Virus record (IMG/VR): IMGVR_UViG_3300005731_000032
Location: 1 to 34,204 of that record
From: a virus
Length of the DNA: 34,204 nt
Reading direction: 5' to 3' (one strand)
In this document: positions 1-34,204 of the stretch, in pieces
How the letters are laid out: every line of letters begins with the position of its first letter
How positions within the stretch are numbered: position 1 is the first letter of the stretch
Translations under genes and position numbers: made by a program
The notes under the pieces: model-generated
What the model was told of the DNA's origin: nothing
The model's input: only the letters and a program-made list of their open reading frames with translations
Database searches by the model: none

Positions 1-3
1 ACC

Positions 4-26
4 GTGAAATAAATTGTGAATAAATT
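4..26. repeat. Imperfect tandem repeat at left end
   Basis: The first bases hold two near-identical AT-rich units, GTGAAATAAATT (4-15) followed directly by GTGAATAAATT (16-26), just upstream of the small terminase gene. In lambda-like phages the cos region with its terminase-binding sites lies in this place. A role in terminase recognition is inference from position only. Confidence 0.35.
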
Positions 27-63
27 GAGACCAATCAACGGGTTGGCATGAAAGATGAATTGA

Positions 64-534
64 ATGCCTAAGAAAAAAACAAAGAGGGCTTCAGGAAGCA
101 CGGTTGCCGAACTTGCTGAGGAACTAGGCAGGCCCATTCCATCGATTCGGGGTTGGTGTCAATCACTGACCCCGATTGGGAAGGAGGGCAACGCAAAGCT
201 CTACAACAAGCAGGAAGTCAAGCGACTGGTTGACTCTAAGATTCTGAGGTCTGGCCGATCGGATCGACAGCAAGAGCTCGAGGAAGAGAAGCTTGAGTTG
301 CAAATCCTGAAGCTCAGAAATGAAACAGACATCCAAGTGAGGAACCTATTGCCGGTCAAAGACGTGTTGACTTGCATGACACAGCTAACCGATGCTGTGA
401 GGGCTCACTTGCTCGCGATGCCTAAGAAGCTGGCCCCACTGCTCGAGGGGCAACCACCGCACAAGATACAAGCGATTCTCAAAGAGGCGAACCTGGCTTG
501 CCTCAAGGGACTCCAAAAAACGAAGTTTGAATAA
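64..534 (+). CDS. Terminase small subunit, Nu1-like
   Basis: Probable DNA-recognition subunit of the packaging motor (156 aa). It would bind the packaging site and present DNA to the large subunit. The N-terminal 60 residues fit a winged HTH of the Nu1/MerR type: a helix-turn-helix over roughly residues 13-35 (VAELAEELGRP, then SIRGWCQ) and a wing with LYNKQEVKRLV. A charged, probably helical dimerisation region follows at residues 68-95, then a helical C-terminus. Its place immediately before the large terminase gene supports the call. The ATG at 64 is chosen because it precedes the HTH by a short basic leader (PKKKTKR). The family match is from motif shape; no search was run. Confidence 0.75.
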   Translation: MPKKKTKRASGSTVAELAEELGRPIPSIRGWCQSLTPIGKEGNAKLYNKQEVKRLVDSKILRSGRSDRQQELEEEKLELQILKLRNETDIQVRNLLPVKDVLTCMTQLTDAVRAHLLAMPKKLAPLLEGQPPHKIQAILKEANLACLKGLQKTKFE

Positions 535-535
535 T

Positions 536-832
536 ATGGAAGAAGCAATAGAAAATCGCAGGTTTGCAACCGATAGCGGGAATGTTAATGTTTGCTGGTG
601 GAGATCGTTTAGGGACCCCGCTAAAAGGGAGGGCGAGGGTTACAGTTGCTCGCTATCGATCACTGATAATGATGGCGTCATGATTTGTGCTGTAGTCCAT
701 GAAAAGGCTATTCAAGATCTTGCAAAGCAGAAATCAGCCTTAAAAGAGGCAATGTTTATTAAGGCCAAGTTGATTCTCTCTGAAAAGATTCTAAAGATGG
801 CTCGCGATGTTGATTCGATCAAGTTGACGTGA
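536..832 (+). CDS. Hypothetical protein between terminase subunits
   Basis: A 98-residue protein that I do not recognise. It follows the small terminase stop by one base. A TTG at 527 would add three residues and overlap the upstream stop; I prefer the ATG at 536. The N-terminal half has a beta-like pattern (NVNVCWWRSF, YSCSLSITDN) and the C-terminal half is Lys-rich and helical. It is intracellular, with no signal or membrane segment. Expression is probably coupled to the terminase operon. Confidence 0.65.
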   Translation: MEEAIENRRFATDSGNVNVCWWRSFRDPAKREGEGYSCSLSITDNDGVMICAVVHEKAIQDLAKQKSALKEAMFIKAKLILSEKILKMARDVDSIKLT

Positions 833-915
833 GAAAAGTTGTTAAGTTCCATGTGGAGCAATCGCTGCTGCTTAGTATTGAGAACTTAGTAAAGAAGCAT
901 AGCGGTTCAGAATGA
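829..915 (+). CDS. Small ORF coupled to large terminase
   Basis: A 28-codon reading frame starting GTG that exactly bridges two genes. Its GTG overlaps the TGA of the preceding gene (830-832), and its own TGA overlaps the ATG of the large terminase (912). The peptide begins MRKVVKFHVEQSLLL and is basic then amphipathic. It could be a real micro-protein or only a translational-coupling leader that delivers ribosomes to the terminase start. No function is assigned. Confidence 0.4.
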   Translation: MRKVVKFHVEQSLLLSIENLVKKHSGSE

Positions 916-2660
916 AAGCCACTGAGTTATTCGCCAAAGAGGTTCCCAGTCGATTCAGGCTTCCTGATGAGGCTCCATTGTGGGATTGGATGCACGACAA
1001 CATCACGCTCAAGGACTCGCCCTACGGCGGCAAGTTCGTGATATCTGAGACGCCTTGGCTTCGGGAGCCTCTCAGTTGTGTGACCAATCCCGCCATTGTC
1101 CAGATGACAATTATGTCTGGAGCTCAGCTTGGGAAGACAACAGTGATTCAGGGCGGGGTTGCTTGGGCTCTCTCTGAGGATCCAGGCCCGATGATGGTTA
1201 TCTCTGACGCTGGTGACTCTCTCGAGAACCTTGCTGAGAACAAGATAAACCCAGTGCTTGAGTCGTGTGAGTCACTGGCTAGAGTAGCGCCAGACAATCG
1301 GAGCGGAAAGAAGAAGCTCAAGATTGCCTACCCTCAAGCAACTATCATGATGGGGCCAGCCAACGACTCCTTTCTGAGATCTCACTCAATCCGTTACATC
1401 TTCGGGACTGAGACTTCAGCTTGGAAGCCTGGAAATGTGCAGAGAGCCAAGAAAAGAACCACTCGCTGGTCAGATCGAAAGCAAGTCTTTGAGTCGACAC
1501 CCAAGCTTGCCGGTGATGATTTTTGCAACGAGTGGGAGAAAGGGAGCCAAGAAGAATGGAATTTCGAGTGCTTGGGGTGCGGGGCGATGATCAAGCCTGA
1601 TTTCGCAGAGGTCGTGAAGTGGGACGATAACGAGACCACGAGGCCAGAGGGGCAATGGAACTTTAGGGAGGTTCGAAAGACGGTTCGAATCGAGTGCCCG
1701 TCATGCGGTCACAAGCACAAACACACGGCTGCGACATCTAGGAGGATGAATGACGGCGGCAAATACGTTGCTGAGAACCCAGGCGCAAACGAGAGAAATC
1801 GATCCTTTCGGTTTACGGCTTTGTGTCTCCCGCCTTCGGTTTGCTCATGGGAAGACTTGGTCGAGGAGTTTCTACGAGCCGACAAGCTAGCAAAGACTGG
1901 ATACACGACGCCCTTGCAAGAGTTCGTCAACCTTCAGCTTGGCCAGCCTTGGGTTGAGGAGCGGTATGTCAAAATCAAGGACTTGACGCTTGATGACTAT
2001 GACCCGTCCGTCGAATGGAGCGACCAGGCCTTCACATTCATGACGGTTGATTGTCAGCAATACTTGGCTGATTTCTGGGTTTGCATTCGTCAGTGGTCTA
2101 AAGATGGGCGATCAAGACTCCTTGCCTATGAGCGTCCGAAGTCGTTCGATGAGGTTCGAGAGATTCAGGAACGCCACGGGATCAAAGACGGGCTAGTGTT
2201 TGTTGATCGCATGTACAAGCCAGATCAAGTTGCGGCGGCTTGCCTAAAGTATGGCTGGACGATGATGCAAGGGGAGGACACTCCCGACTATTTGATTTCC
2301 GAGAGCAAGGGAAAACGGAAACTGAGAAGACGAAGGCCAGTATCGAAAAGGGTCAAGGTGTCAATTTCCTCGAACTCTCCGGTTGTGCTGCTGTTCCGTT
2401 GGTCTAACCCAACAGTCAAGGATATGTTTGCAACACTCAAAGACGGCAAGGGGGCTGAATGGTTGGCTTGTGATGTTGGAGATCAGACGGTCGCCTACCA
2501 AAAACAAGTCAACGGAGAACGGAAAACCGAGTCGATTGACAGGCATGGAAACACCGTTTTGATGTGGAAAAAGTTCAGGGAAAACCACGCCTTGGATTGC
2601 GAGTGTATGCAAATTGCCGCGGCAATCGTTATGGGTTGCTTCGGTGATGGCGAGCTTTAG
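912..2660 (+). CDS. Terminase large subunit, GpA family
   Basis: Packaging ATPase and nuclease (582 aa), the usual length for the lambda gpA/GpA family. Walker A is GAQLGKT at residues 70-76. The presumed Walker B is YIFGTE, ending at Glu167, where the usual Asp-Glu pair is replaced by Thr-Glu. A four-Cys zinc ribbon follows, with Cys220, Cys223, Cys262 and Cys265, as seen in several GpA-type terminases. The nuclease domain starts near 375, with candidate metal-binding acids Asp380 (FMTVD) and Asp432 (FVDRMYK) and a C-terminal acidic cluster in HALDCEC. The ATG at 912 overlaps the stop of a tiny upstream frame. It should assemble with the Nu1-like protein on the prohead portal. Confidence 0.92.
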   Translation: MKATELFAKEVPSRFRLPDEAPLWDWMHDNITLKDSPYGGKFVISETPWLREPLSCVTNPAIVQMTIMSGAQLGKTTVIQGGVAWALSEDPGPMMVISDAGDSLENLAENKINPVLESCESLARVAPDNRSGKKKLKIAYPQATIMMGPANDSFLRSHSIRYIFGTETSAWKPGNVQRAKKRTTRWSDRKQVFESTPKLAGDDFCNEWEKGSQEEWNFECLGCGAMIKPDFAEVVKWDDNETTRPEGQWNFREVRKTVRIECPSCGHKHKHTAATSRRMNDGGKYVAENPGANERNRSFRFTALCLPPSVCSWEDLVEEFLRADKLAKTGYTTPLQEFVNLQLGQPWVEERYVKIKDLTLDDYDPSVEWSDQAFTFMTVDCQQYLADFWVCIRQWSKDGRSRLLAYERPKSFDEVREIQERHGIKDGLVFVDRMYKPDQVAAACLKYGWTMMQGEDTPDYLISESKGKRKLRRRRPVSKRVKVSISSNSPVVLLFRWSNPTVKDMFATLKDGKGAEWLACDVGDQTVAYQKQVNGERKTESIDRHGNTVLMWKKFRENHALDCECMQIAAAIVMGCFGDGEL

Positions 2661-2680
2661 CACTACTGGCCATTCTATGA

Positions 2681-2941
2681 ATGGCGGCTGGACAACTAAA
2701 ACCACTTCTAAGATTCAAGTCTGACGCTTGGCTTCTGGCCAAGATTGACGAGCTAGGCGAGGAGCTAAGCAAGGGAGTCACGGCAACTTCACTTTCGGAA
2801 GCTGGCAAGAGCCATTCCCAAGAGCGCAACCTTCCAATTGCTGACGTGATCGAAGCGGTCACGGCTGTAGCTAATGAGCGCGGATTGAACGGAACAGGTA
2901 ATGTTGTTCGGTCCCGATACACCAAGGCGACGTTCTCGTGA
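2681..2941 (+). CDS. gpW-like head-tail joining protein
   Basis: An 86-residue protein between large terminase and portal, the position of lambda W. The pattern of two helices around a short beta hairpin fits gpW-type connectors: a first helix at 15-30 (WLLAKIDELGEELSKG), a hairpin with SLSEAGKS, then a helix at about 52-68 (IADVIEAVTAVANERG). Such proteins plug the portal and join the tail after packaging. The C-terminal tail is longer than in lambda W. Its stop overlaps the GTG start of the portal gene, so the two are probably translationally coupled. Confidence 0.65.
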   Translation: MAAGQLKPLLRFKSDAWLLAKIDELGEELSKGVTATSLSEAGKSHSQERNLPIADVIEAVTAVANERGLNGTGNVVRSRYTKATFS

Positions 2942-4377
2942 AGGCCCCACAGATCGTTGACCATAACGGACGCCCAATAAGCAGCTCAATGGGTTTCTAC
3001 CAAGGGACCGTCCGAAGCCGAACCCGCCGACCGATAACCAACGAGGTTGTCGATTCTCGATCCACTCAGACCAAGTGGGCAAGAGAGACTCTCCTTGGAT
3101 ACTCCCGGTTTATGTTCGCCAACTTTGGTGAGGTTCGGGGGGCGATTCGAGACGTTGCTAGGTACTCTGTTGGCAGCGGTATTCGCCCTGTGTCACTAGC
3201 GCCTGATGTGGAAGAATCTAAGGCCTACGAGGATTTCTTCAGCCAATGGGCTGACAACTGCGATCTACGGGGTGAATACAATTTCTGGAAGATTCAACGC
3301 CTTGCTTCTGTTCGCATGGATATTGATGGCGACCTTGGGTTTAACCTTGTTTCAGGTAAGCGAGACTGGCCCTTCCTTCAGCCCATTGAAGGGCATCAGA
3401 TAGCAGGCGAGGCCAACGACGAGAACAACTTCGACGGGGTTCGAATTTCCCCTGCTACTCAACGCGCTGCCGCCTACTCGATCCGCACTAAAGACGGCGG
3501 GTTTAAGCCAATCCCGGCCAGCAATTTCATAATGGTCTACGACCCTGATAGGGTTGCTCAGTATCGGGGAGTCTCAGCCTTGCAGCACGCTATCACTGAG
3601 ATTTGGGATACTTCCGAGATACTCGATTTCGAGAAGGTTGGCGTGAAGATTCGAAGCGCAATCGGAGCGGTGATCAAGACTCAAAGCGGCGACGATGATG
3701 ACGCCCAAGCCCTAATTGGCGCTGAGAACACAGCAGTCAAAACTGGAGACGTCCCCTGGCAAACCTTCGAGGCCGGGATGATTCCGAGGCTTCATACTGA
3801 CGAGGATATTCAAGAGATTGGCGGTAATTCCCCAAGCACTACCTTCAACGGCTTTATCGAGCTATTGATGCGCCGAGTTGCGCTAGGCTACGGGCTTCCG
3901 CTTGAATTCATTTGGGATCTGTCAAAGGCAGGCGGAGCTAGTCAACGCGCAGTTTTAGCCAAGTCTCAACGTGTCTTTGATGAGCGGTTTGACGTCCTGA
4001 AGCGTTTCAACAATCGGGTCTGGGCTTGGGTGATAGCCAAGGGGATCAAGCGTAAAGATTTAAAGGCAACTGATTGCTGGTGGAAAGCCAAGTGGCAGCA
4101 ACCAAAGAAGATCACTGTTGACGTTGGGCGAGAAGCCAAAGAGGCCCGTGAAGACGTGAAGCTTGGCCTAAAGACTTTTCAAGATGAGGCCGGTGAGCGC
4201 GGTCAAGACTGGAGGCAGAACCGAAACCAAACCGAGATCGAGACGAGAGACTTGCTTGAAAGGGCTTGGGGCCTTGCCAGCGAATTCGGGATAAGCACTG
4301 AAACCGCGCTAAGCCTCCTAAGCCAACGCTCACCAAATCCAGAAGTTTTAAGCAATGACACCATCCCTTCAGAATAG
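2938..4377 (+). CDS. Phage portal protein, lambda gpB family
   Basis: Dodecameric portal at the unique prohead vertex through which DNA enters and leaves (479 aa). Support comes from length, position between the gpW-like gene and the S49 protease, and family-like segments: an N-terminal tyrosine-rich stretch (GFYQGTVRSRTRRP), SGIRPVS near residue 80, a DPDRVAQYRGVSALQHAI block near 200, and GLPLEFIWDLSKAGGASQRAVLAKSQ near 330. This order is typical of lambda-family portals. GTG 2938 is the start; it overlaps the upstream TGA by the usual four-base arrangement. The C-terminus overlaps the protease gene by 23 bases. Confidence 0.9.
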   Translation: MKAPQIVDHNGRPISSSMGFYQGTVRSRTRRPITNEVVDSRSTQTKWARETLLGYSRFMFANFGEVRGAIRDVARYSVGSGIRPVSLAPDVEESKAYEDFFSQWADNCDLRGEYNFWKIQRLASVRMDIDGDLGFNLVSGKRDWPFLQPIEGHQIAGEANDENNFDGVRISPATQRAAAYSIRTKDGGFKPIPASNFIMVYDPDRVAQYRGVSALQHAITEIWDTSEILDFEKVGVKIRSAIGAVIKTQSGDDDDAQALIGAENTAVKTGDVPWQTFEAGMIPRLHTDEDIQEIGGNSPSTTFNGFIELLMRRVALGYGLPLEFIWDLSKAGGASQRAVLAKSQRVFDERFDVLKRFNNRVWAWVIAKGIKRKDLKATDCWWKAKWQQPKKITVDVGREAKEAREDVKLGLKTFQDEAGERGQDWRQNRNQTEIETRDLLERAWGLASEFGISTETALSLLSQRSPNPEVLSNDTIPSE

Positions 4378-5149
4378 ACTTCAAAACCAAGTTTGGGACA
4401 TCACCCCAAGCTATCTGGATACTTTTCTCGACTCTGCAAGAGAGGCGTCAAACCTGGCCTCAATCGTTGGGGTTCAAGGCGATAACTCAAGGTCAGACAT
4501 CATGAGCCAAGTAGGTTCAGTTGCTGTCATTGAGGCCAACGGGGTGACTGGTAAACGGGTTGATTGGTTTGAGAAGTTGATGGGGATGGTTGATTACGAC
4601 GATATTACTGATGCAATCGCAATTGCTGAGGGTGATGACTCTATTGAATCGATTGTTCTGTCATTCGATTCACCTGGAGGGTCTCACACGGGAACGCAGG
4701 AAGCGGCGGACGTGATTCGAAACTCTTCAAAACCAATCTATGCTTTCACTGACGGAATGATGGCTTCAGCGGCTTACTACTTGGGAAGCCAAGCCAAGGC
4801 TATATACGCATCTCCTACAGCAATAGTCGGAAGCATTGGGTCTATTTTGGTGAGGCAAGACAACTCTTCATACCTCGAGAATCTAGGCGTGAAGATCACG
4901 GCATTCGCCAAGGGGAAACACAAGGCTGACGGTCGATCTTTCAAGGCAATGTCGAAGGAGGAATCTGAGACTTTAGACTCATTCGTTGGCAAGGCTTACG
5001 ACGATTTCAAGTCAACGGTGCTAAGGTCTCGAGCGCCTTCGAACGAGGTTTTTGATTCGAAGATTTATCACGCGAATGATGCGGTTGGCGTTGGGCTAAT
5101 TGACGGGGTTGTTAACAGTCGGAGCGAGCTTATTGGCTTCCTTGCTTGA
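4355..5149 (+). CDS. Prohead protease, S49 (SppA-like) family
   Basis: Serine protease that probably processes head proteins during prohead maturation, as lambda gpC does (264 aa). Visible signatures are the SPGGS oxyanion loop at 106-110, the nucleophile Ser138 in the MMASAAYYL motif, SPTAIVGSIGS at 153-163, and the likely catalytic Lys190 in KHKADGRSF. No signal peptide is present, so this is a cytoplasmic head-assembly protease rather than a membrane signal-peptide peptidase. In lambda the scaffold is an in-frame internal product of the protease gene; here a separate coiled-coil gene follows. Confidence 0.92.
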   Translation: MTPSLQNRLQNQVWDITPSYLDTFLDSAREASNLASIVGVQGDNSRSDIMSQVGSVAVIEANGVTGKRVDWFEKLMGMVDYDDITDAIAIAEGDDSIESIVLSFDSPGGSHTGTQEAADVIRNSSKPIYAFTDGMMASAAYYLGSQAKAIYASPTAIVGSIGSILVRQDNSSYLENLGVKITAFAKGKHKADGRSFKAMSKEESETLDSFVGKAYDDFKSTVLRSRAPSNEVFDSKIYHANDAVGVGLIDGVVNSRSELIGFLA

Positions 5150-5182
5150 GGGTTAGCTTTAGGGGATTAGCTCACCCTAGTG

Positions 5183-5680
5183 ATGAGCGAAGAAATTCAA
5201 CTCAACGTCATTAAAGCCAATCAACAGCTTGCGGTTTTAACTGACAAACTCACTACAGAACAAGATGCCCGGAAGGCTGTCACATCCGATCTTGAAACCG
5301 CGAAAGTAACCCACGCGGCGGAGCTCCAAGAGCTCAAAGACGTTCACTCGAAAGAGCTTTCCGATAAGGCAGGCGAACACGCCAAGGAGGTGACAAACCT
5401 CAGTGATGAGCTTGAGAAATTAAAAGGCGAACTTGCAGATTCAATCGCAGAAGTAGCCAAGCTCAAAGGGGATTCGAAAGACGTTGCAGACAAGGCAGCG
5501 GACATCGTTGGCCAGATCGGAGGGGAAGCCGTTGACGTTGCAGACGACAACAGTGCAGGAACTCCAAAGAGCAAGACGCCAGAGGAGATTCAAGCCGCAT
5601 ACGCAGAGCAACGAAAGATCGAGGGCTCTGCTGCCAAGCACGAATACTGGGTCAAAAACATTGCTCCTTTCGAGAAGTAA
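5183..5680 (+). CDS. Coiled-coil protein, candidate capsid scaffold
   Basis: A 165-residue, highly charged helical protein. Residues 10-100 form continuous heptads rich in Glu, Lys, Leu and Ala (ELQELKDVHSKELSDK). A flexible acidic stretch follows (DVADDNSAGTPKSK), then a short C-terminal helix ending WVKNIAPFEK. Scaffolds of HK97-fold phages look like this, with a small C-terminal coat-binding helix, and this gene lies between protease and capsid. GTG 5180 followed by ATG 5183 gives two adjacent starts; ATG is preferred. The role is inferred from position and coiled coil only. Confidence 0.65.
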   Translation: MSEEIQLNVIKANQQLAVLTDKLTTEQDARKAVTSDLETAKVTHAAELQELKDVHSKELSDKAGEHAKEVTNLSDELEKLKGELADSIAEVAKLKGDSKDVADKAADIVGQIGGEAVDVADDNSAGTPKSKTPEEIQAAYAEQRKIEGSAAKHEYWVKNIAPFEK

Positions 5681-5720
5681 ACCCGCCTTCTAAACAACCA
5701 ATTTCCAATCTTAGACTCTC

Positions 5721-6620
5721 ATGGCTAATACTCTCAACAATGTAAATGTCGCGCAGATTGCCGACAGATCCATTCAATACTTGGGGTTGAATTTCTTCCC
5801 CCTTTCCGCGCTATCGACTGACTTTTCTGATGATATCAAATCAGAAGGCGAAAGCGTATCAACTCGAATTCCAGCCGCAATTGCCGCCAAGGATTTGTCG
5901 TCTGGCTATGCTGCTGATGATGTTTCGAACACTGGCGTTACCGTTACTCTGAATCGGTTTCGCGGTCCTGTTTTCGCCTTCACTGATTTAGAGGCTTCGA
6001 AAGCGGGTGACGTCAACTGGCTCAAGGACAACTTCATTGAGCCGGCGATGGAGGGAATGATGAACGACATCTTTCAATATATCTTCGGGCTTGTTACTGC
6101 TGCAAGCTACCCGAACTCAAGTATCATCACTGCTGCCAACATGGATGCAGACGAGCTCGCAGACCTAGGGACAGAGCTTTCAACCTTGAAGGTTCCAAAG
6201 AGCAATCGATCTGCAATCTTGCCCCCTGGTCACTACGGCGGCTTGATCAAGGATTCAATCATTGAGGATGCAAGCGCATTTGGTGACACAGACGCAATCA
6301 AGGAAGGCACGATTCGAAAGGCTCGAGGTTTCCGCATTCACGAGTTCGCCTCCATCCCGAACAACTCTGAAAGCATGGCGGGGTTTGTCTGCCACAAGTC
6401 GGCGTTCGCATTCGCGGCTCGATCGGTTGCCGATCCTACGACAATCATGGGCAACGCTCCGCTTGGTGTTGAAAACCGCGTCGATCCTGTGACCGGATTG
6501 CCGCTTCAGTTCCGGGCTTGGTATGAGCCAAAAGATGGCAAGTATTACTTCTCAATGGGCACTCTCTACGGAGCATCGAAGGCTCAACCAAACGCACTAA
6601 GGCGAATCACTACCGCATAA
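5721..6620 (+). CDS. Major capsid protein, paralogue 1
   Basis: A 299-residue protein starting MANTLNNVNVAQIADRSI. It resembles the P22-coat-like branch of HK97-fold capsid proteins in its N-terminal MANTL opening, the SVSTRIPAAIAAKDLS strand, the TVTLNRF beta segment and the C-terminal FRAWYEPKDGKYYFS block. Its position after protease and scaffold candidate fits the main shell protein. A paralogue of identical length follows after 32 bases, sharing roughly half its residues by eye. Which of the two forms most of the shell cannot be decided from sequence. Confidence 0.85.
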   Translation: MANTLNNVNVAQIADRSIQYLGLNFFPLSALSTDFSDDIKSEGESVSTRIPAAIAAKDLSSGYAADDVSNTGVTVTLNRFRGPVFAFTDLEASKAGDVNWLKDNFIEPAMEGMMNDIFQYIFGLVTAASYPNSSIITAANMDADELADLGTELSTLKVPKSNRSAILPPGHYGGLIKDSIIEDASAFGDTDAIKEGTIRKARGFRIHEFASIPNNSESMAGFVCHKSAFAFAARSVADPTTIMGNAPLGVENRVDPVTGLPLQFRAWYEPKDGKYYFSMGTLYGASKAQPNALRRITTA

Positions 6621-6652
6621 GGTAACCCGACAAGAAGCGAAGGTCTGAACGT

Positions 6653-7552
6653 ATGGCTAACACACTCAATAAGGTCAATCTTGCTCAAATTGCGCGAGAT
6701 TCAATTGAATACTTCGGGAGCAAACACTTCCCTGTTCAGGCCTTCGCTCAAAACTTTTCTGATGAGATTGCTCAGAAGGGTGACTCCGTCAAGACACGCA
6801 TTCCTTCTGCCATTGCGGCCAAGGACTTGTCAGGCGGGTTCACTGCTGACGATGTTTCAAACACCGGGGTTACTGTAACTCTGGACAAGTTCAAGGGGAC
6901 TGTCTTTAAGTTGTCAGATTCCGAAATCTCCAAGGCAGGCAACGCGCACTGGCTAAAAGACCAGTTCATGGAGCCAGCCAGAGAAGCAACAGTTGACGCC
7001 TTTATGGCCGATGCGTTCGCGCTTGTTCTCAATGCTGCCTACTCAAACAAGACCGTTAAGGTCGCAGCAGATTTCAACGCTGATGCCTTGGCCGATGTCG
7101 GCATTGCTCTTTCTGACCGAAAGGTTCCAAAGGCCAACCGGCACATCATCTTGCCTCCTTCCTACGTTGGGACACTGGTAAAGGATTTGTCTATTGTTGA
7201 CAAGGGTGCGTCAGGCACTGATGACCCAATCAAAGAGAACAAGTTGCTTCGAGCTCGAGGCTTTGACATCCACGAGTATGAGGGCATACCGGCAAACGGG
7301 GAGTCATTGAAGGCGGTGGCACAACATCCTTCCGCTATGGGCTTTGCTGCTCGCCCTGTTGCAGACCCAAACAAAGTCGCAACCCATTCTGGAGTTGAAG
7401 TGATTAATATCACCGAGCCAAACACGGGGTTGCCGTATCAATTTAGAATGTGGTATGAGCGCAAAGATGGCGCACTCTACATCTCAACTGGGTTCCTCTA
7501 TGGGATGTCAGTGGGCAACGAAAACTCGATGCAACGAATCACAAGCGCCTAA
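6653..7552 (+). CDS. Major capsid protein, paralogue 2
   Basis: Second full-length 299-residue capsid-like protein, aligning end to end with the upstream copy without obvious gaps. Conserved blocks include FSDEIAQKGDSVKTRIP, AIAAKDLSGG, ADDVSNTGVTVTL, KVPKANR, the LPP loop, ARGFDIHEY, and the closing YQFRMWYERKDGALY. GAAGG lies about ten bases before the ATG, a better ribosome site than that of copy 1. It may be a second shell component, a minor vertex protein or the dominant capsid protein. Lack of decay in either copy argues that both are used. Confidence 0.85.
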   Translation: MANTLNKVNLAQIARDSIEYFGSKHFPVQAFAQNFSDEIAQKGDSVKTRIPSAIAAKDLSGGFTADDVSNTGVTVTLDKFKGTVFKLSDSEISKAGNAHWLKDQFMEPAREATVDAFMADAFALVLNAAYSNKTVKVAADFNADALADVGIALSDRKVPKANRHIILPPSYVGTLVKDLSIVDKGASGTDDPIKENKLLRARGFDIHEYEGIPANGESLKAVAQHPSAMGFAARPVADPNKVATHSGVEVINITEPNTGLPYQFRMWYERKDGALYISTGFLYGMSVGNENSMQRITSA

Positions 7553-7556
7553 TAAT

Positions 7557-7991
7557 ATGGACAGAAAAAAGCCAGACCTAATCATTAACCGCAAGCTTTC
7601 TCTGTTCATTGGATACCTTCCAGACGGCAACCCGGAAGTGGTCGTTGTTGGCACTGCTGGCGAAGCGTGGGAAGCGTTCAAGAACGAGCGTGACAACTTC
7701 GACAACACGGGCAAGAGCAAATACATTGAACTCGCTTTTTACCGAAACATGGCATCATCCAAGAAACGCCAGCTTGTCAAGGCTGACAGGCAAGCTGTGA
7801 CCTTGGACTGGTCCGGGTTCGAGAACGATCCTGAAGGGATGTATAAGAAGCGTCTTGAGCATGGTTTGGTTTCCGATCAAGAGAAAGCTCAACACGATGC
7901 AGACAGGAAGGCGTCAGAAGTTCTTCAAGGCGAAACCAAAGAGCCAAAGAAGCCGAAGTCCAAAGAGCCAAAGAGCAAATCCAAGGGTTAG
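7557..7991 (+). CDS. Hypothetical protein, Lys-rich C-terminus
   Basis: A 144-residue protein beginning MDRKKPDLIINRKLSLF. The frame is open back into the capsid gene, but ATG 7557, four bases after the capsid stop, is the sensible start. The N-terminal half is probably globular. The last 25 residues are low-complexity Lys/Pro/Glu/Ser (KEPKKPKSKEPKSKSKG). It is the last gene before a strong hairpin and so closes the head operon. A small head-completion or DNA-contacting structural protein is possible but unproven. Confidence 0.7.
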   Translation: MDRKKPDLIINRKLSLFIGYLPDGNPEVVVVGTAGEAWEAFKNERDNFDNTGKSKYIELAFYRNMASSKKRQLVKADRQAVTLDWSGFENDPEGMYKKRLEHGLVSDQEKAQHDADRKASEVLQGETKEPKKPKSKEPKSKSKG

Positions 7992-8026
7992 AATTTTCCT
8001 TAGCGCCCCACCAAAAACCCACCCAT

Positions 8027-8067
8027 CGGGGCGGCAAAGTTTCCACACTAGCCGCCCCGTCTTCTTT
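8027..8067 (+). terminator. Rho-independent terminator after head genes
   Basis: A perfect 9-bp GC-rich stem, CGGGGCGGC at 8027-8035 and GCCGCCCCG at 8051-8059, encloses a 15-base loop. It is followed by the pyrimidine/T-rich TCTTCTTT. It lies between the head operon and the first connector gene, whose ATG comes eleven bases after the stem. It could end or attenuate capsid transcription, or stabilise the 3' end of a capsid mRNA. Confidence 0.7.
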
Positions 8068-8069
8068 CA

Positions 8070-8702
8070 ATGAGTCTTTGCAGAGTAACAGGACTAGATA
8101 GGTCAATCAGGTATCGTGCGAAAAGCGCGGCTGGTGTTTGGCGTACGCTATCTGAAGGAGGAGAGCTTGCAACGGGAGAGACTCTAGAAGTCAGATCGGG
8201 CGGGGCAAAGTTCGGTTTTCGTGCCTGCATGATTCAAAGGCGCGTTTCCGGTGCGTGGGTTGATTACTACTCGGTTGACCTAGATTTGACTCAAGGCACC
8301 AGCCACACCAGGCAGGACTATTTGACGATTACGGGAGATGTCACAGATTCAACTGTGGTTGTCAGCTACACCACAAACAAAGGGCACGCTCACTTAAAGT
8401 CAGGGCATTTGGCCCAACTGGATGCTGAAGAGTCTCGCGGCGTCATGTTCGAGTGGGATTCCGCCCTATGGTCTGGAGTGGTGTCAGCAATTGAGAAGGG
8501 GCGGGACCATTCGATAGGCGGTTACATGGAGGAGGCAGACGCAACCCTTGTCTGCAATCGAGCCCAGTTCGTGGAGGCGGGTAAGATGCCTCAAACGGGT
8601 TGCAAGTTTCTAATCGATGGCGAGCCCTTTCAGTCAGCCGGGGATGTGACCGTTGGGGACTGGTCTTACTCATTCGATCTGAAGAGGTGCAATCGTGCCT
8701 AA
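8070..8702 (+). CDS. Putative head-tail connector/completion protein
   Basis: A 210-residue, beta-rich protein that I cannot assign to a family with confidence. The C-terminal 80 residues (TLVCNRAQFVEAGKMP, FLIDGEPFQ, WSYSFDLKR) have the strand pattern of FII-like head-tail joining or stopper proteins. The first 110 residues look like another beta domain. Position right after the head operon and just before a gpZ-like gene fits a connector. The start lies immediately after the terminator hairpin, so translation could depend on that structure. Confidence 0.6.
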   Translation: MSLCRVTGLDRSIRYRAKSAAGVWRTLSEGGELATGETLEVRSGGAKFGFRACMIQRRVSGAWVDYYSVDLDLTQGTSHTRQDYLTITGDVTDSTVVVSYTTNKGHAHLKSGHLAQLDAEESRGVMFEWDSALWSGVVSAIEKGRDHSIGGYMEEADATLVCNRAQFVEAGKMPQTGCKFLIDGEPFQSAGDVTVGDWSYSFDLKRCNRA

Positions 8703-9333
8703 CGGGATGGAATTCGACTTGTCACAGTTTCACTCCGCGCTTGATAAGTATGCACAAGTTTCAAAGAGGGACTTTGCCGACATCGTCAACAAGAGAGCAA
8801 TCAACATCGCGTTCATAGCGATGAGGAAAACGCCAGCAGCTCAAGCGCGAAGCATAAAAGCCAGTTTGATGCGGCGAGTAAAGGGCAACGGGAGGAAAGG
8901 GAAAGGTAGGCCACCGATTGCGGCTCTTATGATCGCGTCTGGCTCCAAGAAGGCGGGCTTGGTTGGCAAGCCATCGCCTGGGCTTTACGGGGCCAAAATG
9001 CAGGAGGAGATCGAGGACTTGGTTAAGCGAAGAGTCCGCACGAGGGCCTATATCAAAAGCGGGTTCTTGAAAGCCATACGAGACATCGAGCCGTATGTGA
9101 AAGGCAGTGCTAAGAGGAGGCCGCGAAACGTCCAGAAGTTTTCAAAGGTTCCAGGCAGAGGCAAGCGAGCCAGAACGGTGTTCAAGCCAATCGCTGAAGT
9201 GATTAATTACGCAACCAATTCCGCAAAGATTGCAGGCCCAGCAATCCAAGCCGCAATCAATGCCGATGCTCGAGACATGGTCAAGTATGCCGAAAAGGTA
9301 ATGGCGAAGAGAGCCCGGGAGGCGTCAGCTTGA
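8695..9333 (+). CDS. Putative tail-completion protein, gpZ/HK97 gp10-like
   Basis: A 212-residue, strongly basic helical protein, many of whose Lys and Arg residues fall in 65-95 and 110-165. Size, charge and position between a connector and a gpU-like gene match minor tail proteins of the lambda gpZ or HK97-gp10 type, which cap the head-proximal tail end. The GTG start overlaps the previous gene by eight bases; ATG 8707 is an alternative four codons downstream. The assignment rests on context and composition. Confidence 0.55.
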   Translation: MPNGMEFDLSQFHSALDKYAQVSKRDFADIVNKRAINIAFIAMRKTPAAQARSIKASLMRRVKGNGRKGKGRPPIAALMIASGSKKAGLVGKPSPGLYGAKMQEEIEDLVKRRVRTRAYIKSGFLKAIRDIEPYVKGSAKRRPRNVQKFSKVPGRGKRARTVFKPIAEVINYATNSAKIAGPAIQAAINADARDMVKYAEKVMAKRAREASA

Positions 9334-9764
9334 GCGCGTTAGGTGAAAAGATTGAGGAAGCGTTTGTCGCGATGCTTCAAGGAACGATTCCCGATGTTGA
9401 CGTTGAGCCGGGGAATTCCTCAAACGAACTTGAGTATCCATACATCACTTGCTCATTCGAAGGCTCTGAGGAGTTGCACCCTGGAGCGGGTAACTATTGG
9501 TGCTCGGTTAGAGTTCAGGCGGTGTCTGAGGCCTTGCCGGAAGGGGTTATTAAAGGAGACGTCGCGCATGACGCCCTGTTTGCGAAGGTTTGCGACGTGC
9601 TTCACGTCGACGATCTAAAGGCGGCGATCAACACTGCTGCTACAGGCCTACTTGTTGTTGGTGTTAAAGATCAGCAAGAGTCAGAAAGAGACGTCGGGGA
9701 CAGAGGGGAGATTGAAATTTTCACAAGTAACTACACGGTCATGATCTTGGCCGGTCACGAATAG
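9330..9764 (+). CDS. Putative tail terminator, gpU-like
   Basis: A 144-residue alpha/beta protein starting from TTG 9330, which overlaps the upstream TGA. The layout is typical of tail terminators: an N-terminal helix (GEKIEEAFVAMLQG), then a YPYITCSFEG strand and VRVQAVS, a middle helix (HDALFAKVCDVLH), and a closing strand (FTSNYTVMILAG). Such proteins stop tail-tube polymerisation and attach to the connector. No better start codon exists before the conserved-looking N-terminal helix. Confidence 0.6.
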   Translation: MSALGEKIEEAFVAMLQGTIPDVDVEPGNSSNELEYPYITCSFEGSEELHPGAGNYWCSVRVQAVSEALPEGVIKGDVAHDALFAKVCDVLHVDDLKAAINTAATGLLVVGVKDQQESERDVGDRGEIEIFTSNYTVMILAGHE

Positions 9765-9772
9765 GAGAAATT

Positions 9773-10210
9773 ATGGCCAGAAACAAAGGCAAGCCTCTAG
9801 CGTTTGGGGCCTCAAGCTCAAACAACGTCGCCATCACGAACGCTGGCGGAACGACAAATTCAATCACGGCGGTCATTGAAGAGCTGCCAGCTGACAAGTC
9901 TGCTGAGATTATCGAGTTCAAGGATGGCGACGGAGATGTCGACGGCTTGGTCATCAAGAATAATCGGACCGATGTATCAATCAACTTCTACGTAACTGAG
10001 TCAGATATCGCACAGTCTGAGATCGATCAAAATGCAGTCGTTGAGATTGGCGACAAGGTCGTGATTACCGAAGCGGACATGAACGAGATTAGCGGCGTGA
10101 ATTTCATCGTGCAAAGAGTCGGCAAAGTTCAGAGGGCTGGTGAGGTTCGCAAGTTCAAGCTCGATCTCGTGAAGTATGCAAATGATGTATCAGATGAAGC
10201 ATCGGCTTAG
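9773..10210 (+). CDS. Putative major tail tube protein
   Basis: A 145-residue beta-rich protein preceded by one of the best ribosome sites in the structural region (AGGAGAAATTATG), as expected for an abundant virion protein. It lies between the tail terminator and the chaperone candidate, where lambda has V. Segments such as GLVIKNNRTDVSINFYVTE and RKFKLDLVKY fit strands of a tube fold. It is shorter than lambda gpV and lacks an extra Ig domain. Confidence 0.55.
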   Translation: MARNKGKPLAFGASSSNNVAITNAGGTTNSITAVIEELPADKSAEIIEFKDGDGDVDGLVIKNNRTDVSINFYVTESDIAQSEIDQNAVVEIGDKVVITEADMNEISGVNFIVQRVGKVQRAGEVRKFKLDLVKYANDVSDEASA

Positions 10211-10764
10211 TGACTAGCTTCTTGTCAGCGATAGCGCCGGAAGCCTTCACGGTTTTCGGGGTGAGGCTCAAGCGTTTGACGTTTGGGCATGTTCTCCTTC
10301 TTGAACGGTTTGATTGCAACCCTGCCAAAGACGTTCTCGACTTGGCTACTTCTGTTCAGATCTGTTCTAGAGATTGGCAAGGGGCGCTCGACTACCTGGA
10401 CAACATTAAGTCTTACGGCGTTCGTGTTCGTAATCACCTGTTCATGCGTCGGCTTCGAAAGTGGCCGATCGATGAAGCCTCGCAAGCTTGGGGTGATTAC
10501 CTGAAAGAGAACACTCACGAACCCGAACTAGTCAGAGTTGACGGTCAGATCGAAAGCGACAAAGGAGCCCCTTCACTTGCTCAAATGCGAGTGTTCTTGC
10601 TTGGGCATTGCGGCTATTCGCCGGATACAATCAACGATCAGCCTTGGGGGCAGTGTCGTTGGGATTACCTAGCAGCTCAAGAGGAGATGGCGGGGAGTGG
10701 AATAGTCGGTGGCAAGCACGAGAAAATCAGCAACATCTTGAAGGGTTTGAATGGCAACGCCTGA
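10210..10764 (+). CDS. Putative tail assembly chaperone
   Basis: A 184-residue helical protein whose GTG overlaps the previous stop and whose end overlaps the tape-measure gene by 14 bases. The opening FGHVLLLERFDCNPAK, a middle WPIDEASQAWGDYLKE, and a late GYSPDTINDQPWGQCRWDY resemble proteins I associate with tail-chaperone positions in environmental phages. Such chaperones coat the tape measure during tail assembly. No obvious slippery heptamer for a G/GT-type frameshift was seen. Confidence 0.55.
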   Translation: MTSFLSAIAPEAFTVFGVRLKRLTFGHVLLLERFDCNPAKDVLDLATSVQICSRDWQGALDYLDNIKSYGVRVRNHLFMRRLRKWPIDEASQAWGDYLKENTHEPELVRVDGQIESDKGAPSLAQMRVFLLGHCGYSPDTINDQPWGQCRWDYLAAQEEMAGSGIVGGKHEKISNILKGLNGNA

Positions 10765-11770
10765 ATTAAAAGCAAGAATTAGCCTAGATGGTTCGCGTTG
10801 GCGTGCAGGGTTAAAGGATGCAGAGAGGCAGGCTGACAGATGGGGGACGGGAGTTGCGAAGACTGTTCAGGGACATTTGCTTGCCGCTTTCTCTCTAACC
10901 GCATTGCTTAAAGTAGCAACCGCTTCGATTGATCAATTCACGCAATCCGTTGGCAAGGCTGGAGAGCTTATGAAGCAGGCCAGGCGCGCAGACATTGGCG
11001 GGTTATTCGAGGGGGATGAGACAGAGAAACTTGCTAGATCGATCGAGCTGATTCAGCAAATGAGCTTCGCGCTTGAGCGAGTCGGAATCCAAGGCGACCG
11101 AGTCGACGATATATTCCAAGACTTTTCAACAAGGCGTGTTGAGGCTCTTGAAGGGTTAGAGAACAAGGACAAATTCGGGAACGTAAGAGAGAACGATCAA
11201 CTTCGAGCGTTTCGCAAGCTCGGAATTTCAACAGAGGATCTCCAAAACAAGTCATCACCTGAACTCCTTTTTCAGCTATCCGACAAGCTCAAAGGAACGA
11301 AAGAAACGGACGATATCAAGGAAGCAATGGACGCTCTCTTCTCAGATGCTGGTGTTGATTTCCTCGTGTTGATGCGCGAGGGACTCAAAGAGCAAATGCA
11401 GATCGCTAGGAATGAAGGGCTTGTCGTCACTGGTGAGGATATCATTGCTAGAGATCAAACACGCAAGGCCCAGCTAATCAAGCAACGTCGAGCAGAAATC
11501 AAGAAGAATCAAGCGAACAGTCCAGGCCAAACTCTTTCTGATTTCTCAAGTGATGCCAAGGTAGGATTCTTTGATGCCATCGGCACGCCTTCCGAAGTGG
11601 CTACAGGTGTTGGCGTTTCAGTTATGGAGAGATTCGGGATTGCCGCCGAGAAGATCGAAAGCGCCACATCTCAACAACTGCGAGAAACCCTAGAACAGAA
11701 GCGACTGCTTCGAGAGATTGTTGACGCGACCAATGAAACGTCAGTCAACACGAAAGGGCTCACTGAATAA
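10751..11770 (+). CDS. Short tail tape measure protein
   Basis: A 339-residue, almost wholly helical protein. The N-terminus, ARISLDGSRWRAGLKDAERQ, is typical of tape-measure openings. It is followed by a hydrophobic stretch near residues 40-62 (LLAAFSLTALLKVATASID) and long charged helices. Tape-measure length sets tail length; at about 0.15 nm per residue this would give a tail near 50 nm, well under lambda's. The gene directly follows the chaperone candidate. A shorter role, such as a baseplate protein, cannot be excluded, but no other tape-measure candidate is present. Confidence 0.65.
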   Translation: MATPELKARISLDGSRWRAGLKDAERQADRWGTGVAKTVQGHLLAAFSLTALLKVATASIDQFTQSVGKAGELMKQARRADIGGLFEGDETEKLARSIELIQQMSFALERVGIQGDRVDDIFQDFSTRRVEALEGLENKDKFGNVRENDQLRAFRKLGISTEDLQNKSSPELLFQLSDKLKGTKETDDIKEAMDALFSDAGVDFLVLMREGLKEQMQIARNEGLVVTGEDIIARDQTRKAQLIKQRRAEIKKNQANSPGQTLSDFSSDAKVGFFDAIGTPSEVATGVGVSVMERFGIAAEKIESATSQQLRETLEQKRLLREIVDATNETSVNTKGLTE

Positions 11771-12630
11771 TGGCTGACAGATACAAAGGTAATGTTGCCG
11801 TACGCCTGGTTCGAAAAGATTCAAGCTGGCGTCGTCAATCCGGCTGGTCCACAGTCTACACCTACGAGGGTTTAAGGGCTGACATTGAGTTGGCCCAGAA
11901 CAGTTCTCTAACTGCAAACGCTTCAAGCTTTCGAGCCTCATACGCTAGCAACTCTTCACCTAATGGATTCCTGACTGTGACCTATGCAGCGGAATCGAAA
12001 GAGGATGCTGAATCGACCAATGACCCAACAATCACAGAGTTTTCTAATGATTGGATGTTCTCAGAAAATCGATCACAAGTTGAACCTTGGAAGCTACCAC
12101 AGTACAGAGCTCTTGAGGGCGTCAAGGCTGGCTACATCGAGAGAATTATTCAATCTGTTGAACGATACAAAACAGTCGTTCAAGGTGGCATTGCATCGAA
12201 TGACGCAAACAAGGATCTCGAGTTCGATCTTGAGGATTACATTGACCCAGACGGGACAAGCGATCAAGTAGCACTGGCAAAGGAATTAGCTGGGTTGATT
12301 GTTGCTGGTCAGAACTCAGCGGACCAAGAGCGCCATGTATTGCGGAATATCCGAACGGTTCCAGGCAACACCTCTAACATCATCGACCATTTCAAGACCG
12401 GCCAGATGTGGTCAAACGACAAGCTCGTGTCGTTAATCTCTGCATCGAATGCGGTGATCACTCAGCGCAACATTGTCGGCGATATAGCAACGTCATTTGA
12501 TGGCAGCTATTGGTACAAGTCGCCACCCATTACCAACCCTTTAAGCAATGGCCGATTCGAGGTTATTACCGAATGGACAAACTACGTTGACAACGAATTC
12601 GAGTTAACTACGAACACGATCTATTCATGA
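11770..12630 (+). CDS. Putative tail tip protein
   Basis: A 286-residue protein starting on the last base of the tape-measure stop. The first half is beta-like (NVAVRLVRKD, GWSTVYTYEGL, NGFLTVTYAAES). The second half is mixed and ends in strands (GRFEVITEWTNYVD). In siphoviruses the gene after the tape measure usually encodes a distal tail or tip component, which is the likely job here. No catalytic motif is visible. Confidence 0.5.
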   Translation: MADRYKGNVAVRLVRKDSSWRRQSGWSTVYTYEGLRADIELAQNSSLTANASSFRASYASNSSPNGFLTVTYAAESKEDAESTNDPTITEFSNDWMFSENRSQVEPWKLPQYRALEGVKAGYIERIIQSVERYKTVVQGGIASNDANKDLEFDLEDYIDPDGTSDQVALAKELAGLIVAGQNSADQERHVLRNIRTVPGNTSNIIDHFKTGQMWSNDKLVSLISASNAVITQRNIVGDIATSFDGSYWYKSPPITNPLSNGRFEVITEWTNYVDNEFELTTNTIYS

Positions 12631-12839
12631 GACCAATCAAGAAGCTAAGCGTTTTCTCGCCTCCTACTTGGCGCGATGTAATCAACCAGGTGATTGACAG
12701 GGTCAACTCTTTGACTCCTCAAAAATCGATTGGGTCAATGCACAAAGTCACATCTCGAGGCGTCACATCGTCCGTCCAAACAAGCCGTGGCGGCGTCACG
12801 TCGACTAGCTCAAGCACTGTCCAAGCTCGTTGGGGCTGA
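12627..12839 (+). CDS. Small Ser/Thr-rich tail-region protein
   Basis: A 70-residue protein overlapping the previous gene through ATGA. A basic N-terminus with a short amphipathic helix (WRDVINQVIDRVNSL) is followed by a low-complexity Ser/Thr/Gly/Val tail (VTSSVQTSRGGVTSTSS). I do not recognise it. Coupling to the preceding tail gene suggests a small structural or assembly part. Confidence 0.6.
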   Translation: MRPIKKLSVFSPPTWRDVINQVIDRVNSLTPQKSIGSMHKVTSRGVTSSVQTSRGGVTSTSSSTVQARWG

Positions 12840-12878
12840 GCTTTAGCAATTATTTCAATAAAATAGAAAGAATCTAAA

Positions 12879-14207
12879 ATGTCCAAAGACTTCCTAGCAT
12901 TCAACACAGACGGCGATATTCTATCATTGGATGGTAAGCTTGTTCGCAAGCACGGCATCGATGTTAGCGATTCGATGAAAGCCGCAATCAGGGCAACGCT
13001 TGGCGTTCCTGGCGCGGCTGAAGGGTTGGTCCCCGGCAATAACTTGTCTGATCTGGCAAGTGTCACGGCTGCTAGGGGGAATCTTTCCGTCTTTTCAAAA
13101 GGCGAGGTCAACGACCGAACCAACGCAAGACAGCCAAGCAACGCTGGGGACTTCGGGCCTACAGGTGGTAGCCAGAACATCGGTTCTTCAAGCCTCTTGT
13201 CCTTCGGTGATGGAGCGGGTAATGACAAACCGTTTACGATTTTGCAACGGGTTAAAGTGAAGGAGATTACATCTTGCACGTTCGTCAAGAAATACGGCGG
13301 GTCTGGAGCTCGGGAATACATTGCACAGTCAAACGGCTCAGATGAGCTAGTATTCTTCATTGTCGATTCCGCAGACAGGGAAATCCAAGCGAGAACCCCG
13401 GCATTGACAGCCTACGAGGATGAGTGGATCACCGTTGCTATTGTAGTCAACCCGACTTCGGCCCTAGGGAGTCGCGCTAATGACATTAAGATCTTGATTA
13501 ACGGGGTGGCTCAAACTATGGGATCGATTGCCAACAATGCTTCGTTCTCGGGTATGCATGACTCGGCGACGGACTTCCTATTTGGTAATACTTCCGGCAA
13601 CACGGATTTTGAACAGTCGTTTGGCGCAATTTACAATCGGGCGCTTTCGGATGCTGAAGTGTTAGAATTTACCGTTCACGGAACAATCCCGGTTTCGGAT
13701 CAATATGGCGGCGCTACTGCCACTAGCGGTTCTCTAGTGGTTGGTAAACGCTATCGGCTAACGGATTGGATAACCGGGGACGACTTTACAAACGTCGGGG
13801 CAGCAAGCAACACTGATGGTGTTGAGTTTGTCGCAACCGGCACAACGCCCACAACTTGGTCGAATAGTAGTGTTGTTACAACGCTTGGTGCTGTCGCAGC
13901 CTACTTGCCGGAAAACATCCTGGCAGACGGCAGTATCCGAGACGCATCGACAAACGGGTTGCACACATCGGCAAGCGGAGTAAGTCCGCTAAGTAAGCTT
14001 CAAGTTCTTGAGATTGACGCCCAATCCCCGGCAGCTGACTCCAAGCTGCTTGACTTAAAGGTCGCCGGAGTATCCAAGGCTAGTATTGACGAAGATGGTG
14101 ACGCGGTAGTCAACAATCTAAACATTTCCAGCATTCCGACAAGCTCAGGAGGCCTTTCATCGGGCGACATTTGGAGCAATAGCGGAGTCCTGACAATAGT
14201 ATCATAA
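12879..14207 (+). CDS. Tail fibre-like protein with LamG/ConA-type region
   Basis: A 442-residue modular protein, probably receptor-binding. Residues 1-70 carry a phage-fibre start (LVPGNNLSDLASVTAARGNL). Residues about 90-255 fit a LamG/concanavalin jelly roll, with SSLLSFGDG, DEWITVAIVVNP, ILINGVAQ and the closing AIYNRALSDAEVLEF. Residues about 275-325 contain the RYRLTDWITGDDFTNVG, then FVATGTTPTTWSNSS block that recurs in phage fibre and adhesin proteins. The C-terminus is a repetitive beta-fibre ending. It probably binds host surface glycans at the tail tip. Confidence 0.7.
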   Translation: MSKDFLAFNTDGDILSLDGKLVRKHGIDVSDSMKAAIRATLGVPGAAEGLVPGNNLSDLASVTAARGNLSVFSKGEVNDRTNARQPSNAGDFGPTGGSQNIGSSSLLSFGDGAGNDKPFTILQRVKVKEITSCTFVKKYGGSGAREYIAQSNGSDELVFFIVDSADREIQARTPALTAYEDEWITVAIVVNPTSALGSRANDIKILINGVAQTMGSIANNASFSGMHDSATDFLFGNTSGNTDFEQSFGAIYNRALSDAEVLEFTVHGTIPVSDQYGGATATSGSLVVGKRYRLTDWITGDDFTNVGAASNTDGVEFVATGTTPTTWSNSSVVTTLGAVAAYLPENILADGSIRDASTNGLHTSASGVSPLSKLQVLEIDAQSPAADSKLLDLKVAGVSKASIDEDGDAVVNNLNISSIPTSSGGLSSGDIWSNSGVLTIVS

Positions 14208-14208
14208 C

Positions 14209-14493
14209 ATGAGCGCACAAACTGATTACTTACGGGCCGAGCTAAACTCGGCAAAATCCTCCCTAAACAATCAGACTTTGCGGCTTGCCGCAGTTAAGAA
14301 GATCAATGAAGGGATCGCGCTGCTGGATGCCCGAGATTTACAGGAAGCGGCAGGGGTGTCTATGCCCGCTATGGACGCATCGATTGTCGGAGTAATCTAT
14401 GACGGGACAAAAACTGCAATCGATGCCCGCAACGCCTTTGATGTGCCTCTGAAAGACAAGACTACGTTGCTTACTGAACTTGCGGCACTTTAG
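14209..14493 (+). CDS. Hypothetical small helical protein
   Basis: A 94-residue protein beginning MSAQTDYLRAELNSAKSSL, with an amphipathic or coiled-coil N-terminal third and a mixed remainder (ASIVGVIYDGTK). It follows the fibre gene after one base, so it is in the same operon. It might be a fibre-assembly chaperone, since such small helical genes often follow fibre genes, but nothing in the sequence proves this. Confidence 0.6.
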   Translation: MSAQTDYLRAELNSAKSSLNNQTLRLAAVKKINEGIALLDARDLQEAAGVSMPAMDASIVGVIYDGTKTAIDARNAFDVPLKDKTTLLTELAAL

Positions 14494-14496
14494 GCC

Positions 14497-14997
14497 ATGA
14501 AAAGTAGATTGCTTTCAATATTCGATTTGCTCGCCGTGATGGCTTGCGCCTTTGTGCTTCTAATAGCGTCGGGGTGTGCGAGCAACGGGCGTGGATCAAC
14601 CTACAAAACGACAGTCGAAAAGATCGATCCTGTGACCGGCCAGATCTTGACTGAGACTCGCGAGGAGACCCACGACAAGAGTATTAGGGCAACCGGATAC
14701 AAGGTTGCCTTCGATAAGATTCAAGCCACAGAACGACGAGGAGAAGGGACCAGCCAAGGGCCTGGTGACTACTTCTATGAACTCGGCGTTGGGTCGGCAA
14801 GTGCTAGTCCAGACAGCCAAGTTCTTAAGGGGTTTCAAGCTGGCTTCGGATTAGCGGGTCAATATTTCGGTGGGCCTGGTTCCCAAGCTGGGCTCACCGA
14901 AGAGCTTCAATCAAAGCTAGACGAGCTTAACGCTAAGCTTGCCGATATAGAAGCGATTGCAGAAGCTTTGGAAGCTGACCGCGCTCCCCCTCAGTAA
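14497..14997 (+). CDS. Putative phage-encoded lipoprotein
   Basis: A 166-residue exported protein. A basic start (MKSR) and hydrophobic segment (residues 11-24) lead to IASGC, a slightly loose lipobox with Cys27 as the likely lipidated residue. The mature protein has TYKTTVEKIDPVTGQILTETREE, a Gly-rich middle (AGFGLAGQYFGGPGSQ) and a C-terminal helix (LDELNAKLADIEAIAEALE). It opens a group with two membrane proteins. Outer-membrane spanin-like lysis function or superinfection exclusion are both possible. Confidence 0.6.
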   Translation: MKSRLLSIFDLLAVMACAFVLLIASGCASNGRGSTYKTTVEKIDPVTGQILTETREETHDKSIRATGYKVAFDKIQATERRGEGTSQGPGDYFYELGVGSASASPDSQVLKGFQAGFGLAGQYFGGPGSQAGLTEELQSKLDELNAKLADIEAIAEALEADRAPPQ

Positions 14998-14999
14998 TC

Positions 15000-15269
15000 A
15001 TGTTCGAAGATTTAGACACGCCTTCCAAGATATTCTCAGCATTCATTTTTGCGTTAACTGGTGCTCTTGGTGTCCTCTGGAAGGAGTTCAGATCAAGCGT
15101 TGCAAAGTGTGACGAGAAGCACTCGGAGAGCAATAAGCAAATCATAAGCTTGACCGATTCAGTGGCAAGGGTTCAGGGGGAGATGAAGGGTTACTCTGAG
15201 GCGTCATCAAGAATGGAGACGATGCACCAGGAAGTTTTGGAAGCGGTCAAGAAAGGGCGAGGGGATTAA
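15000..15269 (+). CDS. Small membrane protein, holin- or spanin-like
   Basis: An 89-residue protein with one membrane segment at about 11-27 (IFSAFIFALTGALGVLW) followed by a charged coiled coil (residues 45-85). This resembles XhlA-type hemolysin/holin partners or inner-membrane spanins in layout only. It sits between the lipoprotein and a multi-span membrane protein with one- to two-base spacing. A part in host lysis is inferred from this cluster. Confidence 0.5.
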   Translation: MFEDLDTPSKIFSAFIFALTGALGVLWKEFRSSVAKCDEKHSESNKQIISLTDSVARVQGEMKGYSEASSRMETMHQEVLEAVKKGRGD

Positions 15270-15727
15270 TGGATTTCGACATTCACAGAGCTTTTGAGCA
15301 GGCGTCATTGATTCTCACTTTCCCTGGAGTGGCAATCGGGTTGCTTGTTGTTTATCTTTGGGGCCCTGCTGCTTGGGCGGCATTTCGAAGGCCAGTTAAG
15401 ACTCACCAAGACTACCTAGTTATGGGCGTCACGGTTGGTTTCATTTTTGGGCCTCTTGACTCAATCTTCTGGTTCATCCCTTGGTCGCTGAACTACGTAG
15501 GCTCGGCGATGTTTACGGACTGGGTCAAGCTGGGTGTCTACTTCAATGTTCCCTTCCGCCAAGGTGGTGACATTGTTAGCGCCTGGATGCACGTATACAG
15601 CTATTCCTTGCTCCTCAGATCCACTGGAGCGGTTGACGTCAGCTTGCCTGTTCTCAGGCGAGTAGCGATGTGGAGCTCAGTAGCAGGCATTGCCTGCATT
15701 CAGATTCTCAATCTAATAGCTAAATAA
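15269..15727 (+). CDS. Multi-span membrane protein, possible holin
   Basis: A 152-residue protein with about four hydrophobic segments: residues 13-36, 49-72, 99-116 and 131-150. Trp and aromatic residues sit at the membrane borders. Its ATG overlaps the last base of the previous stop. In a phage structural/lysis region such a protein is a holin candidate, although I do not recognise the family and four spans is more than most holins have. Confidence 0.5.
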   Translation: MDFDIHRAFEQASLILTFPGVAIGLLVVYLWGPAAWAAFRRPVKTHQDYLVMGVTVGFIFGPLDSIFWFIPWSLNYVGSAMFTDWVKLGVYFNVPFRQGGDIVSAWMHVYSYSLLLRSTGAVDVSLPVLRRVAMWSSVAGIACIQILNLIAK

Positions 15728-15736
15728 TTTTCAAAC

Positions 15737-16105
15737 ATGGCAGAACAAGCAATCACCTTAAGGGACCATAGCGTTAATCCTGAACCGATCACGGACAACA
15801 TGACGACGCTTGCCACGATCGGAGCTGGGAACGGTTTCGCAATCCCTACGGACAAACTGGGTTTTGTCTTTTTCGACAACCCAACAGGGAGTACTGCAAA
15901 CATCACTATCAAAGGCCAACCGACAGCAGCTCAAACGGCTCGTGGCCTTACTGTTGGAGATGAGACGATAGCGATTGCGACCACTGCCGACCCTGTTTCA
16001 TGGTACTACCACACCGATTTTAAGAACACGGATGGCAACGTCATTGTGGAGTGCGATCAACTCATCAAAGTCAAAGCAATCCGCCGTCCAAATTACAGCT
16101 CTTAA
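15737..16105 (+). CDS. Small beta-rich virion protein candidate
   Basis: A 122-residue protein that looks like a single beta-sandwich: GNGFAIPTDKLGFVFFDNP, TANITIKGQ, ETIAIATTADPVSWYYH and NVIVECDQLIKVKAI. This strand pattern recalls capsid decoration or fibre-tip domains. It is followed after three bases by the giant virion protein. Its distance from the capsid genes makes a tail or accessory role as likely as head decoration. Confidence 0.5.
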   Translation: MAEQAITLRDHSVNPEPITDNMTTLATIGAGNGFAIPTDKLGFVFFDNPTGSTANITIKGQPTAAQTARGLTVGDETIAIATTADPVSWYYHTDFKNTDGNVIVECDQLIKVKAIRRPNYSS

Positions 16106-16108
16106 AGT

Positions 16109-19100
16109 GTGCCATCTTCGTTCTCAGGCTCGTTCTCTAGGGTCAACTCTGTTGCAGTTGATGATATCCTTCACTCTGGGCAAGCGAATCTAGTTGCCAA
16201 GCGGATCAATCAGGGAATTCTCTCGGGCTTGGGAGACATGCACTGGCGCTGCCTTTGGGCGGCGCATTCTTTTGTACGCAACTTCCGCAACCCCTCTAGC
16301 GACCCTGTTCCGCTCTACCCGCCAGAGGATGAATGGTGGCAGCTATACGGGCTTTACAAAGAGACGATTTACAATTGGCCTACTGCTGGAGTCGGTGATT
16401 ACGAGGGACTGAATCAGGGCAACCCAGCCGTTGGATTCTTTTTTGGCAATCCTGGGAAGAATGATTCCGAGTCTGTCAGATCGGCTGACATTCCCTTGCG
16501 CGAGTATCTAGGCGCTCCCGCCCCGTCAAGCCCATTGGATGAATGGGATTTAGGGAAGCAACAGCGAGGCGCTATCCTGGCCTCAGATCTAACTGACTTT
16601 TCAAAGGCCCCCGCAATGGAGGTTGCAAGACAGTTCGAGACGATCAACTCTGGAATCACGGAACTCAACGCCTACCACAAAACACTTGGTGGCAAGATCA
16701 AGGATTCATCTCAAGAGATGATCCACGAAAAAGGGCAGCAATGGAATCAGATGATGACGCAATTCTTGGGTGAGTGGCGCGGCACTGATGACGAACGAGA
16801 GGAAGCTGGTGACTGGGATCCGAAAGAGTTGACGGTTGCCTATGAAGAGATGCTCGATTCTCAATGGTTCCTTTCTCCTTCCTACGGTGTTTCGGTTGGT
16901 TCTGGTGGGGCTGTCTCTGCTGAGTATCCATTATTCGAGTGGGCTAGCTTCGCAACGTCTGGCACCTATGGGACCGTGAACGCGACTGACAACGTATCCA
17001 ATCACACTGGATTCTCGTTTGTTGGATTCATTGCGGTTGCTTCGAATATTTTAGGCATCTATCGCGTTCAGGTTGAGTTGGACGGTGTTGTTGTGCAAAC
17101 CTTGACGATGACAACATCGGAAACAGAGCAGGCTGTTTGGTTTCCAGAACCCCTGAAAGGGAACATAAAAATCAAGCTGATCGATTCCATTTTTGGGAGC
17201 TCCGATATCTATGTTGAGGTTGCGGAGTTAATGGACCACAAGCCAGAGGTGTTTGACCTCTACGTTTTCTTGCGGCTTGCTACTGCCAAATCAAGTAGCC
17301 CTTCAATTTATCGTGGCAAGATAGTCTCTGATGCAAAGGAAATATCTGACGACTACTTCGAGAAAGGGATGATCTTGAACGGTCCTAGTGCTGACGTCCC
17401 AGCAGAAACCCAGATCGCAAAGTTCGCTCCGTATCAAGCAATGAGAGATTTCCTAATCTCGTTCTTCCGAATTGTGAACTATGACCGGCTCAAGGGTTAC
17501 TATGTTGACGGTGACGGGAATTCAGTTTTGATATTTGACCGTCGAGGTAAAGGGGTTTCGGATGCCGATCTGTTTCAAAATCTATGCCCTTTGGCGACTC
17601 CCGTGACTCAGATACAAGAGGGTGTTCTCTACGTGATCAAGGCGGATGGCGCGGCACCGTCTGGTGACGTTGGGTATAACGGTAACGACTACAAGCTTGA
17701 CGAGACATTTCGAGGCACTCAGACGCAAGACCTGGACTTTACGGGTGCAATTGATTTGGGTGTCTATGAGTCAGACTTTCTGATCGATATCGACGACATT
17801 CCAAAGACATGGATCTCAAATGAGTGGGTGATGTCGATTGGAGGCCAGACGGTTTACAAAGACACAAGCAACGCGACATACAAACCGGAAACCTATGGTG
17901 ACATTCTAGGAGCCTTCCATGATCGGTGCCACACGTTCTCTAGCGCGATGGACAAGCAAGACGGCACGGGCAAGGGAAAGGACTTTCACAAGTTCGGGCT
18001 GAGCCAGACAACTCTGCCAGACGTTGCTACCAAGGTTGAAACCCCGCCCGGATACCGCTACGAAGGCGACGACGTCCCCTATTCGACCACTAGCAGACTT
18101 GTCAACGATCTCATAGACACAGAGGACGGCTCGAGCTCAAGTACCTGTAGGGATTCAATTTGGGATGCGTTCGGGGCTCACAGTGTTGACGATGTAGGCG
18201 ATGGTGATTGTGACGGCATCTCAGCCCACTACGAAAGTTGCCAAGTGTTCAAGGCCCCTTACCTTATCAAGCAGATTCGGATTCAAACAGGGGTGGGCGC
18301 TAGTGATAACAATGTCGAGGTGGTTCTTGATGGGCGGCTAACAAAAGGCTCAAGTGCTCCTTCGATTCTGGATTCATCGGCCAGCCGATCAACCTATTTA
18401 TCGACCGACACAGGCCCCAGAACTGACGAGAATACAGTCGTGGCTTGCCTTCGGTGGAAGATTGACGGGGTAGATGATGAGGAGCGGATTGGAGATATTA
18501 GCGCGACGGCGGACGGCGACTATAACCCCACCTTGGTCAAGGGCGCTGCCTTGTGCAGGTTCTTCTTTCAGCGGCTTGCCCCTCATGTTTACGATGACTC
18601 AGATGTTGACATCCAACCCGACCGGGACACCAAGCCAATCGCTCAGTTGTGGCAGTATCACGAGTTCATTATTCGCGCCTCAGTAAGCGGGTTCCTTGAC
18701 GAGCAGCGAGTCCTCGACACTTTGACCTATGACGCCGGCCCTCCTTCGTCTTGCACCAGTCAAGACTCGAGAGATTTGACGATGACTCGAGCAATGACTT
18801 TGATTGGGTCGAGTGACGATCGGCTGGCAATCAAGAACTCTGGAGAGGATCGAGGAGGCTACGGCGTCTTGCCGAATACGGCCATGAGGGCGGCGGCACA
18901 ATCTGAAATGGCTCAAGTTCTCAACCTTCTTTCCGCTTCTCGGTTTGGTGTTCCTGTTTACCTCGAAAGCCGAACGCTGACTTGGTCAAAGTTTAAGGCT
19001 GTCTCAATCACTACTTCTGAAGGCTTTTCAATCATCGAAAACCTAGCTTGGGAGGAACCAGGCGGAACACCCACAGAGGGAGCATGGGGGCAGGATTCGA

Positions 19101-19564
19101 TACCGTTTGGTGAGTCGGCTGAGGCATGGTCTGACATCTTGAGTGACGGTGGGGTTCACAAGGCATACTTCTTTCGACGGTCGGTTGAATGGAGAGTCAG
19201 GCCACACCCTAAAGTTATTGAGGCGGTTCCTTTGGCTTTGCGGTCTTACGTCGATAGCGTTGGGTTAGGGACTCCGATCTTGATTCAAGACCCAATCAAA
19301 AGCCAAGTTAACAAGATCAAAGCCCCGTCACCGGGCGATGACATTGACGACGTTGGCGAGATTGTTGTGATAGAGAACCCAGCAGAGCGTTGCATGATCG
19401 GCCAAAGCGGCACGCTAGAGGCAGGCAATCCGCCAGATGGGCCAATCATTGGCATCACAGCAGACATTGACACAACCAATGGCGCACAACTAAGGAACTC
19501 CGTCATCTCGTCGATAGGCATTAATTCAATCGCGGAGAATTACATTCGAGTGCCCCTAACATGA
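16109..19564 (+). CDS. Giant virion-associated protein
   Basis: The largest gene here (1151 aa), starting GTG after three bases. It is Trp/Tyr-rich near the start (EDEWWQLYGLYKETIYNWP), with beta-like domains in the middle (residues 270-380) and a Cys/Asp-rich stretch near 690-720 (DDVGDGDCDGISAHYESC). The C-terminal region looks structural (FRRSVEWRVRPHPKVIEAV). The length and soluble, multi-domain character suit a tail-hub, baseplate or injected virion protein. No lysozyme, peptidase or glycosidase motif could be recognised with confidence. The end overlaps the next gene by ATGA. Confidence 0.65.
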   Translation: MPSSFSGSFSRVNSVAVDDILHSGQANLVAKRINQGILSGLGDMHWRCLWAAHSFVRNFRNPSSDPVPLYPPEDEWWQLYGLYKETIYNWPTAGVGDYEGLNQGNPAVGFFFGNPGKNDSESVRSADIPLREYLGAPAPSSPLDEWDLGKQQRGAILASDLTDFSKAPAMEVARQFETINSGITELNAYHKTLGGKIKDSSQEMIHEKGQQWNQMMTQFLGEWRGTDDEREEAGDWDPKELTVAYEEMLDSQWFLSPSYGVSVGSGGAVSAEYPLFEWASFATSGTYGTVNATDNVSNHTGFSFVGFIAVASNILGIYRVQVELDGVVVQTLTMTTSETEQAVWFPEPLKGNIKIKLIDSIFGSSDIYVEVAELMDHKPEVFDLYVFLRLATAKSSSPSIYRGKIVSDAKEISDDYFEKGMILNGPSADVPAETQIAKFAPYQAMRDFLISFFRIVNYDRLKGYYVDGDGNSVLIFDRRGKGVSDADLFQNLCPLATPVTQIQEGVLYVIKADGAAPSGDVGYNGNDYKLDETFRGTQTQDLDFTGAIDLGVYESDFLIDIDDIPKTWISNEWVMSIGGQTVYKDTSNATYKPETYGDILGAFHDRCHTFSSAMDKQDGTGKGKDFHKFGLSQTTLPDVATKVETPPGYRYEGDDVPYSTTSRLVNDLIDTEDGSSSSTCRDSIWDAFGAHSVDDVGDGDCDGISAHYESCQVFKAPYLIKQIRIQTGVGASDNNVEVVLDGRLTKGSSAPSILDSSASRSTYLSTDTGPRTDENTVVACLRWKIDGVDDEERIGDISATADGDYNPTLVKGAALCRFFFQRLAPHVYDDSDVDIQPDRDTKPIAQLWQYHEFIIRASVSGFLDEQRVLDTLTYDAGPPSSCTSQDSRDLTMTRAMTLIGSSDDRLAIKNSGEDRGGYGVLPNTAMRAAAQSEMAQVLNLLSASRFGVPVYLESRTLTWSKFKAVSITTSEGFSIIENLAWEEPGGTPTEGAWGQDSIPFGESAEAWSDILSDGGVHKAYFFRRSVEWRVRPHPKVIEAVPLALRSYVDSVGLGTPILIQDPIKSQVNKIKAPSPGDDIDDVGEIVVIENPAERCMIGQSGTLEAGNPPDGPIIGITADIDTTNGAQLRNSVISSIGINSIAENYIRVPLT

Positions 19565-19806
19565 TCCACGGAACCAGGAAGGCTAGGCGTCGCTACTCAG
19601 TATTAACGATTGGCAGAGAGGCGCTAGGCTCTGCTATTCGAGCTCTTAAAGACCCGACAAGAGCCACTGACGAGGAGCAAGAGAGACGGTTGAATATCTG
19701 CCGGGGTTGCGATTACTTTGATTCCGGGCGTTGCGCGAAATGCACTTGCCCTGTGGCCTTCAAGGCTCGACTAGAAACCTGGCATTGTATCGACGGTAAA
19801 TGGTAA
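19561..19806 (+). CDS. Small zinc-ribbon protein
   Basis: An 81-residue basic protein. After an Arg-rich N-terminus, residues 47-77 carry paired cysteines: CRGCDYF, then CAKCTCPV, then a final Cys in WHCIDGKW. This pattern is common in small phage proteins of unknown role, often near tail-end or glycan genes. It probably binds one or more Zn ions. It overlaps both neighbours (ATGA with the giant gene, ATGGTAA with the glycosyltransferase), so its expression is linked to both. Confidence 0.7.
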   Translation: MIHGTRKARRRYSVLTIGREALGSAIRALKDPTRATDEEQERRLNICRGCDYFDSGRCAKCTCPVAFKARLETWHCIDGKW

Positions 19807-20666
19807 AGGGACTTGTTATTGAGCGTCGTCGAAGGCTGAGGAAAGACCCGGCCAAAGCCAATCGCTGGCATTTTAATCATGGGCTGGGTGATGCCTTAAT
19901 GCTTCGTTCGATCCTCCCAGCAATCAAGACGCCAATCGTTTTGGGCGTGCCTAAGAGCAAGAGATACTCAGAAGTATTCGAAGGCGTTGACGGAGTGACT
20001 CTCGAAGAGGCTGAAAGTGCTGGCGATGAATTCTATCCAGTAAAATTCCCAGCTGAAGATTGCTGCTTGCCTTTGGATGGAGGGAGACCGGTCAAGCCTC
20101 GGTTCTGCCTAGAGTATGATTTCGAAGTGATCGACCCGACCTTCAGGATCAGACCGCTTGAGCTAGATCTCAGTGATTGCGTGCATCCGGGCACCCTAAA
20201 AGCGAAGTCAATGATCCATGACTACGGCACGAACTACGTCGTGTTTCACGGTCAGGGGGCCAGCAGTCCGTGGCGTAAGGATTGCCCGGAAGAAATTGCT
20301 GAAGCGATTTGCAAATCGATTGTTGAGCGTGGCTATAGAGTTGTAGTTATCCAACCTGATTCTCTTGGCTACGATTTCATTGATGAGAATTACATTTTGT
20401 CGACCGAAGGTCTACCTAGTGGGGCCGCGTGCCTGTGGCATGTCCTTAAAGGGGCTTCAGCGTTCGTCGGGATCGATTCAGGCCCGCTTCATATGGCTCT
20501 GACCATACCCGATCTCGATTGCATGTTCGTGAAGAATAAAATTGACTTCATGCGCTTTTTCTACGACGCGGGCCTCGAGCGAATTCGAGAGATCCTTCCT
20601 GTAGATTCAACCGAAAACGAAACAAACCAAACAATCAGGAGATTCCTATGTTCAAAAAAACCGTAG
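19800..20666 (+). CDS. GT9-like glycosyltransferase
   Basis: A 288-residue protein with the GT-B layout of ADP-heptose-type (GT9) transferases. The N-terminal HFNHGLGDALMLRSILPAI mirrors the GxGD motif, a Rossmann-like second half begins near 145 (NYVVFHGQGASSPWRK), and VGIDSGPLHMALTI near 237-250 matches the donor-binding SGPLH loop. It is somewhat shorter than bacterial heptosyltransferases. It probably moves a sugar onto a host surface glycan or a virion protein. The FkbM gene overlaps its end, suggesting that the two act on one product. Confidence 0.75.
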   Translation: MVKGLVIERRRRLRKDPAKANRWHFNHGLGDALMLRSILPAIKTPIVLGVPKSKRYSEVFEGVDGVTLEEAESAGDEFYPVKFPAEDCCLPLDGGRPVKPRFCLEYDFEVIDPTFRIRPLELDLSDCVHPGTLKAKSMIHDYGTNYVVFHGQGASSPWRKDCPEEIAEAICKSIVERGYRVVVIQPDSLGYDFIDENYILSTEGLPSGAACLWHVLKGASAFVGIDSGPLHMALTIPDLDCMFVKNKIDFMRFFYDAGLERIREILPVDSTENETNQTIRRFLCSKKP

Positions 20667-21409
20667 TCGAAAGCCCCAATGGAGAGATTAGCATGTACGC
20701 CCGCAAGTGCCCCGGAGACCGAGAGGTGTTAAGAGAGGTGATCATGCAGGATGTTTACGGGCTCGATGCGCTCGATAATAAGGGATTTGAGCCGGACGTG
20801 GTGATTGATATTGGGGCGAATATCGGCACTTTCTCCGCAGTCGCTCTCAAGTTCTGGAAGAATGCCAGAATCACAGCGTACGAGCCTCATCCGATCTCAT
20901 ACGGCTTACTCTGCCAGAACCTCTTGCATCACAGGTCGCAAACGAATCTGCATCTTGCCGCCGTGTCTGGTCGGGATTTGCCCAATTCAAATATTCAGAT
21001 CTCCCTGGAAGCCGCGACGGACGCCCCTCATTGCTGGGATCTCAACCAGCGTTCCGAACGTCAAGTGCCTGATCCAACTGCTCAGGGGTGCTGCCAATGC
21101 ATTGTCGAGAATATCAATGATGTGCTTCCTGCAAGCCTCCCAGAGTCAGAGGAATCCAAGGCGTTGCTGAAGGTTGATTGCGAGGGCTCAGAATTCTACA
21201 TCATCGAGGGAGTGGCGGAGGAGCACCTGAAGCGAATTGATGTGATCAAGATGGAAGTGCATTGTTCACAGCTTGCAATCCCTGGCTATCTCGACACGAC
21301 TTGGACCACTTTCCGTGATAAGATCCTAGCTCACTTCGATTGCCCAGAGATCGAATCAAGGACCACGGTGGACAAGGACCAGTTCATTGCGACAGCAATT
21401 CGCCGGTAA
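20648..21409 (+). CDS. FkbM family methyltransferase
   Basis: A 253-residue SAM-dependent methyltransferase. The SAM motif I is VVIDIGANIGTFSAVAL (residues 54-70), followed by YEPHPISYGLLCQNL, where the acidic residue binds the SAM ribose. The late LKVDCEGSEFYIIEGV block is characteristic of FkbM proteins, many of which O-methylate sugars. AGGAG lies six bases before the ATG. With the GT9-like gene it forms a sugar transfer and capping pair, plausibly altering host surface glycans during lysogeny. Confidence 0.88.
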   Translation: MFKKTVVESPNGEISMYARKCPGDREVLREVIMQDVYGLDALDNKGFEPDVVIDIGANIGTFSAVALKFWKNARITAYEPHPISYGLLCQNLLHHRSQTNLHLAAVSGRDLPNSNIQISLEAATDAPHCWDLNQRSERQVPDPTAQGCCQCIVENINDVLPASLPESEESKALLKVDCEGSEFYIIEGVAEEHLKRIDVIKMEVHCSQLAIPGYLDTTWTTFRDKILAHFDCPEIESRTTVDKDQFIATAIRR

Positions 21410-21412
21410 AAC

Positions 21413-21429
21413 TGGTCAATTAATGGTCA
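21413..21429. repeat. Integrase arm-type repeat, copy 1
   Basis: TGGTCAATTAATGGTCA, itself two direct TGGTCA half-repeats separated by ATTAA. An identical 17-base copy lies at 21699-21715. Both flank the tRNA-like core in the same orientation, as integrase arm sites do in tyrosine-recombinase attP regions. It begins just after the FkbM stop. Confidence 0.65.
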
Positions 21430-21500
21430 ATAGGCTGTAAAGGATTCCTGAAAGATTTTCCGTGTCGTTCTTTAAGTCATTGAAAACCAGGGGTTTGAGA

Positions 21501-21545
21501 TGGTGCGCGGTGGAGGGTTCGAACCTCCGACCCCTACCGTGTCAA
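21501..21545 (-). other. attP core: 3' end of tRNA-Val(GAC)
   Basis: Read on the minus strand, this is the 3' part of a tRNA. It contains an anticodon loop TTGACAC with GAC, stem GGTAG, variable GGGTC, a T-arm GGAGG-TTCGAAC-CCTCC, an acceptor 3' strand ACCGCGC, discriminator A and encoded CCA. The 5' anticodon stem and everything before it are absent, so this is not a working gene. Integrase-borne tRNA 3' ends restore the host tRNA after integration. Its position 186 bases from the integrase start supports attP. Confidence 0.88.
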
Positions 21546-21602
21546 TGTTCCTAGCGGCTTTTTGATCGAATCCCACAACACCCGCCAATAGCGTCACGAA
21601 AC

Positions 21603-21647
21603 AAGCCTCGACCGCTCATAGAAAGAGTGTCGGGGCTTTTATCTTTG
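21603..21647 (+). terminator. Rho-independent terminator upstream of integrase
   Basis: AAGCCTCGAC (21603-21612) pairs with GTCGGGGCTT (21629-21638), with a single G-U pair in RNA, around a 16-base loop. A T-rich run ending ATCTTT follows. It would stop transcription coming from the virion and glycan genes before it reaches the integrase, keeping integrase expression under its own promoter. Confidence 0.65.
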
Positions 21648-21698
21648 TTGCCAATTGCTCAGCCTTGGCACTCTGCCACGTAGAAAGGTCTGGAATTT

Positions 21699-21715
21699 TG
21701 GTCAATTAATGGTCA
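21699..21715. repeat. Integrase arm-type repeat, copy 2
   Basis: Second exact copy of TGGTCAATTAATGGTCA, ending 15 bases before the integrase ATG. Integrase bound here would cover the integrase translation start and probably its promoter, so autoregulation is likely. The other copy is on the opposite side of the core. Confidence 0.65.
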
Positions 21716-21730
21716 GTTTTCGGGCTGACT

Positions 21731-22819
21731 ATGCCAGAACCATCTCAAGTAACCCTCAACGGCTCCCTTGTGCGGTGGGAGGCGGACTTTGGGAGGATAA
21801 ACGGCAAGCGTCGCCGAAAGTATTTCAAGACCAAGGCTCAAGCCTCTGAAGCCTTGCGGCTGTTCAGTGAGGAAACCAAAGAGAACGGCAAGGTATGGGC
21901 TCAGCTCTCGCCCAGTAAACGCGCCAAGGTGTCAAGGACTCTCCAAGAGATGGACAAGCGCGGGACGACCCTGGACGCTGTCTGGAGCTATTACAAGGAA
22001 CACCATGCCGCCAAATCAGGCAGAACGCTTGGGGACGTTAGAGATGAATTCTTAGCCTCGAAGCAAGCGTCTGGAGTTTCGGGGCAATATCTCGAGCAGT
22101 TGAGGCTATATTTAAGGCTGTTCGCGCTTGATCGAGAGGGTGTTGACATCGCTCAGATTGACCATTTGGCCGTTGAGCGATGGCTGGCAAGCAGGAAAGA
22201 GGCACCGTCAACCAGGCAAACAGGAATCAACCGGCTCTCTTCATTCTTCTCATTCTGCATTCGTCGGGGATACCTAGACAAGAATCCTGTTGGCAGAGTT
22301 GAGAGGGTTCGAGTGCCTCACATTGACCCTGAAATATTGACTGTTGGCGAGTGCCAGCGGCTGGTCAAAGTCGCGACTGAAACTGACACGGGGATGCTGA
22401 CTTATCTAGGGCTAGCTTTGTTTTGCGGCATTCGACCAGACGAAGCTCTAAGGATTGAGGCAAAGGAAATCGAGCTAGATCGAGGGCTCATATTCCTGAA
22501 AGCTGAGAAATCAAAGGTCAGGAATCGAAGGATTGTCGCGATTACTGAACCCGCGAGAAAGTGTTTTATCGAGGGTGGAGCAGTGCCGAAAGTGAACTTC
22601 AAGAAGCGGTTTAACAGACTCAGGAAGGATGCGAAGATTGAAAAGTGGCCGCACGATGCTTTACGAAAAACGGCGGCATCTCACTTTTACAATCTGTATG
22701 GGATCACCAAGGCAACAGAACAGTTGGGCCACTCTGCTGGCGTTCTGTTGCGGGTTTACCGTGAGCTCGTGAGCAAGGAAGAGACGGGGCGCTGGCTAGC
22801 TATTTCTCCGCCCCTGTGA
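21731..22819 (+). CDS. int: Tyrosine-family site-specific integrase
   Basis: Integrase/recombinase of 362 aa that should recombine attP with a tRNA-Val attB. The N-terminal arm-binding region (residues 1-50) is basic, the SAM-like core-binding domain spans about 98-180, and the catalytic domain covers 200-350. Catalytic residues are visible: Arg235 (FCGIRPDEAL), a beta-hairpin Lys at 260 or 262, His308 and Arg312 (HDALRKT), His334 (LGHSAG) and the nucleophile Tyr343 (RVYREL). All are intact. It converges with a small minus-strand gene whose last bases overlap its 3' end. Confidence 0.95.
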   Translation: MPEPSQVTLNGSLVRWEADFGRINGKRRRKYFKTKAQASEALRLFSEETKENGKVWAQLSPSKRAKVSRTLQEMDKRGTTLDAVWSYYKEHHAAKSGRTLGDVRDEFLASKQASGVSGQYLEQLRLYLRLFALDREGVDIAQIDHLAVERWLASRKEAPSTRQTGINRLSSFFSFCIRRGYLDKNPVGRVERVRVPHIDPEILTVGECQRLVKVATETDTGMLTYLGLALFCGIRPDEALRIEAKEIELDRGLIFLKAEKSKVRNRRIVAITEPARKCFIEGGAVPKVNFKKRFNRLRKDAKIEKWPHDALRKTAASHFYNLYGITKATEQLGHSAGVLLRVYRELVSKEETGRWLAISPPL

Positions 22820-22937
22820 TGCGTTTCAAGCTCTCGTCGATGCTTTTCAATCGGTTGAGAGCGAGCAGTGGGAAAGCGATCCAAAGGCACGAAAAAGCGA
22901 TTCCAGCGATCCAGGCAAAAATATAGAGTGTTGTCAT
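22800..22937 (-). CDS. 45-residue single-span membrane protein
   Basis: A small frame on the minus strand starting MTTLYIFAWIAGIAF. One clear membrane helix at residues 4-28 is followed by a short charged tail (NRLKSIDESLKRITGAEK). AAGG lies a few bases before the ATG. The 3' end overlaps the integrase 3' end by 20 bases, tail to tail. It is the last gene of the leftward operon with the two RHH genes, so it may be expressed from the prophage. Small prophage membrane proteins often block superinfection; that is only inference here. Confidence 0.55.
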   Translation of the reverse strand: MTTLYIFAWIAGIAFSCLWIAFPLLALNRLKSIDESLKRITGAEK

Positions 22938-23062
22938 GGCCTTGAAACATGCAACGGGATAGGGGTGTTGTCTGTTATAAAATTGACATCAAGTTATCCA
23001 CATGGACAGCGAATGACCCACCCCTAAGCCTATCTTGCTAGGCGTGAAAACAAGATGTAACC

Positions 23063-23314
23063 TTACCGTAGTTTCTTTCGTTGTGCCCGTGACCTGGGCG
23101 CAGGCTTTGGAGCTCGAGCCCTGTCAGAGTTCCACCCCATCACTCGACTCACCTCCTCTTGATCAACTCCGGGCAAGCTCTTCCCTATTAGAAGTGCTAG
23201 AGCTTCAGCTTTGTTCAGGTCGTTCTCGAGGCAATACTCATTAAGCTTTTCGCTTAGGTGGGCTGGTAGCCATGCGTTAATCTGAGCCTTTTCTGGGTTT
23301 CGTTGGTTTGGCAT
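23063..23314 (-). CDS. RHH-type DNA-binding protein A
   Basis: An 83-residue protein with a ribbon-helix-helix core: strand AQINAWLP (10-17), helix SEKLNEYCLENDL, turn, helix KAEALALLIGKSL. It has an extended RVMGWNS box and a basic C-terminus (APRSRAQRKKLR). It begins MPNQRNPEK, almost the same as the upstream paralogue, and shares the RVMGWNS box. ATG 23314 is chosen because the paralogue begins with the same MPNQR motif, although the frame is open to 23434. Likely a repressor acting as a dimer on operators in the divergent control region. Confidence 0.75.
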   Translation of the reverse strand: MPNQRNPEKAQINAWLPAHLSEKLNEYCLENDLNKAEALALLIGKSLPGVDQEEVSRVMGWNSDRARAPKPAPRSRAQRKKLR

Positions 23315-23318
23315 GGTT

Positions 23319-23558
23319 CTACTTGTTTGATTTCCGAGGCTTCTTGCTTGGCTTGGCCCGGGGGGGGGTATTGGAGTTCCACCCCATAACTCTCTCGATT
23401 TCTTCAGGGTCGCTGCCGATCTCTCTACCGACAAGCTTAGCTAGTGCCTGGGCTCGCGTTAGGTTAGTCTCGGAGCAATAGGCGTCAAGACTGTCAATAA
23501 GCCCATCAGGCAGGGCTACTGTTATGTTTCTTTTCTCGGGATGTCTCTGATTTGGCAT
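23319..23558 (-). CDS. RHH-type DNA-binding protein B
   Basis: A 79-residue paralogue of the gene four bases downstream of it. The RHH core is ITVALPDGLIDSLDAYC, then NLTRAQALAKLVGREIG. After the shared RVMGWNS box comes a basic tail (RAKPSKKPRKSNK). The start MPNQRHPEK matches the paralogue; a further ATG seven codons upstream is possible. A run of nine C (coding strand) at 23360-23368 lies at residues 64-66. It is the first gene of the leftward operon, next to the control region, and so the leading lysogeny-repressor candidate. Confidence 0.78.
   Translation of the reverse strand: MPNQRHPEKRNITVALPDGLIDSLDAYCSETNLTRAQALAKLVGREIGSDPEEIERVMGWNSNTPPRAKPSKKPRKSNK
23360..23368 (+). repeat. G9 homopolymer inside RHH gene B
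   Basis: Nine consecutive G on the plus strand (nine C in the mRNA sense of gene B) just after the conserved RVMGWNS box. The downstream RHH gene is one frame ahead, and that frame is open across this tract to its own start. Loss of one base, or two gained, joins the genes into a single 164-codon frame. Such tracts are prone to polymerase slippage and also to sequencing error. Confidence 0.85.
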
Positions 23559-23589
23559 TTTTTGAATGTTTCGCGTCAATGTCAGAAGG

Positions 23590-23616
23590 ACTGTTAACGC
23601 CTCTCTTCGTTACAGT
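23590..23616. promoter_or_regulatory. Operator-like dyad at leftward promoter
   Basis: ACTGTTAACG (23590-23599) faces CGTTACAGT (23608-23616): nine paired bases with one extra T in the left arm. The right arm runs into the TATACT leftward -10 candidate on the minus strand. A repressor bound here would block the RHH operon promoter, suggesting autoregulation. Confidence 0.5.
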
Positions 23617-23643
23617 ATACGTTCGTTTTTAGCAATTCTTACA
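23614..23643 (-). promoter_or_regulatory. Leftward promoter candidate for RHH operon
   Basis: On the minus strand, TATACT (23619-23614) is a good -10. A TTGTAA-like -35 lies 19 bases upstream, a spacing longer than ideal. The surrounding 23620-23660 stretch is very AT-rich. It would drive RHH gene B about 55 bases downstream. This is a prediction by eye only. Confidence 0.35.
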
Positions 23644-23669
23644 AAAAATTATTAAAAACTACTTGTGCG

Positions 23670-23707
23670 AGGTGCAAGCACCTATTACTTTTCGGGTGCT
23701 TGCACCT
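23670..23707. promoter_or_regulatory. Paired palindromic operators before rightward operon
   Basis: A perfect 13-bp inverted repeat, AGGTGCAAGCACC (23670-23682) and GGTGCTTGCACCT (23695-23707), separated by 12 bases. Each arm is itself a small palindrome, GGTGC-NN-GCACC, with centres 24 bp apart. In DNA this looks like two operators; in RNA it would be a strong hairpin in the leader of the rightward operon. It ends 28 bases before the first RHH start on the plus strand. The same palindrome type, GGTGTGAACACC, recurs in distant early genes. Confidence 0.7.
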
Positions 23708-23735
23708 GTTGCGGGCAGGGTGATTCCACCGGAAA

Positions 23736-23879
23736 ATGAAAATGAAAAAGAAAAAGCGAAACGTAAGTTTTGAGATAGACGAGAAGCTTTACAGGCTCCT
23801 GAAGAAACGAGCTCTCAACGAGCAAACCACTATGTCAACGATTGCTAGGCAAATGCTTTCAACGGGGTTGCTAGAATGA
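23736..23879 (+). CDS. RHH-type regulator, 47 residues
   Basis: First gene of the rightward operon, below the 60-codon size often used for gene calling. After a Lys-rich start (MKMKKKKR), a single RHH fold is clear: strand NVSFEID, helix EKLYRLLKKRALNEQ, turn, helix TMSTIARQMLSTGL. This is the Arc/CopG pattern, and Arc itself is only slightly longer. ATG 23742 is an alternative start. The end overlaps the next RHH gene by ATGA. It is a likely Cro- or Arc-like partner of the leftward repressors. Confidence 0.75.
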   Translation: MKMKKKKRNVSFEIDEKLYRLLKKRALNEQTTMSTIARQMLSTGLLE

Positions 23880-24043
23880 GCGAGAAGCGTTTGAGCCGAC
23901 ATCCATCAAGCCTAGATAAACACATAGTGCTAAGCGTCCCTCCTTCATGGATGGAGCGCATTAAAGCCATAGCTAAAAAAGAGGGGCACGGATCTTCGCA
24001 TAAAGTAATAAAACAAATCATCAGCGAAGGATTAAGCAAATGA
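23876..24043 (+). CDS. RHH-type regulator, 55 residues
   Basis: Second tiny RHH gene in the rightward operon, coupled on both sides by ATGA overlaps. A polar N-terminus (SEKRLSRHPSSLD) precedes the core: strand HIVLSVP, helix PSWMERIKAIAKKEGH, turn, helix SSHKVIKQIISEGL. Its sequence is clearly different from the first, so the two may form separate dimers with different operators. Likely a transcription regulator of early lytic genes. Confidence 0.72.
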   Translation: MSEKRLSRHPSSLDKHIVLSVPPSWMERIKAIAKKEGHGSSHKVIKQIISEGLSK

Positions 24044-24243
24044 ACAATCCATTTGAAGGTCGCCAGATTGTCAAGAAAGACAAGCTAGCCAAGATACTCT
24101 CAGTATCTGAAAGAACAATAGACGGGTGGGTTGCTCGGCGATCAATCCCTTTCATCCGAATCAACAAGCAGGTGTTAAGGTTCGATGTTGAAGACGTCCT
24201 GAAATCGAAAACCATTAACCCCGTAAAGATCGAAAGCGTATGA
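24040..24243 (+). CDS. Excisionase/AlpA-like HTH protein
   Basis: A 67-residue protein with a MerR-like winged HTH: KLAKILSVSERTIDGWVARRSIPFIR, then the wing INKQVLRFDVEDVLKSK. This is the layout of phage excisionases and AlpA regulators that bend attachment-site DNA or activate excision. It lies third in the early rightward operon, which suits induction of excision on prophage release. The paired TGGTCA repeats at attP are possible targets. Confidence 0.75.
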   Translation: MNNPFEGRQIVKKDKLAKILSVSERTIDGWVARRSIPFIRINKQVLRFDVEDVLKSKTINPVKIESV

Positions 24244-24329
24244 CTTCCCAAAGAGTTCCAAGCTTTATCTTCTGGGCCTCAATAGCCCTTTTCACTCTCT
24301 CGCTAATTGCGAGCTACCTACAGAAATAA
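24240..24329 (+). CDS. 29-residue membrane peptide
   Basis: A very short frame coupled by ATGA to the HTH gene: MTSQRVPSFIFWASIAL, then a hydrophobic continuation (FTLSLIASYLQK). Nearly the whole peptide is one membrane helix (residues 9-25) with basic residues at both ends. It ends four bases before the next start, so it fills the gap exactly. Small single-helix phage peptides can act on host membrane proteins; no specific function is claimed. Confidence 0.55.
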   Translation: MTSQRVPSFIFWASIALFTLSLIASYLQK

Positions 24330-24333
24330 CATC

Positions 24334-24747
24334 ATGAAGAAAATAAAAAAACTCCAAGACATCTACATTGTCCCTCAGCCCCGTCTCACTGAAACGATTC
24401 AAGTTCAACACAAGTTCACAGACGAAGAGAGGGTTAACAACGCTGATGAGCTCGCTGAAGCCATGAAGCAGACAGAAGAGCATGAGGCTAGATTCAAGGA
24501 GATGAAAGCCGCAATGAAAGCCGAACTCGAGAGCCTCATTGCAGACCATAACACAATTGCTGCAATGGTTCGTAAGGGTTACGACATGCGGGACCAAGAA
24601 TTCGTGGTGGTTCTTAACCCCACCGGAAAGGTTAAGTATTACTACAACGAAGAGACACTCGAGCGGGTCGACACGGCACCGATGAACCCGCAAGACTTTC
24701 AGATTCAGATTGAATTTGAGGAAGATGGAGGGGCCGAGAATGGCTAG
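24334..24747 (+). CDS. Hypothetical early protein
   Basis: A 137-residue protein starting MKKIKKLQDIYIVPQPR. The middle (residues 35-75) is an acidic coiled coil (ADELAEAMKQTEEHEARF), followed by beta-like FVVVLNPTGKVKYYYN and an acidic end (EFEEDGG). The ATG four bases after the upstream stop is chosen over an earlier non-ATG start. It belongs to a class of early phage proteins of unknown role. Confidence 0.65.
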   Translation: MKKIKKLQDIYIVPQPRLTETIQVQHKFTDEERVNNADELAEAMKQTEEHEARFKEMKAAMKAELESLIADHNTIAAMVRKGYDMRDQEFVVVLNPTGKVKYYYNEETLERVDTAPMNPQDFQIQIEFEEDGGAENG

Positions 24748-24994
24748 ACTTGATCGATTTCAGCCCCCCACCTACGCAGAGGAGAAGAGAGCAAGCCTTG
24801 CTGCAATCATGGACGAAGATGACGCGCACAGGGCTGACAAGGAGGCACTTCAGCTAGAGGTTGCCTCGCTCAAGAAATACATTGCACTTCAAGATCAAAA
24901 GATTCGAGAGCTTGTCGATGAGCACGATTTGATTACAGCGCAACTACTCGAGGACAAGAGACAATTGAAAATTCAGCTAAAGGAAAAACTATGA
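24740..24994 (+). CDS. Coiled-coil early protein
   Basis: An 84-residue protein overlapping the previous gene by eight bases, with GAGGGG just before its ATG. Residues 20-82 form one long coiled coil (LEVASLKKYIALQDQKIRE). It is probably an oligomerising adapter or regulator. The family was not recognised. It overlaps the next gene by ATGA. Confidence 0.6.
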   Translation: MARLDRFQPPTYAEEKRASLAAIMDEDDAHRADKEALQLEVASLKKYIALQDQKIRELVDEHDLITAQLLEDKRQLKIQLKEKL

Positions 24995-25449
24995 GCACTG
25001 AGACAGCAGTAAAACTAGAAGGCGTAATCGATAACGGTTACGTAGAAATTAAGGGAATCAAAGTAAAGTCGGCAGGGGGGTGCAATGAGGCTTTAAAAAT
25101 CGGCGATCACGTAAGAGTGCTTGTGAAGGGTTACAGTGACTACTCTGCCCACTCTGGAGTGATTACTCACTTCGACAAATTCTCAACGCTTCCTACCGTC
25201 ACGGTGTGTTATGTCAAGACATGCCATTCTGAAACGAAGCTTGTCTTCAAGTCGGTCAACAATGAGACGAAAGATGTTGAAATTGTTAAGCCTGAGGAGC
25301 TGGAGGTGGAAAACCTTGGAGGGGTTAGAGGTAGGGCAATTCAGAACCTTGAAAATAATATCGCCAAGAAAAGGAAAGAGCTTGATGACGAAGAATACAA
25401 GCTGAACTGGTTCATCCAGTATTACGGCAAGTATTTTGGTGACGTGTAG
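24991..25449 (+). CDS. Hypothetical early protein
   Basis: A 152-residue protein coupled by ATGA. The first 100 residues are beta-rich (YVEIKGIKVKSA, DHVRVLVKGYS, TVTVCYVKTCHSETKLVF) and may form an SH3- or OB-like barrel. The last 40 are a helix (NLENNIAKKRKELDDEEYKL) ending in an aromatic tail. It may bind nucleic acid, but no signature proves it. Confidence 0.6.
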   Translation: MSTETAVKLEGVIDNGYVEIKGIKVKSAGGCNEALKIGDHVRVLVKGYSDYSAHSGVITHFDKFSTLPTVTVCYVKTCHSETKLVFKSVNNETKDVEIVKPEELEVENLGGVRGRAIQNLENNIAKKRKELDDEEYKLNWFIQYYGKYFGDV

Positions 25450-25487
25450 GGTGAACGGGTGGGACAACTAAGAAAAAAGGAAAAATT

Positions 25488-26270
25488 ATGCTACCGATTA
25501 AACAAACAATATCAACACCGGCTGTCATGGATAGATTGCACGAAGTCCTAGGAGGTAAAGCTAGTCAATTTGCTGCCAGCATTGTGCAGCTCGTTGGCGG
25601 GAATCCGGCTTTAGCTCGATGCGATTCAAACAGCATTATTGGCGCTTGCTTAACAGCCGCTACACACAACTTGTCAATTCATCCTTCACTCGGGCAGGCG
25701 CACATTGTCCCGTTCAAGGGCAAGGCTACTTTCATTCTCGGCTACAAGGGGATGATTCAGCTGAGCCAAAGAACGGGGCAGTATGCAGGAATGGGAGCAA
25801 TCCCTGTCTATGAAGGTCAACTGAAAAGCTTCGACCCCCTATTCGGTGATTATGAGCTCGATGAACCCGTTGATAAAACGGGCGAACCTGTAGGGTTCCT
25901 TGCTGCATTCCGTCTTGTTAACGGGTTCATGAAGTCTGAATACATGGGGCGCGCTGAGATTGAGCGGCACGCGCTAAAGTTTTCCAAGTCGTTCACAAGA
26001 GATTCAAGCCCTTGGAAGACTGACTTTGAGGCGATGGCCATCAAGACGGTGCTTCGGCGTTTGCTGTCCAAGTGGGGTTACATGACTATTGATGTTGAGA
26101 CTGCAATTGCAGATGACGCCACCGTTAGAGATGGGGTGTCCGTTGAGGTTTCTAGACAGGATGCAATCCCTATTGATGATGGCGGATTGATGATGGACTC
26201 GGAAGACGCAGGCAACGCAAGCCTTGGCCCAGTGAGTGGCGACGAGAAAAAAGAAGGGAGTGAACTGTGA
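25488..26270 (+). CDS. recT: RecT-family single-strand annealing protein
   Basis: Recombinase of 260 aa that pairs complementary DNA strands, used in phage recombination and replication restart. Family features include the core AACLTAATHNLSIHPSLGQAH-type block (residues 48-69), HIVPFKGKATFILGYKGMI, and the later KSFTRDSSPWKTDFEAM, then KTVLRRLLSKWGY. GGAAAAATT precedes the ATG. No RecE-like exonuclease is found nearby, so it may use a host nuclease or act without one. Confidence 0.92.
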   Translation: MLPIKQTISTPAVMDRLHEVLGGKASQFAASIVQLVGGNPALARCDSNSIIGACLTAATHNLSIHPSLGQAHIVPFKGKATFILGYKGMIQLSQRTGQYAGMGAIPVYEGQLKSFDPLFGDYELDEPVDKTGEPVGFLAAFRLVNGFMKSEYMGRAEIERHALKFSKSFTRDSSPWKTDFEAMAIKTVLRRLLSKWGYMTIDVETAIADDATVRDGVSVEVSRQDAIPIDDGGLMMDSEDAGNASLGPVSGDEKKEGSEL

Positions 26271-26734
26271 ACGATACTGTTGAATTAGAGGTAGTCTCAC
26301 CTGATAGCGTTGAGCTTACTATCCCAGATTGCGGATTGCCTTCTGAGCCGGAAGCGGTTGGCGAGATGTTCTTCAAGGCGACAATGGCTGAAGGTATCAT
26401 AAAGCGAATCAAGGAGCACACAAAAGCGCATCTCGAAAGCGGCAAGAAGGCCAAGGGGCTTTTTCTTGGGAACGGGTCAAGAACTACAAAAGTGACGAAC
26501 GCCTTAACGGCACTCGAGTTGCTTCGAAATGAGCTCGGGGAAATCACGTCTCATGAGTTCCTTCGATGCTGCAATGTCTCGCTCTCTGCTGTTGAGCAAT
26601 TGTACCACTTGAAGGCAAATGATGGATCGATTCAAGACAACAAGAAGGCTTGTCGTGAGCTCCTAGCGCCATGCCTCGATGTTAGCGTTGGCAAGCCTTC
26701 CGTTAAATTCTCAAAACCAGGAAACCGGCAATGA
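26267..26734 (+). CDS. Hypothetical protein between recT and ssb
   Basis: A 155-residue, mostly helical protein with GTG start overlapping the recT stop and an end overlapping ssb by ATGA. Motif-like stretches are GNGSRTTKVTNALTALELLRNEL and HEFLRCCNVSLSAVEQLYH. It is tightly sandwiched between two single-strand DNA proteins, so a recombination accessory role is likely but unproven. It has none of the exonuclease motifs of the YqaJ/lambda Exo type. Confidence 0.6.
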   Translation: MNDTVELEVVSPDSVELTIPDCGLPSEPEAVGEMFFKATMAEGIIKRIKEHTKAHLESGKKAKGLFLGNGSRTTKVTNALTALELLRNELGEITSHEFLRCCNVSLSAVEQLYHLKANDGSIQDNKKACRELLAPCLDVSVGKPSVKFSKPGNRQ

Positions 26735-27144
26735 ACCTTAACGAAGTCCAGATAGGCGGCAACATTGTTCGCGATCCTGACTCTAAGTTTTTGCAAAATG
26801 GTACTGCAGTTTGTGAATTCACCATTGCCATAAACCGCAAGCGGAAACGTCAAGACGGGCAGGTTGCGGAAGAGACCGCCTTTATTGGTTGCGTTGCGTT
26901 CGGGAAGCAAGCGGAAGTCATAGCGGCTCATTTTGTTAAGGGCAATCGAATATGCTGTGTTGGGCGACTGGCTCAAGACAGTTGGGAGGACAAGAAGACG
27001 GGAGAGAAGAAATCAAAAACGAAAGTGATCGTTGAAAACTTCCATTTTGTAGACAGAGCAGGAGATAGGGCTGTTGAAGCGCAATCTCAGGGATCGCAGC
27101 AATCAGCACCTCAACCCCCCAAAGGTGACGACGTACCTTTCTAA
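26731..27144 (+). CDS. ssb: Single-stranded DNA-binding protein
   Basis: SSB of 137 aa. The OB-fold is visible: NEVQIGGNIVRDPDSKFL, VCEFTIAINRKRK, TAFIGCVAFGKQAEVIAAHFVKG, then RICCVGRLAQDSWEDKKTGEKK. A Gln/Pro-rich linker follows, and the acidic tip DDVPF matches the protein-binding tail of bacterial SSBs. It should protect single strands made in replication and recombination and recruit partner proteins. Confidence 0.95.
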   Translation: MNLNEVQIGGNIVRDPDSKFLQNGTAVCEFTIAINRKRKRQDGQVAEETAFIGCVAFGKQAEVIAAHFVKGNRICCVGRLAQDSWEDKKTGEKKSKTKVIVENFHFVDRAGDRAVEAQSQGSQQSAPQPPKGDDVPF

Positions 27145-27150
27145 ATCATT

Positions 27151-27312
27151 ATGACATACCGATACGGACAATTCGAGCGGCTAGCCACCATTAATAGGCA
27201 AGGGCCAATGCCCTTTATTGCACGAGGTGTGAACACCTCAAAAAGATTCGGGCGAAACATCCTGAAAAGAATACATCGAACCTACAACCACGCAGAATCA
27301 TGGACGAAGTAG
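27151..27312 (+). CDS. Small basic protein, 53 residues
   Basis: A frame below the usual size cut-off, starting MTYRYGQFERLATINRQG six bases after ssb. It is strongly basic, with GRNILKRIHRTYNH near the end. The codons for its GVNT tetrapeptide form the palindrome AGGTGTGAACACCT (27225-27238). The end overlaps the next small gene by 13 bases. It could bind nucleic acid. Confidence 0.6.
   Translation: MTYRYGQFERLATINRQGPMPFIARGVNTSKRFGRNILKRIHRTYNHAESWTK
27225..27238. promoter_or_regulatory. Dispersed palindrome, site 1
   Basis: AGGTGTGAACACCT, six-base arms around GA, inside the small basic gene after ssb. It matches the control-region operators at eleven or so positions under the pattern AGGTGYRARCACCT. 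Other exact cores are at 32780 and 33695. Confidence 0.5.
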
Positions 27313-27473
27313 AGAGGCAGAGCTACCGCCAAGCGGCTGACACGATGTGGGAGCGCGGCTTGTTCAAGCTTGATCCAACCAAGCGAACCATTGAGCAAGA
27401 TCACTCAGATAGGCTTGTGAGAGCTTACGATGAGAAGAACGAGCGGGAAGAGAAAGCGAGGACTAAATCATGA
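27300..27473 (+). CDS. Small charged protein, 57 residues
   Basis: Reads MDEVERQSYRQAADTMWERG and continues as a charged helix ending ERAYDEKNEREEKARTKS-like acidic/basic repeats. It starts inside the end of the previous small gene and overlaps rusA by ATGA, which places it firmly in the operon. Family unknown. Confidence 0.6.
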   Translation: MDEVERQSYRQAADTMWERGLFKLDPTKRTIEQDHSDRLVRAYDEKNEREEKARTKS

Positions 27474-27910
27474 GTAGTAACCTTGTCACGTTTTTCGTCC
27501 CTGGTGAACCGGTAGCGCAACCACGAGTTAAGGCTAGAGCATTCGGAAGGCAGGCTCGGGTTTACACGCCAGACACGGCTGACAAGTGGAAAAGCGAAGT
27601 CAAGTCGATGACTCGGGTGAAAATGGACGTAACCCAAGGCCCTTATGACTTGGGGCTGATGTTTCGAATGCTCAGACCGAAAGCACACTACCGAACAGGG
27701 AGAAACGCCCAGAAACTTAGAGACGCCGCCCCTGTGTTGCACACCAAAAAACCAGACGTCGACAACTTAGCCAAGGCGGTCATCGACGCGATGGTGGATT
27801 CAGGGAGGGTCGACGATGACAGTTTCCTTGTTCATCTAGCGGTTTCCAAGGTGTGGGTTTGCAGTGATCCAGGTGTTAGCGTTCGGTTTCAACGACGGTA
27901 TCGCCTCTAG
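27470..27910 (+). CDS. rusA: RusA-family Holliday junction resolvase
   Basis: Endonuclease of 146 aa that cuts Holliday junctions. The signature KKPDVDNLAKAVIDAM spans residues 93-108, with Asp96, Asp98 and Asp106 as likely metal ligands or catalytic residues. A final acidic cluster, DDD, lies at 115-117. The N-terminal FFVPGEPVAQPRVKAR is also typical. It probably resolves recombination intermediates made by RecT and debranches DNA before packaging. Confidence 0.92.
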   Translation: MSSNLVTFFVPGEPVAQPRVKARAFGRQARVYTPDTADKWKSEVKSMTRVKMDVTQGPYDLGLMFRMLRPKAHYRTGRNAQKLRDAAPVLHTKKPDVDNLAKAVIDAMVDSGRVDDDSFLVHLAVSKVWVCSDPGVSVRFQRRYRL

Positions 27911-27913
27911 AAA

Positions 27914-28699
27914 ATGAGAGATTTAATGCCATTTATTCCGGCCTGGTTTGATGATCTTAGGCTAGATCCAAGATCCCTTTCGATAGCGGTTCATGTTGCT
28001 AGGAGGGGGGACTGTTTTGAGAGCTCAAAAAGCATCGCTGAGCACTGTCAAATTGGTCGAAATACGGTGTTAAAATTGATCAATGAAATGGTCGAAAAAG
28101 GGGTGCTTGAAAAAGAGGGATCTAAGGGGGGGAAGTCAGTGCTTAGGCTTTCCCTCCCTGATTTAGGCAGTATCCAGAATGGTGAGGGTAGTATCCAGAA
28201 TGGACCACCCAGTCCAATCCAGATACCCCTAGGTAGTATCCAGAATGGACCACCCAGTATCCAGAATGGTGAGGGTAGTATCCAGAATGGTGAGGGGTGG
28301 TCCAATCTAGATACCCTAAGGTACCCCCTTAAAGGTAAAGAGGTAACTAAAGAAAAAAAAGTAACAAAAAAAAGAACGGTCGACGTTTGGCCCCAAATCC
28401 TCGAAATGGAATGGCCTGGAGGCCTGAAAAATGACCCTGATTTTGTGGAGCTTTTCAAGCAGTGGGTTTCCTTCCGATCGAAGCTCAAAAAAATCACTCA
28501 GGAACCAACGGTTTTCTTCGGGCGACAACTCAAAAAACTTTCGGGGTGGGGTGTTGCCGGGGCAGTGGCTTCGGTTTCGAAGTCTCTCGAATGCGAGTGG
28601 CAGGGAATTTTTGAGCCAGACCAGCGGACAATGGCTAACGGACGGGGCAAACCGGCGAAACCCAACGACGAGCTAACGGCGGCAGATTTTCTAGCATGA
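27914..28699 (+). CDS. Replication initiator, lambda O-like, origin within gene
   Basis: A 261-residue protein. Residues 15-85 fit a winged HTH (SSKSIAEHCQIGRNTVLKLI, then GVLEKEGSKGGKSVLRL). Residues 85-130 are a repeat region of GSIQNGE/GSIQNGP units encoded by DNA iterons. After a Lys-rich linker, a C-terminal domain follows (WPQILEMEWPGGLKNDPDF) with an acidic end. Initiator, iterons inside its gene, an A-rich tract and DnaB downstream are the lambda O layout. The protein probably binds the iterons in its own gene and loads the helicase. It overlaps dnaB by ATGA. Confidence 0.75.
   Translation: MRDLMPFIPAWFDDLRLDPRSLSIAVHVARRGDCFESSKSIAEHCQIGRNTVLKLINEMVEKGVLEKEGSKGGKSVLRLSLPDLGSIQNGEGSIQNGPPSPIQIPLGSIQNGPPSIQNGEGSIQNGEGWSNLDTLRYPLKGKEVTKEKKVTKKRTVDVWPQILEMEWPGGLKNDPDFVELFKQWVSFRSKLKKITQEPTVFFGRQLKKLSGWGVAGAVASVSKSLECEWQGIFEPDQRTMANGRGKPAKPNDELTAADFLA
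28169..28316. repeat. Iteron array of the replication origin
   Basis: Five exact copies of AGTATCCAGAATGG start at 28169, 28190, 28235, 28256 and 28277. Two related degenerate units (GTCCAATCYAGATACCC at 28212 and 28300) fall close to the same phase, giving steps of 21, 21, 24, 21 and about 21 bases. Twenty-one bases is two helical turns and seven codons. Every site thus faces the same side of DNA and encodes a heptapeptide. Confidence 0.85.
28331..28378. other. A-rich tract, likely DNA-unwinding element
   Basis: Immediately after the iterons the plus strand is almost purely A with scattered G and T (runs of eight A at two places). In lambda the iterons are followed by such an AT-rich stretch where the strands open. 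Together with the iterons this marks a predicted origin within the initiator gene. Confidence 0.7.
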
Positions 28700-30066
28700 A
28701 GCACTACGTCCCAGCATCGGCAACCCTCGAACTAAACGAGGTCACAGAGGCCCCTGGCGAGATGGCACTAATCGGGTGTTGCTTGGTCGGTGGCGTCGAC
28801 ATTTTTCTCGAGGTTTCAAACCTCATCGAACCAGAGGTTTTCGAGCATCAAAAATTCCGAGATGCGTTCGAGCTCATGGCTGAGATGTTGACGGATTCTC
28901 AGGAGATAAACATTGCGACTGTAATGGTCGCTTGGGGGCAAAAAAATGGCTCTCCTTGCCCCCCTTGCGTCTTCCTTTCGTGGGACTTAATTCCGTCCCC
29001 TTTTGCCTATCCTGTCTTTGTTGAGGTCTTAATCGAGTCCTACAACCGCCGTAAAGTGGCCCAGGTTGCCTCACAAGCTCTGAACGCTGCCGCTGAAGGT
29101 GGGAACACCTCAGAGGAATTAAAAGCGATTCTGGACAGCGTTGAGCTAGGGATGGAGCACGGCGCTTTTATGGAAGGAAAGGGGCCTTTGGCTGAGGCTT
29201 GGAGGAAATCGTTAGCTCAACAGATGAAAAAGAGTGACGGGCTTGCTGGTTTGTCGACTGGATTCCGATCGGTTGACCGCATCTCAGACGGCCTTGCTCC
29301 TTCCACGATGTCAGTTGTCGCGGCTCGCCCATCAGAGGGCAAAACGGCACTCGGTTTGTCGTTCCTTTTTCAGATGTGTTTTGTGCAAAAAATGCCCTGC
29401 CTTTTTATCTCCTTAGAGATGACCAAGGAGGCGATTTTGAATCGTCTTGCGGCCAACTTTACAGGGATCGATGCGCGGACGGTGCGGCGAGCCATTTTCA
29501 CCGATGATCAAAAGGTCAAGGTCAAGGCTTTTTACGATCTGATAAGCGAATCGCCCTTCTGGATCTCCTACGCGCCGGGGGCGACTGTCTCAGATATTGA
29601 GAGATTGACCCGTACAGCGGTCAAGCGCCACCAAGTTGTCGCAGTGTTCTTGGATTATATCCAGATAGTCAGATATCAAGGGAAGCTTTCGACATCGCAC
29701 GAGCAAATCAAAGAGACAAGTCAGCGATTATCAGAGATCCCCAAGAGATACGGGCCGCATCTTTGCACGCTCGCACAAGTAAACCGGAAAAGCGCGGAAG
29801 AGAATAGAGCCCCAAAAATCAACGAGATAGCTGGCTCAGATCAAATCGAGAAGGATGCTGAGCTTGTTATGCTCTTGCACCGTCCCAAGAACGACAAGGG
29901 CTACAGAGGGGAAGAATCGATACTCGCACTCGCGAAGGTTAGGGAGGGGGAGCCGTCAGCGGCTAGACTTAAATTTGATGGGCCAAGAGTGAGGTTTTTA
30001 GACCCATCAAGCATCGTGCACGAGGAGGACATACCGACACAGACAGAAATGGAGCATGATCAATAA
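28696..30066 (+). CDS. dnaB: DnaB-type replicative helicase
   Basis: Hexameric helicase of 456 aa. The DnaB N-terminal domain spans about 18-115. The RecA-like motor contains Walker A ARPSEGKT (210-217), FISLEMTKE (238-246) and Walker B VFLDYIQIV with Asp320. It also has LAQVNRKSAEENRAPKINEI, then GSDQIEKDAELVMLLHRP near 395. No helicase-loader gene of the DnaC or lambda P kind is visible, so the initiator may recruit it directly. Codons for residues 134-138 carry an imperfect copy of the dispersed palindrome (29096-29109). Confidence 0.93.
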   Translation: MKHYVPASATLELNEVTEAPGEMALIGCCLVGGVDIFLEVSNLIEPEVFEHQKFRDAFELMAEMLTDSQEINIATVMVAWGQKNGSPCPPCVFLSWDLIPSPFAYPVFVEVLIESYNRRKVAQVASQALNAAAEGGNTSEELKAILDSVELGMEHGAFMEGKGPLAEAWRKSLAQQMKKSDGLAGLSTGFRSVDRISDGLAPSTMSVVAARPSEGKTALGLSFLFQMCFVQKMPCLFISLEMTKEAILNRLAANFTGIDARTVRRAIFTDDQKVKVKAFYDLISESPFWISYAPGATVSDIERLTRTAVKRHQVVAVFLDYIQIVRYQGKLSTSHEQIKETSQRLSEIPKRYGPHLCTLAQVNRKSAEENRAPKINEIAGSDQIEKDAELVMLLHRPKNDKGYRGEESILALAKVREGEPSAARLKFDGPRVRFLDPSSIVHEEDIPTQTEMEHDQ

Positions 30067-30188
30067 TGGAGAAAATAATGAAATCTAGAGCGCAAATAGA
30101 GTTCGAGGAAAACCAAAAGAAGCTGAAAAAGCGAAAAAGAGTGTGGGATTACAAAATGATGAAAATCAGAAAGGAGAATTCAAAATGA
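30066..30188 (+). CDS. Small basic protein, 40 residues
   Basis: A short frame beginning MEKIMKSRAQIEFEENQ, with a very basic middle (KKLKKRKRVWDYKMMKIRK). It starts on the last base of the dnaB stop and its own TGA overlaps the next start (ATGATG), so spacing supports it as real. Its charge suggests nucleic-acid contact. Function unknown. Confidence 0.5.
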   Translation: MEKIMKSRAQIEFEENQKKLKKRKRVWDYKMMKIRKENSK

Positions 30189-30385
30189 TGTTTGGCGTGA
30201 CTGAAGAGGTGGTCTTAAAGCTGGAGAAGCAAGGACTAGTTTCCAGAAGCAACGAAGAGTTGACCGACAGGGACATAAAAAAAGCCCGTTCAAGAGAGAG
30301 TTACTACCGGCACAGGGACGCGATTCTCGAAAGGAACAGGGCACGCTACGCCGCCCGTAAAGCAGAAAAGGAGGCATCAGAATGA
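30185..30385 (+). CDS. Small basic helical protein
   Basis: A 66-residue protein (ATG 30185, AGGAG about ten bases upstream). Residues 35-60 carry SRESYYRHRDAILERNRARYAA, a recurrent basic-helix motif found at the ends of some phage HNH nucleases and stand-alone small proteins. No nuclease domain is present here. It may bind DNA. It overlaps the next gene by ATGA. Confidence 0.6.
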   Translation: MMFGVTEEVVLKLEKQGLVSRSNEELTDRDIKKARSRESYYRHRDAILERNRARYAARKAEKEASE

Positions 30386-30543
30386 GTGAAGAGTCAATAC
30401 AACTAGAGAAAGACTTTCGGGAGTGGTGGGAAGAGAATCGGATAAGACCCTATAACTCACAGGTTGACGAGCACGATCTGATTTGGTCGGTATTCTTCGA
30501 TGCCTGGCTCAAAGGACTGGACGCGGGGAAGGCATCAGAATGA
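30382..30543 (+). CDS. Small acidic protein, 53 residues
   Basis: Reads MSEESIQLEKDFREWWEENR, then a Trp/Phe-rich helix (LIWSVFFDAWLKGLDAGK). Acidic, probably helical. It is bounded by ATGA overlaps on both sides, which strongly suggests translation. Similar short acidic Trp-rich proteins are frequent in early phage operons. Role unknown. Confidence 0.6.
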   Translation: MSEESIQLEKDFREWWEENRIRPYNSQVDEHDLIWSVFFDAWLKGLDAGKASE

Positions 30544-31109
30544 ACTTGCAACACTACGCAGAAATCAAAAGGGGGCTGACCAGCTGGAACGCTTTTGTTA
30601 GAGAGCAGAGAGCAAAGAACTTTGCCTGGGGGGGCGATCTCCGGGATGCCTATCTCCGGGGGGGCGATCTCCGGGGGGGCGATCTCCGAGAGGCCGATCT
30701 CCGAGAAGCCGATCTCCGAGAAGCCGATCTCCGAGAGGCCGATCTCCGAGAGGCCGATCTCCTGGGTGCCAACTTCCGGGATGCCGATCTCCGGGGCACT
30801 AAGTTTAGCGATGTTCCTATCCGCCCAGAGGATCTCCTAGAGCAAATCGCGGTAGCGATCCGTAAGCCAGGGGCGCTAGACATGTATGATTGGCATACTT
30901 GCGAAACTACGCATTGCCTCGGCGGTTGGGCTGCTTATCTAACCCCTGGCGGAGTAGAGTTCGCAAGAAAGACCTCAGACCACCTTGCCGGTGTGTTACT
31001 AGCTCCTGAGTTGGCTCATCTGTTCTATAAGGATCACGTGACCGCCCTTAGAGAGACGGAGAAATACTTACCAGAAGGATACACAGCACCAGAGGAGGCA
31101 GCAGAATGA
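30540..31109 (+). CDS. Pentapeptide-repeat protein with C-terminal Cys/His domain
   Basis: A 189-residue protein. Residues 31-90 are twelve consecutive pentapeptides (GGDLR, DAYLR, then five near-identical EADLR-type, GANFR, DADLR), which should form a right-handed square beta-helix. Residues 90-170 hold a separate domain with YDWHTCETTHCLGGWAAYL, a Cys/His pattern I have seen in phage-associated proteins. Some pentapeptide proteins mimic DNA and inhibit gyrase, but this array is short. ATG 30540 is used, coupled to the previous stop. Confidence 0.75.
   Translation: MNLQHYAEIKRGLTSWNAFVREQRAKNFAWGGDLRDAYLRGGDLRGGDLREADLREADLREADLREADLREADLLGANFRDADLRGTKFSDVPIRPEDLLEQIAVAIRKPGALDMYDWHTCETTHCLGGWAAYLTPGGVEFARKTSDHLAGVLLAPELAHLFYKDHVTALRETEKYLPEGYTAPEEAAE
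30630..30809 (+). repeat. 15-bp tandem repeat within pentapeptide gene
   Basis: Twelve in-frame 15-base units with core GCCGATCTCCGAGA. The central five units (30690-30764) differ at very few positions, so they probably expanded recently by slippage. Copy number may differ between related phages. Confidence 0.8.
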
Positions 31110-31402
31110 GCGACTGGATTAAGTTCGACGCCAAGAATCCGGAGACGTGGCCCGGGAAATTAGAGAGCGTAATTGCCTACAGCACTGGCCTGGGGTGGAG
31201 CGAGATGGCTTTTAATAATGCCGAAGGCGATATTTGGTTTTCTGTGGATGGTCTCGCGGTTCCTGCCAAGCGAGTCACTCACTACATGATTCCAACCAAG
31301 CCCAGTGATCACGTTTCGGTGCCAAGGGAGTTGAGTGATAAGGACGCGATCAAACTCAGCTTAAAGGGCAGCCTTGATCTAGACGAAGTGATCGGCGAAT
31401 GA
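31106..31402 (+). CDS. DUF551-like protein
   Basis: A 98-residue protein coupled by ATGA on both sides. An early Trp (MSDWIKFDAKNPETWPG), a middle strand set (ESVIAYSTGLGWSEMAF) and the VTHYMIPTKPSDH end echo the DUF551 pattern (W...P...V..VTHW.P.P). That family occurs widely in phages with no known biochemical role. The end is extended by an acidic helix. Confidence 0.6.
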   Translation: MSDWIKFDAKNPETWPGKLESVIAYSTGLGWSEMAFNNAEGDIWFSVDGLAVPAKRVTHYMIPTKPSDHVSVPRELSDKDAIKLSLKGSLDLDEVIGE

Positions 31403-32619
31403 ACCAAGCCCCAACACCCCAAGAATCGGCAGCACTAGCCCGAGAACGAGAAGCAATCTACAGAGAGCAAAGCAATATGATCACAGTAAAAGCAAAAAAC
31501 GAAGAAACCGGCGAGGAGTTCAGCGGGTCGCTGACTCAAGTAATCAAAGACCAAGAGACGCCCAAGCCGCCAATCATGGAACCTCGCAACGGCATGTATT
31601 ATGTCGAGGACTTCTTCCCGCCAAACAAGAAGCGGGATCTAATGTTAGGAAAGCTCGATGCTTCCCCTTACGTCCAAGCGGCAATCAATGCATCTTGGGG
31701 TTGGAACATGAATCAATACCAGGCTTGGGAGCCTGGAGCAGAGAGCAACCCGCCACCGTTCAAGGGGGATCCTGAAGCATGGGCTCGTTCGTCTGCTTCG
31801 ATTTCCTATCCTGTGGTTCTCCCGCCTTGCCGGCTATGGATTGTGAGAGACATTAACCTCCCGCAATGTGTTCCGCTTCTAGGCGCTGGAGGCGGGAGTG
31901 TGTTCACGGGGTCAGAGCTGTTCTTTTTTGGTGACGCCGCCGTCAATGTGCTTGGAAATCTGGAAAGCAAACACGGCCCTTTCCAGATGCTTCGAGGCAC
32001 GATTGCTGGAATCAAGTTCATCCCGGATGCATGGAGCCCGATTGTGCTACATGGGAGTCTTTCGAATTTCAAGATCTCTAATTGCCACTTCTCGTCGGTC
32101 AACTTTCGGGAGGGGCGTATGATCCACGTAGCTGATGAGGGAGGCGGGTCTGAATTCGGTAACGTTTATGCAGGCCAAACACTCAAGGAAGTAACTATTG
32201 AGGATTGCCAGATTGAAGGAGGACGAGCCGGCGTGACGCTCGTAAACGGTCGCAATCTGAACATCCACAACAACACAATCATGTATACTCCGCTCGGTCT
32301 TGAGATTCGCAACTGCGACACTGTGAGGATCACGTCAAACAATATCCTAGGCACTAAGCCAAGGGACGCAATTCAAGTAGCTAAGCAAGCCGGAATCATT
32401 GCCGGGGGGACTGAGATCATGGCAGTTGGCAATCAGCTCACAGACCTTGACCTAGGGGCAGCGGTTAACGGTAAGTCGAACCACTTCTACCTTAACGATT
32501 GGAGTAACACTCCCGAAGGCAAAACAGGGAGAGAAGCGAACATTGATCCAAGCTGGACAAGCCCGGAAGACTTTGGGCCAATCAAGAAGGGCGACAAGGC
32601 ACCGTATGCGGGGGAATGA
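31399..32619 (+). CDS. Right-handed beta-helix protein
   Basis: A 406-residue protein with a pectate-lyase-like beta-helix. The coils run from about residue 150 to 355, with regular turns such as FKISNCHFSSVNF, LKEVTIEDCQIEGG, RNLNIHNNTIMYTPLGLEI and DTVRITSNNILGT. The first 60 residues are polar and flexible, and the C-terminus is disordered-looking. Tailspike depolymerases share this fold. No signal peptide. It lies among early accessory genes, not with the tail genes, so it could be a tailspike in an unusual place or an intracellular enzyme. Confidence 0.7.
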   Translation: MNQAPTPQESAALAREREAIYREQSNMITVKAKNEETGEEFSGSLTQVIKDQETPKPPIMEPRNGMYYVEDFFPPNKKRDLMLGKLDASPYVQAAINASWGWNMNQYQAWEPGAESNPPPFKGDPEAWARSSASISYPVVLPPCRLWIVRDINLPQCVPLLGAGGGSVFTGSELFFFGDAAVNVLGNLESKHGPFQMLRGTIAGIKFIPDAWSPIVLHGSLSNFKISNCHFSSVNFREGRMIHVADEGGGSEFGNVYAGQTLKEVTIEDCQIEGGRAGVTLVNGRNLNIHNNTIMYTPLGLEIRNCDTVRITSNNILGTKPRDAIQVAKQAGIIAGGTEIMAVGNQLTDLDLGAAVNGKSNHFYLNDWSNTPEGKTGREANIDPSWTSPEDFGPIKKGDKAPYAGE

Positions 32620-32620
32620 T

Positions 32621-32932
32621 ATGAGTATTGTTGAGCCAAAGGCTGTTGAATTATTTGAATGCGCTGGATGCGGTTTAGGGGTTAGAAGGCCCCATCATTG
32701 GACCGACAGCAGGGTCGGTAGCTCAGAAGTGTTAGGCGGCAGCTGCGTTTCTGGCCAAGTGGGCGTTCATTATGGAAAAGGTGTGAACACCGTGTTGTGC
32801 AATCGTTGCAAAGCAAAAGCTTACATACTGCTTGCACAATTTGAAGACGAGGAAATATCTAGGGATTGTGCTTGCAGAGTTTTTGACCTAGCTGACGCTG
32901 ATCTAATAAGGCCAATGCGCAATCAATTATAG
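32621..32932 (+). CDS. Four-Cys zinc-binding protein
   Basis: A 103-residue protein with Cys14-x2-Cys17 (CAGC) and Cys60-x2-Cys63 (CNRC), likely one zinc site joining a beta-like core. The frame extends upstream into the beta-helix gene, but ATG 32621, just after that gene's stop, is chosen. Codons for GVNT at 54-57 contain the dispersed palindrome (32780-32791). Possible DNA- or protein-binding role. Confidence 0.65.
   Translation: MSIVEPKAVELFECAGCGLGVRRPHHWTDSRVGSSEVLGGSCVSGQVGVHYGKGVNTVLCNRCKAKAYILLAQFEDEEISRDCACRVFDLADADLIRPMRNQL
32780..32791. promoter_or_regulatory. Dispersed palindrome, site 2
   Basis: Exact GGTGTGAACACC, preceded by A, in the zinc-binding gene. It matches sites at 27226 and 33695 without a mismatch. 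In all three the bases read GVNT in frame. Confidence 0.5.
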
Positions 32933-32943
32933 GAAAAGACGAA

Positions 32944-33138
32944 ATGAGTAATCAAAAAGAGTTGGAGGCAGAAATTACAAAGTTCTTTAGCTGTAGCGAA
33001 GCGAGGGCAATGGAGCAGCATGAAGCACGCATGGCGGAAGTCAGAAGAGTCGTGGTATGGTTACTAGTAACTATAGTCTTGTGCATAATGCACGTAGGTC
33101 TAGCAGTAGCGTTATTGGTTTTGGGGGGCTCTCAATGA
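32944..33138 (+). CDS. Small single-span membrane protein
   Basis: A 64-residue protein. A soluble, acidic/basic N-terminus with one Cys (MSNQKELEAEITKFFSC) is followed by one C-terminal membrane span at 36-60 (VVVWLLVTIVLCIMHVGLAV). AGGAAAAGACGAA precedes the ATG. The topology is probably N-in with the tail in the membrane. The end overlaps the next gene by ATGA. Confidence 0.65.
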   Translation: MSNQKELEAEITKFFSCSEARAMEQHEARMAEVRRVVVWLLVTIVLCIMHVGLAVALLVLGGSQ

Positions 33139-33329
33139 GTGTTGAAGCACGGTGTCCGTTGTGCAAAGTCGGCATCCTGTCTTGGCATGATACCAACATG
33201 AAAAACCAGACGGACATGGGTAACGGCGATCCTTATTTCATGTGCTCGAATCAAATGAAATGCGGTCTCGTTGTCAGCACAAGGACCAGTGGTGATATTC
33301 GAGGCGCTTACAAAAGGATAATGAGGTGA
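33135..33329 (+). CDS. Lar-like zinc-ribbon protein
   Basis: A 64-residue protein with Cys pairs CPLCKVG (7-13) and CSNQMKCG near 37-44, then TSGDIRGAYKRIMR. This resembles the short zinc ribbons annotated as Lar-type restriction alleviation proteins, which end in an Ala/Trp-Asn motif that is missing here. The Lar link is therefore tentative. ATG 33135 overlaps the previous stop. Confidence 0.55.
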   Translation: MSVEARCPLCKVGILSWHDTNMKNQTDMGNGDPYFMCSNQMKCGLVVSTRTSGDIRGAYKRIMR

Positions 33330-33406
33330 AAAAACAGAGGAAGACGAACGGTTGTCAGTGAGTTCTGACGATTCTATCGACCACTAAGAAAAGACTGTCA
33401 AGACAA

Positions 33407-33730
33407 ATGAGAGATTACAAATACAAGGTTGAGGATCTTCACTCCCGCGATGAGGAGCCAGAAGCGAGTCAAGAGAGAGCGGCTTTGATAGCAGCAGCAG
33501 CGGGTCATCTAGGTGAGGTCTACCTGTGGATATGGGGCAAAGAGAAGAGCAGGACAGGGCCTCGATACGCTCGATTTGTGACCATTGCAACGATCATGGG
33601 TAAGATGACACCGGTGCAGGCAGCAAAGGAAGCACGATGCTCACCAGAGGTGATATACATGAATCGAAGGGACTTTTTCGAGAGGTTTAGCGAGGGTGTG
33701 AACACCCAGGGTAAAGGGGGGGAGCAGTGA
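33407..33730 (+). CDS. Small HTH-like protein near late genes
   Basis: A 107-residue protein. Residues 64-95 (KMTPVQAAKEARCSPEVIYMNRRDFFERF) resemble a HTH. A helical Ala-rich segment (AALIAAAAGHLGEVYLWIW) precedes it. Codons for GVNT carry a 14-base perfect-arm palindrome, GGGTGTGAACACCC (33694-33707). Its position at the end of the early operon, just before the packaging genes, is where lambda-like phages keep late-gene regulators such as Q; that role is speculative. Confidence 0.6.
   Translation: MRDYKYKVEDLHSRDEEPEASQERAALIAAAAGHLGEVYLWIWGKEKSRTGPRYARFVTIATIMGKMTPVQAAKEARCSPEVIYMNRRDFFERFSEGVNTQGKGGEQ
33694..33707. promoter_or_regulatory. Dispersed palindrome, site 3
   Basis: GGGTGTGAACACCC, six-base arms around GA, inside the HTH-like gene. 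The 12-base core is identical to the sites at 27226 and 32780. It lies about 500 bases from the right end. Confidence 0.5.
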
Positions 33731-33906
33731 TTACTGGCGAAGTGTTTTGGTTTGGTTTCTTAGTTGGGGTGTTACTTGTGCTGATTGGTTTGTTTGTGTG
33801 GTCAGTGATAGGTTGGATGGCTGAAGACGCTGCTGAGCGAAAAGTTAGGGAGCACATGAGGAAGGTTAGGAGAATCTTGAAGAAAAGAAATGAACAAGAA
33901 AGGTAA
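33727..33906 (+). CDS. 59-residue membrane protein
   Basis: GTG-started frame overlapping the previous stop: MITGEVFWFGFLVGVLLVLI, a strong membrane span (5-30) with WSVIGWM, then a basic helix (VREHMRKVRRILKKRNE). It was found by direct reading and ends three bases before the next start. A small inner-membrane protein with a cytoplasmic basic tail; possible holin or exclusion factor. Confidence 0.6.
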   Translation: MITGEVFWFGFLVGVLLVLIGLFVWSVIGWMAEDAAERKVREHMRKVRRILKKRNEQER

Positions 33907-33909
33907 GAT

Positions 33910-34140
33910 ATGAGCAGTTCAAGCAGCAGTAGTTCGGGAGGTGTTGGAGTGTTGGGGTTGTTGGGGGTTTTATTCGTCGGTTTGAAGCTGACAGGGTTTG
34001 TATCCTGGTCGTGGTGGTGGGTCACTGCGCCGCTCTGGGGAGAGTTTGCCTTGTCTCTGTTAGTCTGTCTTGGGGCTCTCACGCTTGCTTTTGTTATTCA
34101 ATCATGCGTGGCGATGTGGGTCTTTTTGAGGGGGAAATGA
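33910..34140 (+). CDS. Small two-span protein, 'transmembrane Fragile-X-F'-like
   Basis: A 76-residue protein beginning with a Ser run (MSSSSSSSSGGVGVLGLLG), then a span ending LKLTGFVSWSWWWVTAPLW and a second span (SLLVCLGALTLAFVIQ). The Ser/Gly start, LKLTG and WSWWWV string match small phage proteins commonly labelled transmembrane Fragile-X-F. Their function is unknown; holin activity has been guessed from topology only. It is the last gene before the right end. Confidence 0.75.
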   Translation: MSSSSSSSSGGVGVLGLLGVLFVGLKLTGFVSWSWWWVTAPLWGEFALSLLVCLGALTLAFVIQSCVAMWVFLRGK

Positions 34141-34204
34141 GGGTTTTTCACGGGCAGGAGGCACCCCCCATTAAGGAATCTTTTTGAGGCCCACCCCAAG
34201 AAGC
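34141..34204. other. Right-end noncoding stretch, candidate packaging region
   Basis: No gene is seen in the last 64 bases, which contain AGGAGGCACCCCCC and a CCCACCCC block. With the AT-rich repeats at bases 4-26, this would form the region just upstream of the small terminase if the molecule is circular. A cos site is plausible but no cut or overhang can be read. Confidence 0.3.

Follow-up and report, generated by a model that had tools for sequence, protein, structure and literature searches.

A candidate lysogeny switch of small RHH proteins, and a GGTG...CACC site that accompanies their family, in a temperate virus probably infecting Verrucomicrobia

The DNA analyzed here (the window, i.e., the whole stretch of DNA) is a virus record from IMG/VR, 34,204 bp long and free of terminal repeats, in which four small RHH ORFs are located between a tyrosine integrase gene and a conserved Xis-like HTH gene. 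The terminase of this record is distantly similar to that of the Verrucomicrobia phage P8625 (24%), which is the closest isolate in this respect and whose annotation lists neither an integrase nor a repressor; the hosts of this temperate virus are probably Verrucomicrobia bacteria. The attachment site and the genes of the locus are listed below, with L008 standing for a relative that is described later.

21500..21545, minus strand: putative attP core, 46 bp, identical in the window and L008
21731..22819, plus strand: tyrosine integrase, int (PF00589, 5.5e-11; phrog_1, 8.6e-36; 71% in L008)
22800..22937, minus strand: TM45, a 45-aa membrane-type protein (76% amino acid identity in L008; dN 0.16, dS 2.6)
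23063..23314, minus strand: L2, RHH, 83 aa, with an MPNQR arm (75% over 64 aa in L008)
23319..23558, minus strand: L1, RHH, 79 aa (48% identity to L2; absent from L008/L009)
23736..23879, plus strand: R1, RHH, 47 aa (RHH_1, 0.0059; phrog_876 repressor, 2e-4; no L008 ortholog)
23876..24043, plus strand: R2, RHH, 55 aa, Arc/Mnt-like (L008 ortholog, 37% identity over 51 codons)
24040..24243, plus strand: HTH_17/excisionase (Xis)-like protein (PF12728, 5e-6; phrog_66, 5e-5; 68% in L008)

The two leftward and the two rightward genes are separated by a single gap of 177 bp (23559-23735), in agreement with an earlier note on this DNA, and the rightward genes of 47 and 55 codons that it had reported are R1 and R2. 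R1, R2 and the xis-like gene are joined by ATGA overlaps, and TM45, the last gene of the leftward set, falls inside the interval starting at 22800 that the note had described. Small membrane proteins near an RHH gene are also found in L012, L015 and L018; TM45 could have a role in superinfection exclusion. It should be noted that L1 contains a run of nine C on the minus strand (23360-23368), and that the loss of one base would produce an in-frame L1-L2 tandem-RHH fusion; slippage or phase variation at this tract is possible, as is a sequencing error.

Single-sequence matches of these proteins to RHH_1 and RHH_5 are weak (E 0.002-0.009, under the Pfam cut-offs), a Pfam search with L2 produced zero matches, and none of the Pfam, NCBIfam and PHROG models claims L1 or L2 at its cut-off. 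Weak PHROG matches were found for R1, R2 and L1 (phrog_876, 3180, 582, 2639 and 3431, annotated as Arc-like or transcriptional repressor; E 1e-4 to 0.15). The profile of the R proteins (A5) has its best match in Mnt of P22 (1mnt, E=3.5e-6) and also matches pArc, AmrZ and AvtR, and the profile of the L proteins (A4) matches ORF56 and CopG weakly (E=0.006-0.04). In the AlphaFold monomers, a strand-length N-terminal arm is followed by two helices, at low-to-moderate confidence (pLDDT 65 for L2, and 76), and the best Foldseek matches were mostly RHH proteins (Arc, CopG, NikR, ORF56, SvtR), none of them with a significant E-value. Structure prediction, which the note had named as a check of the RHH claim, is in line with that claim. 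Profiles and predicted folds agree in placing the proteins in the RHH (MetJ/Arc) superfamily, with single-sequence scores below cut-off; for L2 this assignment is of moderate confidence.

Searches with L1 and L2 revealed a relative, represented by two records (L008/L009), in which the gene order matches that of the window: int, TM45, L2, R2, xis and the early genes. This relative has one RHH gene on each side of the gap, and neither R1 nor L1 has an ortholog there. For L2, R2, xis, TM45 and int, orthologs are present and dN is well below dS, which supports them as real genes. Because L008/L009 carry a single RHH gene on each side, we conclude that L1 arose by tandem duplication of L2 and has since diverged, that R1 is an addition, and that the four-member set is a local expansion of the 1+1 form. 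The proposal that the switch is built from four RHH proteins thus does not hold as a general design. The divergent order itself recurs in L008/L009, whereas in most relatives the MPNQR gene points in the same direction as the early genes; so far, two phages are known to have the divergent, switch-like form. According to the alignment, the putative DNA-contact strand of L2 (Q11/N13/W15) is identical in L008 and L010, and L1 has N/T/A at these positions, compared to Q/N/W in L2 and L008; the contact positions were assigned by alignment to the DNA-contacting strand of the established Arc structure.

Neither L2 nor a close relative of it occurs in any isolate phage. A search of viral contigs with the single integrase protein found none, a two-sequence integrase profile returned the L008/L009 contigs only, and none of the integrase homologs in Verrucomicrobia genomes (L042-L061) has a linked MPNQR RHH gene. 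A virus with a terminase 87% identical to that of the window (G002, i.e., L004/L019, IMGVR_UViG_3300025769_015018) is without int and the left RHH gene, recT coming immediately after the glycosyltransferase-like gene in its genome; it is probably a virulent sibling of a temperate phage.

The candidate regulatory sites of the window are as follows (strand is given for promoter elements).

23614..23619, minus strand: possible leftward -10, TATACT (weak TTGTAA-19-TATACT; not confirmed by the promoter scan)
23663..23691, plus strand: putative early promoter P_R, TTGTGC-17 bp-TACTTT, a weak sigma-70 match
23671..23682: candidate operator O1, GGTGCAAGCACC, inside the P_R promoter spacer
23695..23706: candidate operator O2, GGTGCTTGCACC, 24 bp from O1
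23719..23730: candidate operator O3, GGTGATTCCACC, 24 bp from O2
27226..27237: GGTGTGAACACC in g40, a dispersed operator-like site that is identical at the orthologous position of L008/G007
29098..29109: GGTGGGAACACC, a dispersed site within a dnaB-like gene; the G007 ortholog keeps GGTG....CACC
32780..32791: dispersed copy of GGTGTGAACACC within g51
33695..33706: dispersed copy of GGTGTGAACACC close to the end of g54

O1-O3 are GGTG-N4-CACC palindromes placed at exact 24-bp steps in the 177-bp gap, and O1 is located in the spacer between the putative -35 and -10 hexamers of P_R; L008 has two such palindromes, 25 bp apart. P_R was proposed from the alignment with relatives and was not recovered by a consensus promoter scan, its hexamers being weak. 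The same geometry, with a site between the two hexamers, is found in L008 (TTGCGC-17-TACCTG), in L010/L012/L014 (TTGACA-17-TAT(T/C)TG) and also in L015. The palindrome occurs 7 times in the window versus 0.25-0.38 expected (0 of 100 shuffles), and 4 times in G007 versus 0.2 expected. The four sites in early genes share one codon phase, and a shuffle of synonymous codons yielded P=0.002 for at least four sites; in G007, the palindrome of the dnaB-like gene persists despite a residue change from GN to VH. Zero N4 sites are present in 27.5 kb of G002, and zero GGTG...CACC sites in the attP region. The GGTG motif was also considered as a LexA box and rejected, the half-site being different.

The GGTG...CACC site accompanies the same RHH family in other viruses and in bacterial genomes. 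Relatives of L1/L2 with the MPNQR arm adjoin integrases in viral contigs (L010-L018, L069-L072) and are also found in Verrucomicrobia genomes (LW23 and others); the strict pattern matches only 7 stretches in a 257-Gb genome collection. For held-out family members, found by protein search alone, the site is present at most 200 bp upstream of 19 of the 23 RHH genes with an MPxQR arm compared to 0 of the 11 armless genes (Fisher p=5e-6, p-values being overstated by the phylogenetic non-independence of family members). Some of the minus-strand starts in this count are off by 6-200 bases; since the loci of the armless genes affected (L086, L089 and L094) are entirely free of the site, the comparison stands. 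Among the genes with the arm, no exact upstream site was found in L011, L018 and L035, and only an imperfect one in L013; L035 has no GGTG...CACC site nearby at all. In 11 family contigs, GGTG is the first of 256 half-sites with 40 copies (the next has 16), and in control contigs without the family (153 kb) 1/2/1 sites were found, i.e., the background level. One spacer length predominates per genome in most contigs:

Spacer 4: the window, G007
Spacer 5: L015, L028, L029, L083
Spacer 6: L010-L014, L016, L018, L033-L039, L069-L072, L084

L015, a different phage of a different spacer class, has two identical copies of GGTGTGGCCCACC (2735 and 2759), 24 bp apart, which is the same step as that of O1-O3. 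In the tail of the second RHH protein, palindromes are carried in frame as GGEPP repeats (GGTGGTGAACCACC; L033:1805, 1862; L034:1291, 1348; L036:1347), and the MPNQR RHH at L035:589-1966 has a longer C-terminal part fused to it, which includes an HTH-like segment; its gene is divergent from another small RHH gene.

The family is defined here by the MPxQR arm and the GGTG-N4-6-CACC site, and the window has both. In the relatives, sites are located in promoter spacers and just 5' of RHH, int and second-RHH genes. In L010/L012/L014 the operator is present and no RHH protein other than the MPNQR one is seen in the module, which makes this protein the likeliest binder. This fits the specificity of Arc and Mnt, which resides in a short N-terminal region according to the passage of PMC3325190 that cites Knight and Sauer (1989). 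The family-wide site is the strongest new element of this analysis and provides a testable prediction for each phage. A broader proposal, that the family reads a GGTG code (spacer 4, 5 or 6) through the MPxQR arm and acts as the sole repressor, on early-promoter operators and on intragenic sites for looping or of a stoperator-like kind, is tentative, and we are inclined to doubt it in this full form.

The integrase and the 46-bp tRNA-like core common to the window and L008 are the features expected of a temperate phage. The putative core adjoins int and TGGTCAA-type repeats; by inspection, it resembles the 3'-half of a tRNA, namely tRNA-Val GAC. A tRNA gene search of the window detected no tRNA gene, an Rfam search of the window gave zero matches, and no empty attB was found in a host. 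Cargo genes just ahead of attP (19800-21409), named by inspection, are glycosyltransferase-like and FkbM-methyltransferase-like, and L008 has a different glycosyltransferase-like gene at this position. Tandem paralogues (5721-6620 and 6653-7552) occupy the usual capsid position, and both are kept in L005.

Scans of the early ORFs with family libraries revealed no repressor of the CI, Cro or peptidase type; to that extent the statement of the earlier note that no such repressor is present is borne out. The set that characterizes a CI/Cro-type switch, i.e., an HTH_3/CI repressor, often peptidase-linked, together with Cro, is likewise missing from the early genes scanned. A lysogeny switch of RHH proteins, freed of the four-gene design, is the best reading of the locus, given the int + RHH | RHH + xis module, the tRNA-derived attP and the regular spacing of the operators at the early promoter. 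The RHH pair is the only candidate for a primary switch because no C2, Cro or ant is found among the early genes, which is an argument from absence. We estimate at about 0.6 the probability that this temperate Verrucomicrobia-type phage uses the locus as an RHH immunity/lysogeny switch, with L2/L1 repressing P_R and R1/R2 countering them. We infer that L2/L1 are the binders, that repression results from binding, that R1/R2 oppose the L proteins and that there is no other repressor; an early gene of unknown function could be a further one.

In the lysogen, L2, the conserved partner and putative lysogenic repressor, and its duplicate L1 would bind GGTG/CACC half-sites as RHH dimers, and their presence on O1-O3 would cover the -10/-35 region and the start of P_R, thereby keeping R1, R2, xis and the replication genes off. 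Upon infection or induction, rightward transcription would produce R1/R2, which would counter L expression in an Arc-/Cro-like role; these opposing roles are assigned by analogy with P22 Arc/Mnt. The Xis-like protein, also made rightward, would be needed for excision at the tRNA-derived attP. The minimal switch would consist of one RHH protein per side, as in L008, and would have been expanded to four in the window genome. As for the route of induction, no peptidase was found, and LexA-type boxes do not exceed the background level.

The RHH pair might instead be a secondary, immI-like region that tunes an antirepressor or decision gene, with an unrecognized primary repressor elsewhere (e.g., g34 or g36). 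The immI region of P22 shares the divergent layout and is secondary to C2/Cro, and several early proteins of the window have no known function. However, the pair analyzed here is at the boundary between int and xis, where the main early promoter lies, whereas that of P22 is in the late region; furthermore, no HTH or peptidase repressor was found among the early genes, and the operator regulon also takes in the dispersed early-gene sites. We consider this explanation improbable, although it deserves to be kept in mind. A role of the RHH proteins as DNA-bending or recombination auxiliaries (relaxosome/Xis-like) on att or replication DNA would agree with the adjoining int and xis and with the weak match of MANQR-type relatives to NikA-like mobilization RHH proteins; it is very unlikely in view of the location of the sites described above, at promoters and 5' of genes in relatives and nowhere in the attP region. 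Antitoxins and plasmid-type partition regulators commonly have RHH folds, and weak BrnA, RelB and RepA-type matches were found, but no toxin or ParA gene adjoins, and an integrase and a tRNA-type attP are present in this phage, thus we give such functions hardly any credence.

If the RHH lysogeny switch is accepted, tiny RHH proteins appear to replace the usual lambda-type repressor in the choice between dormancy and killing. The immunity repressors of most environmental phages go unrecognized because searches target HTH/CI proteins. The MPxQR-arm RHH proteins provide a sequence-defined putative repressor family with a predicted operator for each member, and thereby make lysogeny control directly testable in the phages of a phylum that has been little studied. 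The spacer classes 4, 5 and 6, together with the duplicated repressor, represent a natural series for studies of RHH specificity.

Several known systems can be compared to the window. CopG, ORF56 and SvtR, i.e., RHH regulators of plasmids and archaeal viruses, are the best solved-structure matches of the L family; they come from other hosts and contexts and are outside the MPxQR-arm family. Lambda CI/Cro and the stoperator systems of cluster A mycobacteriophages are similar to the window in having divergent early-promoter regulators and operators repeated across the genome, whereas their folds differ from RHH; the sites of the window are symmetric palindromes and thus have no orientation, unlike stoperators. 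The earlier note had offered Arc of P22 as a parallel; the fitter comparison is the whole P22 immI region (Mnt and Arc). There, mnt (83 aa, minus strand) and arc (53 aa, plus strand) are divergent over promoters and operators, and the layout and sizes match those of the window; in both, the rightward RHH gene heads an operon and a small unknown gene lies 3' of the leftward RHH gene. Mnt represses arc/ant, and Arc inhibits mnt (PMC11016777). The divergent Mnt-like and Arc-like genes with operators between them are thus found in the window, whereas the control of an ant gene acting on a C2-type repressor is not, since R2 is followed by the Xis-like gene and no ant or C2 was detected among the early genes scanned. 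The window also differs in its four RHH genes and in its putative operator, GGTG-N4-CACC. In P22, immI is a late-region locus that controls ant and is subordinate to C2/Cro, whereas the RHH genes of the window are beside int/xis with no ant, C2 or Cro seen, which suggests that an immI-type Mnt/Arc pair can serve as a primary switch.
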